Below are positions 1 through 64,000 of a stretch of 64,000 nt of DNA, piece after piece. Every line of letters starts with the position of its first letter. Position 1 is the first letter of the stretch. The notes under the pieces are model-generated. The model saw nothing but the letters and a program-made list of their open reading frames with translations. It was not told where the DNA came from and ran no database searches. Source of the DNA: Gammaproteobacteria bacterium (lineage in GTDB: Bacteria > Pseudomonadota > Gammaproteobacteria > Pseudomonadales > Azotimanducaceae); assembly GCA_028824555.1 (NCBI GenBank), contig JAPPDJ010000139.1, forward strand, positions 1 to 64,000. The letters run 5' to 3'. The translations under genes and the position numbers were made by a program.

Positions 1-67
1 AGTACTGCACAGCCACAGCGAGTGGATCGTCGTCCGCAGTAGGGCATTCATGAATAATCCGGGCTCG
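1..67 (+). repeat. Right end of a degenerate third copy of palindromic repeat family R1, truncated by the window edge
   Basis: actgcacagccacagcgagtggatcgtcgtccgcagtag...ccgggct resembles the right part of the copies ending at 12688 and 13944. Confidence 0.7.
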
Positions 68-76
68 GGCAGAGCG

Positions 77-1336
77 CTAGCCAATCAACCCCACCACCAC
101 CCCGGTCAGGCAAGCCACGAGCGTTCCGGAAACGATCGAGCGTGGCGCCAGCGCCAGCATTTCGCCGCGCCGATCGGGCACCAAGGCGCCGATGCCGCCG
201 ATCAGGATGCCGACGCTGCCGAAGTTGGCGAATCCGCACAGGGCATAGGTAAGGATCAGGCGGGACTCTGGCGCCAGGGTTCCGGCAATGGCGGCGAAGT
301 CGAAATAGGCGAAGAGCTCGTTCAGGATCACCTTGGTGCCGAGCAGTGCGCCAGCCTCAGGCGCGTCCTGCCAGGGAATCCCCATGCTCCACGCCAGCGG
401 CGCGAGCACCCAGCCGAGGATGCGCTGTGCCGTCAGCGGCTCGCCAAGCACTTCGAACTGGCCGAGCACATGGTTGACGAGCGCCACCAAGGCCACCAGC
501 ACGATGACGGTCGAGGCGACATAGGCGACGAGCCGCAGCCCGTCCATGGTGCCGCGCGAGATCGCGTCCATCATGTTGTCGTACTTGAGCGAGTCGGCGA
601 TGTCTCCGGCTGTGGCCTCCTGGGTTTCGGGAATCATGATGCGAGCGATCACCACCGCCCCGACAACGCTCATGATCGAAGCGACGAAGATGTGCCCCAG
701 GGCGCCATCGAGCACGGGCCCGAGAATGGTCGCGTACACCACCATGATGGAGCCGGCAACGGTGGACATGCCGCAGGTCATCACCACGAAGAACTCCGAG
801 CGCGACAGGTGGTTGAGATAGGCGCGAATCGCCAGCGGCGCCTCCACCATGCCGAGGAATACGCTCGACGCCGCAGCCACGCCCACAGCACCGCCCACCC
901 GCAAGGCGCGGCGCAGGGCCCAGGCAAAGCCACGAATCACGAGCGGCAACACGCGCCAGTACCAGAGGATTGCTACCACAACGCTGAACACCAGGATCTG
1001 CGGCAACACCCGAAAGGCGAAGATCACCGGCATGGACCGTTCCGGGTAAAACGGATGCGTGTCGCTGCCGAGATAGCCGAACACGAGCTCGGTCCCGGCC
1101 ATCGTGGCACGGTCGAGTGCCACGACCAGCGCATTCAAGAGCAGAATCGAGTCGGAGATGAGCGGCACCTTCAGGAGCACGAAGCCCACGGCAAACAGCA
1201 GCGCCGAACCCACTGCCACCTCCAGCACGCGCACTTCCCGCCGCCGCTCGGAGAAGAGCCACGCCAGCCCAAGAATGACCACCAGACCCACAAGCCCCTG
1301 CACCGTCCCCCCAGACGGGCACCAGGCCCGCGACAC
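77..1336 (-). CDS. NupC-type concentrative nucleoside transporter
   Basis: 419 aa polytopic protein; LLKVPLISDSILLLNALVVALDRAT, GGAVGVAAASSVFLGMVEAPLAIRAYL, MTCGMSTVAGSIMVVYA are typical CNT motifs. Confidence 0.9.
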   Translation of the reverse strand: MSRAWCPSGGTVQGLVGLVVILGLAWLFSERRREVRVLEVAVGSALLFAVGFVLLKVPLISDSILLLNALVVALDRATMAGTELVFGYLGSDTHPFYPERSMPVIFAFRVLPQILVFSVVVAILWYWRVLPLVIRGFAWALRRALRVGGAVGVAAASSVFLGMVEAPLAIRAYLNHLSRSEFFVVMTCGMSTVAGSIMVVYATILGPVLDGALGHIFVASIMSVVGAVVIARIMIPETQEATAGDIADSLKYDNMMDAISRGTMDGLRLVAYVASTVIVLVALVALVNHVLGQFEVLGEPLTAQRILGWVLAPLAWSMGIPWQDAPEAGALLGTKVILNELFAYFDFAAIAGTLAPESRLILTYALCGFANFGSVGILIGGIGALVPDRRGEMLALAPRSIVSGTLVACLTGVVVGLIG

Positions 1337-1477
1337 GGAAACACCGCAATGTACAGGCTGCGCCCCGATGCGTCATCAACGCGCCCAATGCCGCCCGGCG
1401 CTTCGCATTCGGCGTGCGCCGACTCGCTGTCGGCCGAGCCACCCACTCCTTGAACGTTGGCCTGCTACCATCGCCGC

Positions 1478-2416
1478 ATGGCACGCATATTGGTGACCGG
1501 CACACTCGCCATCGACTACGCCGCCAAGTACCCGCGCACCTTCGCCGGCTTGCCCCGCCATGACGGCATCAATCTCTCGATTCACTTGAGCCAGATTCGG
1601 CGCGACTTTGGCGGCTGCGCCATGAACATCGCCTACAGCCTTGCCCTGCTGGGCCAGCAGCCGTCGCCGTTCGCTTTCGTAGGGGCCGACTACGAGCCGG
1701 ATTTCGCCGGCCACCTGCGGACACTGGGAATGGACACGAGCGGCATCACGATGCTGGAGGAAGCCCACTCGTCGCACGCATTCGTCATCACCGACGCAAA
1801 CCAGAACCAGTTCACAGGCTTCTACCCCGGCCCGGCACGGAGCCACGACTTCCTGCCTCGACTGCACGAGTTTGCCGAGCGCGGCTTTGACTACGCCGTG
1901 CTGGCCCCGGACGTGCCCGAGAACATGGTCGATGCGGCCCGGGTGATGGTCGAGCTCGGCATCCCCTTCCTCTGTGACCCGGGGCAGGGCCTCACCGACT
2001 TCCAGCCGAGCGACAGCCAACGGCTGACCGAGCTGTCCTCGAGCGTCATCCTGAACGAATACGAGCACCGCACGCTGCAAGGCCACGTGGGCGGAGCGCT
2101 CGCCAAGCTCGATTGTCTGATCGTCACGTTGGGGAGTGCGGGCGCCCTATGGTTCGAGCGCGGGCATGAGGCCGGACGGGTGCCGGTGGTGAACGTCGAC
2201 GACGTTACGGACCCCACGGGCTGCGGCGATGCCTTCCGCGCTGGATTCGTGGATGCCCGCCTGCGCGGTGCCGAGATGCAGGGTGCAATGCGCGCCGGCG
2301 CCTTGACCGCGGCCATCAGCCTGACGGCGCCTGGGCCGCAACGGCATACTTTCGGCGATTACGCGGCACGCTACGCGGGCGCCTGGGGGGAACGTCCGGC
2401 GTGGCTGCCGCGGTGA
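1478..2416 (+). CDS. PfkB-family carbohydrate/adenosine kinase
   Basis: GGCAMNIAYSLALLGQ N-terminal and DPTGCGDAFRAGF C-terminal PfkB signatures. Confidence 0.9.
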   Translation: MARILVTGTLAIDYAAKYPRTFAGLPRHDGINLSIHLSQIRRDFGGCAMNIAYSLALLGQQPSPFAFVGADYEPDFAGHLRTLGMDTSGITMLEEAHSSHAFVITDANQNQFTGFYPGPARSHDFLPRLHEFAERGFDYAVLAPDVPENMVDAARVMVELGIPFLCDPGQGLTDFQPSDSQRLTELSSSVILNEYEHRTLQGHVGGALAKLDCLIVTLGSAGALWFERGHEAGRVPVVNVDDVTDPTGCGDAFRAGFVDARLRGAEMQGAMRAGALTAAISLTAPGPQRHTFGDYAARYAGAWGERPAWLPR

Positions 2417-3060
2417 GCGATTGCGGCCGCGTCATTCTCTTGAACGGTACGTCCAGCGCCGGCAAGACGACGGTGGCACGGATGATCCAGCAACTGCGCC
2501 CGGAACCCATCCAGCACATCGCGCTTGACCAGTTCCGTGACGGCTTGCCGGACCGGTTCCGCGGCCTGAACTCCCCTGACGGAACGCCAGGAGCTCGCGG
2601 CCTAAACGTAGTGCCGATACAGGCGCCGGGAGGACCCGGCGGGCCCGAGTTGTCCGGCACGGCGATCCGCTTCGGCGACGTGGGCCTCAGAATGCTCACC
2701 GGGATGCGTCAAGCCATCGCCGCGTTCGCCAGGGCTGGCAACGATGTGGTCGTGGACGACATGCGACTCGACCCCAACTACCTCAGCGACTATCTAACGG
2801 CCCTGGCCGGCATCGACGTGATCTTCGCCGCCATCCACTGCGATTCTGCCACCCTCAACCAACGCGAAACCGAACGCCCAGGCCGCTTCCCCGGCACCGC
2901 CGTCCTGCACGCGCATAGCGTCCATGCAGGATGCATCTACGACGTAGAAGTGAACACTGGCACCACCTCCCCCCGCCAATGCGCCGAAGCCATCCTCGCC
3001 GCCGAACGAACTCCTCCCGAGCCCGGCGCGTTCGAGACGCTTGGGGCACACAAGTCCTAA
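2401..3060 (+). CDS. Chloramphenicol phosphotransferase-like P-loop kinase
   Basis: VILLNGTSSAGKTTVARMIQ P-loop; DVVVDDMRLDPNYL; overall CPT-like length and layout. Confidence 0.75.
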   Translation: MAAAVSDCGRVILLNGTSSAGKTTVARMIQQLRPEPIQHIALDQFRDGLPDRFRGLNSPDGTPGARGLNVVPIQAPGGPGGPELSGTAIRFGDVGLRMLTGMRQAIAAFARAGNDVVVDDMRLDPNYLSDYLTALAGIDVIFAAIHCDSATLNQRETERPGRFPGTAVLHAHSVHAGCIYDVEVNTGTTSPRQCAEAILAAERTPPEPGAFETLGAHKS

Positions 3061-6000
3061 TGCGCCATTTGGCCATCGACCTAGAAGTCAGCAAGCGAAC
3101 CGAGCGGATCGTTGCCTTCGCCGCGGTCGATTCCAAAGGCGCATCTGTTGTACGCACGAGGCTCGAGCGCGGAGAGCTCTACGGTGCCTTGCAAGAACTC
3201 GACCGCTTCGCTGCAGCAGCCGAGGTCATCTTGGGGCACAACCTGATTCACTTCGACTTGCCGCATCTGCGGGCCGCGGCACCCGATCTTCGGCTGCTGC
3301 GTCGTCCGGCTCTGGACACGCTCATGCTAAGTCCGCTCGCGTTTCCGAAAAACCCCTACCACCGCCTGATCAAGCATGACCGGGATGGCGACCTGATCCG
3401 TGAACGGCGAAGTGATCCTGAGTACGACGCCCGGCTCTCGCTAGATCTATTCGAGGACGAACGCGCCGCACTAGGCAGAGCCGAACCAGATCGATTGCTC
3501 GCCTGGCATTGGTTGACTTCTGGAGAGCGCGACTGTGCGGCATTTGATGGGCTGTTCAGGGAACTGCGAGGGTCGGCGCGGCCCACGGGCGAGGAAGCGA
3601 AGCAGGCCATCGATCGATTGCTGGCCGGGAAGGCCTGCACCACTCGAGGCAGCGCCATCGTCTCCCGCGCCCGGGGCTGGCCTTTCGCCTATGTGCTGGC
3701 ATGGCTTTCCGTGGCAGGCGCAAACTCCGTGATGCCACCTTGGGTGCGACACCAGTTCCCTAAAGCCGGCGAGTTGTTGGCCGAACTGCGCGACCGCGCC
3801 TGCAACGCAAACGATTGCGGCTGGTGTCGGGAAATGCATGATGCCCGCCATGAACTGCGTCGCTGGTTTGGCTTCAAGGACTTCCGCGACGAACCCGCTA
3901 TGCCTGACGGCAGTGGGTCGATGCAGCGAGCCATCGTCGAGCGGGCGATGGCCGGCGGTCATGTGTTGGGCCTTCTGCCCACCGGCGGCGGCAAGTCCTT
4001 GTGCTACCAAGTGCCAGCCCTGTCGCGGTACCACAAAACCGGAGCACTCACCGTCGTCATATCGCCCTTAGTCGCCCTCATGGCGGACCAAGTCGCCGGA
4101 TTGCAGAACATGGGCATCGGCTCCGTGGTCACGGTCAACGGCATGTTGTCCATGCCGGAACGGTCGGACGCCCTCGACCGCATCCGGCTTGGCGACGCGG
4201 CAATCGTCCTGACTTCGCCCGAGCAACTCCGCAACCCAGGGGTTGTGCGAGCAATCCAGCAACGCGAAATCGGCTCCTGGGTTCTCGACGAAGCACACTG
4301 CCTGTCGAGTTGGGGGCACGACTTCCGCCCTGACTACCGTTACGTGGGCCGATTCATCCGAGAGCACTCGGGCGAGCGACCCGCGCCCATCATCTGCCTA
4401 ACCGCGACCGCGAAGCCGGCGGTTCGGGAAGACATCGTGCGCCACTTCCGCGAAGAGGTAGGCATTGAACTCGAGGTATTCGACGGCGGAGCGCGGCGGG
4501 ACAACCTGACCTTCGAGGTTGTTCCGACAAGCCCGGCGGAGAAGTTCGCCCACATCGACGACCTGCTTCACCACCACTTGCCGGCAGATACCGACGGCGG
4601 CGCCATCGTTTATTGCTCGACGCGGAGGCGGTGCGAGGAAGTCGCCGACTACCTCGTCGCCAAGCATCGGTCGGCGGCGTACTTCCACGCGGGTCTTCAG
4701 CCAGAACGCAAGAAGCAAGTACAGGAAGATTTCATCGAGGGGCGGCTCGCCGTAATCGTCGCCACCAATGCCTTTGGCATGGGCGTGGACAAGCCCGATG
4801 TGCGGCTGGTGGTTCACGCCGACATTCCGGGTTCGCTGGAGAACTACCTTCAAGAAGCGGGCCGCGCGGGCCGTGACGCCAAGGCCGCCAGTTGCGTGCT
4901 GCTCTACACGGCAGATGACGTGGAGCGTCAGTTCGGGCTCGCCGCACGATCGCGGCTTACGCGGTCCGAGATCGACGGCATCTGCCGTGCATTGCGAAAC
5001 CTGAAGCGAAAGAATGACCGCAGCCGTCGCGGCCAGAGCGAAGTGGTCGCAACGCCGGGGGAAATCCTGCTTGAAGACGATGAACACGCCTTCGCGCGCG
5101 ACTCCCACACCGATGACACGCGCATCAAGACGGCAATCGCCTGGCTCGAAGACGCCCGCCTCGTGCAGCGCGACGAGAACCGCGCGGAAGTATTCGCGTC
5201 TTCGCTGCTCGTCAGCACACTTGACGAAGCCAAGCAGCGCCTCACCAAGATCGACGAACGCCAGCGTCCGCCCTTGGTCAGGATTGTCGAAAGGCTCATC
5301 AACGCCCCCATCGACGAGGGCGTCTCAACGGACGAACTGATCTCCCTGTCGGGCTTGACTCGCAATGGCGTTCGCAACGCGCTCCACGATCTTGAGCAAC
5401 TCGGCATTGCCAACAACGACACGACCCTAACCGCCTACATCCACGAGGGCATCGAAGGTTCGTCGCTCAGACGGCTCGAAGGCGCAATCGGACTCGAACA
5501 GGCGCTCGTCGGTCTCCTTCGGGAGTCGGCGCCCGACCTTGACGCCAAGGCAGCGGCTGCCACGTTGCACTTGCGGCCCGTCACCCAGGCGCTCAAGGAC
5601 GACGGCCACGAAGGAGCGCTGCCGCTCAAGGTGTTGCGCCTGCTCCGCAGCATCAGCATGGACGGTCGCGGCGACGATGGACCAGGCAGCATCGACCTGC
5701 GTCAGCAAGACCGCGATCAGGTCAGCGTGAAGCTCAACCGCGACTGGCCTAACCTCCTTGAAACAGCGCGCCGGCGCCGCTCGGCAGCAGGGGTGCTGTT
5801 GCAGCACCTGCGGGAGCAGCTAAAGCCGGGCGTCCAAGCTGCGGACATCTTGGTCGAGACCACCTTGGGCAAGCTCCTCGCGTCCATCGAGTCAGACCTC
5901 GAGATCCGAAGCTGGGTAAAGGACACTCGCAAGCTCTTGGACCGCGCCCTACTCTGGCTGCACGAGCAAGAGATCATCCGCCTCAACAAGGGCCTTGCGG

Positions 6001-8186
6001 TGTTTCGCCCGGCCATGACCATTCGCGTCGAAAACACGCGACGACGCTTCGGTCGGACGGACTTCGCGCCGCTGGACCTGCACTACCGGGAACAGGTTCT
6101 GCAAATCCACGTCATGGAGGAGTTCGTCAATCGAGGGCTTGACGCGATCGCCGAGGCCCTACGACTGGCGATGGATTACTTCATCCTCGACCGGGACGAA
6201 TTCCTTAAGCGCTGGCTGCCGGAGCGCAAGGACCTAGCGCGACAGACGACGCCCGAATCTTGGCGCACCATCGTCGAGAGTCTGAATAACCCGGCGCAAC
6301 GGCGCATCGTCGCCGACGACCGCCAGCAGACCAACGTCCTCGTCCTCGCCGGGCCGGGCTCCGGCAAGACCCGTGTGCTGGTGCATCGGATTGCCTATCT
6401 GTTGCGAGTGCGCCGCGAGGATCCCCGCAGCATCCTCGCGCTCGCTTACAACCGCCACGCCGCCGTCGAGATTCGCCGTCGGCTGAACGAACTCGTTGGC
6501 GCGGACTCCCGCGGCGTCACGGTCTTGACCTGCCACGGCATGGCGCTGCGTCTGACCGGCACGCACCTCGCCACTCGACCGCCGCTCGCCGACAACGACT
6601 TCGCCGAACTCCTACAGGAGGCGACCGCTCTGTTGCGCGGCGAGGGATTGCCGCAAGAAGAGGCAGACGAGCAGCGCGAGCAGCTGCTTGCGGGCTTCCG
6701 CTGGATTCTTGTGGACGAGTATCAGGACGTGGACGAGGAGCAGTATCAACTGATTTCCGCCCTGGCCGGCCGCACACTGAGCGATGGCGAACGCAAGCTG
6801 ACGCTGTTCGCCGTGGGCGACGACGACCAGAACATCTACTCCTATGCGGGCGCCTCGGTGAAGTACCTCCGACAGTTCGAGGAGGACTACAAAGCGCGCA
6901 CCGTGTACCTCACCGACAACTACCGTTCGACCGCGCACATCATTGACGCCGCGAATGCATGGATCGCGGTGGCCCAGGAACGAATGAAGATAGACCATCC
7001 CATTGTGATCGACCGCTCGCGGCGCAGGGAGCCAAGGGGCGGGCAATGGGAATCGCGCGACACAGTGTGTCGCGGCCGGGTGCAGGTGCTGCGGGTGCGC
7101 GGCGACAACCGTTCCCAGGCAATGGCGGCCTTGGCGGAACTGCGCCGCCTGGCAGAGCTTATGCGCGAATGGGATTGGCGAAGATGCGCGGTGATCGCCC
7201 GCACCTGGCACCAACTCGACCCGCTGCGCAGCCTTTGCGAACGTGACGCCATCCCGGTGCAGGTGGCGCGAGACGATGTGCGTTTTTTCTGGCGCCTGCG
7301 CGAAGTAAGAAGGCTGCGCGACTGGCTCGGGACGCTTACCCGCGGGCTGGTTGATGGCCACGCATTGCGATCCTGGCTCGCCGAGCAGCGAAGCGGAGAG
7401 TGGTCGGACGTGTTGGCGGAAGCCATCGACGAATACCTGCTGGAGACCGGCGGCGCCGAAACCTCCGTGCAGGCGTTCAACGCCTGGCTTGCCGAATGGG
7501 GCCGGGAATTGCGGCGGCGTCAGACTGGCCTTTTGCTGCTCACGGCGCATCGGGCCAAGGGGCTGGAATTCGACCATGTGGTGATTCTCGACGGCGGCTG
7601 GGGCATGGATGAAACCGGCTACGAAGCACGCCCATCGGACGACGTGTTGCGGCTCTACTACGTCGCCATGACCCGCGCACGCGAGACACTGACGCTTCTG
7701 CGATCCGTGGCATCCACGGAAGGCGAACTTCGAGACGCACCTTGGCCGGCGCATCGCGGCCGCGACTACTGGTCCCAGGACCTGCCCGCACTCATGGCCC
7801 GTGACCATCTCATTCGCACGGCACCGCCACCGGAGTTGGACGTTCGCTACGAGCCGCTGCAACTCAAAGACGTTGACATAGGATTCGCCGGTCAGTTCGG
7901 TTCGAAGCATCCAGCACACCGAGCCATCGGGAGCTTGCGCACCGGAGACGCTCTCGAAGTTCGCGCCACCGACCGCAGTTGGCTGGTCGCCGACAGCAGC
8001 GGCCAAGTTGTGGGACAACTCGCCCGCGACTACCACCCACCGCCTGGCCTATGCCGCGCCCGCGTCCACGCGATCGTCACCTGGGACAAGGCCGATGGCA
8101 CCCCAACCCAACAGGCCCGTGCGCTGCGAGACTCCTGGGAAGTCGTCCTGCCTGAACTGATCTACAACACACGGAACATCCCCTAA
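3060..8186 (+). CDS. DnaQ-like exonuclease - RecQ helicase - UvrD/Rep-type SF1 helicase fusion
   Basis: N-term LAIDLE and GHNLIHFDLPHL (DEDD exonuclease); RecQ LLPTGGGKSLCYQVPAL, LDEAHCLSSWGHDFRPDY, QEAGRAGRD; UvrD VLAGPGSGKTRVLVHRI, LVDEYQDVDEEQ, GDDDQNIYSYAGA, LLTAHRAKGLEFDHVVI, LYYVAMTRARETL. Start ATG overlaps the upstream stop (TAATG). Confidence 0.93.
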   Translation: MRHLAIDLEVSKRTERIVAFAAVDSKGASVVRTRLERGELYGALQELDRFAAAAEVILGHNLIHFDLPHLRAAAPDLRLLRRPALDTLMLSPLAFPKNPYHRLIKHDRDGDLIRERRSDPEYDARLSLDLFEDERAALGRAEPDRLLAWHWLTSGERDCAAFDGLFRELRGSARPTGEEAKQAIDRLLAGKACTTRGSAIVSRARGWPFAYVLAWLSVAGANSVMPPWVRHQFPKAGELLAELRDRACNANDCGWCREMHDARHELRRWFGFKDFRDEPAMPDGSGSMQRAIVERAMAGGHVLGLLPTGGGKSLCYQVPALSRYHKTGALTVVISPLVALMADQVAGLQNMGIGSVVTVNGMLSMPERSDALDRIRLGDAAIVLTSPEQLRNPGVVRAIQQREIGSWVLDEAHCLSSWGHDFRPDYRYVGRFIREHSGERPAPIICLTATAKPAVREDIVRHFREEVGIELEVFDGGARRDNLTFEVVPTSPAEKFAHIDDLLHHHLPADTDGGAIVYCSTRRRCEEVADYLVAKHRSAAYFHAGLQPERKKQVQEDFIEGRLAVIVATNAFGMGVDKPDVRLVVHADIPGSLENYLQEAGRAGRDAKAASCVLLYTADDVERQFGLAARSRLTRSEIDGICRALRNLKRKNDRSRRGQSEVVATPGEILLEDDEHAFARDSHTDDTRIKTAIAWLEDARLVQRDENRAEVFASSLLVSTLDEAKQRLTKIDERQRPPLVRIVERLINAPIDEGVSTDELISLSGLTRNGVRNALHDLEQLGIANNDTTLTAYIHEGIEGSSLRRLEGAIGLEQALVGLLRESAPDLDAKAAAATLHLRPVTQALKDDGHEGALPLKVLRLLRSISMDGRGDDGPGSIDLRQQDRDQVSVKLNRDWPNLLETARRRRSAAGVLLQHLREQLKPGVQAADILVETTLGKLLASIESDLEIRSWVKDTRKLLDRALLWLHEQEIIRLNKGLAVFRPAMTIRVENTRRRFGRTDFAPLDLHYREQVLQIHVMEEFVNRGLDAIAEALRLAMDYFILDRDEFLKRWLPERKDLARQTTPESWRTIVESLNNPAQRRIVADDRQQTNVLVLAGPGSGKTRVLVHRIAYLLRVRREDPRSILALAYNRHAAVEIRRRLNELVGADSRGVTVLTCHGMALRLTGTHLATRPPLADNDFAELLQEATALLRGEGLPQEEADEQREQLLAGFRWILVDEYQDVDEEQYQLISALAGRTLSDGERKLTLFAVGDDDQNIYSYAGASVKYLRQFEEDYKARTVYLTDNYRSTAHIIDAANAWIAVAQERMKIDHPIVIDRSRRREPRGGQWESRDTVCRGRVQVLRVRGDNRSQAMAALAELRRLAELMREWDWRRCAVIARTWHQLDPLRSLCERDAIPVQVARDDVRFFWRLREVRRLRDWLGTLTRGLVDGHALRSWLAEQRSGEWSDVLAEAIDEYLLETGGAETSVQAFNAWLAEWGRELRRRQTGLLLLTAHRAKGLEFDHVVILDGGWGMDETGYEARPSDDVLRLYYVAMTRARETLTLLRSVASTEGELRDAPWPAHRGRDYWSQDLPALMARDHLIRTAPPPELDVRYEPLQLKDVDIGFAGQFGSKHPAHRAIGSLRTGDALEVRATDRSWLVADSSGQVVGQLARDYHPPPGLCRARVHAIVTWDKADGTPTQQARALRDSWEVVLPELIYNTRNIP

Positions 8187-8214
8187 CGCCTCGATAGCGT
8201 CCCCGTTCCTATCA

Positions 8215-8275
8215 CTCCCCCCTTTTGCGGGGGAGCCGAAGAAGCCCTCTTCGCTTCTTCGGAGGTGGTAGGACC
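8215..8275. terminator. Candidate convergent terminator hairpins
   Basis: ctccccccttttgcgggggag and ccgaagaagccctcttcgcttcttcgg inverted repeats between convergent genes. Confidence 0.45.
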
Positions 8276-8303
8276 CAAAGCGGGGACAAGGACGAAGGAT
8301 CGG

Positions 8304-8936
8304 CTAGGCCATACCGGTCGGCGGTGCCAGTCCCAGCCGGTGCGCCACGAGCGGGATCCGGTCGTTGCCGAAGTACATGTCGTCGCCGTCGATGAACATG
8401 GTCGGCGAGCCGTAGCCGCCGCGCTCGATCAACTCGTCCGTGTTGGCGCGCAGCCTTGCCTTGTAGCCGTCCGAGCGAATGGCCGCGAAGAAGGCGGTTG
8501 CGTCCAAGCCCACCTCGCTGACGATACCTTCGAGCACGTCGTCCTGCGACACGTCCGCCAACTCGCCCCAATACCTCTCGAACACCCGCCGTGCATACGG
8601 CACAAGCATGCCTTGCTCTTCGGCAAAGAACGCCCCCCGCATCGCCTTGACGCTGTTCACCGGGAACACCGGCGGCGAGCCGATGCGGATGCCGACATAG
8701 CGTGCCCAGTCGGCAAGGTCCTTCGCATAGTGCCGTGCCTTTACCGGCACGGGTTTCGCCCGCCCCTCGTACACGCTCGGGTTGACGGTGTTGAAGACGC
8801 CGCCCACCAAAAACGGCCGCCACTTGAGTTCCACCTCGCCGCTGTCGATGCCGGGCGCCAACGTACGCTGAATCTGTTCGAAGCCGAGATACGTCCACGG
8901 GCTGCTGCAATCGAAAAAGAACTCGACGGATTGCAT
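8304..8936 (-). CDS. 2-hydroxychromene-2-carboxylate isomerase / DsbA-family oxidoreductase
   Basis: VEFFFDCSSPWTYLGFEQ N-terminus and GSPTMFIDGDDMYFGNDRI C-terminal motif. Confidence 0.88.
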   Translation of the reverse strand: MQSVEFFFDCSSPWTYLGFEQIQRTLAPGIDSGEVELKWRPFLVGGVFNTVNPSVYEGRAKPVPVKARHYAKDLADWARYVGIRIGSPPVFPVNSVKAMRGAFFAEEQGMLVPYARRVFERYWGELADVSQDDVLEGIVSEVGLDATAFFAAIRSDGYKARLRANTDELIERGGYGSPTMFIDGDDMYFGNDRIPLVAHRLGLAPPTGMA

Positions 8937-8971
8937 ATGCTTCTCCCCTTACGCCGTGTGGAGGGTACACG

Positions 8972-9733
8972 ATGGCAAGTCCGCAAGACCTTGACCGCTT
9001 TGCCTCGATGATCCGCGATGCGTCGCGGATCGTCGCCTTCACCGGTGCCGGCATCAGCACCGAATCCGGCATTCCCGATTTCCGCAGCCCCGGCACGGGT
9101 CTCTGGAACAAGATGAAGCCCATCGAGTTCCAGGACTTCCTGGCGTCCGAGGATGTGCGTCAGGAGTCGTGGCGACGGCGCTTCGAGTCCCGAGACTCCA
9201 CTTGGGATGACGCCAAGCCCAACCGAGGCCATTTGGGCGTTGCGAGGCTCGTGGAACAGGGCAAGTGCATCGGCGTCATCACCCAGAACGTGGACAACCT
9301 GCATCAGGACTCCGGCATCCCGGACGACCACATCGTCGAATTGCACGGCAACTCGCGATACGCCGCCTGCCTTTCCTGCCAGGCACGCTTCGAACTCGCG
9401 GACCTCAAGGCGCAGTTCCTCGCCCGAGGCCGCATCGACCCCTGTGACCGCTGCGGCGGAATCATCAAGACTGCCACCATCTCCTTCGGCCAAGCCATGC
9501 CGGAAGAGGCGATGCAGCGCGCCCAACAGATGACCGACGCCAGCGATCTCTTCATCGTCATCGGCTCGTCGCTCGTCGTTTATCCCGCCGCCGCTTTCCC
9601 GGAGTACGCCAGCCGCCGAGGCGCCCGTCTCGTCATCCTCAACCGCGAACCGACGCCGCTCGACAACATCGCGGACCTCGCGCTGCACGAAGAGATCGGC
9701 CCAACGATGGGGTTTGTGACCGGCGTGAACTAG
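8972..9733 (+). CDS. NAD-dependent protein deacylase, SIR2 family
   Basis: FTGAGISTESGIPDFRS, TQNVDNLHQDSG, ELHGN, zinc CxxC...CxxC (ACLSCQ, DPCDRCGG), IGSSLVVYPAA. Confidence 0.93.
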   Translation: MASPQDLDRFASMIRDASRIVAFTGAGISTESGIPDFRSPGTGLWNKMKPIEFQDFLASEDVRQESWRRRFESRDSTWDDAKPNRGHLGVARLVEQGKCIGVITQNVDNLHQDSGIPDDHIVELHGNSRYAACLSCQARFELADLKAQFLARGRIDPCDRCGGIIKTATISFGQAMPEEAMQRAQQMTDASDLFIVIGSSLVVYPAAAFPEYASRRGARLVILNREPTPLDNIADLALHEEIGPTMGFVTGVN

Positions 9734-9800
9734 CGCCGCTTCGCGGCGCTCTGGCAGTTTTTCGCTAGCGCGAAAAACTGCGAAAGGAAGCTCGCTTCCT
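9733..9800. repeat. Bipartite double-hairpin element (family R4)
   Basis: gcgccgcttcgcggcgc followed by gcagtttttcgctagcgcgaaaaactgc, then aggaagctcgcttcct. Confidence 0.7.
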
Positions 9801-9837
9801 CCTTCGACTGAGTGGTTTTCTACGGCGCTTACCTCTA

Positions 9838-9882
9838 GCGCGCCCTTGCGAGCGCGTCGGCAGTCGCTTCGCAACTGTTGGC
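9838..9882. repeat. Family R4 element, imperfect
   Basis: gcgcgcccttgcgagcgcg-tcg-gcagtcgcttcgcaactg. Confidence 0.55.
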
Positions 9883-9890
9883 CTGCGCGC

Positions 9891-11243
9891 CTACAGCGTC
9901 GTTGCGAGCAACCGGTCGGCGAAGCGTTCGAGGTCGCGCAGCCTGTTGCAGGTGGCAACGGTGGTGCAGTGCGGGGCGTAGCGACGCATTTCGGAATCGC
10001 CCTCGCGCCATTGGTCGCGGGTCTCTGGATTCAGCCAGAAGGTCTGGCGGCAACGCCGCGAGAGTTCTTCGAGCAAATCGGGGCGGGGGTCGTAGTAGTT
10101 GTTGCGGCCGTCGCCGAGCACGATCAGGGTGCTGCGCCGGCTGAGCTCGGCGCCGCACAGTTCGCGAAAGTCGAGGAAGGCCCGGGCGTAGTCGGTGTTG
10201 CCCTTGCCCCAGAGGAACAGCGCCTCTTCGATCGCCTCCTCCGAGGGCCGGTCCGTGAACACGTCCGTCACCTCGCCCAAGTGGCTCGAGAAGGCGAAGG
10301 CGCGGATGTTGGGCAACAGGTCCGTGAGTTCATAGAGGAGCAGGAGGAGAAAGCGCGCGACTCGCGCCACCGAGTTGCTCACGTCGCACAACACGAACAC
10401 CGTGGGCTTCTCGCGCACCACCCGGCGCCAGCGCAGGTCGAAGATCGCACCGTCGTAGGCAACATTGCTGCGGATGGTGCGCTTGATGTCGAGGGTTCCT
10501 CGCTGCGCTCGCTTGCGCCGCTTGCGATGATCGCGGGCGAGACGCTCCGCCAGCTTTTCAACCACGCGACGCACGTCGTCGCGATATGCGAGCGGAAGCT
10601 GATCGAGGTTCGACTTGAGCGCGGCGTCCACGAGCGCCCGCTTGCCGGTGGGGTCCACATGCAGGCGGTATTGGGCGTCCACATAGTCGCGGATCTGCTG
10701 GCGGAAGTACTGCCGCAGGTAGCGCAGCAACGTCTCCTCGTTGCCATCGAGGCCGCCACCCGCCGCTACCGCGGCATCGAGTTCGTTTAGCGCCAGTGCC
10801 CGGCCGATGGCGTCCGCAACGCCGGCCTTCTCCCGCAGCGTGCGGATCGCGTGTACGCCGGCGGCCTCCCCGGCTTGCTGCACACGCACCGCCAAGTCGT
10901 CCCGTTCGTCGCGCAGCACGTCTTCGATGGTGGACAGGAGCCCGGGCGACACGCGACCGTCGAGCTTCGCCAAGAGGTCATCGGGATTCGCGCCACGCAG
11001 GAATGTGCGCTTGGCCGGCTCGCGAAAGGCAAGCTGGTGGAAAAAGCGCTCGAAGGTCTCCGCGAAGCGGTGCTTTTCGGCGCGGGTCTTAGCGAGGGTC
11101 AGCGAGAGCGCATCGCGCAGCAGCTCTGGATCACGCACTCCCACCTGGCGCAAGGCATCAAAGGCAACCAGGGTTTCCGCCGGCGATGCCCGAACATCGG
11201 CGTTTCTGAGCGCGGAGACGAAGCGGGTGAAGGTGATGTCCAC
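9891..11243 (-). CDS. CoxE-like VWA domain-containing protein
   Basis: VFVLCDVSNSVARVARFLLLLLYEL (MIDAS-like), IRAFAFSSHLGEVTDVF, STLIVLGDGRNNYYDP; probable GTG start (VDITFTRFVSALR). Confidence 0.8.
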   Translation of the reverse strand: MDITFTRFVSALRNADVRASPAETLVAFDALRQVGVRDPELLRDALSLTLAKTRAEKHRFAETFERFFHQLAFREPAKRTFLRGANPDDLLAKLDGRVSPGLLSTIEDVLRDERDDLAVRVQQAGEAAGVHAIRTLREKAGVADAIGRALALNELDAAVAAGGGLDGNEETLLRYLRQYFRQQIRDYVDAQYRLHVDPTGKRALVDAALKSNLDQLPLAYRDDVRRVVEKLAERLARDHRKRRKRAQRGTLDIKRTIRSNVAYDGAIFDLRWRRVVREKPTVFVLCDVSNSVARVARFLLLLLYELTDLLPNIRAFAFSSHLGEVTDVFTDRPSEEAIEEALFLWGKGNTDYARAFLDFRELCGAELSRRSTLIVLGDGRNNYYDPRPDLLEELSRRCRQTFWLNPETRDQWREGDSEMRRYAPHCTTVATCNRLRDLERFADRLLATTL

Positions 11244-11329
11244 GCCGCCAATCCCCTCGCTTGCGTCCGGGGACTGGCCCCAGCCCCCACCTCTCCATGA
11301 CCATGCGCCTTGGCAACGACGCTTCCACC

Positions 11330-11380
11330 CCGCTTGCGCGCCCTCAAAGCGCGTCGGCAGTTCGGTGGCGAACTGACTAC
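11330..11380. repeat. Family R4 element
   Basis: gcgcgccctcaaagcgcg-tcg-gcagttcggtggcgaactg. Confidence 0.55.
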
Positions 11381-11452
11381 GCGGGGCAAGCTCCTGCTTG
11401 CCGGCAGTGTACCCGTTTGCGCATCGTCGGGCTTGGCGGCGATGATGGCGCC

Positions 11453-12274
11453 GTGGACGGAGAGCACGGCGCGCACGAAGACGACGCCCGGCAGGTGATT
11501 CGATCCTTGGTGCCGGCTTGGCGGGAGCAACCGCTCGATGCCATGCAATGGCTGACCGGTGGCTACACCAATCGCAACTGGCGCTTCGCCGTGGACGGAC
11601 GCGACTATGCGGTGCGCGTGGTGCGAAGTGTCGGGCCCCGCCCCGTCGAGGCGACCTATCTCGCCCTGCCTTCGGCACCGGCGGTAGTGGCGTTCGACGA
11701 GGCGAGAGGGCATCTCATCACCGAATGGATCGATGCGCCGACCCTTGCCCAGACTCCGGCCTCCGCCGAGGAGACCGGCATTTGCATCGCTCGCCTGCAC
11801 GGCGAGATTCCGGCCGGCATCCGGCGCTATGACGTCAAGGCGGTCATTGCCGCCTACTTCCGCGCGGCGAAGGACGCCGGCTGCCTGGACCACGGCGCCG
11901 CAGCGGCTTTTCAACGTCTATCGTGGCAGCCATCGCGCATCAAAGGGTGCCACAACGACCTGAATCCGTGGAACGTGCTTTGCACACCGAGCGGCTGGCG
12001 CACCCTGGACTGGGAGCACGCCGGAGACAACGATCCACTGTTCGACGTGCTGGGCCTTTGCACTTGCCTCGAGTGGGAGCAGGAGGCGACTTGGCTCTGC
12101 GTTCAGGCTTGGAGCGAAGCCGCCGGTACGCCCCCACCCTCCCCCGAACACCTCGATCGAACGCGCACAGCCTTCTACATCCGCGAGTACGCCTGGGCCG
12201 CAGCACAACTCGCCCAAGGCAACGACCGCCCGGAAATCCGCCAGCAAGCCACCGACTACCTCGCCCGCATATAG
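11453..12274 (+). CDS. Aminoglycoside/choline-type phosphotransferase (APH) family protein
   Basis: GGYTNRNWRF, GCHNDLNPWNVL (HxDxxxxN), LDWEHAGDNDPLFDV; GTG start inferred. Confidence 0.83.
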   Translation: MDGEHGAHEDDARQVIRSLVPAWREQPLDAMQWLTGGYTNRNWRFAVDGRDYAVRVVRSVGPRPVEATYLALPSAPAVVAFDEARGHLITEWIDAPTLAQTPASAEETGICIARLHGEIPAGIRRYDVKAVIAAYFRAAKDAGCLDHGAAAAFQRLSWQPSRIKGCHNDLNPWNVLCTPSGWRTLDWEHAGDNDPLFDVLGLCTCLEWEQEATWLCVQAWSEAAGTPPPSPEHLDRTRTAFYIREYAWAAAQLAQGNDRPEIRQQATDYLARI

Positions 12275-12365
12275 CCAAGTCACTCCCTTGCCGTTGCCAA
12301 GAAATACGCCCGTCGGCGAACATACGGGCGGAAGGTAGGTCGTGGAGAACCCTTGCACTGGATTC

Positions 12366-12688
12366 CTAGCCCGCATTTCTCGCCAGCCCTCGTAGCGAGG
12401 GCGACGAGGTGCCGCTGTGGCAGCGGGCGCACGCGTGCCAGGAGGCACGGCGGAAGACGGCGAGGCCACCGCCTTGAAGTTTCGCGCGAGCGAAACTTCA
12501 AGGCGCCCGTAGGGTGCGCGAACGGGCCTGTAAGGCCCACAGGCATAGCTGGGCACTATGTCGAGCCGGCTGGAGCGAACCTGTCCGAAGGACAGGCGAA
12601 TGCGTCCATAGGACGCACGAGCACCTTGCGCGGCCACAGCGAGTGCATCGTCGTCCGCAAACGAGGGCTGGTGAGAAATGCGGGCTAG
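12366..12688. repeat. MITE-like palindromic element R1, copy A (323 bp, 28-bp TIR with one mismatch)
   Basis: ctagcccgcatttctcgccagccctcgt ... acgagggctggtgagaaatgcgggctag; interior carries several short hairpins. Confidence 0.85.
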
Positions 12689-13703
12689 GTCGGCAGTTGG
12701 CGCCTGTGTGTCCGGGTGGGTTCTCTGGGCGGCGTGGAGTTCGGTCGCGGAGCCGGTCGAACTCCGGCTGCACACCTTCAACTCCCCGAGTTCCATCGCC
12801 GTGACCGAGTTCCTGCGGCCGTGGGCCACCGAGGTCGCTTTTCGGTCCGGTGGGCGCGTCACGATCCGCGTGTATCCGGCCATGCAGCTTGGCGGCAGGC
12901 CCGGAGACCTCTACGGCCAAGCGCGGGATGGCGTGGTCGACATCGCTTGGACCCTTCCGGGCTACTCGCCGGGCCGGTTCCCGCTGACCGAGGTGTTCGA
13001 GCTGCCGTTCGTGTGCTCCGACGCGGTGGCGACCAGCGCGGCGTTGACGGCGTTCCATCGGCAGTGGATGCAGGGCGAGTACGGCGACACGCACCCACTG
13101 GTGTTCCATGTCACGGCGCCAGGCCATCTTCACACGGTAAAGCGGCAGGTTCGCACGCTCGAGGACCTGAAGGGGCTCGAGGTGCGCGCCGCTTCCCAAA
13201 CCGCCGCAGCAATTGTCGAGGCTCTTGGCGCGGTCCCGGTTGGCATGCCCATTCCCCAAGCCTACGAGGCGCTCTCCCGGGGGGTGGTGGATGGTGCCTA
13301 TATTCCCTGGACCATCATGCGGCCGTTCCGGCTTCACGAAGTCACGCGTCACCACACGGAAGTGGGGCTTTCCTGCACTCCCTTCGTGCTGGCAATGAAC
13401 AGGACCCGCTACGATGGCTTGCCGGCCGATGTCAGGGAGGCACTGGACGCCACGACCGGAATGGCGCTCGCAAGGCGGCTCGGCCGGCTGTGGCAGGACG
13501 ACGAACGGCCCGGTCGTGACATCGCAGTGGAACGGGGCCATTCGATTCTGCCCCTCGATCCGGCGGAGCGCTCCCGGTGGCGCCAGGCCACCGCGTCCGT
13601 GATCGCCGGCTGGGTGGCCAAGGTGGATGCGATGGGGCATGACGGCCGCGCCCTGCTCGCCGAGGCGGAACGTCTCGTCGCCCTGCACGGCGATGGTCGC
13701 TAG
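12678..13703 (+). CDS. TRAP transporter solute-binding subunit (DctP family)
   Basis: Signal-like N-terminus; LRLHTFNSPSS, LEDLKGLEVRA, GAVPVGMPIPQAYEALSRGVVDGA. Confidence 0.9.
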   Translation: MRARSAVGACVSGWVLWAAWSSVAEPVELRLHTFNSPSSIAVTEFLRPWATEVAFRSGGRVTIRVYPAMQLGGRPGDLYGQARDGVVDIAWTLPGYSPGRFPLTEVFELPFVCSDAVATSAALTAFHRQWMQGEYGDTHPLVFHVTAPGHLHTVKRQVRTLEDLKGLEVRAASQTAAAIVEALGAVPVGMPIPQAYEALSRGVVDGAYIPWTIMRPFRLHEVTRHHTEVGLSCTPFVLAMNRTRYDGLPADVREALDATTGMALARRLGRLWQDDERPGRDIAVERGHSILPLDPAERSRWRQATASVIAGWVAKVDAMGHDGRALLAEAERLVALHGDGR

Positions 13704-13944
13704 CCCGCATTTCTCACCAGCGCTCGTAGCGAGGGCGACGAGGCGCCGCTGTGGCTGCGGGCGCACGCGTGCCAGGAGGCACGGCGGAAGACGGCGAAGG
13801 CATAGCTGGGCACTATGTCGAGCCGGCTGGAGTGAACCTGTCCGAAGGACAGGCGAATGCGTCCGCAGGACGCACGAGCACTTGCGCAGCCACAGCGAGT
13901 GCATCGTCGTCCGCAGTAGAGCGCTGGTGAGAAATGCGGGCTAG
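13700..13944. repeat. MITE-like palindromic element R1, copy B (245 bp, 25-bp perfect TIR)
   Basis: ctagcccgcatttctcaccagcgct ... agcgctggtgagaaatgcgggctag; same interior as copy A but lacks about 78 bp. Confidence 0.88.
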
Positions 13945-14497
13945 CAGGTTGCGCCGCGACTCGTCTCGACGGGCGCCGGCCGCCGCGGCACCGTCCCGCT
14001 GGGCCGGAACATCACGTGGCCCGGGTGCAGCGCTTGAGCGCATCGCCGAGGCCTTTGCGCTGGCGGGCGGCGTGCTTCTCATGGGCGTCGTCGGAATGAC
14101 TGTGGCGAGTGTTGTCGGACGGCATTTCTTCGGCACGCCGATTCCAGGGGATTACGAAATCACCGAACTTGCCTGCGGCGTCGCGGTGTTCGCCTTCTTC
14201 CCCCACTGTCACGTGACGGGTGGCCACGTGGTAGTCGACTTCTTCACGAGCCGCCTGCACGAACGCGGCCGCGCGGCGCTCGATGCCTTGCACGGCATCG
14301 TGTTCACGCTGGTGGCTGGCTTGGTCACGTGGCGTCTTTTCGTTGGCGCCATGCACAAGCTGAACGGCGCAGAGACCACGCTATTCCTGGCAATCCCCAT
14401 GCACTGGGCGTACTTCGCGGCACTGGTCGCCGCAGGGCTACTGACGCTCGCGTGCCTGCTGGTCGCCTGCCGTCATGTCCGAGCGCTCAGGGGATGA
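13934..14497 (+). CDS. TRAP transporter small membrane subunit (DctQ family)
   Basis: GVVGMTVASVVGRHFFGTPIPGDYEITEL; lies between dctP-like and dctM-like genes; start uncertain. Confidence 0.87.
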   Translation: MRASRLRRDSSRRAPAAAAPSRWAGTSRGPGAALERIAEAFALAGGVLLMGVVGMTVASVVGRHFFGTPIPGDYEITELACGVAVFAFFPHCHVTGGHVVVDFFTSRLHERGRAALDALHGIVFTLVAGLVTWRLFVGAMHKLNGAETTLFLAIPMHWAYFAALVAAGLLTLACLLVACRHVRALRG

Positions 14498-15810
14498 CGG
14501 ACGTCGCGTTCGGTGGACTCCTGTTCGTCGCCTGCCTTGCACTGGCGGCACTGCGCATGCCGGTGGCGGTCGCGATGTTCGTTGTGGGCGGGTTCGGCTT
14601 TGCGTCCCTCGCCGGCTGGCCGGCGTTCCTGAACCTGCTCAACACCGCTCCCTTCGGACGGGTATCGAGCTACACGCTGTCGGTGCTGCCCTTGTTCCTC
14701 CTGATGGGCCAGCTCGCCACCCGGGCGGGGCTCAGCCGCCAACTCTTCGATGCCGCCAGAGCCTTGGTGGGCCACCGCCGCGGGGGACTCGCGGTTTCCA
14801 CCATCGGCGGCTGCGCTGCGTTCGGTGCCGTCTGCGGCTCGTCGATTGCGACCGGTGCGACCATGGCTGCCGTCGCGCTTCCGGAAATGCGTCGGCACGG
14901 ATACTCCGGAGCACTGGCCACGGGCACGCTCGCCGCCGGCGGAACCTTGGGGATCCTCTTCCCGCCTTCCATCATCCTGGTGATCTACGCCGTGCTCACG
15001 GAGCAGTCGATCGGCAAGCTGTTTCTCGCGGCGCTCGTGCCCGGCATCATCGCCGCCCTCGGTTACACACTGGCGATCGCCGCATACGCGCGCCTGCACC
15101 CCGGCGCAGCGCCGGCCGCGCCCGCCATGCCCATCGCGGAGCGCATCCGGGCTCTGGGCCGCGTCTGGCCCGTGGTCGGGGTCTTCCTCGTGGTCGTCGG
15201 CGGCATCTACGCCGGCGTCTTCACACCGACGGAAGCGGCAGCAGTCGGGGTGGCGGCGGTCGCTCTCGTGGCCTTTTCCGGTGGGCGCCTAGGCTGGCGC
15301 GAGCTTGTGGACACGACGCTCGACACCGCCCGGGCGACCGGCATGGTGTTTCTCATCCTCATCGGCGCCGAGATATTCAACGGGTTCCTCGCCCTGTCGC
15401 AGCTTCCCGCCGCGCTCGCCGAGGCGCTCGGAGGGTCGGGACTGCCGCCCATGGCGATCCTGATCGGCATTCTGCTCGTCTATCTGGTCCTTGGCTGCGT
15501 CATGGATAGCCTCGCCATGATTCTGCTCACCGTGCCGGTCTTCTTCCCGCTCGTGGCCGGCCTCGACTTCGGCTACGGCGATGAGGCAACGGCGATCTGG
15601 TTCGGCGTCCTGGCACTGATCGTCGTCGAGATCGGGCTCATAACGCCGCCGATCGGACTCAACGTGTACGCGATCAACTCGCTGGCCCGCGACGTGCCGC
15701 TCGGCGAGTCGTTTCGGGGGACGGTACCGTTCCTGCTAAGTGGTCTGGGCCTGCTCGCGGTCATTCTCTCGATGCCCTTAGTGTGCACCTGGGTCGTGGG
15801 GTTCCCGTAG
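14494..15810 (+). CDS. TRAP transporter large permease subunit (DctM family)
   Basis: ATGA overlap with upstream stop; GTLGILFPPSIILVIYAVLTEQSIGKLF, AGVFTPTEAAAVG, TPPIGLNVYAIN. Confidence 0.95.
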   Translation: MTDVAFGGLLFVACLALAALRMPVAVAMFVVGGFGFASLAGWPAFLNLLNTAPFGRVSSYTLSVLPLFLLMGQLATRAGLSRQLFDAARALVGHRRGGLAVSTIGGCAAFGAVCGSSIATGATMAAVALPEMRRHGYSGALATGTLAAGGTLGILFPPSIILVIYAVLTEQSIGKLFLAALVPGIIAALGYTLAIAAYARLHPGAAPAAPAMPIAERIRALGRVWPVVGVFLVVVGGIYAGVFTPTEAAAVGVAAVALVAFSGGRLGWRELVDTTLDTARATGMVFLILIGAEIFNGFLALSQLPAALAEALGGSGLPPMAILIGILLVYLVLGCVMDSLAMILLTVPVFFPLVAGLDFGYGDEATAIWFGVLALIVVEIGLITPPIGLNVYAINSLARDVPLGESFRGTVPFLLSGLGLLAVILSMPLVCTWVVGFP

Positions 15811-15839
15811 GCAGTCGGCATGCCGCAGACGCGCCTACC

Positions 15840-15987
15840 GGCGCGGTGGAGGGCGGGACGCCCTCCCTCCGACGGAAGGCTCCGGCGGAAAAGACCCCCG
15901 GTGCACGCGGAGGGCGAGAGTCTCGCCGTCCGCCGACGCATGACTCCGCTGAACCCGGAGGGAGGGCGTCTCGCCCTCCATCGCGCC
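15840..15987. repeat. Palindromic element R2 (148 bp, ~31-bp TIR with two mismatches)
   Basis: ggcgcggtggagggcgggacgccctccctcc ... ggagggagggcgtctcgccctccatcgcgcc. Confidence 0.75.
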
Positions 15988-16037
15988 GCAAGGCGCGGCG
16001 TTCCCCCCTTCTTTTTCGATTCTCCGATGCCCGAAGC

Positions 16038-16337
16038 CTATTCCGGCTTTCCGGTGCGCCATTCCCACGGTCGCACCTGCACGTCGCCGTAGACGCCGGC
16101 ACGGCCGAGCGGGCTGTCCGCGACGAAGGCCCGCACGGCGTCCAGCGAAGGCGCCTCGAGCACCAGCAGTGTCCCGATCATCGTCGATGCGTCCTCGGAC
16201 AGGGTCGGCCCGCCGTGATGCACGGCCACATCGGGATGGTTCGGATGCTCGCGCAGGTACTCGACAAAGGCATTGAAGTGCTCGCGGCGCGCATCCGCCG
16301 TACCGGGCTTGTCGGTCGCGAAAACGGCGACGTACAT
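16038..16337 (-). CDS. YciI-like protein
   Basis: 99 aa ferredoxin-like YciI pattern: MYVAVFATDKPG..R..H, AFVADSPLGRAGVY. Confidence 0.85.
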   Translation of the reverse strand: MYVAVFATDKPGTADARREHFNAFVEYLREHPNHPDVAVHHGGPTLSEDASTMIGTLLVLEAPSLDAVRAFVADSPLGRAGVYGDVQVRPWEWRTGKPE

Positions 16338-16395
16338 GGGTTGCTCCTGAATCGTTGCTATCGAGCGGAATCCTGTCGCACGTGGGTGGGTAGGG

Positions 16396-18171
16396 TCAAG
16401 CCGCGTGCGTCGTTCGCCTCGGTGGGTCCACCCGCACCGTGACGACGTCCATGTCGTAGTACTGCTGGTGATGCACCGAGGAGGCGAGGTGGCGCAACAG
16501 GCGCAGCGACACCTCCTCCTCTAGCCTCGCACCGGCACTGGCCTCGCCGAGCAGCGCGATCCGATCCTGAAGGTTCTCGTCTCCGCGGGCAGAGAGGAAC
16601 TCCAGGGTCGCGCCGCCTCCATCATCGCGGCGGGCCGTGACAAGCAGGCGCCTTGGCCCTGCTGCGGCAGCCTCCTCCCGCCCGAGAAGCGTCAGCAAGG
16701 TCTCTTCGCTGACCGCGTCGAGACGCGCCGCCATCCCTTCGTCCCACCCAGACCGCGACGCGAAGCCGGCGACGAACTCGCGGATCTGAGGCAGCGACGA
16801 GGAGTCGAGCGCGACCTCGGTCGTTCTGGTGCGCGGTCTTGTCAGTTGCACGAACAGGGTTCCGAGGATTGCCGCCACGCCGCCGGCGACGATGCCGTTG
16901 ATCGGCAGGCCCCCCGATAGGCTCGCCATGACGTCGGGAAAGACGGCGCCGTGCTCGAACCCGACGCCAATCCAGAATGCCGCGCCGACGATGACGCCCT
17001 TGCGAGGGTCCATGCCGTCCTGGACGACCATCTTGACGCCGACGACAAAGATGGTCGCCATGGTGAGCGTAATGAAGGTTGCCGTCACCGGGCCCGGCAC
17101 CGCCAGCACGACAGCCAGTGCCTTCGGCAGGCAGGCAAGCGCCAGGAACACGATTCCCGCCGCAATGCCGATGGATCTTGAGCCGATACCGGTGGTCTCC
17201 ACCATCGCCGCGCCGTTCGGGCGCGCCCCAAGCGGCATGGTGCCCGCCAGCGCCGAGAGCAGGTTGCCGGCGGAGTCGGCCGCTACCGCTCGCTGTACGG
17301 CGCGAAAGTTGACCGCGCGGGGCCTCGTCCATGACACCCGCTGAATCGCCACGGCGCCGCTAGTCGTCTGAATCGTGCAGACCAGGCCAACGAACAGAAA
17401 CGTCGGCAGCAGCGTCCAGAAGGCGATGCCGAAGTCGGAGTCGAAGCGAACCGCGGGCCACACAGCGGCTGGAAGCCCGATCCACGGCGCATCCGCGACC
17501 CGGGCCGTGTCGTACAGGCCGAACGCGGCAGCGGCCAAGGACCCCGCGACGATGCCGATCACAGGAGCCCACAGACCAATGGAGCCGCGTGCCTTCAGCA
17601 TGATGCCGGCGACCGTTGCCAAGGTGACGAGCGCGCACAGAGGGCCAGCGGCCGGCGGGGTTCCTGGCGGGACGTTGTTCATTTGCTCAAAGAGCACCGG
17701 CGTCACGGTGACCGGCACGAGCATGACGATGGTGCCCGTCACCGTCGGTGTCAGCACGCTGCGGAATGGTGCAAGCCGCGCGGAGAAGCCGAGCTGCAGG
17801 AATGCCATGGCCAGCACGAGGGCCGCGAGAAGCGCCGGCCCGCCAGCCTCGAGGGCGGCGATGCTAACGGCGATCGCCGCGCCAGAGGCACCGGCGACGA
17901 TGAGGTAGCGGCCACCGAAGCGCCCGAGTCCCTGCGCCTGCAGCATCGTCGTCGCCCCGCAGGCCACGAGCGATGCAAACACGGCCCACAGCACGACCTC
18001 CTCGGGCTGGCTGGCGCTGCGGAACACGACCGTGGGGATCAGCACCGCGCCGGGCAGTACCATGCCGGCGAGTTGCAGCCCGAGCCCGGTGGCGAGCGGC
18101 CACGGGACGGGCGCGTCCGGACCGGCCTCCCCGTCCGTCCCTTCCGACGGCTCCTCCGGCAAGTCAGGCAT
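16396..18171 (-). CDS. NCS2-type xanthine/uracil permease with ~140-aa C-terminal cytoplasmic extension
   Basis: Polytopic core with GARPNGAAMVETTGIGSRSIGIAAG; C-terminal LDAVSEETLLTLLGREEAAAAGPRRLLVTARRDDGGGATLEFLS is non-membrane. Confidence 0.87.
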   Translation of the reverse strand: MPDLPEEPSEGTDGEAGPDAPVPWPLATGLGLQLAGMVLPGAVLIPTVVFRSASQPEEVVLWAVFASLVACGATTMLQAQGLGRFGGRYLIVAGASGAAIAVSIAALEAGGPALLAALVLAMAFLQLGFSARLAPFRSVLTPTVTGTIVMLVPVTVTPVLFEQMNNVPPGTPPAAGPLCALVTLATVAGIMLKARGSIGLWAPVIGIVAGSLAAAAFGLYDTARVADAPWIGLPAAVWPAVRFDSDFGIAFWTLLPTFLFVGLVCTIQTTSGAVAIQRVSWTRPRAVNFRAVQRAVAADSAGNLLSALAGTMPLGARPNGAAMVETTGIGSRSIGIAAGIVFLALACLPKALAVVLAVPGPVTATFITLTMATIFVVGVKMVVQDGMDPRKGVIVGAAFWIGVGFEHGAVFPDVMASLSGGLPINGIVAGGVAAILGTLFVQLTRPRTRTTEVALDSSSLPQIREFVAGFASRSGWDEGMAARLDAVSEETLLTLLGREEAAAAGPRRLLVTARRDDGGGATLEFLSARGDENLQDRIALLGEASAGARLEEEVSLRLLRHLASSVHHQQYYDMDVVTVRVDPPRRTTHAA

Positions 18172-18324
18172 CGGCTTTGAGCTGCACGCATTTCCCCGGC
18201 CCGGAGCGGACTGCCAGAGTAGCAGAATGGAGCCGAGCCCTAGCCCGAGACCACATGCGTGGCCATTCGAGGGAGGGTGTCGCCTTCCTTCTACGTCCGT
18301 GCCAAGTCCGACACGGCGCCTGGG

Positions 18325-18876
18325 CTAGGTGCCGAGCACCGGTCGGGCGGCGTTGCGGGCGGCTTCGAAGCGGGCACCACCCTTTCCGGCAACGATGGCG
18401 AATGGCAGTCTCAGCTCCGTGAGGGCTGCCTGATACACGTCGAACAGGCGCTCCCGGTCGTGTTCGGACTCGCGCAGCGGATCGGCCTGCCAAGGCAAGT
18501 CCGGGGTGCAAAGGAGATAAAGCCGTTTCGGCTGGCGGGCGATGGCGTGGTGCAGCCATGCGGGGGATTCCCCGAAGCGTTCGTTCCACCAGATCAAGAT
18601 GACGATCAAGTCCGTGTCGATCACCCCGCCGCCCCGGGCGGAACGCACGAAGGCCGCCTCCCGGCGCATGTGCTCGCGGGCGATGGCGACGAGATCATCT
18701 TCGTCGTACGACGCATCGCCCGTGCGTCCGAGACGCTCCTCCAAATACTCGCGGGCGTACTCCGGCAGGCAAGGCACAGCGAACGCCGCCGCCAGTTCCA
18801 GGGCAAGGGTGGTCTTGCCGGCGGACTCAGGCCCCACCACCGCCACCAAGCGTCCTAGCGCCGTTTCCACTGCCAC
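18325..18876 (-). CDS. NadR/Ttd14-like AAA ATPase (ribosylnicotinamide-kinase-like domain)
   Basis: VAVVGPESAGKTTLALELA, YAREYLE, DTDLIVILIWWNERFG; alternative start codon inferred. Confidence 0.8.
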   Translation of the reverse strand: MAVETALGRLVAVVGPESAGKTTLALELAAAFAVPCLPEYAREYLEERLGRTGDASYDEDDLVAIAREHMRREAAFVRSARGGGVIDTDLIVILIWWNERFGESPAWLHHAIARQPKRLYLLCTPDLPWQADPLRESEHDRERLFDVYQAALTELRLPFAIVAGKGGARFEAARNAARPVLGT

Positions 18877-18913
18877 TCCTGAGCACAAAACCAAGCGGCG
18901 GTAGAATCGCCCC

Positions 18914-19618
18914 ATGGCTACGCTCATTGCAATCGTCGAGGACGATCCGGACCAGCGTGCAAACTACGCCGATGCCATCGTCAAGAAGGGCTACGAAACC
19001 GCCACCTACGCGAGCCGTGCCGAAGCGCTCGCCGGGTTTGACGAACGCATCCCCGACCTCGCGGTGCTCGACATCATCCTGGGACCCGAGGTAGATGCAG
19101 GCTTCCAGCTCTGCCGCGAACTGCTCGCACGCAAACCTACCCTGCCCGTGATCTTCCTCACCGAACGCATCAACGAGATCGACAAGATCTCTGGGTTGCG
19201 GCTCGGTGCGTGGGACTATCTGCCGAAGCCCATTTCCCTCGACTATCTGGCCGAGCGCATCGCCTCGCTCATCCGCATCAACGACGTGCGCACCAGCGGC
19301 GAGGACAGCGTCAGCCCCACCGCCCGACGCGTTGGTGGCCTCGTGCTCGACCAGGACGCGCTGCTCGTGTCTTGGAAGGGCCGCCGCGTCGACCTCTCGG
19401 CCACCGAGTTCCGCATGTTGGCGAAGCTCGTGCGGAATCCAGGCCATGCAGTCAGCTACGAGACGCTCATGCAGTCCACCATGCAATCGTTGGTGACGCA
19501 CAACACCATCAACACCCACATGCGCAACATCCGCAAGAAGTTCGAGCGCGAAGACGACGAGTTCGCCGGCATCAAGAGCGAATACGGCTTCGGCTATCGC
19601 TGGACTGTGGGAGGTTGA
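18914..19618 (+). CDS. OmpR-family response regulator, resembling the proteobacterial dedicated sortase system regulator (PdsR)
   Basis: IAIVEDDPDQRANYADAIVKKGYETATYASRAEAL receiver plus winged-helix C-terminus ending EYGFGYRW. Confidence 0.82.
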   Translation: MATLIAIVEDDPDQRANYADAIVKKGYETATYASRAEALAGFDERIPDLAVLDIILGPEVDAGFQLCRELLARKPTLPVIFLTERINEIDKISGLRLGAWDYLPKPISLDYLAERIASLIRINDVRTSGEDSVSPTARRVGGLVLDQDALLVSWKGRRVDLSATEFRMLAKLVRNPGHAVSYETLMQSTMQSLVTHNTINTHMRNIRKKFEREDDEFAGIKSEYGFGYRWTVGG

Positions 19619-19646
19619 GGTGGCTAGCGCCGTCACCGCCCTCCCC

Positions 19647-19693
19647 GCAGTTTTCGCGCTAGCGAAAACTGCCAAAGCGCCGCGAAGCGGCGC
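19647..19693. repeat. Family R4 double-hairpin element in the opposite orientation to 9733-9781
   Basis: gcagttttcgcgctagcgaaaactgc-caaa-gcgccgcgaagcggcgc. Confidence 0.7.
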
Positions 19694-19702
19694 TCGTTCA
19701 CC

Positions 19703-20803
19703 ATGAGAATCGGCTCCGCCATCCACGGTCCGCGCCTCGTCGCCAAGCTGATGGCGCTGAGCGTGGCGCTGTTGGTGGTGCCGTGGCTTTCCTGGCTTTT
19801 GCTCGTGGAGATGGAACGGGCCTTGGAGGCCATGCAGTTTCGCCAGCAACTCCTGGTGGCGAAAGGCATCTCCACCTTCCTCAACGGCCGCGAGGACCTC
19901 TTCGCCGATCTGCCGATCGACCCGGAGGATTACGAGGCGCTTTATGCCCGGCCCATCACCGGGTCCGCTCGTCTCGACGGTGCCATCGAGGATTGGAACG
20001 ACGTGGATTCCCACGTTGCCAATTCCTTCGGCGCGCGCGCCGGCACCGCCGACGGCAGTTTCGACCTCTCGCTCGGCGACCGCGACGGCTGGCTCTATGC
20101 CTTTGTGCAGGTGCGCGACGACGTGAGGGTGTATCGCAATCCTGAATCCCTGCGCCTCGATGGCGCCGACCATGTTCGCGTGGACTTCATCCGCGCCGAC
20201 GGCGAAGACGGCCGCATCGCCATCACTGCCTCCCAGGCTGGCGTTACCACGGCATACCGCATGGATGCCGAGTGGCGCCTCGCCGAGACCGGTGCGCCCG
20301 AGCGCAGCGTGCAGGGGCATCTCGTGGAGACCGACGAAGGCTATGCGCTGGAGTTCCGGCTGCCGCTCGACATGCTCGGCTCGCGCCGCGTCTTCGGCCT
20401 TTCCTTCGTGGACGTGGACGATCCGCAAACCCGCGCGACGAGGGCCGTGACACGCACGCTTCCCACCGCCGGCGAGGAGAGCTTTGGCCTGGTCGTCTAT
20501 CGCTCACCGGAGGTGCTGAAGATCATCGAGGGCCTGGGCTACGCCGGCTATCGCATCATGGTCATCGACACGGAAAGCCGCCGGCGGGCGGAAACCGGTG
20601 GCCTGGATCTCGGCCCGCGCCCGCCCGCGGAAACCAACTGGGCGGCGATACCGCGCGGGGCGTTCCTGAAGACACGGCAATGGCTCGAGGCCCTCACCGC
20701 AGGCGATGCCGACGTCGCGCAAGACGGCGAGGGCGCGGCGGAAGTGATCGCATCGGCACTCGCCGGCGACCCGCTCGCCTTGCGTCGCCACGCCGGCGAG
20801 TAG
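19703..20803 (+). CDS. N-terminal (sensor) part of a PdsS-like histidine kinase, ending at an in-frame TAG
   Basis: TM helix then LDGAIEDWNDVDSHVANSFG CBM9/DOMON-like segment; TAG at 20801-20803 in frame with the downstream ORF. Confidence 0.75.
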   Translation: MRIGSAIHGPRLVAKLMALSVALLVVPWLSWLLLVEMERALEAMQFRQQLLVAKGISTFLNGREDLFADLPIDPEDYEALYARPITGSARLDGAIEDWNDVDSHVANSFGARAGTADGSFDLSLGDRDGWLYAFVQVRDDVRVYRNPESLRLDGADHVRVDFIRADGEDGRIAITASQAGVTTAYRMDAEWRLAETGAPERSVQGHLVETDEGYALEFRLPLDMLGSRRVFGLSFVDVDDPQTRATRAVTRTLPTAGEESFGLVVYRSPEVLKIIEGLGYAGYRIMVIDTESRRRAETGGLDLGPRPPAETNWAAIPRGAFLKTRQWLEALTAGDADVAQDGEGAAEVIASALAGDPLALRRHAGE

Positions 20804-20812
20804 GAAGTCATC

Positions 20813-21874
20813 ATGGCCGGCCACCCCATCGTCGGCGCCGGGGGCGCGGTCATCGGTCTGGTGGCGGTGGAGCAGACCATCGAGGATATCGAGACGTTCC
20901 AATACGCGGCCATCGACAGCATCGTCTGGGTGTCCGTGGCCAGCCTCATCGCCTTCGTGCTCGCGCTGATCGCCTTTTCCGGGCGTCTGACCTGGCGCAT
21001 CCGCAACCTGCGCCGCGAAGCCGCCGCCGCCATCGACGAATACGGTCGCCTGCGCAGCGCCGCGCTCTCGCGCGAAATCCACTCGGGCGACGAAATCGGC
21101 GACCTGGCGCGCAGCGTCTCCAACATGCTCACCCGGCTGCGCCAGCACAATCACTTCATCGAGAACATGCCCCGTACCCTGCGCCACGAGATCAACAACC
21201 CCCTCAACGTGCTCAGCACCTCGCTGCAAAATCTGAGCGAGGACGTCGCCGAGGTTAAGGGCAGCCGCTACTTGGAATCTGCCCGGCGCGGGGTGCTGCG
21301 CATCGGCGCCATCGTCGAGAATCTGGCCGACGCCGCGAGCCTCGAGGAGTCGTTGCAGGCGGAAGACATGGACGAAGTGGACCTCGAGCAGCTCCTTGCC
21401 AATTACGTCGGCAACTGTGCGATCACCCATCCGGAACACGGCTTCCTCTTCCGCGGCACAGGCGCCGCCGTGATCGTCCTCGCCTCGGATTACCGCATCG
21501 AGCAGATGCTCGACAAGATCATCGACAACGCCATCGACTTCCACCGCGCCGGCAGCGCCATCCGCGTCCAACTCGACGCCGGCCCCGAACACGCCCGCAT
21601 CGCCATCGCCAACCGCGGCCCGCCGCTGCCCCGGGATGCCACGGGTTCCGTGTTCGAGTCCATGGTCTCCCACCGCGGTCCCGACAACCGCCTGCACTTC
21701 GGCCTCGGCCTGTACGTGGTGCGCACCATCGCCGAACACCACGGCGGCACCGTGCGAGCCCTCAACCTGACCGACGGTTCGGGCGTGGTGATCTCGGTGC
21801 AACTCCCGCTTGCCGCGGCCGCAAGCAGGGCCGAGGAGAAGCAGGCGCAGGAGCATTCGTCACGTATGGCATGA
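20813..21874 (+). CDS. C-terminal (HAMP-HisKA-HATPase) part of the same PdsS-like histidine kinase
   Basis: MPRTLRHEINNPLNVLSTSLQNLSED (H-box), IIDNAIDFH (N-box), HFGLGLYVVRTIAEHHGG (G-box); same frame as 19703-20803. Confidence 0.85.
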   Translation: MAGHPIVGAGGAVIGLVAVEQTIEDIETFQYAAIDSIVWVSVASLIAFVLALIAFSGRLTWRIRNLRREAAAAIDEYGRLRSAALSREIHSGDEIGDLARSVSNMLTRLRQHNHFIENMPRTLRHEINNPLNVLSTSLQNLSEDVAEVKGSRYLESARRGVLRIGAIVENLADAASLEESLQAEDMDEVDLEQLLANYVGNCAITHPEHGFLFRGTGAAVIVLASDYRIEQMLDKIIDNAIDFHRAGSAIRVQLDAGPEHARIAIANRGPPLPRDATGSVFESMVSHRGPDNRLHFGLGLYVVRTIAEHHGGTVRALNLTDGSGVVISVQLPLAAAASRAEEKQAQEHSSRMA

Positions 21875-22034
21875 ACGGGCCGGTCTCGCAAGGAGAAGGC
21901 TGGTTGCATGTTCTACGACCTTGCACCGCAGAACGTCAATTCGTGACCTGTCTGCGACGTAAGCTCTTGGCCGGCACGTTCGTGTCGGCTCGGCTTCGAG
22001 ATGAGTCCGTGTGTGGTGCTGCGGCCTTCTGCCT

Positions 22035-22940
22035 TCAGGAGACCAGCCGAAACCGACGCTCCACCGCCAGTTCCCCGTCGCACGCCACCTCGCCCCGCTC
22101 GACAAGGAATTGCATCGCCGCGAAGACGCTGCGCGCAGCGGCCGGGTGAAGCCCCACCGGAACGGCGGCATACATGGTTGGCACCATGTCAGCGATGTGG
22201 GCTGGGCCTTCGGCCAGGAAATCGAGAATCTGCCGCTCGCGCTCGCGCCGATGTTCGATGAACGCCTGCACGTGGGCTTTCGGATCGGTGATTGCCGGCC
22301 CGTGCGTGGGCCAATAGACCTCATCGTCGCGGTCGAGCAGCAACTCTAGGCTCCCCATGTAGCTCTTCATGTCGCCGTCTGGCGGCGAGATGACGCTGGT
22401 GGACCAACCCATCACATGGTCGCCGCTGAACAGCGTTCGCTCCTCGCGCAAACAAAAGCACAGGTGGTTCGACGTGTGTCCCGGCGTGTAGACGCATTCG
22501 ACACTCCAGCCATCCCCGTCGATGACGTCGCCATGCCCCACCTGCACATCCGGGTGGAACTCCATGTCGCCACCCTCCTCCACTTGCACGCCCTCCGCCA
22601 CCTTGCCGGCGCCATGGGGGCCGAAGCCGTAGGTAGGCGCGGGTCGCCGCCGCGCCAGCAACCGAGCGGCTGGGGAATGATCCATGTGCGTGTGGGTGAT
22701 GAGCATATGTGTCACCACCTCGTCGCCAAGCGCCTCGTCTATGGCCGAGATATGGGCATCGTCGATGGGCCCTGGGTCGATCACCGCTACTCTGCCCTCG
22801 CCGATGATGTAGGTACCGGTGCCGTGGAAGGTGAAGGCGCTTGGATTCTTGGCAATCACTCGCCGCACGAGCGGCGCGACCCGCTCCATGCGACCGTACT
22901 CGAAGGTCATGTCGCGGCGATAGGGAATCTCTACAGGCAT
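22035..22940 (-). CDS. MBL-fold metallo-hydrolase (LACTB2-like)
   Basis: ITHTHMDHSPAARLL, VYTPGHTSNHLCFCL, FSGDHVMGWSTSVISPPDGD. Confidence 0.9.
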   Translation of the reverse strand: MPVEIPYRRDMTFEYGRMERVAPLVRRVIAKNPSAFTFHGTGTYIIGEGRVAVIDPGPIDDAHISAIDEALGDEVVTHMLITHTHMDHSPAARLLARRRPAPTYGFGPHGAGKVAEGVQVEEGGDMEFHPDVQVGHGDVIDGDGWSVECVYTPGHTSNHLCFCLREERTLFSGDHVMGWSTSVISPPDGDMKSYMGSLELLLDRDDEVYWPTHGPAITDPKAHVQAFIEHRRERERQILDFLAEGPAHIADMVPTMYAAVPVGLHPAAARSVFAAMQFLVERGEVACDGELAVERRFRLVS

Positions 22941-23049
22941 CGATGTGCTCTCTTCAGGTGGCTTTTGGGGTCGGCTGTCGCGCTATTGTGCCCCTCGCGC
23001 CGCCGCTATGGAATCGGCCGGGGCAACCACCGCGCTATCCCAATCCCCG

Positions 23050-23781
23050 TCAGGACGGGCGGGCCAGGATGTCGTCGCCGTGCAGTCGGGTCACGATGGC
23101 GGCGCCGGCGGCGTACATTGCGTCCTCGTCGCGACCTAGTTCGCCGGCAATCGTGGCGACCGCAACCTTCGGCCGAGCGCCTTCGCCGATCAGGTTGAGC
23201 AGCCGCACCGTCACGGCGTTCGACTCGATCACGCGCACCTGGTCCTGCCGGTTGCGCCATGCAATGAGCCATGTGGCGTCGTCGGGAGACGCGGACGGCG
23301 GCGCCTTCGGGTCGATCTGGTGTACCGGCCAGTCGTAGCGCAGCGGGTATGCCAAGGGCGAGACGACGATCGTCTCGTCGAGCGCCGGCGGTTCGCCGCC
23401 GAACGCACAGTCTGCGTCGCCGGCGAAGTCCAGGTGCAGGCGCAACCACTCGAAGTGGGCTAGCTCCAGGGCAAAGCCGGGATCGTCCGCTTGCCCGCGC
23501 TCGTTCGCGAGATAGTCGAGGAACTCCTCCACCAGGCGCCGAAACAGCGGCTCGCTTGAACGATGGCGACGCAGGAAGTCGCGAACCATGTGCTGCCAGC
23601 GGGCTTCGCCCATCGTTTCGCGAAACTCCGGCAGCATCCCGCCAAGCAGCCCGTCGATGTTGCGCCGGAAGAGGTCGGCGTAAACCGCCATCTGGTCACG
23701 TTGCACACCCGGCGGGGGCGATTGTCGATTGCCGTCACGGATGCAAGCCGCGAAGCGCCCTTGCACACTGAGGAAGTCCAT
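23050..23781 (-). CDS. DUF2063 / HvfC-BufC-type RiPP maturation partner
   Basis: LSVQGRFAACIRD..., VQRDQMAVYADLFRRNIDGLLGGMLPEFRETMGEARWQHMVRDFLRRHRSSEPLF; overlaps the end of the MNIO gene. Confidence 0.85.
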   Translation of the reverse strand: MDFLSVQGRFAACIRDGNRQSPPPGVQRDQMAVYADLFRRNIDGLLGGMLPEFRETMGEARWQHMVRDFLRRHRSSEPLFRRLVEEFLDYLANERGQADDPGFALELAHFEWLRLHLDFAGDADCAFGGEPPALDETIVVSPLAYPLRYDWPVHQIDPKAPPSASPDDATWLIAWRNRQDQVRVIESNAVTVRLLNLIGEGARPKVAVATIAGELGRDEDAMYAAGAAIVTRLHGDDILARPS

Positions 23782-23788
23782 GCTGCGC

Positions 23789-24643
23789 TCAAACCGCCTT
23801 TGCCGCCTCGTGCCCGGTCGCGGCTTGCAGCGCACGGATTCTGCCAACCTCGCCGAGGAGTTCCGGTACCGGTGGGTAGTTGAAGTCTCGCTCGATCAGC
23901 GCCGGCAGCGGCCCAAAGAGATCGAATGCCTGCTCGAGCAGCGACCATACGGGTTCGATTACCGCCGCCCCGTGGCTGTCGATGCGCAAGGTCGGCGATT
24001 GCACCGAATGTCCTGCCACATGCACATACAGCGCTCGGTCGCCGGGCAGGCCGCGCAGGAACTCGGCCGGGTCATGGCCGAAGTTGAAGCTGTTCACATA
24101 GACGTTGTTGACATCGAGCAAAAGGTCGCAATCGGCCTCCTCCACCACGGCGTTGATGAAGGCAAGTTCGGACATCTCGGCACCCGGCTCGGCGTAGGCG
24201 GATACGTGCTCGATGCCGATGCGGGCACCGAGGACATCTTGAACGGTGCGGACTCGGCTCGCGACGTGGCGCGCCGCGTCTTCGGTGAACGGCACCGGCA
24301 TCAGGTCGTAAAGATGCCCGCCGTCGCTGCAGGCGGACAGGTGCTCGGTGTAGGCCCGCGCCCCATGCTCCTCAAGGAAGGCCTTGATGCGCTTCAGGAA
24401 GGGAATGTCGAGGGGCTCGGGACCGCCCAGCGAAAGGGACAGGCCATGACAGACCACGGGAAAGCGCTCCGTCCAGGCCCGAAAGGCCCGGCTGAAGCGC
24501 CCGCCCATTTCCATCCAGTTCTCGGGGGCGACCTCGATGAAGTCGATTTCCCGAGCCACTCGGTCGGTGTGCTGCTCAAGGGCCTCCAACATGCCTCGGC
24601 GAAGGCCGAGGCCCGCGCCCGCAAGGGGCGCGAACCGCAACAT
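23789..24643 (-). CDS. MNIO (DUF692) peptide maturase, HvfB/BufB type
   Basis: IEVAPENWM, CHGLSLSLGG, EHLSACSDGGHLYDLMP, LLDVNNVYVNSFNFGHD, YVHVAGH, IDSHG, LIERDFNYPP. Confidence 0.95.
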   Translation of the reverse strand: MLRFAPLAGAGLGLRRGMLEALEQHTDRVAREIDFIEVAPENWMEMGGRFSRAFRAWTERFPVVCHGLSLSLGGPEPLDIPFLKRIKAFLEEHGARAYTEHLSACSDGGHLYDLMPVPFTEDAARHVASRVRTVQDVLGARIGIEHVSAYAEPGAEMSELAFINAVVEEADCDLLLDVNNVYVNSFNFGHDPAEFLRGLPGDRALYVHVAGHSVQSPTLRIDSHGAAVIEPVWSLLEQAFDLFGPLPALIERDFNYPPVPELLGEVGRIRALQAATGHEAAKAV

Positions 24644-24671
24644 GCCGAAAGCGCCCTTGAGCCGCTAGCGA

Positions 24672-24935
24672 TTACTCCTCGGTGGAGTCGCCGCCCTCGT
24701 CGCCTTCGCCTTCGCCCTCGCCTTCGGCGTCGTCGTCACCGTCGCCGTCGTCCTCGCCGCACTTGCCTTCGCCGCACTTGCCTTCGCCGCCGTGGGCGTC
24801 TGCAAACAGGTTGTATGCAGGCTCGACATCGCGCGCCTCGAAGGGGTCTTCGTCGAGCGCAGCGGCGCCGGACAGGGAGGCGACGATTGCCGCACCGATG
24901 GCAGCCGCGATGGGCTTCAGATTCGTCTTCGACAT
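24672..24935 (-). CDS. HvfA/BufA1-like RiPP metallophore precursor (bufferin-like)
   Basis: MSKTNLKPIAAAIGAAIVASLSGAAA leader; GGEGKCGEGKCGEDD core; SD aggagag; immediately upstream of the MNIO gene. Confidence 0.88.
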   Translation of the reverse strand: MSKTNLKPIAAAIGAAIVASLSGAAALDEDPFEARDVEPAYNLFADAHGGEGKCGEGKCGEDDGDGDDDAEGEGEGEGDEGGDSTEE

Positions 24936-25101
24936 TGTTTGATCTCTCCTTGATCCATGATCGAAAGCCGCCGAATCGCAACTAGTCGCCAACGCCCTTA
25001 GGCACTACCGCCAGCCGCAACCGGCTTGCCCGCCCACCATAAAGCACAATCGGCGTGCGTCAACAGAAAATGCGGCGCGCGCTTGAGGCAAGGCCCTCAG
25101 C

Positions 25102-26382
25102 TCATGTAGAAGAGAAAGCGTTGACGCGGAGGTTCCCGGCGCCCAGACGCCAGAGGATGAGGGCACCGAGACCGATGGCGCCGGCCCACTGTAGGGCGAG
25201 GATTGCCGGAGAGTCGGAGGCATCGAGGTTCACGGCAACGGACATGCCCACCGCAAGCAGGGCGAGGTCGATGAGGATGCCCAAGGCCACGGTCGCGGCA
25301 ACCACGCCCACCACGTACACCGAGGCGAAGCGAGCGCCGAACTGGCTGACGATGATGGCGATGGTGCCCGTATTGGTTGCCGGACCCGTCATCAGGAAGA
25401 CGAGCGCCGCACCTGGGCTCACGCCCTTCGCCACCAACGCGGCGGCGATGGGCGTGCTGGCGGAGGCGCAGATGTAGAGCGGCACGCCCACCAACAGCAT
25501 GACCGGATACGACAGCCAGCGGGCGTGCTCGTGCGCCATCAGATCCGCCGGAATCGAGAGGTAAAGCAGGCCGCCGAGAGCGATGCCCACAAGCAGCGGC
25601 ACAAGAATGTCGTCAGCCACTTCGACGAAGCCGTAGCGAAAGACGTGCCGAATGATGGTGGGGAAGTCCGGCTCGTCGGTTGCTGCCGAGTCGCCAGCGG
25701 ACATGGCACTTGTGCCCCTCATGCTGGCGGCACCGCGATGGACCACGGGCACTTGAGGCGCAGCACGGCGCCGTCCCCAAACACCAGCCCTAATCAGCCA
25801 TCTTCTGGCAAGCAACCGCAGTTGCGAGATGCTGACATAGCAGTCCTCGTCGGCGGGGAAGAGGGCCTTGTGGTTCTCGTGATCGTGGTCGTGGTCGTGG
25901 TCACCACCACCCAAATCGTCTAACTCGCCCCGGGGCCCGGCCCGACGCGCCGCCGCCGCATCGGGTTCGTCCCGCACCAGGGCGATGCAGAGGATTCCGG
26001 CCACGACCGCAGTGACGAAACTCACGGCCGGACGCACCACAGCCACCACCGGCCCGAAAAACGCGTTGGTCACGAGAATCGAGTCGGCCCCGGTCTCCGG
26101 CGCCGTGATGAGAAACGAAAGGCACGACGACCGCGACGCCCCCTTGCGCCGCATCTCCGTCACTACCGGCACCACCGAGCAGCTGCAAAGCGGCATCGGC
26201 ACCCCAATGGCCGCGCTGGTTGCGACGGACTTCAGCCCATCGTCCCGAAACCAGCGCAGAATCGCCTGCCGCGAGATGAACACGTGCATGAGCCCAGAGA
26301 GCAGCAGCCCCAAGAGCAGCATCGGCGCGAGCAGCAGGAACGACGACCAAAGAAAGGCCAGAAACTCCGTCACCACCGCCAT
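25102..26382 (-). CDS. Permease of the SO_0444/YraQ type (putative Cu/Zn efflux transporter)
   Basis: GVPMPLCSCSVVPVVTEMRRKGASRSSCLSFLITAPETG, GDHDHDHDHENHK His/Asp stretch, MTGPATNTGTIAII. Confidence 0.83.
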   Translation of the reverse strand: MAVVTEFLAFLWSSFLLLAPMLLLGLLLSGLMHVFISRQAILRWFRDDGLKSVATSAAIGVPMPLCSCSVVPVVTEMRRKGASRSSCLSFLITAPETGADSILVTNAFFGPVVAVVRPAVSFVTAVVAGILCIALVRDEPDAAAARRAGPRGELDDLGGGDHDHDHDHENHKALFPADEDCYVSISQLRLLARRWLIRAGVWGRRRAAPQVPVVHRGAASMRGTSAMSAGDSAATDEPDFPTIIRHVFRYGFVEVADDILVPLLVGIALGGLLYLSIPADLMAHEHARWLSYPVMLLVGVPLYICASASTPIAAALVAKGVSPGAALVFLMTGPATNTGTIAIIVSQFGARFASVYVVGVVAATVALGILIDLALLAVGMSVAVNLDASDSPAILALQWAGAIGLGALILWRLGAGNLRVNAFSST

Positions 26383-26431
26383 CGCTCGGCTCCCGAAATC
26401 TCCTGCACGCTCCTTGAGATCGAGGGAAGGT

Positions 26432-26519
26432 TGGCGGAGGGACAGGGATTCGAACCCTGGGAAGGAAATCCTTCTCTGGTTTTCAAGACCAGTGCTTTAG
26501 ACCGCTCAGCCATCCCTCC
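26432..26519 (-). tRNA. tRNA-Ser (anticodon TGA), CCA encoded
   Basis: ggagggatggctgagcggtctaaagcactggtcttgaaaaccag...cagggttcgaatccctgtccctccgcca with long variable arm. Confidence 0.95.
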
Positions 26520-26532
26520 TTGCTTGGCGGGA

Positions 26533-27852
26533 TTATGGCACGCCTTGTGAGGGGTTGAGGCGGGCAAGCCATGCTTCGTTCAAGTGGGGAGCGCGGGACC
26601 GGGCGCGGCCGGTGACGGTGGCACGGGCGGCGTCGGTGTTGCCGGCGCGCACCTGGGCGTAGGCGAGGGTGTCGAGGAACACGTCGCGCTGGGCGTTGCT
26701 GCCGCCAAGTCGGGGGAGGTCCACATGCGCGCGTTCGAGGATGCCGGCAGCTTCGGTGGGAGCGTCACCGACGCCGGCGATGGCTTCGCAGACGCGCAGC
26801 ACCACATCGCCAGACGCTTGCCGGCCGGCCGTGAGGCGCTCCTTCACCTCGTCGCACAACGCTCCTGCAGCCTTGTTGTCACCTAGCACCGCACACGCCA
26901 TGGCGAGGTGCGCGTTCACGAACGGCAAACCTGCGACGGGCTGGTGACGGCTTGCGAACGCGCGCAGTTCGGACGCCTCGGCGCGGTGTCTGGCGCCTTG
27001 CATGAGGCTGCGCCAGAGAAACGACGCGCTGTCGATCAAGGTGAACATGGGCAAGGCTTGGGATGCCGCCGGGCCGATGGAGTCTCGGTAGATGGAGGCG
27101 GCCTCGCCCAGATCGCCCCGCTGCAAGGCGAACAGGGCCAGATGCCAAGACAGGTGTCCATGCAGCGGGTGGGTTCGGGCGAAACGCGGCCGGCATCGCC
27201 TGAGGAAGGCTTCGCCGCCATCGACATCACCGCACTCGTAGTAGGCGTGGGCGCGGCCATGGACGGCGTTGGCGTTGTCGGGCTTGAGTTCGAGCGCCCG
27301 GTCGAGCATGGCGGTGCCGGTCTTCCACTCGCCCACCTCCACCAACGCCCAGCCGTGGGACGCCAGGAACCACCAGTCGTCGTCCCATTGCGGTGCCACT
27401 GTTGCCAGCAATTGGCACTGGCGTTGGGGGAAATCTCGATAGCCGCCGAAGCCAAGCAGGCCATAGACGCCGAGCGCGTAGGAGAGCGGCATGGCGTCGC
27501 GGGGGTAATCGGTCGCGTGCTGTTCGACCAGAGGCAGCGCCTCCCCGCCCTTTCCTTGCGCGACGAGGGCCGCGATGTGGGCGTGGCGGCGCTCTCTGGC
27601 GGTGCCATGGGCGCTGAGCTCGTGGCCTCGGAGCGCGCTTGCGCGGGCTTCGACTGCCTCACCCATCATGGCGAGGCCCCGGGCGCGGACGCTGTGCGCC
27701 AGCGCGAAATCTGGATCGAGGTCGATGGCGCGGTCGATGGTGGCCACCACATCTTCGTGCAGCGCGAACACGCCGTCCAGGGCTTCGACGTAGATCGCCG
27801 CGGCCTCGGCGGAGGTCGTGGTGAGCGGATATCCGAATCGATCCTGCGGCAA
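26533..27852 (-). CDS. Tetratricopeptide repeat protein (TTC38-like)
   Basis: AIDLDPDFALAHSVRARGLAMMG, LELKPDNANAVHGRAHAYYECGD repeats. Confidence 0.8.
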   Translation of the reverse strand: MPQDRFGYPLTTTSAEAAAIYVEALDGVFALHEDVVATIDRAIDLDPDFALAHSVRARGLAMMGEAVEARASALRGHELSAHGTARERRHAHIAALVAQGKGGEALPLVEQHATDYPRDAMPLSYALGVYGLLGFGGYRDFPQRQCQLLATVAPQWDDDWWFLASHGWALVEVGEWKTGTAMLDRALELKPDNANAVHGRAHAYYECGDVDGGEAFLRRCRPRFARTHPLHGHLSWHLALFALQRGDLGEAASIYRDSIGPAASQALPMFTLIDSASFLWRSLMQGARHRAEASELRAFASRHQPVAGLPFVNAHLAMACAVLGDNKAAGALCDEVKERLTAGRQASGDVVLRVCEAIAGVGDAPTEAAGILERAHVDLPRLGGSNAQRDVFLDTLAYAQVRAGNTDAARATVTGRARSRAPHLNEAWLARLNPSQGVP

Positions 27853-28066
27853 GCCTGCCTCCGGCTTCGTGACCGAGTGTCGCGGGCCCGGTCGTCATTG
27901 TCCGTCTCCGGGTTGCATTGGCGGACTCGACGGCGCTTGGAGCCTGACGATGCTCGAAATTGGGGATGTACCGCCTTTGGATCAGCGGTGACGGTGGACT
28001 CCCCGGACAGCGTCGGGTGCGCGGTCATGTCAACGATTTTGCGAGCCGGCACACTATCATAGGCGC

Positions 28067-28447
28067 ATGACCGAGTCGGACAGCATCGCCAAGGCAGCAC
28101 GCATCACGCTCCTGGTTCAGGGGGGGCCGCGCGCCACCCGCGCCGATGCTGCCGCCCTCGCCTTCGCTCGCGCCGCGGTCCACTCCGGGGCGGTGGTACA
28201 CAGGGTTTTCTTCTACAAGGACGCGATCTATGCGGCGAGTCGCTTCGCCCGTGACGAGGATGGCACCGCCGGGGCTTGGGCGAAGCTCGCGGACGAGCAC
28301 GGATTCGAGCTGGCCGTGTGCGTGGCGGCTGCGGAGCGGCGCGGCATTGTTGAGGACGAGTCCCTGGCGCAAGGCTTCGCGGTGGCAGGGCTTGGACAGA
28401 TGGTGGAGGCGATGGAGGCTTCCGACCGCGTGGTGACGTTCGGCTGA
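28067..28447 (+). CDS. tusD: Sulfurtransferase complex subunit TusD (DsrE family)
   Basis: SGAVVHRVFFYKDAIYAAS; first of four tightly packed tus genes. Confidence 0.88.
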   Translation: MTESDSIAKAARITLLVQGGPRATRADAAALAFARAAVHSGAVVHRVFFYKDAIYAASRFARDEDGTAGAWAKLADEHGFELAVCVAAAERRGIVEDESLAQGFAVAGLGQMVEAMEASDRVVTFG

Positions 28448-28776
28448 TGAAGAGCGTGCTCTATCTCGTCCGGCGCCCGCCGGGGCCGCTGGCGGACGAA
28501 ACGACGGACCTGATGCTGGTTTCCGGCGTCTTCGAGCAGGCGACTGCGGTGGTGTTTGTGGACGATGGCGTGCTGCAGCTCGCTGGCCTCGACGCGCGGC
28601 AGTCTCCGCTCAAGGCGCTGCCGACCTATGAGGTTGAGTCGCTGTACGCGGATGGGGAGAGCCTTGCCGAGCGCGGCATCAGCCTCGATGCGGTTGCTCC
28701 CTTGGCGGTGACATCGATTGGCCCGCCAGCGCTGAGGCAGTTGATCGCCAGCCACGACATTGTGTTGACGGACTGA
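28447..28776 (+). CDS. tusC: Sulfurtransferase complex subunit TusC (DsrF family)
   Basis: LVRRPPGPLADETTDLMLVSGVFEQATAVVFVDDGVLQLA; overlaps tusD stop. Confidence 0.85.
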   Translation: MKSVLYLVRRPPGPLADETTDLMLVSGVFEQATAVVFVDDGVLQLAGLDARQSPLKALPTYEVESLYADGESLAERGISLDAVAPLAVTSIGPPALRQLIASHDIVLTD

Positions 28777-28782
28777 CGCGCC

Positions 28783-29037
28783 GTGGCCGTTTTGCATGTT
28801 GTTGCCAACCCTCGAGCGATCGCGTCATGTTTGCGCGCCCACGCGACCGGGGACGCGATCCTCCTGATCGGCGACGGCGTTTTTGGCGTCGGCTCGGTGC
28901 CAGAGGAGCATGGTCCTTGGGTGTTGGCCGAGGATGCGGTCGAGCGCGGTGTTGGCTTCCCGGCAGACGCCGAAGCCGACTACGCGAAGTTCGTCGCCTT
29001 GGTGCTGGAAACCGCCTCGAGCGTCACGTGGTCGTGA
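28783..29037 (+). CDS. tusB: Sulfurtransferase complex subunit TusB (DsrH family)
   Basis: ATGDAILLIGDGVFGV; position between tusC and tusE. Confidence 0.8.
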   Translation: MAVLHVVANPRAIASCLRAHATGDAILLIGDGVFGVGSVPEEHGPWVLAEDAVERGVGFPADAEADYAKFVALVLETASSVTWS

Positions 29038-29366
29038 GTGCCGCGAGGCCGGAACTGGACGCGGACGGGCATCTGGCGGACGCTTCCGAGTGGTCGCCGG
29101 CGTTGGCGCAGGAGTTCGCCGCCGAAGCCAACATCCGCTTGACGCCAGACCACCATGCCGTGATCAAGGCGGTGCGCGTCTTCCACGCAGAAACCGGCCT
29201 CGCTCCCCCGATGCGCCCACTCGTGCGCCTGGTGCGCGAACGGCTGGGGCCAAGGCTCGGCTCCAGCATCGCGCTCATGCGACTGTTCCCGTCCCGTCGC
29301 CCAAACGGCACGCCGCGCTCTGTGGCGCGTATCGCCGGCCTGCCCTGCCCCGAAGGTTGCCGCTGA
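29034..29366 (+). CDS. tusE: TusE/DsrC family sulfur relay protein
   Basis: LDADGHLADASEWSPALAQEFAAEANIRLTPDHHAVIKAVRVFHAETGLAPPMRPLVRLVRERLG, penultimate Cys; GTGA overlap start. Confidence 0.87.
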   Translation: MSAARPELDADGHLADASEWSPALAQEFAAEANIRLTPDHHAVIKAVRVFHAETGLAPPMRPLVRLVRERLGPRLGSSIALMRLFPSRRPNGTPRSVARIAGLPCPEGCR

Positions 29367-29594
29367 GGACGCGTGCGCGAGCGACAACTCTCGAAGCGGG
29401 CACTAGGCTTTCTCGGAACTACGACCCAAAATCACCGGCATCGAATGCCACTGCCCTAGCCCTCCCCTTCCTCCGGGAGCTCCAGTAGCCGCTCGCCGCG
29501 CCATACGCCAACGACACGAACGAGGTTTGGCTCGGTTCGATTCATGTATCCCGCCCTATGGAATGACCCCTCCCCCAAAGCCGGAGGGCCGCCT

Positions 29595-30956
29595 CTACTG
29601 CGTCCCTTTGCTTCTTGCGTGGCTTACGACCTCACCGATGATGGTGATGGCCGGGGCCGACAGCGGGATTTCCTTAGTGGCATCAGCCAGTTCGCCGATT
29701 GTGGCCAAGTGCGTTTTCTGTTGCGGCAGGGTGGCGCGGGCGACTACAGCGGCGGGGGTTTCGGGCGGTGCGCCGTGGGCGATGAGCTGGGTGCAGAGGG
29801 CGGGCAAGGCTTCGAGGCCCATGTAAACCGCGAGGGTTTGCGCTGGGGCGGCGAGTTCAGGCCAGTCCAGATTGAATTCGCCGCCGGTGCGGTGGCCGGT
29901 GACGAAGCGCACCGAGTGGGCGACGTCCCGATGGGTGAGAGGGATGCCGGCGTAGGCCGCGCAGCCCAAGGCGGCGGTGATGCCGGGCACCACCTCGAAT
30001 GGAATCCCGGCTTCGGTCAGCGCTTGCGTCTCTTCTCCGCCTCGGCCGAAGATGAATGGGTCCCCGCCCTTCAGGCGCACCACGCGGTGGCCAGCAGTTG
30101 CCTCCTTCACAAGCATCTCGTTGATGGCCTGCTGGCGGGTGCCGGGGAACGCCCGCCGCTTGCCGACGTGGACCTTGCGGGCGTCGCGACGACAGCGGGT
30201 CAGGATGTCCACGCCCACCAGATTGTCGTAGAGCACTACATCGGCCCGTTGCAGGCAGTGCAGGGCCTTGAGGGTCAAGAGGTCCGCATCGCCCGGCCCC
30301 GCACCGACGAGCGAGACCATGCCGACGGGTGGCCCGGCGCCGGCAAGTTCCTCGTCCAACAGGGCGTCTGCACCTTCGATGTCGCCACGAGCGAGGAGGT
30401 TCGGCAACCGGCCATCGAGAACGCGATCCCAGAATCGCTGTCGTTCGGCCACCGAGCCGAGGGCGGCGCGGATTCGCGAGCGCTTTGCCGAGAGGTAATC
30501 CGCCAGCGTGCCGACGCCCGCCGGCAGCGTGGCCTCGATCCGCTCTCGCAGCCGGCGTGCCAAGGTGGGCGATGCACCGCCCGTGCTGACGGCAACGGTT
30601 ATCGATCCACGATCCACGAGCGCAGGGAACAGCGCATTGGAGAGGGCCGGAGAATCGACACAGTTGACGAGCGTGTTGCGTGCCTGGCAGGCGCGGCTGA
30701 CGAAATCGTTGACTTCCGGGATTCCCGTTGCTGCAACGACGAGGAGGTGGCCGTCGCAATCGGATTCCTGCACGCGGCGGCGTTCCACTCGCACCTCGCG
30801 TTCCGCGCAATATGCTGCCGTGTCGGGGTGCATCGTCGGCGCGACGACCGAGACCCGGGCACCGGCGCCGACGAGAAGCTCGATCTTGCGCAAAGCGACC
30901 GGCCCAGCACCCACCACCAAGCAGGGCCGGTCCGTGAGGTCCAAAGCCAGCGGCAA
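29595..30956 (-). CDS. cysG: Siroheme synthase (multifunctional)
   Basis: CLVVGAGPVALRKIELLVGAGA (Met8 domain) plus VSLVGAGPGDADLLTLKAL, RLKGGDPFIFGRGGEE (SUMT). Confidence 0.96.
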   Translation of the reverse strand: MPLALDLTDRPCLVVGAGPVALRKIELLVGAGARVSVVAPTMHPDTAAYCAEREVRVERRRVQESDCDGHLLVVAATGIPEVNDFVSRACQARNTLVNCVDSPALSNALFPALVDRGSITVAVSTGGASPTLARRLRERIEATLPAGVGTLADYLSAKRSRIRAALGSVAERQRFWDRVLDGRLPNLLARGDIEGADALLDEELAGAGPPVGMVSLVGAGPGDADLLTLKALHCLQRADVVLYDNLVGVDILTRCRRDARKVHVGKRRAFPGTRQQAINEMLVKEATAGHRVVRLKGGDPFIFGRGGEETQALTEAGIPFEVVPGITAALGCAAYAGIPLTHRDVAHSVRFVTGHRTGGEFNLDWPELAAPAQTLAVYMGLEALPALCTQLIAHGAPPETPAAVVARATLPQQKTHLATIGELADATKEIPLSAPAITIIGEVVSHARSKGTQ

Positions 30957-31082
30957 TGTGTCCGTTGGTTGCTCCCATGCGCTTGCGCCTTAGGGAATGG
31001 CGCGACGGCGTCATTCTAAGGCGCAAGCGCATAGGTAGGTGGAGGCTGGGCCAGGCGTCGAGCGCCAGCGAGGGGTTGGCGA

Positions 31083-32378
31083 CTAGGCGGCTTGGCCGTC
31101 GGTGCGTCCGCGCAGATCGAGTCGGGTGGTGCCGCCAAGATAGTCGCGCAGCGCGTCGGGCACATGCACCACGCCCTCGCCGTCCTGGCCATTCTCGAGT
31201 ACGGCAATCAGCGTTCGCCCCACTGCGAGGCCCGAGCCGTTGATCGTGTGGACGTACTCCACCGTTCCCCGCTCGCCCTCGCGATAGCGCGCCATCATGC
31301 GGCGGGCCTGGAAGTCGCGGAAGTTGCTGCACGAGGAAATCTCGCGGTAGCGGTTCTGGCCGGGCAGCCACACTTCGAGGTCCACCGTGCGGGCGGCAGA
31401 GAAGCCAAGATCGCCTCCGCACAGGAGCATGGTGCGGTATGGCAGTTCAAGCCGCTTCAACACCGCCTCTGCATGGGCTGTGAGTTCCTCCAACGCCTGC
31501 TCCGACTGCTCCGGCGCAACGATCTGCACGAGTTCCACTTTCTCGAACTGGTGCTGGCGAATGAGGCCGTGGGTGTCCTTGCCGTAGGACCCCGCCTCGC
31601 TGCGGAAGCAGGGGGTGTGGGCAACGAATTTGAGCGGCAGTTCGTCCTCGCCTAGGATGCTCTCGCGAACGAGGTTCGTGACCGGAACTTCCGCCGTGGG
31701 GATCAGGTACATGCCGTCCTGCCCCACCGCAAAGAGGTCGTCCTCGAACTTGGGCAACTGCCCCGTGCCGGTCATCGCGTCGCGGCCAACGATGTAGGGC
31801 ACATAGACCTCTTCGTAACCATGCTCCCCGGTATGCATGTCGAGCATGAACTGCGTGAGCGCGCGGTGCAGGCTCGCGACCGGCCCGCGCAGCACGGAGA
31901 ACCGCGCACCGGACATCCTCGCCGCCGCGGCCGTGTCGATTTGCGCGCCGCCAAGGGCGACGTGGTCGAGCGGATCGAAGTTGAATGCCGACGGCTCGCC
32001 CCAGCGACCGAGTTCGGCGTTGGCGCTCTCGTCCTCACCGGCGGGAACGTCGCCGTCGGGAACATTGGGCACAGCCAACGCGAAGTCAGCAAGCTCTGCC
32101 TGCGCCGCCTCCGCCCGCACCTTGACGGCGTCCAGTGCGCTGCCGAGCTCCCCCACCGCCGCCACCAGTGGCGCGATGTCCTCGCCAGCGGCTTTCGCCT
32201 TGCCGATCCGCCTCGAGGCGATGTTGCGTTCGTGCTGGAGGCGTTCTGTTTCGGTCTGGAACCGTCGGCGGCGTTCCTCAATCTCGCGGAATCGCGCAAC
32301 GTCCAGCGCAAAGCCGCGCACCGCGAGCCGTTCGGCAATCGCATCGATGTCGCGTCTGAGGAGCCGAAGATCGATCAC
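31083..32378 (-). CDS. serS: Seryl-tRNA synthetase
   Basis: N-terminal coiled coil; [59 protein letters not shown] start inferred. Confidence 0.97.
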
Positions 32379-32788
32379 GACCAGATGCCTGCAAGGCGAT
32401 GCCCCAAGGCCGCGGCGGCGATGCACAGAACCGCCGTGGCGCCAGCATAGAGCGCCGCCAATGCCATGCGGCCATGCGCCGCAAGGTTGAGCACGTCCAT
32501 CGAAAACGCGGAGAAGGTGGTGAACGCGCCGAGCACCCCAACCACGAGGAAGGGGCGCCCGAAGGAGTCAAACCAAGGGCTGCCCGCCAAAGATGCCACG
32601 AGCACCCCGATGGCGAGGCAGCCGGCGACGTTCACAGTGAGGGTGCCCCAGGAGAACGCGTGTGCCGCAGAACCCGGCAGCAAGGCCACCAGCACGAAGC
32701 GCGCCACCGCACCGATGGCGCCGCCGGCAGCAACCCAGGGGAGAGCCGCCAGCAGCCCTTGTGAGCCTTGGGCGAACGCTGCGCTCAA
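32375..32788 (-). CDS. crcB: CrcB/Fluc-type fluoride channel
   Basis: [46 protein letters not shown] overlap with the upstream ACAD stop. Confidence 0.92.
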
Positions 32789-34059
32789 TTGCGCCCCACG
32801 TCGGGGTCGTACTTGCGCAGTTCCGCGCGGCCCACCACGAGGTGATGCACTTCGTCTGGCCCGTCGGCGATGCGCAAGGTTCGCTGCCCTGTGTACATGC
32901 CCGCCAGCGGCGTCCACTGCGACACGCCGGTCGCGCCGTGGATCTGGATCGCCTGATCGATGATCTGGCAGACCCGCTCGGGCACCATCGCCTTCACCAT
33001 GTGCACCCAAACCCGCGCTTCCTGATTGCCGAGGACATCCATCGCCTTGGCGGCTTTCAGCACCATCAGGCGCATGGCCTCGATCTCGATGCGGGCGCGG
33101 GAAATGACTTCGAGGTTCTTGCCGAGCTGGGCGATCGGCCGACCGAAAGCTTCCCGTGACATGCCGCGCCGCACCATGAGGTCAAGCGCGCGTTCCGCCT
33201 GCCCCACCGACCGCATGCAGTGGTGGATGCGGCCCGGCCCCAGCCGGCCTTGGGAAATCTCGAAGCCGCGGCCTTCGCCGAGGATCATGTTCTCCTTCGG
33301 CACCCGGCAGTTCTCGAATTTGATGTGCATGTGGCCGTGTGGGGCGTCGTCGTGGCCGAACACGGTCATCGGTTCGATGATGTTGACGCCGGGATTGTCG
33401 CGGGGCACCAGAATCTGGCTCTGCTGACGGTGGCGCGGGGCGGTGGGATCCGTCTGCACCATGGTGATCATGATCTTGCAGCGGGGATCGCCGGCGCCGG
33501 AAATGTAGAACTTCTCGCCGTTGAGCACCCATTCGTCGCCGTCGAGACGGGCTTGGGTGGCGATTTGCTTTGCATCCGACGAGGCAAGGTTCGGCTCCGT
33601 CATCGCGTAGGCCGAGCGGATTTCGCCGTTCAGGAGGGGCTTCAGCCACTTCTCCTTTTGTTCGGGGGTGCCGTAGCGTTCGAGCACCTCCATGTTGCCG
33701 GTGTCCGGGGCGCTGCAGTTGAGGCACTCGGAGGCAATCGGGTTCTTGCCGAGTTCGGCGGCAATAAACGCATAGTCGAGGTTCTTGAGGCCTTCGCCGG
33801 TGTCGGCGTCCGGCAGGAAGAAGTTCCACAGGCCGTTGGATTTGGCCTTGTTCTTCAGCCCGCCCAAGATGTCCTCCTGGCGCGGCGAAAGGCTCCAGCG
33901 GTCACCGTGCTCGCCAGCGGCCTCTTGATAGGCTGGCGTCTGTGGCTCGATTTCGGTATCGATGAAGTTCTTGACGGCGAGATAGAGGGGCTCCACCTCG
34001 TTGCTCATCACCAGATTGTTGAGGTCGCTTTGCAGATCCGCCACGGCTGCTTCGGCCAT
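32785..34059 (-). CDS. Acyl-CoA dehydrogenase
   Basis: YAMTEPNLASSDAKQIATQARLDGDEWVLNGEKFYISGA, QIHGATGVSQWTPLA. Confidence 0.94.
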   Translation of the reverse strand: MAEAAVADLQSDLNNLVMSNEVEPLYLAVKNFIDTEIEPQTPAYQEAAGEHGDRWSLSPRQEDILGGLKNKAKSNGLWNFFLPDADTGEGLKNLDYAFIAAELGKNPIASECLNCSAPDTGNMEVLERYGTPEQKEKWLKPLLNGEIRSAYAMTEPNLASSDAKQIATQARLDGDEWVLNGEKFYISGAGDPRCKIMITMVQTDPTAPRHRQQSQILVPRDNPGVNIIEPMTVFGHDDAPHGHMHIKFENCRVPKENMILGEGRGFEISQGRLGPGRIHHCMRSVGQAERALDLMVRRGMSREAFGRPIAQLGKNLEVISRARIEIEAMRLMVLKAAKAMDVLGNQEARVWVHMVKAMVPERVCQIIDQAIQIHGATGVSQWTPLAGMYTGQRTLRIADGPDEVHHLVVGRAELRKYDPDVGRN

Positions 34060-34152
34060 CGGTTCCCCCTTCGTGGTCGCTTGGCTTTAGGTTTGACGCG
34101 AAAGCGGCGTATTCTAGCGGGTTTCCCGGCGCGCAAGGCACCGCCTACACCC

Positions 34153-35448
34153 ATGCCAACCGATCTTGCTCATGCCGTTGCAGCCGAAGTGCGGGCAGTT
34201 CCGCGCCTGCCCGCCGGCTTCGACGTTCGGCTTGCACTGCCTGGCAGCAAGTCGATCGCGCTGCGCCAGCTCTTGATTGCATCGCTGGCGCCAGTGCCGA
34301 CGCGGCTGACCGGCATTCCCCGCTGCGACGATGTGGACGCGATGCTCGATGCCGTGGGTCGGCTCGGCGGAACCGTCGAACGCGACGGTGACGGTGCGTT
34401 GATCTCGCCGCCGCCACGAACGCACCGAGACGTGTCGCTGCACCTCGGCATGAGCGGTGTGTCGCTGCGGTTCCTGATCGCTCGCGCCGCGCTCAACGCG
34501 GGTTCGACACAAATCGGCGGGCATCCGCAGCTTTCGCGGCGGCCGAACGGGGACTTGCTCGATGCGCTTCGGCACCTCGGCTGTCAGGTGTCGGCGGGCG
34601 ACGACGGCTTTGCCCCGGTGACCGTGCGGGGGCCTTCGCGCCTGGGTGCCGAGACGAAGCTCCGCACGTCTGTCAGCAGCCAGTTTCTTTCTGCCCTGCT
34701 GCTGTCTGCGCCGGCGTTTCCCGAAGGACTGACGATCCATCTCGAGGATGAACGCGCAAGCGCGTCCTATGTGGCACTGACGACGGCGGAGATGGCGCGG
34801 CGCGGTGTCGAGGTGCTCGCGCCGGACGATCGCACGTTGGTGGTGCCGCCGGCGCACTACACCGGGGGCGACGCCAGCATCGAGGGCGATGCGAGCGCAG
34901 CCACCTATCACGCCGCGCTCGCAACACTGCATGGCGGGACGGTGACGCTCACCAACCTCGGCGAATCCACCGTGCAGGGCGACTACGCCTTCATCGGCCT
35001 TTGCGAACGCCTCGGTGCAACGATTCGTCGCGAGTCCGATCAGGTATGCGTTCACGGCGCCAAGGTGCTCCGCCCACTAGGGAACATTGACATGAGCAAC
35101 ATGCCCGACGCGGCACCGACGCTCATGGCCATGGCGCCATTCCTGCCCACGCCCACCCGCATCACCGGCCTCGCAACCCTCCGCATCAAGGAGTGCGACC
35201 GCATCGCCGCCGGCTGCACGGAACTCCGGCGCGCCGGCGTTACCGTGGAAGAGTTCGAAGACGCCATGACCGTCCATCCCGCAAGCGAACTCCGCCCTGC
35301 CTGCTTCGCCACCTACGAAGACCACCGCATGGCCATGTCCATGTCGGTCCTCGCCAGCCGAATCGGCGCCTGCCAAATCGAGGACCCAGCCTGCGTAGCC
35401 AAGACCTACGCCGACTACTGGGACGATTTCGAGCGTTACACCCCGTAG
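34153..35448 (+). CDS. aroA: 3-phosphoshikimate 1-carboxyvinyltransferase
   Basis: LPGSKSIALRQLLIASLA, HLGMSGVSLRFLIARAAL, LRIKECDRIAAGCTELRRAGV, YEDHRMAMSMSVL. Confidence 0.95.
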   Translation: MPTDLAHAVAAEVRAVPRLPAGFDVRLALPGSKSIALRQLLIASLAPVPTRLTGIPRCDDVDAMLDAVGRLGGTVERDGDGALISPPPRTHRDVSLHLGMSGVSLRFLIARAALNAGSTQIGGHPQLSRRPNGDLLDALRHLGCQVSAGDDGFAPVTVRGPSRLGAETKLRTSVSSQFLSALLLSAPAFPEGLTIHLEDERASASYVALTTAEMARRGVEVLAPDDRTLVVPPAHYTGGDASIEGDASAATYHAALATLHGGTVTLTNLGESTVQGDYAFIGLCERLGATIRRESDQVCVHGAKVLRPLGNIDMSNMPDAAPTLMAMAPFLPTPTRITGLATLRIKECDRIAAGCTELRRAGVTVEEFEDAMTVHPASELRPACFATYEDHRMAMSMSVLASRIGACQIEDPACVAKTYADYWDDFERYTP

Positions 35449-35532
35449 GGGCGAGGCTTGTCCTCGCCCGTGTTGGTCAAGCCGATCCCCTGCATGACGC
35501 GAACGCAGGCGAGCACAAGGGTTGCCCCTACG
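35444..35532. repeat. Palindromic element R3 (89 bp)
   Basis: cgtaggggcgaggcttgtcctcgcc ... ggcgagcacaagggttgcccctacg. Confidence 0.7.
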
Positions 35533-35544
35533 ACTACCTCGCCG

Positions 35545-36375
35545 TCATCGGGCTGGCAGGGCTTCGTACACGAACTCTCCGTCAGACAGGAAGGGAACCG
35601 CATCCCCCCATCTGGTGCCATCGGTGGCGTGGATGGGTTCGGCGCTGTATTGGGTCAGGTACACGCGGCGTTGGCTTTGGGTGGTGTTGGGGGAGCTTCG
35701 GTGCAGGCTGGTGCTGGAGAAGACAGCGACGCTGCCGGCCGGGGCTTCGATGAGCACGCCCGGGTCGTTGCCTTCGTAGCCGATTAGGTCATTGGTGCCC
35801 TGCTCTTGGCGATGCGCGAAGACGTGGTTGCGCGAGCCGGCACGTTCGTGCGGAAGCACCGAGATGGTACCGTTGTCGGCGTTCACGTCGTCGAGGGCAC
35901 ACCAGCAGGTGAGGTAGGGCCGGTGGACGTTGCCGGGGTCGCGGAACTGGACGTAGCCGGAGTCTTGGTGCCAGGCGAACTTCATGCCGGGATCAGTGCC
36001 GTCGGCGCTCGCTGCGCCCTTCACCACCCATTGCTCGTTGAACAGGAACACGTCCGGGCCGAGGAAGGCGGTGGTGATCTCGCGCATCAGGTCGCCGAAG
36101 ATGAAACCGGGCAAGCGTTCGCTGTCGCGGTAGCGGCGGCTGATGAAGTAGCGCTTGCCGCGATGGGTGATGCCGAGCACATCGGTGCCGAGCTTGTCGA
36201 GGTGGCGATCCATGCGGGCGACAGAGGTGGCGCATTCGGCGCGCAGCATGGCGAGGTCCACGGCGTCGATCACAGACTCGAGAACGGTGAAGCCGCTCAG
36301 CTCGAACTCCTCGCGATGGCGGCGCCGGACCCGAGACGCGCTCTCGGCAACGCCCTCTTGCATGGTCGAATTCAC
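35545..36375 (-). CDS. Phytanoyl-CoA dioxygenase (PhyH) family protein
   Basis: FAWHQDSGYV (HxD), YLTCWCALDDVNADNGTISVLP, FSSTSLHRSSPNTTQSQRRVYLTQY. Confidence 0.9.
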   Translation of the reverse strand: MNSTMQEGVAESASRVRRRHREEFELSGFTVLESVIDAVDLAMLRAECATSVARMDRHLDKLGTDVLGITHRGKRYFISRRYRDSERLPGFIFGDLMREITTAFLGPDVFLFNEQWVVKGAASADGTDPGMKFAWHQDSGYVQFRDPGNVHRPYLTCWCALDDVNADNGTISVLPHERAGSRNHVFAHRQEQGTNDLIGYEGNDPGVLIEAPAGSVAVFSSTSLHRSSPNTTQSQRRVYLTQYSAEPIHATDGTRWGDAVPFLSDGEFVYEALPAR

Positions 36376-36571
36376 TTTAGGATTCCTTCACAACTTACTC
36401 TTTAAATTTTCTATTTCGTCCGTACAAATGGCGTCTGCACGTGCCGAGCGTCAGCCGTCACGGCAACCTGCTTGGCGCAAGAGGCCAACCCCCCCGCCAT
36501 TTGCTCACAACTTGCACGCGTCCTGCAAGCGCCGGCGACGCCCCGTACGCTGGCGCGTGTACACTGCCACC

Positions 36572-37249
36572 ATGCGCAAAGTTCTGGTTGTGGACGACGA
36601 CGCGCACATCCGCGATGTCGTGTGCTTTGCCCTCCGGCGCGAGGGGTTCGAGACCGTGGAGGCCGGCGACGGTCGCTCGGCGGTGACCGAGTTCGAGCGC
36701 AACGCACCAGATCTCGTGATCCTCGACATCCTCATGCCCGAGGCCGATGGTCTTGAGGTTTGCCGCACATTGCGCGCGGACAGCAACGTCCCGATCCTCT
36801 TCCTCTCGTCCAAGGACGCGGAGGTCGATCGCATCGTCGGGCTGGAAGTGGGAGGCGACGACTACATCACCAAGCCTTTCTCTCCGCGCGAGCTGGCGGC
36901 GCGGGTGAAGGCACAGTTCCGGCGCCAGGACGCACTTGCCTTCCCCGCCGCCGAGGCCGTGCAGTTCGGGCCGTTGCAGATGAATCTCGCGGAACGCACC
37001 GCCACCATTAACGGCGCGCCACTCTCGCTCACGCGCACCGAGTTCGGCCTGCTCGCCACCCTCGCCCGCCACCAAGGCCGGGTGCTGGACCGCGACGAAC
37101 TGGCAAGCGGCGCATATCCCGGCCATCGCGTGGTCAGCGACCGCACCATCGACAGCCACGTGCGCCGGCTGCGCGCGAAACTGCGGGAGGTGGGAGCGGA
37201 CCTTATCCAGACGGTTCACGGCGTGGGCTTTCGGCTCGCACATCCATGA
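36572..37249 (+). CDS. OmpR-family response regulator
   Basis: VLVVDDDAHIRDVV, DLVILDILMPEADGLEV, FLSSKD, C-terminal winged helix ending TVHGVGFRL. Confidence 0.93.
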   Translation: MRKVLVVDDDAHIRDVVCFALRREGFETVEAGDGRSAVTEFERNAPDLVILDILMPEADGLEVCRTLRADSNVPILFLSSKDAEVDRIVGLEVGGDDYITKPFSPRELAARVKAQFRRQDALAFPAAEAVQFGPLQMNLAERTATINGAPLSLTRTEFGLLATLARHQGRVLDRDELASGAYPGHRVVSDRTIDSHVRRLRAKLREVGADLIQTVHGVGFRLAHP

Positions 37250-38769
37250 TCCGCGTCCGTCTGCGGACGGTCATCCTCGTCGTCAGCCTGTTCGTGCTGG
37301 TGCTGCCGCTGGCAGGCATTCAGGTGCTTCGGCTCTACGAAAGCGCGCTGGTGCGGCAGACGGAATCCGAACTCATCGCCCAGGCGGGGCTGATCGCCGC
37401 CACGTTCCGTACGCGCTATGGCGAGACGGTTGCAGAGTCAGGCTTGGTCCTGCACGGGGAGCTTGCCAGTAGCGAGCCGCGCTTTGCGGAACTGGACTTG
37501 GCCGACTCCCCGGTGCATGAACCATATCCCGGTGGAACACCCGGCCCGGCACCGACTCCGACAGCGTCCAGCCTCGGCAAGGCCATTGAGCCCGTGCTCG
37601 CCGAGGCGCGGAGCCTAACGCTGGCGCAAATCCGCTTGGTGGATGCGCAAGGCGTGGTGGTCGCCAGCACCGGCGACGATGTGGGCACGTCCCTGGCGGC
37701 CGTGGAGGAAGTCGAGGCGGCGCTTGGCGGGCGTTGGTCCAGCCGCTTGCGGCAACGCGACGCCTCGGCGGTCGCGACGATCATCCGCAGTGCGGGGCTG
37801 CTTGTGTATGTCGCGAGCCCGATCATGTTCGACGATCGCGTGATTGGCGCCGTGCTGCTGTGGCGCACGCCGGCGACGATCTTGCAGGCGCTGCAGCACA
37901 AGCGAGACCTGCTGTTGCAGGCGGCGCTGTTGCTGCTCGTCGTGGTGGTGGCAACGGCCATCGTCACGTCGCGGCTGGTCGTGTTGCCGGTGCAGCGGCT
38001 GGCCGCCGGGGCGGGTCGCATCGCCCGCGGTGAGGCTACCGAACTGGACGCGGGTCCGTACCGCACGGTGGAGATCGCCCAGCTTGCCGAGAGCCTGGAG
38101 GCGATGGCCGAGAGCCTGCAACGCCGCAACAGCTACATCAGAGACCTAGCGCGCAGCGTGAGTCACGAATTCAAGACGCCCATTGCGGCCATGTCGGGCG
38201 CCCTGGAGGTGCTCTCCGACCACATCGACGAAATGGCGCCCGAGGAACGCAGCCGCTTTCTTGCCAATCTTTCGAGCGACGTGGAACGGCTGGCGCGGCT
38301 TACCGGTCGCCTGCTGGAGCTGGCCCAGGCGGACATGCCCCGGCAGCCAGCACATGCACCGCGCTGCACCGTAGCCGAAGTCCTCGGAGACGAAGACCAA
38401 ATGGCGGGCCTTGACCTCGCGGTGGAGGGCGCGGTCGATGCCGCACTGCCTCTGGAGGCGGAGTCGCTCGGCTCGGTTCTGCAGAACCTGGCCGAAAACG
38501 CAGCTCAGCACGGCGCAAGGCGGCTCCGCATTGCGGTGCATGTGGCGCCTGCGCTTGCGCGAATCGAAATCACCGACGACGGCCAGGGCGTCTCTGAAGC
38601 AAACGCCCGCAAGATGTTTGAGCCATTCTTCACCACGCGCCGAGACCAGGGCGGCACCGGCCTCGGCCTCGCCATCGTCCGCTCGCTCATAGGTGCCGCC
38701 GGCGGCACGGTCAAGCATGTCCCTACCGAATCAGGAACGGCGTTTCGGATCGAGCTGCCGGCGCGGTAA
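37246..38769 (+). CDS. Membrane sensor histidine kinase
   Basis: N-terminal TM, second TM LLLQAALLLLVVVVATAIV, SVSHEFKTPIAAMSGALEVL, GGTGLGLAIVRSLIGAAGG; ATGA overlap with the regulator. Confidence 0.93.
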   Translation: MIRVRLRTVILVVSLFVLVLPLAGIQVLRLYESALVRQTESELIAQAGLIAATFRTRYGETVAESGLVLHGELASSEPRFAELDLADSPVHEPYPGGTPGPAPTPTASSLGKAIEPVLAEARSLTLAQIRLVDAQGVVVASTGDDVGTSLAAVEEVEAALGGRWSSRLRQRDASAVATIIRSAGLLVYVASPIMFDDRVIGAVLLWRTPATILQALQHKRDLLLQAALLLLVVVVATAIVTSRLVVLPVQRLAAGAGRIARGEATELDAGPYRTVEIAQLAESLEAMAESLQRRNSYIRDLARSVSHEFKTPIAAMSGALEVLSDHIDEMAPEERSRFLANLSSDVERLARLTGRLLELAQADMPRQPAHAPRCTVAEVLGDEDQMAGLDLAVEGAVDAALPLEAESLGSVLQNLAENAAQHGARRLRIAVHVAPALARIEITDDGQGVSEANARKMFEPFFTTRRDQGGTGLGLAIVRSLIGAAGGTVKHVPTESGTAFRIELPAR

Positions 38770-38794
38770 GCGAGGCCCTTCCTGATGCGGGGAG

Positions 38795-39757
38795 TCAGTA
38801 GCCGAGTTGCTTGTCGATGACGCCCTCTAGCTCTTCACCGCGCCGCAAACGTTCGAGGTTGCGCAGAAAGCGTTCCATGTTGCGGCCAGCGCGGAACTGG
38901 CTGGCACCAGCGGTGTGGGGGGTCATCACCACGTTGGGGAGCGACCAGAGGGGGCTGTCGGCCGGCAGCGGTTCGCGCGGCACGACGTCGAGGCCGGCAC
39001 CGCGAATCTGGCCGGACTCCAATGCCGCCACGAGGTCGTCTTCCACCATGACTTCGCCTCGCGTCACATTGACCAGAAACGCGGTTTCCTTCATGCGGGC
39101 GAAAGCGGCGGCGTCGAACTTGCCTCGGGTTTCCGGGGTGAGCGGCGTGCAGATGGCCACCACATCCGAGCGCGCCAGAAGCTCGTCAAAGTAGCCCTCC
39201 CCTTGCACCTCGGGCACTTCTGGCGAGGGCACCACCGGCTCGCGGTCCATGGCGATCACGTCCATGCCGAAGGCGGCCGCGCGGCGCGCCATGGCGCGGC
39301 CCGTACCGCCGAAGCCGAAGATGCCCATCGTGCTGCCGGTGAGTTCCACTTCCTGATAGCGCATCTCGGGGCGGTGGTTCCAGGAATCCGGGCCGTAGCG
39401 CAGCGCCGCCGCCAACTGTCGCGTGAGCATGAGCAGCAGGCCAAAGCCGGTGTCTGCCAGATGGTCGCCGACGAGGCCCTTCTCGCTCGTGAGCACTACG
39501 TCGCCGTCACGGAACTCGTCGTAGAGGAAAGCATCGACCCCCGAAGAGATGGCGTGAACCCAGCGCAGGTTCTGGGCACCGAGATACATGCGGCGGGAGA
39601 CGAAGCCGAACACCACATCCGCATCGGCGATCTCGGTCTCGGCGCCCTGGGGGTTCGTGACCACCACCTCGGCGTCGCCTCCGGCCTCGCGAATGCGCGC
39701 CACATCTTCGTCGCTCACCTCGCGCAGGGTGAGGCCCGGAATGACAACTACCTTCAT
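38795..39757 (-). CDS. D-2-hydroxyacid dehydrogenase
   Basis: MGIFGFGGTGRAMARRAAAFGMDVIAMD, NVTRGEVMVEDDLVAALESGQIRGAGLDVVPREPLPADSPLW. Confidence 0.92.
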   Translation of the reverse strand: MKVVVIPGLTLREVSDEDVARIREAGGDAEVVVTNPQGAETEIADADVVFGFVSRRMYLGAQNLRWVHAISSGVDAFLYDEFRDGDVVLTSEKGLVGDHLADTGFGLLLMLTRQLAAALRYGPDSWNHRPEMRYQEVELTGSTMGIFGFGGTGRAMARRAAAFGMDVIAMDREPVVPSPEVPEVQGEGYFDELLARSDVVAICTPLTPETRGKFDAAAFARMKETAFLVNVTRGEVMVEDDLVAALESGQIRGAGLDVVPREPLPADSPLWSLPNVVMTPHTAGASQFRAGRNMERFLRNLERLRRGEELEGVIDKQLGY

Positions 39758-39788
39758 GGCGAACTCCTTGGATTGTGAGTTTTGGGGC

Positions 39789-39900
39789 CGTTGGAGGGAA
39801 GGCATTTTGCCCTCCCTAGCGCCGATAGGCGCCTTTCTTGGCCAATGTCGGTCAGCGCGCCTATGGCGGCGAGGGGAGGCAGAATGCCTTCCCTCCAACG
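39789..39900. repeat. Palindromic element related to R2 (112 bp, ~24-bp TIR, one mismatch)
   Basis: cgttggagggaaggcattttgcc ... ggcagaatgccttccctccaacg. Confidence 0.75.
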
Positions 39901-39925
39901 ACCCTCTTTGCTGGCGAGGCTCGAC

Positions 39926-40639
39926 CTAAACAAACTCTACAGACACTTGGCCGATGCCCTTGGCCGTGCCGGCATCGAAGTCGCCGTGGAGCCGACATGC
40001 GTCGGTGACGGCGTGCTTGCCGAACGAGCCGGTGATGACGCGGTTGCCGGGTTCGAGCGCTCGGCCGAAACGGGCTAGCTGACGCGCGAGGGCAGCGAGG
40101 GAGTCGAAGTGGTCGTCGATGTGGCCTGCTGCGGCGACGCTTTCGAGTTCGCTACCGTCGAGGGAGAGGCGCACGGACACGTCCGCGAAGGCAAAGCCGC
40201 GCCAATCGAGCACGCGGGGCTCTCCCACCACAATGCCCCATTGCGAGAGATCGTCCGCGAGGCGGTCAGCCGTCGTCGCGCCGGGGGACAAGCGCCGCTC
40301 GTTCAGCTCGAACCCGGCGCAAACGGACTCCACGGCCTCGAGAGCATCGTCTCGCGTGGCACCCGCGCCAAGTTGGCTGCCCATCGTGAAGCAGAACTCG
40401 TTCTCGACTCCCGGCGTCATGATGCCGGCCCGTTCGACTTTCGCGCCACTCGGGAACACGCGCTCCGGCAAGATGAAGCCAAACGGGCGGAATCCCGGCC
40501 CCATGCTGTCGCGGGCGCCGCCGGAAGTGAGTCCTACCTTCCAGCCGGCCACCTCGCGCTCGCCTAGCACGTCAAGCTGGCGCCGCAGGCCTGCATCGAG
40601 TTCTTCTTGCGACGGAAATCCGGTTTCAGACATCGGCAT
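39926..40639 (-). CDS. 2-keto-4-pentenoate hydratase/fumarylacetoacetase-like protein
   Basis: EVAGWKVGLTSGGARDSMGPGFRPFG, VENEFCFTMGSQLG, GNRVITGSFGKHAV. Confidence 0.82.
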   Translation of the reverse strand: MPMSETGFPSQEELDAGLRRQLDVLGEREVAGWKVGLTSGGARDSMGPGFRPFGFILPERVFPSGAKVERAGIMTPGVENEFCFTMGSQLGAGATRDDALEAVESVCAGFELNERRLSPGATTADRLADDLSQWGIVVGEPRVLDWRGFAFADVSVRLSLDGSELESVAAAGHIDDHFDSLAALARQLARFGRALEPGNRVITGSFGKHAVTDACRLHGDFDAGTAKGIGQVSVEFV

Positions 40640-41495
40640 GGTCCTCGATCCTGCCCCGCCAGCCGAGCACGGCCTCCGGATCGCGCGCCGCCGCCGGCAT
40701 CCCGAAGGTGGGCGTCACCGGCACCAGCACCCGATCGACACCGAGGTTGCTCAGCGCCTTGAGTTCACCCAAGTCCTCGGGGCAACTCACGGTGACTTCG
40801 AGCTTGGACGGATCCCGGCCATTCGCCTCGGCGGTCTCCCGCGCCAGCGCGATCAGCTCCGCCGATGCGCCTCGGGCGGGGAAGAAGCCGTCACCGAGCC
40901 GTCCAGCGCGCCGCGCCGCCGCCTTCGAATGGCCGCCGACGATGATCGGCACATGCCCATCCACCGGTTGCGGTCGGCAATAGGCGCCGTCGAACTGCAC
41001 GAACTCTCCCGCGAAGGAAGGCCGATCCTGGCCCCAAAGGGCGCGCATCGCCGCCACGTATTCGTCTGTGCGGGCAGCCCGTTCGTCGAATTGCGCGCCA
41101 ATGACATCGAACTCCTCTCGGAGCCAGCCGACGCCAATGCCGAGCAGTATGCGACCGCCGGTCATGCGATCGAGCGTGGCCACCTGCTTGGCGGTGATGA
41201 CGGGGTTGTGTTGCGGCACGATCAGGATGCCGGTGCCGAGCTTGATGCGACTTGTCTGTCCGCCCACGTAGGCCATCCAGACGAGCGGGTCGGGCAGCGG
41301 AAAGTCGTGCGCCCCACCGGCCATCTTGCCGTCTTCCGAATACGGGTAGGCGGATTCGTAGCCCTCCGGTACCACCGTGTGCTCGACGGTCCAGGCAGAC
41401 TCGAACCCGGCCTCCTCCGCCGCCTGCACGAGTTCCACCGCCGCCGTGCCATCGACGTAGCGGCCCGTGTTGCAGTAGCGCAATCCGAACTTCAT
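40626..41495 (-). CDS. LLM class flavin-dependent oxidoreductase
   Basis: KFGLRYCNTGRYVDG, VEHTVVPEGYESAYPY, GTGILIVPQHNPVITAKQVATLDRMTGGRILLGIGVGWLREEFD. Confidence 0.92.
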   Translation of the reverse strand: MKFGLRYCNTGRYVDGTAAVELVQAAEEAGFESAWTVEHTVVPEGYESAYPYSEDGKMAGGAHDFPLPDPLVWMAYVGGQTSRIKLGTGILIVPQHNPVITAKQVATLDRMTGGRILLGIGVGWLREEFDVIGAQFDERAARTDEYVAAMRALWGQDRPSFAGEFVQFDGAYCRPQPVDGHVPIIVGGHSKAAARRAGRLGDGFFPARGASAELIALARETAEANGRDPSKLEVTVSCPEDLGELKALSNLGVDRVLVPVTPTFGMPAAARDPEAVLGWRGRIEDHADV

Positions 41496-41524
41496 CCCAT
41501 CCCCCGTGGCTGCATGCGCTCATG

Positions 41525-41580
41525 CTAACAGCCTGTCGGACTTTGCCGCGCCCGGGCGGCGAAGTGCGACAGGCTGTTAG
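41525..41580. repeat. Long palindrome with 14-bp perfect arms (ctaacagcctgtcg)
   Basis: ctaacagcctgtcggactttgccgcgcccgggcggcgaagtgcgacaggctgttag folds almost end to end. Confidence 0.8.
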
Positions 41581-41614
41581 CCGTAGCTGCGAGCGAACGC
41601 GAGCACGAAGGCCA

Positions 41615-41656
41615 GCAGTTCGCGCCAGCGAACTGCCGACGCGCCCTCCAGGGCGC
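41615..41656. repeat. Family R4 double-hairpin element
   Basis: gcagttcgcgccagcgaactgc-cgac-gcgccctccagggcgc. Confidence 0.75.
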
Positions 41657-41758
41657 GCTAACAGCCCGCCGGTCGAATCCGGCTGCCGCGAGCCGAACGC
41701 TGGCGCCGGCGTGCCGCAAAGGCATAACATCCGGCGCGTCATCCTGTTCGGAAGGGCC

Positions 41759-43147
41759 ATGCGCGTTCGGCTGGCTTCGTGTCTGGCGTTCCTTGCCGCG
41801 TTTCTGGCGTTCCTCGCCGCCTGCTCCGCTTCTGCGGAGCCGGTGCGTGTCTATCTGATGCTGACCACGGCAACCGCCCCGCTCGGCAGCGTCACCGAAC
41901 TGCAGCTCATCAACACTTCGGGCGAGGATCTGCGCTTCACGGGGGACCTCTTCAACCATCGTGGCGAAGCGCTCGGCACGGCCGGGGCGTCCCTTAGCGA
42001 TGCGCCGCTCGCGCCCGGCGCACGCTTGGCGCTCACGTCCGCTGCGCTGGAAACGCGCTTCGACACCGAAGCCTGGACGCAGCCGGCCATGCTCGAAGTT
42101 AGCGCCGATGTGGAGAACGCCTCGTTCGTGGCCATGCTGCGGCTCCGGAGCGCGCCCCATGGCTGGACCACCAACGTCAACTGCGTCGCGGAAGGCGCGG
42201 TGCACAGTGTCGAGGGCATCGATCAACCGGACAGCACCTACATTCGCTTCGTCAACACCACGGACGAACGCATCACCAACATTCGTGGAACCTTGCGGGA
42301 CGCAGACGGTGACGTTGTTGGCACGGCCAATCGCCGGCTGCTCGCTTCCCTTCAGCCCAAGGCGGGGGCCTGGCTAAGCGCGGCTCGCCTCGCGCAACTC
42401 GTCGGCAGCCGCTGGAGCGGTCAGGCAAGCCTGTACGTCTCCCACCATCCGGGGCTGAAGCTGATGAACCTCAACATCATCGGCAACGAGACGTTCGTGA
42501 ACTTCTCTTGCCTCGACCGGGCGCCCAACATGCGGGGGATGGAAGCCACCGCCCGCTACTCCGTCACCTTCACGGCGCGATGGAACGCAGCCGACCACGG
42601 CACGGTGCCGGCCGGCGCGCACTTCACAACGCTCGCGGGAGCGGCCGTCAATGCCGATGCCGATCTGTGGGTGCCGGGAGAGCTTGCGACGAGTGGCCTT
42701 GAGAACCTGGCCGAACTCGGCCAGACCTCGACGTTCCTGGCCGAGATTGCCGCGAAGACCGACGCCGGCGATGCCGGCGAGAGCGTAACGAGCAGTGGCA
42801 CCGGTGCCACCGGAACGAGCGTCTTTGAACTGACCGTCTCCCGCGACCTGCCCAATTTCACTTTCGGCAGCATGATCGCGCCGAGCCCGGACTGGTTCGT
42901 GGGGCTCTCCGAGTTCCCCCTCCTCGATGGCGAAGGCCGCTGGATCGAGGATACCGGCGACATGGGGCTGCCGGCCTGGGACGCCGGCACCGAAACCGGC
43001 ACCGAGTTCAGCCTGAGCGGCACCGCCACCAACCCACAACAACCCATCAGCCTCCTGACGGAAACCGTCGGCGGCACGGTGGAGTTCAACCGCGGCACCA
43101 TAGGCGGCAGCTACCTCGCCACCATTCGCTTTCGTCGCATTCCGTAG
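41759..43147 (+). CDS. Putative lipoprotein with C-terminal Spondin_N-like domain
   Basis: N-terminal LAFLAACSASAEP lipobox; C-terminal YSVTFTARWNAADHG...HFTTLAGAAVNADADLW...FTFGSMIAPSPDWFVGLSEFPLLD..GRWIED. Confidence 0.8.
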   Translation: MRVRLASCLAFLAAFLAFLAACSASAEPVRVYLMLTTATAPLGSVTELQLINTSGEDLRFTGDLFNHRGEALGTAGASLSDAPLAPGARLALTSAALETRFDTEAWTQPAMLEVSADVENASFVAMLRLRSAPHGWTTNVNCVAEGAVHSVEGIDQPDSTYIRFVNTTDERITNIRGTLRDADGDVVGTANRRLLASLQPKAGAWLSAARLAQLVGSRWSGQASLYVSHHPGLKLMNLNIIGNETFVNFSCLDRAPNMRGMEATARYSVTFTARWNAADHGTVPAGAHFTTLAGAAVNADADLWVPGELATSGLENLAELGQTSTFLAEIAAKTDAGDAGESVTSSGTGATGTSVFELTVSRDLPNFTFGSMIAPSPDWFVGLSEFPLLDGEGRWIEDTGDMGLPAWDAGTETGTEFSLSGTATNPQQPISLLTETVGGTVEFNRGTIGGSYLATIRFRRIP

Positions 43148-43275
43148 GGGCGGGGCTTGTTCCCCGCCCGTCTTGAATTCGACACGACGAACTCGTCGAA
43201 GCACAGCAGTTCGCGCAAGCGAACTGCCAACGCGACCGTCAGGGCGCGCCGGGACGGGGCATCCCCGCCCCCACG
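43143..43275. repeat. Palindromic element R3 with a nested R4 hairpin (43206-43227)
   Basis: cgtaggggcggggcttgttccccgcccgtctt ... gcagttcgcgcaagcgaactgc ... cgggacggggcatccccgcccccacg. Confidence 0.7.
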
Positions 43276-43356
43276 AACCCGCGTTCTGCAGCGCAAGCTC
43301 CTGGCTGCGTGCGCTATAGTCGAAAGGCAGCCTAGCCGAAGCCACGAGGGGGAGCG

Positions 43357-44472
43357 ATGCGCAACGGATATCGAGTGATTGACACGGATTCGCACCAGAT
43401 GGAGCCGCCGCGCATCTGGACGGACTACATTGATCCCGTGTTTGCGGACCGGGCTCCCCGCATCGGTGACATGGGCAATGGCCGGCCGGGGATGATGGCG
43501 GAAGGGGAACCCATCACCAAGCAGGACGGCAGCTATCCGATGCATTCGGAAGAGTTCCATGAAGCGGCTGCACGAGGCATGGAGAAGCACGAACAGTCGC
43601 GAGCGGAGGGGTTCAGCGCCGAGGCGCGGCTGCGCGACATGGACGCGCACGGCATCGACGCCCAGGTGCTCTATCCGACCGTGGGCGGGCAGATGCTCGG
43701 CAAGGAGTGGAACGACCCAGAGTTGCTCGCTGCGGTGTGCCGGGCCTACAACGACTGGAGCATCGAGTATTGCAGCGCGGCGCCGGGACGTCTGCGAATG
43801 GCCGCCATGCTGCCGGTGCAGGCACCGGATCTCGCGCTCGAGGAGGCGGAGCGCATGGACGCGAAGGGCGCAGCCGGCTTCTACGTGCGCCCCAACCCCG
43901 TTTGCGGGCGCAATCTCTACCATTCGGATTACGACCCGCTTTGGAGCCGCATCGAGGACTTGGCCCGGCCACTGTGCATCCACGACTCCGGCTCGCCCTA
44001 CCTGCCGTCCTATGGCGAGCGCATGGACACCCACACCTCCGGCCACATCATTGCCCACCCTTTCGAGGCGATGGTGGCGATGATGAGCCTCATCTGGTAC
44101 GGCGTAATCGAACGCCATCCGAAGCTTTCGGTCGTGCATGTGGAAGCCGACGCCGGCTGGCTGCCCTACTGGCTGCAGCGCATGGAGCAGCACTGGGACT
44201 TCTCCGGCAACGCGGAGCATCCGGAACTCAGGCGACGGCCGACGGAGTACTTCAAGTCCAACTTCCTCGTGGCCTGCCGCGGCGACGAAATGACGCTGCC
44301 AGCGGTGTGCGAACTGGTCGGCGACTCCTACGTCACCTTCAACACGGACTACCCTCACCCCGATGGCACCTGGCCCGCCGGCATGGCAGACCTCGAGAAG
44401 CAGCCGCTGCCCGAAGAGAGCATCCGCAAGATCTACTGGGACAATGCTGCCCCGGTGTTCGGCGTCGCCTGA
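43357..44472 (+). CDS. Amidohydrolase family protein
   Basis: VIDTDSHQMEPPRIW, RLRDMDAHGIDAQVLYPTVGG, VHVEADAGWLPYWLQRMEQHW, FNTDYPHPDGTWP. Confidence 0.9.
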   Translation: MRNGYRVIDTDSHQMEPPRIWTDYIDPVFADRAPRIGDMGNGRPGMMAEGEPITKQDGSYPMHSEEFHEAAARGMEKHEQSRAEGFSAEARLRDMDAHGIDAQVLYPTVGGQMLGKEWNDPELLAAVCRAYNDWSIEYCSAAPGRLRMAAMLPVQAPDLALEEAERMDAKGAAGFYVRPNPVCGRNLYHSDYDPLWSRIEDLARPLCIHDSGSPYLPSYGERMDTHTSGHIIAHPFEAMVAMMSLIWYGVIERHPKLSVVHVEADAGWLPYWLQRMEQHWDFSGNAEHPELRRRPTEYFKSNFLVACRGDEMTLPAVCELVGDSYVTFNTDYPHPDGTWPAGMADLEKQPLPEESIRKIYWDNAAPVFGVA

Positions 44473-44599
44473 TCTCGGACTTTGGGGCGGGATTCAGCCA
44501 GGGTTTCCACGCCGCAGAGAAGGCTCCCTCTCCTCCGGGGTGCTATGCGGGATGTCGAGGCGCGCCCTTACGAGGCGTCCGCCACGTCTCGAACTTGGC

Positions 44600-45781
44600 C
44601 TACCCCGTAAACGCCTGTATCCCCGTCTGTGCTCGGCCCAGGATCAACGCATGGATGTCGTGGGTGCCTTCGTAAGTGTTGACGGTTTCGAGGTTCATGG
44701 CGTGACGGATGACATGGTACTCGTCGCTGATGCCGTTGCCGCCGTGCATGTCGCGGGCCATGCGGGCGATGTCGAGGGCCTTGCCGCAGTTGTTGCGCTT
44801 GAGCAGGGAAATGTTCTCGATGGCAAGGCGGCCTTCGTCGAATAGCCGGCCCATGCGCAGGCAAGCCGTTAGGCCCAAGGTGATTTCGGTCTGCATGTCC
44901 ACCAGCTTCTTCTGGATAAGCTGATTGGCAGCGAGTGGGCGGCCGAACTGGGTGCGCTCCAAGGTGTACTCCCGGGCAGCGGCCCAGCAGAACTCGGCGG
45001 CACCCATCGAGCCCCAGGCGATTCCGTAGCGGGCGCGGTTCAGGCAGCCGAAGGGGCCGCCGAGGCCCGATGCATTCGGCAGCAGGTTGCCTTCCGGCAC
45101 CAGCACGTCCTCGAGCACGATCTGGCCGGTAGCCGATGCCCGCAGGCTCATCTTGCCCTCGATCTTGGGGGTCGAAAAGCCCGGCATGTCGCGTTCCACG
45201 ACAAAGCCGCGAATGCGGCCCTCGAGCTTGGCCCAAACCACGGCCACGTCGGCGATGGGCGCGTTGGTGATCCACATCTTGGCGCCGTTCAGCAAGTAGC
45301 CATCGCCGGTCTTCTCGGCCTTGGTAACCATGCTGCCGGGGTCGGAACCGTGGTCGGGCTCTGTGAGACCGAAGCAGCCCACCCACTCGCCGGACGCCAG
45401 CTTCGGCAGGTAGCGCATGCGCTGCTCTTCGCTGCCGTAGGCGTGGATGGGATGCATCACGAGCGAGGATTGCACGCTCATGGCCGAGCGATAGCCGGAG
45501 TCCACCCGTTCCACTTCCCGCGCCATCAGCCCGTAGGAAACGTAATTCACGTTGGCGCAGCCATACTTCGCCGGCAAGGTCGCGCCGAGCAGACCCAACT
45601 CGCCCATCTCGTTCATGATTTCGCGATCGAAGCGTTCGTGCCGGTTGGCCTCGATCACGCGCGGCATGAGCTTGTCCGTGGCGTATTGTCGCGTGGTGTC
45701 CTGAATCAGGCGTTCGTCGCCGGATAGCTGCTCGTCGAGCAAGAGCGGGTCGTTCCACACGAATGCGGGAATCTCTGCCAT
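44600..45781 (-). CDS. Acyl-CoA dehydrogenase, glutaryl-CoA dehydrogenase-like
   Basis: [89 protein letters not shown]. Confidence 0.93.
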
Positions 45782-45807
45782 GTCGGTTCCTTTGGCGTGT
45801 TTTCGAA

Positions 45808-46641
45808 TTAGGTTTGGCGCCTGTCGCGGGCACGACGAATTTGGTCGCGAAGATCCTGAGCCACTTGACGGGAGGCGGCGGCGTAGGTCTTGCCCGTACC
45901 GGCATAGATGATGCTGCGCGACGCGTTCACCACGATGCCTTGGCCGTTTGCGTCGACGCCACTGGCAAACACCTGCCGAAGCTCGTCGGCACCGCCCCCC
46001 TGGGCGCCTACGCCGGGCACGAGAAACGGCAGCGTCGGCGCGGCGCGGCGCACCTCGGCGAGTTGCTCGGGGAAGGTGGCACCCACGACCAGAGCGAGGT
46101 TGTCCACATCCCGGCCTTGCATCTCTCTCGCCACCTTGAGATAGGCGGGGTCGTCCTGCGGCTGTTCTTGCAACCAGGCGCTGGTGGGGTTGGATGTGTG
46201 GCACAGCACCACCACGCCGCGCCCCTCGTGTTCGGCAAAGGCGGCGATGCTGTCCCACCCCTGAAAAGGGTTCACGGTGGCGGCATCGGTGTCGTAGCGT
46301 TCGAAGAGCTCGCGGGCATACATGCGGGCAGTGGAACCCACGTCGCCCCGCTTGGCATCGACGATCACCGGAATACCGGGGTGCGCCGCGTGAATGTGCT
46401 CGATCAGGCGCTCGAGGTCTTCCTCGGCGCCTTCGGCGTTGAAGAAGGCGATGTTGGGCTTGAAGGCGCAGACAAGGTCTGCGGTGGCGTCGACGACTTC
46501 GCGGCAGAAGCGGAGCAGCGCATCGGGCGCTTGCGAAAGGTGGCTTGGCAGGCGCTCGCGCACGGGGTCGAGTCCCACACACAGCGCGGAATCGCTACGG
46601 GCCCATGATTGACGCAGGCGCTGACCGAAGGAATCAGCCAC
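45808..46641 (-). CDS. pyrF: Orotidine 5'-phosphate decarboxylase (type 2)
   Basis: [59 protein letters not shown]. Confidence 0.94.
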
Positions 46642-47266
46642 GAATGTCCTCCAGCAGGGACTCGTCCGCCAGCACCGCCCGCACCGTCTCAACCACGGCC
46701 TGGGTTTGGGAATCCACTTCGAGGTTGACGCGATCGCCCACGGACGCTGTGTCGAACGTGGTGCGGGCCAGCGTTTCGGGAATCAGGCTCACTGAGAGCG
46801 TTGCCGCGACGCGGTCCAGTTCAGCGATGGTGAGGCTCGCGCCGTTGAGCGCCACGAAGCCCTTCGGCATGAGATAGCGCAGCCACTCCTGCGGCACCTC
46901 TACCGTCAGAACGCGCCTGCCCTCCCCTGCTTCCAGCGCCACGATGGGCACGGAGGCGGCGATGTGGCCGGAGAGGATATGCCCTCCCACCTCGTCGCCG
47001 ACGCGAAAGGAGCGCTCCACGTTCACTTGGCTGCCCGGTGTGAGTTTGCCTAGGTTGGTGAGCTCGGTGGTTTCCTGGATAAGGTCGAAGGCTACCGTGC
47101 CGCCTTGCACGGCGGTGGCGGTTAGACAACAGCCGTTGATGGCGACGGAGGCACCGGCTTGCAGACCCTCGGCGGTATCGTTAAGAGCGATGGACAGCGT
47201 GGTGACGCCACCCGTTCGCGACACGTCCACGACGCGGCGGACCGCCTGCACTATGCCGGTGAACAT
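46634..47266 (-). CDS. ribE: Riboflavin synthase alpha subunit
   Basis: MFTGIVQ start, SVAINGCCLTATAV, LGKLTPGSQVNVERSFRVGDEVGGHILSGHI, GFVALNGASLTIAEL. Confidence 0.96.
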   Translation of the reverse strand: MFTGIVQAVRRVVDVSRTGGVTTLSIALNDTAEGLQAGASVAINGCCLTATAVQGGTVAFDLIQETTELTNLGKLTPGSQVNVERSFRVGDEVGGHILSGHIAASVPIVALEAGEGRRVLTVEVPQEWLRYLMPKGFVALNGASLTIAELDRVAATLSVSLIPETLARTTFDTASVGDRVNLEVDSQTQAVVETVRAVLADESLLEDIRG

Positions 47267-47284
47267 GGTTTGTACCGGGCCCTC

Positions 47285-47411
47285 GGAGGGAGGGCGTCTC
47301 GCTGACGCGCCCAAAGGGCGCGCCCCTGACACCCGAGAGGGCGCGTAGCTTCGTGGTCGACAAAGGTCTGGCGTACGGCGCCGCGCGGGGAGGGCGAGAC
47401 GCCCTCCCTCC
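47285..47411. repeat. Palindromic element R2 (127 bp, 18-bp perfect TIR)
   Basis: ggagggagggcgtctcgc ... gcgagacgccctccctcc. Confidence 0.8.
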
Positions 47412-47434
47412 AAAAGCGCGCGGTTGGCGGCGTT

Positions 47435-48841
47435 CTAGATGCCAGCCGCTTCAAGCTCGGCGCGGCGCTTGCTTTCGTTGTCGATGTAGCGGATCCACTG
47501 TTGGGTGATCCGCTCGGCGCTGCTCTCTTCGGCGTCGCGAGCGGTGCGGCGGGCCTTGACGAAGGTGGCGCGGGCCTCGCGCAGTTCGTCGAGGTTGAAC
47601 TGGCACATGCCGAGGACGATCTCGACGTTGTAGAGCTTCTTGATGCCGCCCTTGTCCATCGCCCGCTCTGCCGCCGTGCGGCACTTGGAGAACTCGTCCT
47701 TCTCCAGATAGAGCGAAGAGAGGCGGTCGTAGATTTCGCCGTCGTCCGACTTGCTGCCAGCTTCCTCGAAGATGCCGATGGCCGAATCCACTTCCTGCGC
47801 CAACTGATACGCCTGGCCGATCTGCTGCAGGTTGCGCGGGCTGCGCTCCACCAGCTCCGCGTCGAGGCCAGCCTGCATGTACTTGGCGCCCCGCCACGGC
47901 ACTTCGTTCTGCATCAGCAAGCCGCCGAAGGTCATCACGTCGGACTCCTTGTCGAGGAATCCTGCCACGTGGGCGGCCTCGAACGCCATGAGCTGCTCGC
48001 GTTCCTGACCTTCCTGACCATAGACGCCGGCAAGCTGAATCCAATACTGCCGCTTGGGGAAGTCGCGCACGAGGATCTCGAGAATCTCGATCACGCGATC
48101 GTAGTTCTCCATCTCGAAATGGGCGTAGTTGAGCATTGCCCACCAGTTCTCGCGCACGGTCAGTTCCCGGCTCTGCGCCAGGGTGATGGCGGCCTCGAGT
48201 GCTTGTGCGGCGGCGGGGAAGTCCTTGCGCTGGAAGTGAATCTGTCCGACCAGAATGTACTCGGAGGGCCCCGGGTTGTAGGAGATGGCGAACCAGCGCT
48301 TCATGTAATCGAGCGCGGTGTCGAAGTTCTCCTCCTGAAGGTGAAGCTGGGAGAGCGTCTTGAGCGTGCCTTGCTCCAGCGCCTCCGTAATCTCCGGGAC
48401 TTGGGCGAGGAGCTGTTCGTAGTGATGCAGCGTCCTGGGGGTGTCGTCCTTGTCGTTGTAGTAGATCACTGCCAGCATCTGGTGAACCTGGCCGAGTTCG
48501 TTGCCGTTGTATCGACGCTGGCGCTCCAGCATTTCGAGCAGGATGGTGATTGCACCATCCGGGTCGCGGGGGACCTCGCAGTTATCGGGATCGTCCGGGC
48601 AGGGATCGATCAGCTCCTGCGCCTGGCCGAACTTGCGGTAGGTGGTTTCCGACATGTTGGGCACCCGTCGCCGTTCCGCGTCCTCCGTTAGGACAGGGGT
48701 CGGCGGGAAGCCGTCGAGCCGAGGCACCTCGGCGGCGTACGCCGCACCGGGCAAGATGCCCTGATGGCTGTCCGGCGCCACCGCAAGAACCAACATCGCC
48801 GCGAGTCCCACGGCGAGAATGCGTCCACAAATGCGTTCCAT
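47435..48841 (-). CDS. TPR protein of a TonB2-type cluster
   Basis: Signal peptide; ALDYMKRWFAISYNPGPSEYILVGQIHFQRKDFPAAAQALEAAI; directly downstream of tonB. Confidence 0.85.
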   Translation of the reverse strand: MERICGRILAVGLAAMLVLAVAPDSHQGILPGAAYAAEVPRLDGFPPTPVLTEDAERRRVPNMSETTYRKFGQAQELIDPCPDDPDNCEVPRDPDGAITILLEMLERQRRYNGNELGQVHQMLAVIYYNDKDDTPRTLHHYEQLLAQVPEITEALEQGTLKTLSQLHLQEENFDTALDYMKRWFAISYNPGPSEYILVGQIHFQRKDFPAAAQALEAAITLAQSRELTVRENWWAMLNYAHFEMENYDRVIEILEILVRDFPKRQYWIQLAGVYGQEGQEREQLMAFEAAHVAGFLDKESDVMTFGGLLMQNEVPWRGAKYMQAGLDAELVERSPRNLQQIGQAYQLAQEVDSAIGIFEEAGSKSDDGEIYDRLSSLYLEKDEFSKCRTAAERAMDKGGIKKLYNVEIVLGMCQFNLDELREARATFVKARRTARDAEESSAERITQQWIRYIDNESKRRAELEAAGI

Positions 48842-48891
48842 GACCCGTTCCTCCGCACCCCGTGAAGGGGAGACTGGTTGGCCCAAGTGCG

Positions 48892-49488
48892 TCAGTCTTC
48901 TAGCTGGAAGGTGATGAGGTTGCGCACGCCGGCGACCTCGATGGGCTCGCCGTCCACCACCTTGGGCTTGTACTTGAACTTGAGCGCCGCGTTGATGGCC
49001 GAACGGTCGAACACGCCCGGCGGCTTGGCCTCGATCACCGAGGGATCGCGCACGCTGCCCGTTGTGGTCACCGTGAACTCGAGCAGCACATAACCTTCGA
49101 TGCCGCGCGACTGCGCTCGCCTGGGATAGATGGGCGCCACCTTGACGATGGGCAGGTATTCGCCATCGGAACTGTAGCCCGTGCCGCTCACGTCAACGTC
49201 GATATCCACGTCCACGAGGCCAATCTCCATACCCACGCTGACGTTGGAGTCGAGGGTTGGCTTCGGCATGCTCGGCGGCGGTTCGTCCACCGGCGGCGGC
49301 GGCGGCGGCTTGCGCTTCTTCACCTGCACGTCCTGATCTTCCTGCACGCGCACGAAGTCCACGATCCGGCCCTTGACGCCGGTGTCCGTTGCGGCTTCCG
49401 GGTTCGCGATCACGGCCTGCATCAGCATGAACAGCAGGAACGTGGCGACGGCGCCCAGCACCACCCCAAAGGCGTATCTCACAATCAT
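48892..49488 (-). CDS. TonB energy transducer
   Basis: N-terminal TM, KKRKPPPPPPVDEPPP, VAPIYPRRAQSRGIEGYVLLEFTVTTTGSV. Confidence 0.94.
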   Translation of the reverse strand: MIVRYAFGVVLGAVATFLLFMLMQAVIANPEAATDTGVKGRIVDFVRVQEDQDVQVKKRKPPPPPPVDEPPPSMPKPTLDSNVSVGMEIGLVDVDIDVDVSGTGYSSDGEYLPIVKVAPIYPRRAQSRGIEGYVLLEFTVTTTGSVRDPSVIEAKPPGVFDRSAINAALKFKYKPKVVDGEPIEVAGVRNLITFQLED

Positions 49489-49500
49489 GTCGTCCCTCCT

Positions 49501-49636
49501 CTAGCGAGGGGAAGCCCCTCGCGCACCCCCAAGCTGAGGGCTCCTTCTAGCGAGGGGAAGCCCCTCGCGCACCCCCAGCTGAGGGCTCCTTCTAGCGAGG
49601 GGAAGCCCCTCGCGCACCCCAAACTGAGGGCTCCTT
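49501..49636. repeat. Three tandem copies of a 45-46 bp repeat, each containing a GCGAGGGG-AAG-CCCCTCGC hairpin
   Basis: ctagcgaggggaagcccctcgcgcaccccc(a)agctgagggctcctt x3 at 49501-49546, 49547-49591, 49592-49636. Confidence 0.95.
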
Positions 49637-49647
49637 CCACCGCGGCT

Positions 49648-50058
49648 TTACTGCTCCTCGGTGGACACGGCAACTTCCGTCACTCCCGCCGCTCGCGCGG
49701 CGTCGAGCACGGCCTTGAGCTTCTCGAACGTCGACTCGCGATCCGCCTGCACGACAATACCACCTCGCGGATTCTCGGCGTGCAGTCTTTCGATATGGGC
49801 GCGCACAGCCTCCGCCTCGACCCTCTTCTTGTCAATCCAGATGTCTCCGCCTGGAGAGATGGCGATGAGCACGCTCACGGTGGGTTTCTGCTGGTCCGTC
49901 TCCGCCTCCGGGCGGCGCACGTCGATGCCGGCCTGCTTGATGAAGGTGGCTGTGACGATGAAGAAGATGAGCATGATGAACACAACGTCCAGCATGGGCG
50001 TCAGGTTGATGTCGCTCTCTTCATCCCGGCCGGTGAAGCGGCCCTCGGATCTCGCCAT
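49648..50058 (-). CDS. ExbD/TolR biopolymer transport protein
   Basis: DINLTPMLDVVFIMLIFFIVTATFIKQAGIDVRRP. Confidence 0.95.
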   Translation of the reverse strand: MARSEGRFTGRDEESDINLTPMLDVVFIMLIFFIVTATFIKQAGIDVRRPEAETDQQKPTVSVLIAISPGGDIWIDKKRVEAEAVRAHIERLHAENPRGGIVVQADRESTFEKLKAVLDAARAAGVTEVAVSTEEQ

Positions 50059-50089
50059 GTCGTCGGTCTCCCTTGTCGCCGCCAGGCGA

Positions 50090-50608
50090 TCAGTGGTCCA
50101 TCGTCAAATGGTCTTGGATCAGTTCGGTCTCGAACAGGATCTTGCGCCGCACGAAGGTGGTGCCGAACAGCCCCGACAGCGATGCGATCATGCCCGACAT
50201 GGTTGGGATGGTGGCCTGGGAAACCCCTGCCGCCATCGACCGGGCGTTGCCGCCCTGGGTCGCCATGGCATCGAACACGGCGATCATGCCCGTGACCGTG
50301 CCGAGCAGGCCCAAGAGCGGGCAAAGCGCAACGCAGGTCTGGATGATCGGGAAGCTGCCGTTGATGCGCTCGCTGGCCTGCGAGACAAGCATGTCGCGGA
50401 CTCGGTGCGCGGACCACGACTTGCGCTCGTCGCGCGACTCCCAAATCTCCGTCGCTTCGCGCACCACATGCTTGTGCTCGCTGCGGAAATACCAGAGCCG
50501 CTCGAACAGCAGCGTCCACATGAGGAACGTCGTAGCGGCAATGAGGTAGAGCACATTGCCGCCCTGGGCGAAGAACCCCGACAGCGCAATGTAGGCGTCG
50601 TTGATCAT
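50090..50608 (-). CDS. MotA/TolQ/ExbB proton channel family protein
   Basis: IQTCVALCPLLGLLGTVTGMIAVFDAMATQGGNARSMAAGVSQATIPTMSGMIASLSGLF. Confidence 0.94.
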   Translation of the reverse strand: MINDAYIALSGFFAQGGNVLYLIAATTFLMWTLLFERLWYFRSEHKHVVREATEIWESRDERKSWSAHRVRDMLVSQASERINGSFPIIQTCVALCPLLGLLGTVTGMIAVFDAMATQGGNARSMAAGVSQATIPTMSGMIASLSGLFGTTFVRRKILFETELIQDHLTMDH

Positions 50609-50666
50609 CTAGCGGGTTTCCTTCTCCTTGGCCGGCGACCCCGAAGGGCCGCCGTTGCCTCGCCGA

Positions 50667-52148
50667 TCAGCCGAGCGGCTGACCGGATTCCTCGGCGTGC
50701 TTGGCCACGATGCCCTGCGACTGCTCTTCGAGCACGTGGATGATGCCCCGACTGCGCTGGTTCACGATGGCGTGCAGCAACACGGTGGGGATCGCGACGC
50801 AGAGACCAAGCACCGTCGTCATCAGCGCCGTCGAGATGCCGCTGGCCATCGTCTTCGGATCGCCGGTGCCAAACAGCGTGATGGACTGGAAGGTCTCGAT
50901 CATCCCGATCACCGTACCGAGCAGACCCATGAGCGGTGCGACTACCGAGATCACCTGAATGATGGTGATGTTGCGCGTCAGCGCCGGCGTCTCCGACAGG
51001 ATTGCCTCGCCGAGCTTGAGGTCGAGGGTTTCCACGTCCACGTCGCGGTTGTCGTCATAGACCTTGAGCACTCGGCCGAGCGGGTTGTCATCCGTGGGGC
51101 TCTCCGGCTGGCGATACTGTGCCGACACCTTGCGGCCCACGAGCGTCAGGGTGATGAGGCGCTCGATGGCCAGCAGCACGCCGATGATGCCCACCATGAT
51201 GATGACCGATCCCGGATAATCGCCCTGGCCGTCGCAGAACGGCAGGTAGCAGGCACCGGTGGTGAAGCCGCCGAACGGCGTGCCCACCATCTCCGCTAGC
51301 GTCGCCTTTTGGATCAGCAGCGAGATGAGGGAGCCGCGGGTCGGGTCGATGGCGAAGGCCACAAGATCACCGCTGTCCGCGTCGAAAAGATCCGTTGCCG
51401 TGTTGGCGAACTGTGCTTCGGGCTGGCGCCCGAGTTCCACGAGCGCGCCGATGTCGGTGTCGTAGTTGATGTAGCCGTCTTCGCTGACGATGGCGAAGGA
51501 GCCGACGCGGATGAGGTCTGTCTGTACCTGCTCGCCGTCGAGCATGTTGACCGTGCTGGTGAAGCGCGAGATGCGGCCCGATTCGGTCATTTCCCGCTGC
51601 AGGTGCTCCCACAGCTCTTCCATCTCGTCGATGGAGGCGAGTTGGGTGGACTTGCCCATCTTCGCGGCGAGTTGGCCCAGCCATTCGCCGCGATTGGGGA
51701 TTTCGGCGCTGATGAGGGAGGCCCCAAACAGTCCCCGGGTATCGCCGGCCACCTGTTGCAGCACGCCGAAGAGTTCACGCAGGCTGCCAAGGCGCTTGTC
51801 GAGCTGCTCTTGCAGGTTGCCGATGCGGATTTCGTTCTCTTCGAACTGGGTTTCGAGCCGCTCGCTGCGCTGCTCCTCGCGGCGGCGCTCGGCCTGGGCG
51901 TCCTGCAGCATCTGCTGCTGGTCTTCGCGGGCTGCGCGGAAGCGGGCCTCGCGCTCGTTGTGCGCGCGGCTTTCCACGACGCGCCGTTCCTCGACGTTCT
52001 TCAGGAGTTCATCAAGGGAGTTGGCTTCGACAACGGTGAGGTCGCTCGCTTCCTGGCCACTCGCCGAAAGCGCAAGGACGAGCGCTGCAAGGAGCGCTGT
52101 CGGGCGGAGGGATGCCATGCGGCTTCTCGTCAAGATTGCTCGCTTCAT
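50667..52148 (-). CDS. MotA/TolQ/ExbB protein with long N-terminal extension (TtpC-like)
   Basis: Signal peptide and coiled-coil N-terminus; C-terminal VVAPLMGLLGTVIGMIETFQSITLFGTGDPKTMASGISTALMTTVLGLCVAIP. Confidence 0.92.
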   Translation of the reverse strand: MKRAILTRSRMASLRPTALLAALVLALSASGQEASDLTVVEANSLDELLKNVEERRVVESRAHNEREARFRAAREDQQQMLQDAQAERRREEQRSERLETQFEENEIRIGNLQEQLDKRLGSLRELFGVLQQVAGDTRGLFGASLISAEIPNRGEWLGQLAAKMGKSTQLASIDEMEELWEHLQREMTESGRISRFTSTVNMLDGEQVQTDLIRVGSFAIVSEDGYINYDTDIGALVELGRQPEAQFANTATDLFDADSGDLVAFAIDPTRGSLISLLIQKATLAEMVGTPFGGFTTGACYLPFCDGQGDYPGSVIIMVGIIGVLLAIERLITLTLVGRKVSAQYRQPESPTDDNPLGRVLKVYDDNRDVDVETLDLKLGEAILSETPALTRNITIIQVISVVAPLMGLLGTVIGMIETFQSITLFGTGDPKTMASGISTALMTTVLGLCVAIPTVLLHAIVNQRSRGIIHVLEEQSQGIVAKHAEESGQPLG

Positions 52149-52149
52149 G

Positions 52150-52923
52150 TCAGTCCTCCACCAGAATCGGAACCGGCAGGAGATTCAGGGTCGCTTGCCT
52201 CCGTGCCATGCGAATGCCGTCGCGAACCGGCGACTGATAGCTGTCGTCCAGGAATTCCCAGCGCTCGGCGCTGTTGTTCCACATGCCGGTCTCGTCACCG
52301 TCGCTGGTCTGGAAGAGGAGCGCCACCCGGCCGATCTGCAAGACGTCAACGATGCGCTCGGCGCCATCGATCTCGATCTTGCCGCTGTACGACCCAATGG
52401 TGCGGCCGTATTCGTTCTCGATCTGATAGGCGTTGAGCACCTGGCTGAACTTCTCGGACACGGCCACATCGGCGCGTTCCATGATGTCGCGCAGCCGATC
52501 CACCCGCTGCTCCCGCTCGTCGCGCAGGAACGGCGCGTCCAGGGCGATGAATTGCTCGAGCCCGTCGATCATGCGCAGCATCAGCGGCGTGATCTGGCGC
52601 TCGATGACGGTAACCTGATCGACCGACTCGCCGATCTCCGCCATCTCTCGTTCCTGGTTGGCGATCTGGCGATCCAGCTGGGCGTTGTACACGCGCAGGC
52701 CCTCGATCTCCTTCAACACCTGCTTGTAATCGTCGTAGAGCTCGCGGGTCTCCTCCGTGAGCGCGTCGATGCGGGTCTGGGAGGCCTTGGCCTGCTCGTT
52801 GATGCGCTCGGCCGCCGCGAACACCTCGACCAGCGTGGCGGCGGCGACGCCGGGCGCAAAGACGAGCGTCGCGATGCCTGCGATGAGCGGCACCTTGAGC
52901 CCCTTGGTGGAAAACATCTTCAT
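52150..52923 (-). CDS. DUF3450 periplasmic coiled-coil protein
   Basis: LRVYNAQLDRQIANQEREMAEI, MLRMIDGLEQFIALDAPFLRDEREQRVDRLRDIM; first gene of the TonB2-type cluster. Confidence 0.9.
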   Translation of the reverse strand: MKMFSTKGLKVPLIAGIATLVFAPGVAAATLVEVFAAAERINEQAKASQTRIDALTEETRELYDDYKQVLKEIEGLRVYNAQLDRQIANQEREMAEIGESVDQVTVIERQITPLMLRMIDGLEQFIALDAPFLRDEREQRVDRLRDIMERADVAVSEKFSQVLNAYQIENEYGRTIGSYSGKIEIDGAERIVDVLQIGRVALLFQTSDGDETGMWNNSAERWEFLDDSYQSPVRDGIRMARRQATLNLLPVPILVED

Positions 52924-53253
52924 TCAATCCTTCCCTGCGGGATTATGGAATTGCCAACACGACATGGAGGCGATGCCTGACTCAGGGTTTGCGCAAGGCG
53001 TTCCCCCTTGAAGAAGCGCGCAACGCTCCGCCACTGTCGTCCGTCTGTTCAGCGTCGAGATCGATCCACTAGCGGACGGGCCGGGCAACGCTGCACGCGC
53101 CCACCGACCAAACCGAAAGTCCTTTCCCTACCCCCTGAGCCAGTGCGGCGAAGGATTAGCAAACACTTCGGCATTGTCAACACTTGCATTTGCCAGATTC
53201 GTCGCACTGTCTCAAGGGGGCCGACACATTGCGTCGCCTCCCTCGAAGCACCC

Positions 53254-53922
53254 TCAGCCGATGTGCTCGCCGAACAGTGCCAGCGTGCGCTCGCGGGCGA
53301 GATTCGCCGACGCCTCGTGGTAGCTCGCACGGTGGTCGCAGTTGAAGCCGTGGTCGGCACCGTAGACATGCACGGGGATGTCCGGATGCGCTGCCTTCAC
53401 CTGGTCCACATCCGACATCGGAATGTGCGCGTCGAGTTCGCCGAAGTGCATGATGACCGGGCACTTGGCAGTGCGCTCCAGTTCCCCGGCGATGCCGCCG
53501 CCGTAGTAGGCGGACGCACAAGCGATGCCGGAAAGATCGCACGCCGAGAGCCACGTCATGAGGCCACCGAAGCAGTAGCCGACCACGCCCACCTTGCCGT
53601 ACTTTCCGGCTTCCTCGATGGTGGCCTGCAAGTCCTTCATCGCGTCTTCGCGGGCTAGCCCCTGAAACGCCAGCCCCATGCCGCGGGTCATGTCGTCGCC
53701 TTCGTAGCCGAGTTCCACGTCGCGCTCGACGCGGTCGAAGATCTGCGGCGCCAGCGCCGCGTAGCCGGCGGCGGCATAGCCGTCCGCCACTTCGCGGATG
53801 TGCGAGTTGACGCCGAAAATCTCCTGAATCACCACGACGGCACCTTTGGCCTCGCCCTCGGGCAGCGCTTCGTACACGCCAAAGGTGAACCCGTCCACCG
53901 CCCGCAATTGCCTTTGACCCAT
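53254..53922 (-). CDS. Dienelactone hydrolase family protein
   Basis: VVVIQEIFGVNSHIREVADGYAAAGYAALAPQIFDR, VGVVGYCFGGLMTWLSA. Confidence 0.93.
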   Translation of the reverse strand: MGQRQLRAVDGFTFGVYEALPEGEAKGAVVVIQEIFGVNSHIREVADGYAAAGYAALAPQIFDRVERDVELGYEGDDMTRGMGLAFQGLAREDAMKDLQATIEEAGKYGKVGVVGYCFGGLMTWLSACDLSGIACASAYYGGGIAGELERTAKCPVIMHFGELDAHIPMSDVDQVKAAHPDIPVHVYGADHGFNCDHRASYHEASANLARERTLALFGEHIG

Positions 53923-54039
53923 GTCTCCTCCCTGGTCGTTTGGAAAGCGCAAGGCGGCGAAGCCTACTACAGCAGCCGAGGCAAGGCTTGTTCCCGCCCG
54001 TCTTGGCGCCCCCCAAGGTCTCGGCTGGCGCGCGCCGCG

Positions 54040-54140
54040 GTAGGGGCACGTAGGGGCGGGGCTCGTCCCCGCCCGTCTTTGGTGTACCGCACGGCTTCGG
54101 ATTGGCCAACACTCGCGACCCCAAGGTTCGCCCCTGCGAA
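54040..54140. repeat. R3-type repeat
   Basis: gtaggggcacgtaggggcggggctcgtccccgcccgtcttt ... ccaaggttcgcccctgcg. Confidence 0.6.
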
Positions 54141-54252
54141 GTTGTACTCGTTCCGCCGACCGACGCCCCGCAACCGCCCATCAGGTGCAATCCCCCTGTA
54201 ACATTCCCGCTACTGGTCGTCCGCCCCCGTCAGTCACGCTTGGGCATCATCG

Positions 54253-54978
54253 ATGGACTCGAACGCCATCCTCGTCGTTGAGGATGAAAATGACATTCGC
54301 GAGATGCTTGCCTTCTCGCTCGAACGGGCCGGCTTCACGGTCATCCCCTCGGAGACGGCCGAGCAGGCGTTGGCATTGCTCGAAGGGCCGCTGCCTGGGC
54401 TCGTCATCATCGACTGGATGCTGCCCGGCATGAGCGGTGTGGAACTGGCGCGCAAGCTGCGGCGGGACCCCCTCACCAGCGACCTGCCGCTGCTGATGCT
54501 CACGGCACGAGGCGAGGAGGCGGACAAGCTCAAGAGCTTCGACGCCGGCATCGACGACTACGTCACCAAGCCGTTTTCGCCACGCGAATTGATTGCCCGC
54601 ATCCGCGCCCTGCGGCGGCGCAGCGGCGACAGCGAAGACGGCACGATCACGTTCATGGGGCTGACCCTCGACACCAAGGGGCACCGGCTCTCGGCCGGCG
54701 AAGAGGTCATCCACGTCGGTCCCACCGAGTTCCGCCTGCTCGAGCTCATGATGCGCAACCCCTCCCGCGCCTTCAATCGAACGCAGCTTCTCGACCGGGT
54801 GTGGGGCCGCAACGTCTATGTGGAGGAGCGCACCGTCGATGTGTACGTGCTGCGCCTCAGGCGAGCGCTGGCGCCGTTCGGCATGGATCGCATGGTGGAA
54901 ACGGTGCGCGGGGTGGGCTATCGGTTTTCACCGCACGCCGGCGGGGCGCCCTCTTCGAGCGGTTCGGAAACCCGCTGA
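54253..54978 (+). CDS. phoB: PhoB-like phosphate regulon response regulator
   Basis: ILVVEDENDIREMLAFSLERAGF, VHVGPTEFRLLELMMRNPSRAFNRTQLLDRVWGRNVYVEERTVDVYVLRLRRAL. Confidence 0.92.
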   Translation: MDSNAILVVEDENDIREMLAFSLERAGFTVIPSETAEQALALLEGPLPGLVIIDWMLPGMSGVELARKLRRDPLTSDLPLLMLTARGEEADKLKSFDAGIDDYVTKPFSPRELIARIRALRRRSGDSEDGTITFMGLTLDTKGHRLSAGEEVIHVGPTEFRLLELMMRNPSRAFNRTQLLDRVWGRNVYVEERTVDVYVLRLRRALAPFGMDRMVETVRGVGYRFSPHAGGAPSSSGSETR

Positions 54979-56099
54979 TGGCGAACGCGCCACGGCATTC
55001 GGAACGGGCGGGCGTGCGCGGACTCGTGGAACGCCTGGACGGCGTGTTCGGCAGTCGGCGGCTCGGGCGCGAACTGGCTCTCTTGCAGCGCACCTTCGAC
55101 GCGGTTCCCGATGGCTGGATGGTGCTCGGCGATTCCGGTGCCGTAGCCACGGAAAACGACGCCGCGAGACGCCTCCTTGGCATGGTGCGGGGCGACCACC
55201 GCACCCTCGTCGAAGTGGCGCGGGACCCGGCAGTGGATTCGCTGATAGCCGGCGAGGTCGAGGACGGCATCGTCGAGATCGCCTCGCCCATCGACGAATC
55301 GACGCGGCTGGAACTGCGTCACATCCGCGCCGACGGCGGTCAATCCATCGTCTTGGTGCGCGACGTGACGACCCTCAACCGCCTTCTGACGATGCGCCAG
55401 GACTTCATTGCCAACGTCTCGCACGAGCTGCGCACGCCACTCACCGTGATCGTCGGCTACCTCGAAGCCCTCGAGGACGACGACATCGACCTCGACACCA
55501 TGCGTCGTCTGCTAAATCGCCTGCATGCCCCGGCAGAACGAATGAAGGCGCTGGTGGATGATCTGTTGACGCTGACGCGGCTGGAGTCCTCGCCCATGCC
55601 GGGGCCAGACGACGTGGAAGTCGTCAACGTGGCGGCGATGGTGGACTCCATCGTTGCCGAGGCGCGGCAGCTTGCCGGCCCCGAGCATGAATTCCACATT
55701 GCCGTCGACTCTGACCTCTGCGTTGCCGGGGTGCCGACCGAACTGCACAGCGCCTGCTTCAACCTCGTTGCCAACGCCATCCGCTACAGCCCGGACGGCG
55801 GCCCCATCCACGTGCGCTGGCAGGCGAGCGACTCGGGGCCGCGCTTTGAGGTTGAGGACGCCGGACAAGGCATCGCCGCCGAGCACCTCTCCCGCCTCAC
55901 CGAACGCTTTTTTCGGGTGGACCTTGCCGACAGCCGCGCCCGAGGCGGTACTGGGCTCGGCCTCGCCATCGTCAAGCACGTGCTGCGCAGGCACAATTCG
56001 GAGCTTAGGGTCGCAAGCGAAGTGGGCGAGGGCAGCGTGTTCCATTTCGTTTTGCCGGCCATCTCCACGAGCGAGACTGGAGCCGCACCGCCGGCATAG
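54978..56099 (+). CDS. phoR: PhoR-like sensor kinase
   Basis: ANVSHELRTPLTVIVGYLEAL, LVANAIRYSPDGGPIHV, RGGTGLGLAIVKHVLRRHNSEL; overlaps phoB stop. Confidence 0.88.
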   Translation: MANAPRHSERAGVRGLVERLDGVFGSRRLGRELALLQRTFDAVPDGWMVLGDSGAVATENDAARRLLGMVRGDHRTLVEVARDPAVDSLIAGEVEDGIVEIASPIDESTRLELRHIRADGGQSIVLVRDVTTLNRLLTMRQDFIANVSHELRTPLTVIVGYLEALEDDDIDLDTMRRLLNRLHAPAERMKALVDDLLTLTRLESSPMPGPDDVEVVNVAAMVDSIVAEARQLAGPEHEFHIAVDSDLCVAGVPTELHSACFNLVANAIRYSPDGGPIHVRWQASDSGPRFEVEDAGQGIAAEHLSRLTERFFRVDLADSRARGGTGLGLAIVKHVLRRHNSELRVASEVGEGSVFHFVLPAISTSETGAAPPA

Positions 56100-56107
56100 G
56101 AGAAGCC

Positions 56108-56755
56108 ATGATTCGCGCCATCCTTTGGGATTTCGGCGGCGTATTCACCACGAGCCCGTTCGAGGCGTTCGCCCGCTTCGAGGCAGCGAACGGCCTGCCG
56201 CAGGACTTCATTCGGAGCATCAACTCCACCGATCCCGACACCAACGCCTGGGCCCGGTTCGAGGCCTCGGAAATCGACGTGGACGAGTTCGACGACGCCT
56301 TCCGCCTCGAGGCCGAAGCCCGCGGCCACAGCGTGCGCGGCAAGGACGTGCTTGAGCTTCTTTCCGGCGATTTCCGCCCGCGGATGGCGGCGGTGCTGGC
56401 GGAATGCCGCCGCCACTACCGCGTGGGTTGCATCACCAACAACATGAAGAAGGCCGGCGACGGGCCGGCCATGGCGCAAGACGACGGCAAGGCCCGCCGG
56501 GCACAGGAAGTGATGGCGATGTTCGAGATCGTCGTCGAATCGAGCGTGGAAGGCGTGCGCAAGCCAAACCCGCGCATCTACGAAATCGCCTGCGAGCGGC
56601 TGGACGTGAAGCCGTCGGAAACCGTGTTCCTGGACGACCTCGGCATCAACCTAAAGCCGGCCCGGGCCATGGGCATGACAACGATCAAGGTCGTCACCGA
56701 AACGCAGGCCATCGACGAACTTGCAGCGGCGACGGGGCGCACCTTCCCGCCTTGA
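56108..56755 (+). CDS. HAD-IA family hydrolase
   Basis: ILWDFGGVFTTSPFEAF, RKPNPRIYEIACERLDVKPSETVFLDDLGINLKPARAMGM. Confidence 0.93.
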   Translation: MIRAILWDFGGVFTTSPFEAFARFEAANGLPQDFIRSINSTDPDTNAWARFEASEIDVDEFDDAFRLEAEARGHSVRGKDVLELLSGDFRPRMAAVLAECRRHYRVGCITNNMKKAGDGPAMAQDDGKARRAQEVMAMFEIVVESSVEGVRKPNPRIYEIACERLDVKPSETVFLDDLGINLKPARAMGMTTIKVVTETQAIDELAAATGRTFPP

Positions 56756-56816
56756 GGGATTGCGGAATCCTTGCCGAAGCGCCCCGGCCGGGCCAAGACG
56801 GGTGGCGCGTTGCTCT

Positions 56817-57728
56817 TTAGCCCCGTTCGGGAGCGCCTACGGAAGCGAGCAGTGCCTTCACATCCTCGGGGGTTGGGATGGAGCTTGCCGCGCCGGCCTT
56901 CGTGACCGCAAGTGCGCCGGCGGCAGAGGCTTTGCGGAGCGCGGGGGAGATCTCGTCACCCGCCAAGAGGGCGGCCATCAGGTAGCCGATGAAGGCGTCC
57001 CCGGCGGCGGTTTCGTCCACGGCCTGGACCGGGTAGGCAGGCATGGCCCTGGTTCCGTCTGGGCTCGCGCAGAGCAGGCCCTCGCGCCCGAGCGTCAAGA
57101 CGACGTCCATGTTCGGATACCGCTGGCAAAGCGACTCTAAGGCCTTCGGTGGATCCCCCTCCCCCGCAAGCGCCGCGGCCTCGATTTCGTTGACGATGAG
57201 CAAGGCGATGTCCGACAGGTCGTAGCCGGCCTCGCGGCCGTCGACAGGGGCAACGTTGAAGGCCACCCGCGCGCCGCGCCGCGAGGCGGCCGCCAGCACT
57301 CCCTCAAGGTCGTTGATCTCGTTCTGCAACAGCAGCCAGTCGTCCGGCGCCAGTGCATCGAGCGCGGTGGTCACGTCGGCTTCGGCAAGCTCCCTGTTGG
57401 TGCCGCCGGCAATGACGATGGCGTTCTCCCCCGCCGCGTTCACCTGAATAACCGCATGGCCCGAGGCACCCGCTGCAACGCGCACCCCAGACGCAGCCAC
57501 GCCGGCCTCCGCAAGCACCTCCTTGAGCCAGGCCCCGTCTTCGCCAACGCAGCCCACGTGCATCACTTCGGCCCCGGCCCGCGCCGCCGCCACGGATTGA
57601 TTCAGTCCCTTGCCTCCCGGAAAGACCTCGTGGCCGAGACTTGCCACGGTTTCGCCGGGGCCGGTGATGTCCGGCACCGAATACACATGGTCAATGCAAA
57701 GGGACCCCAAGTTCACGAGCTTGCCCAC
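56817..57728 (-). CDS. Ribokinase-like PfkB-family sugar kinase
   Basis: FPGGKGLNQSVAAARAGAEV, DETAAGDAFIGYLMAALL. Confidence 0.92.
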   Translation of the reverse strand: MGKLVNLGSLCIDHVYSVPDITGPGETVASLGHEVFPGGKGLNQSVAAARAGAEVMHVGCVGEDGAWLKEVLAEAGVAASGVRVAAGASGHAVIQVNAAGENAIVIAGGTNRELAEADVTTALDALAPDDWLLLQNEINDLEGVLAAASRRGARVAFNVAPVDGREAGYDLSDIALLIVNEIEAAALAGEGDPPKALESLCQRYPNMDVVLTLGREGLLCASPDGTRAMPAYPVQAVDETAAGDAFIGYLMAALLAGDEISPALRKASAAGALAVTKAGAASSIPTPEDVKALLASVGAPERG

Positions 57729-57915
57729 GATCTACTCCTCTCATCGCACCGCGAGATGATAGAAGCTCGCGCGCCCTCGGGCGCGGCCCAATGTGGACGC
57801 CCGCGGCCCTCAGCCGGGTTTGTCAATCTATATCCATCCGCGCCATCGCGCCGATACACTTGGGTTCGGGCGTGCTCGTCGGGCGCCGCCAGGATGGGAA
57901 CAAGGAGAAGCGCGA

Positions 57916-58893
57916 GTGCCGGTCGAGATTTTCATGGTGGCCGGCTTTCTGCTGGCGGCGTATTCGGTAGTCGCCAACGACTCGATCCAAACGCTCGGCA
58001 CCTTCCTCTCTTCCAATTCCCATCGCCCTTGGTGGGTGCTGTGGATGTTCGGCAGCAGCATCCTCCTCGTGGTGCTGCTCTATGGCTGGATCGTCAACGA
58101 CGGCGACGCCTCCTATGGTCGCCTCAACGCCTTCCCACTACCCCCCGGCGGGGTCTCGTGGATTCACGTCATCCCGCCCCTCGCGCTGCTCGTTCTCACC
58201 CGCCTTGGCGTGCCGGTGAGCACCACCTTTCTGGTGCTCACGCTGTTCGCGGTCACGGGCGGTGCGCCGGGCAACCTCGGCAGCATGCTGATCAAGTCTG
58301 CACTCGGCTATGTCGTCGCCTTCGCAACCGCGATCATCCTGTTCCTGCTGGTCTTCAAGCGCCTGAGCGAGTACTTCCACCGTACCCGTGAGGCCGAGAT
58401 GCCAAGCTACTGGGTGGTGCTGCAATGGGCTTCCACGGGGTTTCTGTGGAGCCAGTGGCTGATTCAGGACCTAGCCAACATCTTCGTCTATCTGCCGCGC
58501 GAGGTTCCGGGCAGTTGGCTGCTGTTCGGCATCCTCGCGCTGGTGGCCATGCAGGGCTACATCTTCTACCAGTTCGGCGGCGAGATTCAGAAGATCGTCA
58601 CCTCCAAGACCGACACCACCGACATCCGTGCCGCCACCATCATCGACTTCATCTACGGTATGGTGCTCCTGGTGTTCAAGGAAGCGAGCGACATGCCCAT
58701 GAGCACGACGTGGGTGTTCCTCGGCATTCTGGCGGGACGCGAGTTTGCGCTGTCCACATTCCTTAGCGACACCGACGCCGGCGCCACCACTCGCAAGGTT
58801 CTGTCCGACGCCGGCAAAGCGTTTGCGGGACTGGTGGTGAGCGTCGTCCTTGCCTTCGGGATGCCGTGGCTGGCGCAGACGCTGTTCGGCTGA
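57916..58893 (+). CDS. Polytopic membrane protein with PiT-transporter-like signatures
   Basis: AYSVVANDSIQTLGTF, PVSTTFLVLTLFAVTGG, LIQDLANIFVYLPR; GTG start with SD aaggag. Confidence 0.6.
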   Translation: MPVEIFMVAGFLLAAYSVVANDSIQTLGTFLSSNSHRPWWVLWMFGSSILLVVLLYGWIVNDGDASYGRLNAFPLPPGGVSWIHVIPPLALLVLTRLGVPVSTTFLVLTLFAVTGGAPGNLGSMLIKSALGYVVAFATAIILFLLVFKRLSEYFHRTREAEMPSYWVVLQWASTGFLWSQWLIQDLANIFVYLPREVPGSWLLFGILALVAMQGYIFYQFGGEIQKIVTSKTDTTDIRAATIIDFIYGMVLLVFKEASDMPMSTTWVFLGILAGREFALSTFLSDTDAGATTRKVLSDAGKAFAGLVVSVVLAFGMPWLAQTLFG

Positions 58894-58936
58894 GGCGCTT
58901 TGGCAGTGGCGCCAGCGCACTCGGTTGCAGCTACGG

Positions 58937-59179
58937 CTAGCCGCCCTCGATTCGATGCATGAAGAACACCTCGGCGTTCGGGCCGATCGGTTCGAGCCAG
59001 GCGTCCTGGTAGATCTGCCCGTCGATGGCCACGGCAGTCTTTTGCAGCACCTCGTCGATGCCGGGCCACTTCTCGTTCAAGGCGCGCACCAGCGCCCGGA
59101 AGTTCTTGCACTCCACTTCCACCTCGCGTGTGCCGTCGGTGTTCGTCATCAGGTGGTCGGGAAAGACGACCTTGGCCAT
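58937..59179 (-). CDS. MoaD/ThiS-like small protein with C-terminal GG
   Basis: MAKVVFPDHLMTNTDGTREVEVECKNFRALVRALNEKWPG...AEVFFMHRIEGG. Confidence 0.72.
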   Translation of the reverse strand: MAKVVFPDHLMTNTDGTREVEVECKNFRALVRALNEKWPGIDEVLQKTAVAIDGQIYQDAWLEPIGPNAEVFFMHRIEGG

Positions 59180-59275
59180 GGACCTCTCCGCTGTTCGATG
59201 GCGCAATGGTATCGAACACGACGCGTGGTAGGCTCGCCACCCGTTCCACCTAGCAGTTCACACGGAGAGAACTCC

Positions 59276-59731
59276 ATGCACAAGGTCGCCCTCGCCTTCG
59301 CCCTATGCACGGTTGCCGTCGGCGTCGCCGCAGAGTCCACCATCGAGAAACTGGCGTGGATGACCGGCACCTGGTCCGGGCCCGTCGGCGAAGGCACCCT
59401 GGAGGAGAACTGGACCGTCCCTCGCGACGGCTCGATCCAATCCTTGGTGCGCATGACCGCTGGGGGAACGACGGCGATGGTGGAGTTGATCGTCGTCGAG
59501 GAATCCGAAGGCGGCCTCGTGCTGCACCTCGAACAATGGAACCCGGGCTACGAATCCCGCGGCCCGGCGACGAAAATGCGCTCAACGAGCATCGGCGAGA
59601 ACGAAGTCTCCTTCGAGGTCGTCGGCGAAGGCGCCTTCAAGACCCTCGCCTACAAGCGCCCCGCCGACGGCGAGTTCGAGATCCACATCGACGGCGCAAT
59701 GGTCATCAAGCTGACTGCCGCTGACGACTGA
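59276..59731 (+). CDS. Secreted DUF6265-like protein
   Basis: Signal peptide; IEKLAWMTGTWSGPVGEGTLEENWTVPRDGS. Confidence 0.7.
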   Translation: MHKVALAFALCTVAVGVAAESTIEKLAWMTGTWSGPVGEGTLEENWTVPRDGSIQSLVRMTAGGTTAMVELIVVEESEGGLVLHLEQWNPGYESRGPATKMRSTSIGENEVSFEVVGEGAFKTLAYKRPADGEFEIHIDGAMVIKLTAADD

Positions 59732-59770
59732 TCCTTCGTCGCGTCAAGCCAACATATTCGCTCGATGCCG

Positions 59771-60347
59771 TCATGTAGCGAAGGCACGGCCTGTTGCCGC
59801 TAGACGGTCCAAAGTCGCCACTCGCTCGTCCTCTTCTCCGAGTGCCTGCACCAGCACGCTGCGGACTTCTGCCACCTCCAGAGTGGAAGCTGCGTTCATT
59901 TCCTCGAGGTCAACCCAGTCCTTGCTCCGGTTGAACAGCGCCTTGAAGATGGCGGTGTCCAAACAGCTCAGAAACGGCAGCTCGGCACCACCGAAAGGCT
60001 CAATCCGCACCCGCCCGGAAGCCGCCTCGTGCATGGGGACGGAGTTCAGGAAGATGTCCACCGGCGTCTGGCCCCAAAACAACCGCGCCTGACCATCTTC
60101 CTCAAGCCGAGCAACATCCGCAGAGGAGAGCACGATGGCCGCCGGTAGCGCGTCCCGCAGCAACGACGCGCTGGAATCGGAGATGAAGACGTTTTACGTC
60201 GACGCCAACCGTCCCCCGCGGGTCCCGGACGCACCACGCCAACGCTAGCGCTCCACCGATGGCGTGAGGCAAACCGGCATCCGCCAGCGCCCGATGGATC
60301 GCGACCACCTTCGCAACGATGTCCACGGCAGACGTGCCTAAGGTCAA
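59771..60347 (-). pseudogene. Frameshifted nucleotidyltransferase-like gene (two overlapping ORFs, 60102-60347 and 59771-60163)
   Basis: AIGGALALAWCVRDPRGTVGVDV continues in another frame as NVFISDSSASLLRDALPAAIVLSSADVARL after one extra A in gtaaaacgtc (60192-60195). Confidence 0.65.
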
Positions 60348-60568
60348 CCGGTCCGCTCGTCCACACGGGTCTCAAGCAGGCGCTTTAGCACGGGGTACTC
60401 CAAGGCGCCTCGCGGTGGCGCTTTGAACTCGGCCGCCAGCAGCAATGCCTCCTCAAGCTCTTTGCCCTTGGGGCCGCGGGGCAGGGGCCGGGCCCTCCTT
60501 CGCGAACGCTCGGTTGCCGCAATCAGGCGAGTGATTTTATCGGCCACATCCGCGGATCGGTATTCCAT
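60344..60568 (-). CDS. Small antitoxin-like protein coupled to the nucleotidyltransferase
   Basis: 74 aa; stop overlaps the TTG start of the downstream gene (TTGA). Confidence 0.5.
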   Translation of the reverse strand: MEYRSADVADKITRLIAATERSRRRARPLPRGPKGKELEEALLLAAEFKAPPRGALEYPVLKRLLETRVDERTG

Positions 60569-60681
60569 GCAAAGCCTGCGTTCCGCCGCAACGAACGCAA
60601 TATAGCACCGGAACTGCCGAGGACTACGTCACACCCTGCGGCGCGCCTCACAAGCTCAAGACGCCGCACTCGGCGACGCAC

Positions 60682-61626
60682 CTACAGCTTGGAGCGAATG
60701 GTCGCCTCGGTGAATTTCGCCATGTCGACCATGCTGTCGTCATGCGCCGTGCCGAAGAACAGGCGTTCGCCCAACAGCCCGCGCATCGCCTCGGGGGCTG
60801 ATGCGATGTACTCCTCGTCCTTCAGCAGGTATGTGTAGTCGTCGATGGGCTGGGTATAGAGGCGCTGATAGGTCGCATGGAGCACCGTGCGCACGCCATC
60901 GACGGTGCGCCGACCGGTGCCGTGCCACACCGAGCCATCCCAGACCGCGACGCCGCCCTTGGCGACCTCGATGGGGACGGTTTCCGAACGGCTCTCCTCG
61001 GGAGTCGGGTGCCGGCGTGCAAGGTGCGAACCGGGAACCACGCGGGTCGCGCCTTCCTCGTCTGTCATGCCGTCGCACGGAATGCAGAAGGTGATTACGC
61101 AGTTGTGCTCGGGAAACGGCGCCGGCAACCAGTTCTGGTCTGCGTGGATGCCGCCGGCGACGAGCTTGTCCGACTTGCCCATGATCGAAGCGGCGAACTG
61201 GCTGGCACGCAGGCCGTTGCCGACGCTCACCTCGGCGAACGCAAGGATCTTCGGGTTGGTGGCAATGCGGTCGATGGCCGGATGGCGACCAAGCAGATAC
61301 GCGGCGCCGCGGCCGCCGAGCGCGCCCTTCGGCTTGGCCAATCCGTGGATCGCCTCGCGCAGCTCGTCCATCTCTTCGGGCGGCGCCACGTTCTCAAGGG
61401 CGGCATAGCCGTGCTCGCGGAAGTGGTCGATGGCATCGCCGAGGTCAAACTCGTCAATCCGCGCCTGAAGGTGCTCGGCAACATCGTAGGGGCCGAGCAG
61501 CCCACGGCTCCTTTGCACGCTATCGATCAGCGGCTTGAGGCTCTCGCCCATCCCGGCTAGGTTGGGGTTCGCCGGTCGTCCTTCGTCGGACGTTCCTGCT
61601 TCGGCGGTCTGCGCTCGTTCGCTCAT
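60682..61626 (-). CDS. Phytanoyl-CoA dioxygenase family protein
   Basis: GGIHADQNWLPAPFPEHNCVITFCIPCDGMTDEEGATRVVPGSHLARRHPT, VWHGTGRRTVDGVRTVLHATYQRLY. Confidence 0.92.
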   Translation of the reverse strand: MSERAQTAEAGTSDEGRPANPNLAGMGESLKPLIDSVQRSRGLLGPYDVAEHLQARIDEFDLGDAIDHFREHGYAALENVAPPEEMDELREAIHGLAKPKGALGGRGAAYLLGRHPAIDRIATNPKILAFAEVSVGNGLRASQFAASIMGKSDKLVAGGIHADQNWLPAPFPEHNCVITFCIPCDGMTDEEGATRVVPGSHLARRHPTPEESRSETVPIEVAKGGVAVWDGSVWHGTGRRTVDGVRTVLHATYQRLYTQPIDDYTYLLKDEEYIASAPEAMRGLLGERLFFGTAHDDSMVDMAKFTEATIRSKL

Positions 61627-61759
61627 CTTCGCTTGTTCAGGGCAAGTGCAACTCTTGTCAGGAACGACTGTCAGGAACGACTCTGCGGGATTGCGGATAC
61701 TCGACGGGTAGGCATGGCAACGCCGGGGCCTTCCGGCCCCGGTCGATGCACTGTGCGCC

Positions 61760-63982
61760 CTACCCTTGCGCGTCTATCGCCTCCAACACCCTCGGCGGCG
61801 ACAGCGGCAGGTCATCGATGCGGAATCCAAGCTGGTCTCGGACTGCGTTCGATGCGGCTGCCAACGGTGCCACGATGGGGGTTTCGCCGACGCCACGCAC
61901 GCCGTAGGGGTGCGAGGGGTTCGGCACTTCGATGATCTCGGTGTCGATCATCGGCAGGTCGGAGGCTACCGGCACGCGGTAGTCGAGGAAGCCGGCGTTT
62001 TCCATGACGCCTTCGGCGTCGTAGATGTACTCCTCGTTAAGTGCCCAGCCGATGCCCTGGACGGCGCCGCCCTGCATCTGGCCTTCGACGTAGGCCGGGT
62101 GAATGGCCCGTCCTGCGTCCTGGATCGCCGTGAAGCTGAGCACGTCCACCTTGCCGGTTTCCTTGTCCACCTTGGCGTCCATCAGGTTCACCGAGAACGA
62201 TGCCCCGGCGCCTTGGGCGTTGAGACTGGCTCGGCCGAGCAGCGGGCCGCCGGTGCGGCCAGCGCCGCGGGCGATGTCGCCCAAGCTCAAGGGCTTTACG
62301 TCGGCGTTTACGCCGGGCTTCGGCACCGCTTCGCCGTCCACCCAGTCCACTTGGTCTTCATCGAGGTCCCAGGTGAGCGCGGCGCGCTGCTTGCACTGGG
62401 CGATGATGTCCTCGCAGGCCTGGATCACCGCCATGCCGGTGGCAAAGGTCGTGCGGCTGCCGCCGGTGACGTTGCAGAAGCCGGTGGATTCGGTATCGCC
62501 CACGTGCGCCTTGATCTGCTCGTAGGGTACGCCGAGGGTCTCTGCCGCCATCAGCGCCATGCCGGCGCGGCTTCCCCCGATGTCGGGGCTGCCTTCCATC
62601 ACCGTCACCATGCCGTCTTCGGCGATGCGCACTTCGGCGCTCGACTGCATGCCGATGTTGAACCAGAAGCCAACGGCAAGGCCGCGACCTGCGCCTTCCG
62701 GCACTGGGCTGGTCCAGTTCGGGTGCTTGCGCGCCGCTTCGAGGCATTCCTTCAGGCCAACCGGTGGGAACGTGGGCCCATACGGCGCTTGCGTGCCTTC
62801 GCCAGCGGCGTTCTTCATCCGCAGGTCGATGGGGTCCATCGAAAGCTCTCGAGCCAACTCGTCGATGGCGCATTCCATCGCGTGCATGGACTGCGGGGCA
62901 CCCGGTGCGCGGTAGGCGCAAACCTTGGGCTTGTTGACGAGGATGTCGTTGCCCTCGATGCGGAAGTTCGCGAGGTCGTAGGGCGCAAGCACGGACATGC
63001 AGCCGGGGCCGACCGGAGCGCCCGGAAACGCACCGGCCTCGTAGGCGAGCCATGCCGTGGCTGCGGTGATGGTGCCGTCGTTCTTGGCGCCGACCTTCAC
63101 CTTGCACCAGGTGGCGGAGGTGGGGCCAGTGGCGCGGAAGACCTCTTCGCGGCTCATCATCATCTTCACCGGACGACCGGAGATCTGGCTCATCTTCACG
63201 GCCAGCGGCTCGAGATAGATGATCGTCTTGCCGCCGAAGCCGCCACCGATCTCGGACGGGATGACCTTGATGTTGCCAACCGGTTCGCCGAGCACCTGCG
63301 CCGTCAACGAGCGCACCTCGAAGTGGCCCTGGGTGCAGCACCAGACCGTGGACTTGCCGTCTTCGTTGGCAGTGGCCGTGCAGGCGTGGGGTTCGATGTA
63401 GCCTTGGTGAGCGGTGGGAACGCGGTGCTCGCTCTCGACGATCACGTCGGCCTCGGCGAAGCCGGCGTCCACGTCGCCGCGCTCGAACATCGTCGTCGCG
63501 GCGATATTGCTGGCGGGCTTGGAGGTGTCGCCATTGGTGTGCTGGCTCTCGTTGACGAGGGTGGCGCCTTCGGCGATGGCCTCGTCGATGGAGAGCACGG
63601 GCGCGAGCACTTCGTACTCGACGTCGATCAGGTCGATCGCCGCATCCGCCTGGGCCAGCGTCTTGGCCGCCACCGCTGCCACCGCGTGGCCGTGGTAGAG
63701 CACCTTGTCGCGGGCGAGGACGTTCTTGGCGAGGTCGGACGGGGATTCGTTCGGAAGGTCGGCGCCCGAAATCGCGGCCAGCACGCCGTCGGCTTCGAGG
63801 GCGCGGGAGAGATCCACGCTCTTGATGCGGGCGTGGGCGTGCGGGCTCCTGAGAACCTTGCCGTAGAGCATGCCGGGCAGGTTAAGGTCAGCGCCGAACG
63901 CTGCCCGCCCGGTCACTTTGTCGATGCCGTCGGGACGGATGGGGCGAGTGCCAATGGCCTTGAGATCTACCGCTTCTGCCAC
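61760..63982 (-). CDS. Xanthine dehydrogenase family molybdopterin-binding subunit
   Basis: GIDKVTGRAAFGADL, SEIGGGFGGKTIIYLEPLAVKMS, CAYRAPGAPQSMHAMECAIDELA, GVRGVGETPIVAPLAAASNAV. Confidence 0.94.
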   Translation of the reverse strand: MAEAVDLKAIGTRPIRPDGIDKVTGRAAFGADLNLPGMLYGKVLRSPHAHARIKSVDLSRALEADGVLAAISGADLPNESPSDLAKNVLARDKVLYHGHAVAAVAAKTLAQADAAIDLIDVEYEVLAPVLSIDEAIAEGATLVNESQHTNGDTSKPASNIAATTMFERGDVDAGFAEADVIVESEHRVPTAHQGYIEPHACTATANEDGKSTVWCCTQGHFEVRSLTAQVLGEPVGNIKVIPSEIGGGFGGKTIIYLEPLAVKMSQISGRPVKMMMSREEVFRATGPTSATWCKVKVGAKNDGTITAATAWLAYEAGAFPGAPVGPGCMSVLAPYDLANFRIEGNDILVNKPKVCAYRAPGAPQSMHAMECAIDELARELSMDPIDLRMKNAAGEGTQAPYGPTFPPVGLKECLEAARKHPNWTSPVPEGAGRGLAVGFWFNIGMQSSAEVRIAEDGMVTVMEGSPDIGGSRAGMALMAAETLGVPYEQIKAHVGDTESTGFCNVTGGSRTTFATGMAVIQACEDIIAQCKQRAALTWDLDEDQVDWVDGEAVPKPGVNADVKPLSLGDIARGAGRTGGPLLGRASLNAQGAGASFSVNLMDAKVDKETGKVDVLSFTAIQDAGRAIHPAYVEGQMQGGAVQGIGWALNEEYIYDAEGVMENAGFLDYRVPVASDLPMIDTEIIEVPNPSHPYGVRGVGETPIVAPLAAASNAVRDQLGFRIDDLPLSPPRVLEAIDAQG

Positions 63983-64000
63983 TGTCTGAGTCTCCTTGAA

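Follow-up and report, generated by a model that had tools for sequence, protein, structure and literature searches.

A bacterial F-spondin domain joined to an uncatalogued double repeat in a gammaproteobacterial genome

The F-spondin (FS) domain, Spond_N in Pfam, is a calcium-binding module that is familiar above all from animal matrix proteins but widespread in bacteria too, and its presence in a gammaproteobacterial contig raises the questions of where it came from and what it might do there. The gene concerned lies on the forward strand of the window (the whole 64,000-nucleotide stretch of DNA that was analyzed), where it runs from an ATG at 41759 to the end of its stop codon at 43147, with a Shine-Dalgarno-like GGAAGG 5′ of the start at 41750-41755 (forward strand). 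It encodes a 462-aa protein, predicted to be exported, with two N-terminal repeats and a C-terminal FS domain, i.e., it is an ordinary bacterial spondin-domain protein whose front half is a double repeat not described in Pfam or NCBIfam. The first-pass annotation had placed a Spondin_N domain at the C-terminus of this frame, and there it was right, as the ORF is in place and the FS domain is full-length. Its wider interpretation fared unevenly: Spondin_N, the signal for export and the plausibility of binding calcium stood, the label “animal-type” and the idea of an unassignable middle region did not, and its suggestion of surface adhesion or a role in a host is a conjecture.

The gene and its parts

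The FS domain (residues 263-462; 42545-43144, forward strand) was identified by a Pfam match to PF06468 at residues 265-436 (E 1.9e-28, 100.4 bits against a gathering cut-off of 24 bits, profile positions 1-175 of 194), the search that the first-pass annotation had proposed, and by a match to the NCBIfam bacterial spondin domain NF038123 (E 1.4e-25, 90.7 bits against a curated cut-off of 40 bits). The three peptides that the annotation had quoted as characteristic were all present, at residues 267-281, 288-311 and 367-398. Two solved human FS domains were also matched, those of mindin (3d34, E 9.7e-23) and F-spondin (3q13, E 1e-14), and a 12-row profile of bacterial relatives strengthened these matches to E 3.5e-46 and E 1.3e-41, respectively, with no credible match to any other solved structure. 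A search of 14 control genomes for the spondin family gave no signal, and the FS match is far beyond chance. It is the homology to these two solved structures that implies a C2-like, eight-stranded beta-sandwich fold for the domain; when AlphaFold2 was applied to the complete protein and to the FS domain, with only three near-identical sequences as input, the pLDDT values were 37.6 and 33.5.

Two orthologues, in the metagenome-assembled genomes SB0662_bin_60 and SB0665_bin_27, share 96% and 90% identity with the protein. Comparison with them gave a dN/dS of 0.11-0.16 for the whole gene and 0.10-0.12 for the FS half, with both halves at about 0.1-0.2, values that rule out a non-functional ORF and show the protein to be under purifying selection. 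The FS half is the slower-evolving one (dN 0.016-0.045 vs 0.027-0.074 for the repeat half).

The N-terminus carries a signal sequence (residues 1-26; 41759-41836, forward strand), read from the sequence and conserved in the two orthologues, although the window copy has a 7-residue insertion in its hydrophobic stretch that leaves both orthologue signals seven residues shorter. The earlier call of a lipoprotein was based on a lipobox, LAAC (residues 19-22, with the codon of C22 at 41822-41824), which is indeed present and conserved in both orthologues. Lipoprotein status is nevertheless ambiguous, because in all three orthologues the lipobox is followed directly by a site that would suit signal peptidase I (A-x-A before E, SASA/EP, residues 24-27). 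Clear lipoboxes (LLTACGG, TLAACGS) were found in two small relatives consisting of little more than an FS domain (L069, L070), and the signals of other relatives end in A-x-A-like sites. The window protein is thus predicted to be exported, possibly in a lipid-anchored form.

The region between signal and FS domain, for which the first-pass annotation could offer no assignment, can be described as two homologous repeats of about 115 aa. Repeat 1 (residues 27-143; 41837-42187, forward strand) ends in NVNC (C142), repeat 2 (residues 144-256; 42188-42526, forward strand) ends in NFSC (C251), and each was delimited by its homology to the other (BLASTP E 7e-5, 32% over 71 residues; hhalign probability 93%, E 3.5e-7, 89 columns). 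The double repeat had no Pfam match above cut-off and no PDB match. An NCBIfam FxLYD Ig-like match at residues 165-201, below cut-off, and strands at pLDDT 55-76 over residues 41-100 of the weak AlphaFold2 model together hint at a beta-sandwich. A disulfide between C142 and C251 is conceivable, since both cysteines are kept in a 44%-identical copy of the double repeat in another genome, G076. As that copy occurs without an FS domain, the double repeat is a module of its own, and a rare one: 4 of 98 relatives had it, a count that includes the genome of the window, and among the 295 genomes of an order sample it turned up in that genome only. The copy in G076 lies in a 491-aa frame on the minus strand of L068, behind a lamin-tail-like stretch (itself below the Pfam cut-off), in a protein with no spondin domain. 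Repeats in two long relatives (L063, L064) look suggestively similar, but the hhalign comparison was not significant (probability 1-4%).

History of the locus and of the domain

The gene sits between an LLM-class oxidoreductase-like gene (40626-41495, minus strand) and an amidohydrolase-like gene (43357-44472, forward strand), both named from sequence, the former being placed also by synteny. In four congeners (G006, G007, G013, G015) the same two genes are adjacent, 109-411 bp apart as opposed to about 1.85 kb here, with no spondin gene between them, so that the stretch 41505-43340 is absent. In the window and in both orthologue genomes the spondin gene is followed downstream by the same amidohydrolase gene; it adjoins the same oxidoreductase gene in the window and in one orthologue genome (G014), and the contig of the other (G009) stops just upstream of the spondin gene. 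From this empty site it follows that the gene either was inserted, as an accessory gene, in a single branch of the genus or has been lost in several others. The synteny comparison revealed no conserved operon partner from which a pathway might be guessed. If an insertion, it is not compositionally foreign, since its GC (0.664 vs 0.657 for the genome) and GC3 (0.816) are in line with those of the DNA around it. Of the other FS domains the closest (76%) is that of G006, found at another locus with a different, acidic front half, and FS domains have therefore been combined with different partners.

The surroundings hold other features. All but one of the congeners have close relatives (76% or more) of the amidohydrolase gene, whose family is expanded across the genus, with 6 to 32 matches per genome, e.g., in G015. 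A REP-like palindrome, CAGTTCGCNNNAGCGAACTGC, flanks the spondin gene at 41616-41636 and 43207-43227 and has 4 matches in the window on both strands combined, against 0.14 expected. The exact pattern occurs 83 times in the window's genome, 50 times in G014 and 59 times in G009, there is no copy in the 13 other congeners, and a backwards control gave none; the repeat family is lineage-specific and restricted to the three genomes with the spondin gene. A joint gain of gene and repeats was considered and rejected on the basis of the downstream copy: G014 lacks it, the stop codon there being followed within a few tens of bases by the conserved leader of the next gene; the downstream repeat must therefore have come or gone separately. 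Just upstream of the first REP-like site, an imperfect inverted repeat (41525-41580) around TAACAGCCTGTCGGACTTTGCCGC...GCGACAGGCTGTTA resembles a short mobile repeat. In G009, the region 3′ of the orthologue (L071) has G/C homopolymer runs, an N run and, beyond the stop, a repetition of the final codons of the gene, all of which is probably an assembly artefact.

Of the 16 genomes of the genus, 8 have a full-length FS domain, as do about 30 of the 201 in a family sample (these eight included), about 10 others among 295 genomes of the order and 4 others among 369 of the class (~1%), an enrichment whose counts take in related genomes and so are not independent samples. Spondin-domain proteins of any type are more common, at 57 of the 369 class-sample genomes (~15% of sampled Gammaproteobacteria), most of them of a distinct shorter type of about 250 aa, often in tandem pairs. 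In the long relatives from the genus and family, the FS domain follows a signal-like N-terminus and precedes fn3, putative Ig, LRR, Calx-beta or cadherin modules, so that by their predicted architectures the full-length FS domains keep the company of extracellular modules. One such relative from the family (L065:9675-17513) is a 2613-aa protein with FS, Calx-beta, cadherin, fn3 and FG-GAP modules and a zinc-protease-like EIGHNLGLKH near its C-terminus; it could possibly be a matrix-active protease.

A tree of 35 rows, whose only animal rows were two human domains and which held no sponge FS sequence, placed the short bacterial type in one group (support 100/99), the two human domains in another (99/91) and the bacterial full-length domains in a weakly supported third (82/71), apart from the animal ones; the window FS fell within a bacterial set of six (99/95). 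With this nesting, the commonness of bacterial spondins and the existence of an NCBIfam model for them, “animal-type” is a misleading description. Recent capture from an animal is not supported, given the bacterial placement in a tree that lacked sponge FS and a GC matching that of the genome. An older exchange of FS between bacteria and animals, in either direction, may have occurred, the animal rows being just the two human ones. Carriage by a virus or plasmid was rejected: the viral contigs and phages searched contained no relative, and plasmids gave only remote spondin matches in Persicobacter (29-34% identity).

Calcium residues and a possible role

Human F-spondin coordinates a single calcium ion through the side chains of D325 (in PSPDW) and D354 (in DAGTD) and the main-chain carbonyl of D358 (PMC3117680). 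The alignment showed both carboxylate ligands to be conserved in the window protein, as D378 in PSPDW (residues 375-379; 42881-42895, forward strand) and D408 in DAGTE (residues 408-412; 42980-42994, forward strand), with E412 replacing D358. The equivalents of D325 and D354 are invariant in 21 of 21 aligned rows, as are the Pro and Trp of PSPDW. It was not far-fetched, then, for the first-pass annotation to suggest a calcium-binding protein: the conservation of both ligand positions makes calcium binding by the FS domain plausible, as a prediction from sequence. Other contacts of the human domains have not been kept. The integrin-binding LEV of mindin reads LTV, without the integrin-binding Glu, and mindin-type integrin binding is, by this alignment, not supported. 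The Arg226/Arg227 pair of F-spondin, which binds sulfate in the crystal and has been proposed to contact sulfate or phosphate, is replaced by a gap and Ala, and any anionic ligand would thus need other residues.

The reading that we prefer, to which we would give about an even chance, is of an exported, calcium-dependent binding protein, at the cell surface or secreted, with an FS head on a short two-repeat stalk. The signal sequence would direct transfer across the inner membrane, and then either C22 would be lipidated and the protein held at the outer membrane, or a cut after A26 would release it. The two repeats would serve as a rigid spacer, and the FS domain, C2-like by homology, would hold one calcium ion between the PSPDW and DAGTE loops, which in turn would bind an extracellular ligand, the likeliest candidate being an anionic lipid or polysaccharide of the cell's own matrix or that of its neighbours or a host.

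Whose matrix that might be is the point on which narrower readings divide. The protein may be purely a part of the bacterial matrix or envelope, its FS domain binding exopolysaccharide or lipids of the cell itself and stiffening the envelope or a biofilm with no role in a host. The occurrence of spondin-domain proteins across the class and on Persicobacter megaplasmids speaks for this, as does a note, from genome data, that Spondin_N genes lie next to an L-amino-acid oxidase gene of Pseudoalteromonas luteoviolacea (PMC6316408). Its patchy presence in the genus and the empty site in four congeners, however, do not befit a core envelope part, and we find this reading rather doubtful.

A host-directed mimic, in which the FS domain contacts the matrix or receptors of an animal (perhaps sponge) host as mindin does with integrins, strikes us as unlikely. 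In its favour are a 173-column alignment with human mindin that is 35% identical and the presence of full-length FS domains in half of the genus versus about 1% of the sampled class, and the nearest named genomes, SB0662_bin_60 and SB0665_bin_27, are metagenome-assembled bins that we take to be sponge-derived. It has to contend with the LTV in place of LEV, with a composition that matches the genome and with the nesting of the FS domain among bacterial and not animal sequences in a tree without sponge FS. Decidedly improbable, to our minds, is its most elaborate form, in which a probably animal-associated lineage built a calcium-dependent matrix mimic from shuffled modules, inserted at a fixed site, with a rare, possibly disulfide-clasped double repeat behind an FS head that recognises host matrix or glycans.

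That binding is done by the double repeat, with the FS domain as a tail that just stabilises or anchors the protein, is very improbable: G076 has the repeat without FS, behind its lamin-tail-like stretch, but FS is the slower-evolving and widespread half and the repeat module is present in only 4 of the genomes searched.

To return to the exported calcium-dependent binder, its broader relevance lies in how numerous its relatives are, a literature search having found no ligand, functional study or tested function for any bacterial spondin-domain protein. The window protein is a compact, two-part and strongly conserved example with intact calcium residues. Were its ligand a component of a host's matrix, an animal-like matrix domain would be tied to a bacterial symbiosis; were it a component of the cell's own matrix, this would explain the role of FS in bacteria, and perhaps its role before animals put it to use.

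Comparison with known spondins

Like the members of PF06468 and NF038123, the window protein has a domain above the curated cut-off of both libraries; unlike them, it has as its front half a double repeat that neither Pfam nor NCBIfam describes. It differs from its large multidomain relatives in having FS at the C-terminus, where theirs comes right after the signal sequence. The short bacterial spondins of about 250 aa share DAGTE with it and have PTND-G as the counterpart of its PSPDW-F, but they match the profile at about 25-152 only, with 20-50 bits, and form a separate, fully supported group in the tree.

With the FS domain of F-spondin (spondin-1; 3q13) it shares 30% identity and the equivalents of D325 and D354, and it differs in having Arg274 at the position of the Asn214 glycosylation site, Leu and Gly in place of the cysteines C336 and C340, and no Arg226/Arg227 pair. 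It also has neither the reelin_N domain nor the thrombospondin type 1 repeats of F-spondin, Spond_N being its sole Pfam domain. Unlike mindin (spondin-2; 3d34), it has LTV for LEV, a bacterial export signal, no thrombospondin repeat and no equivalent of cysteine C336. Even so, it is with mindin that it shares the 35% identity noted above, together with PSPDW, DAGT[DE] and both carboxylate ligands of calcium.
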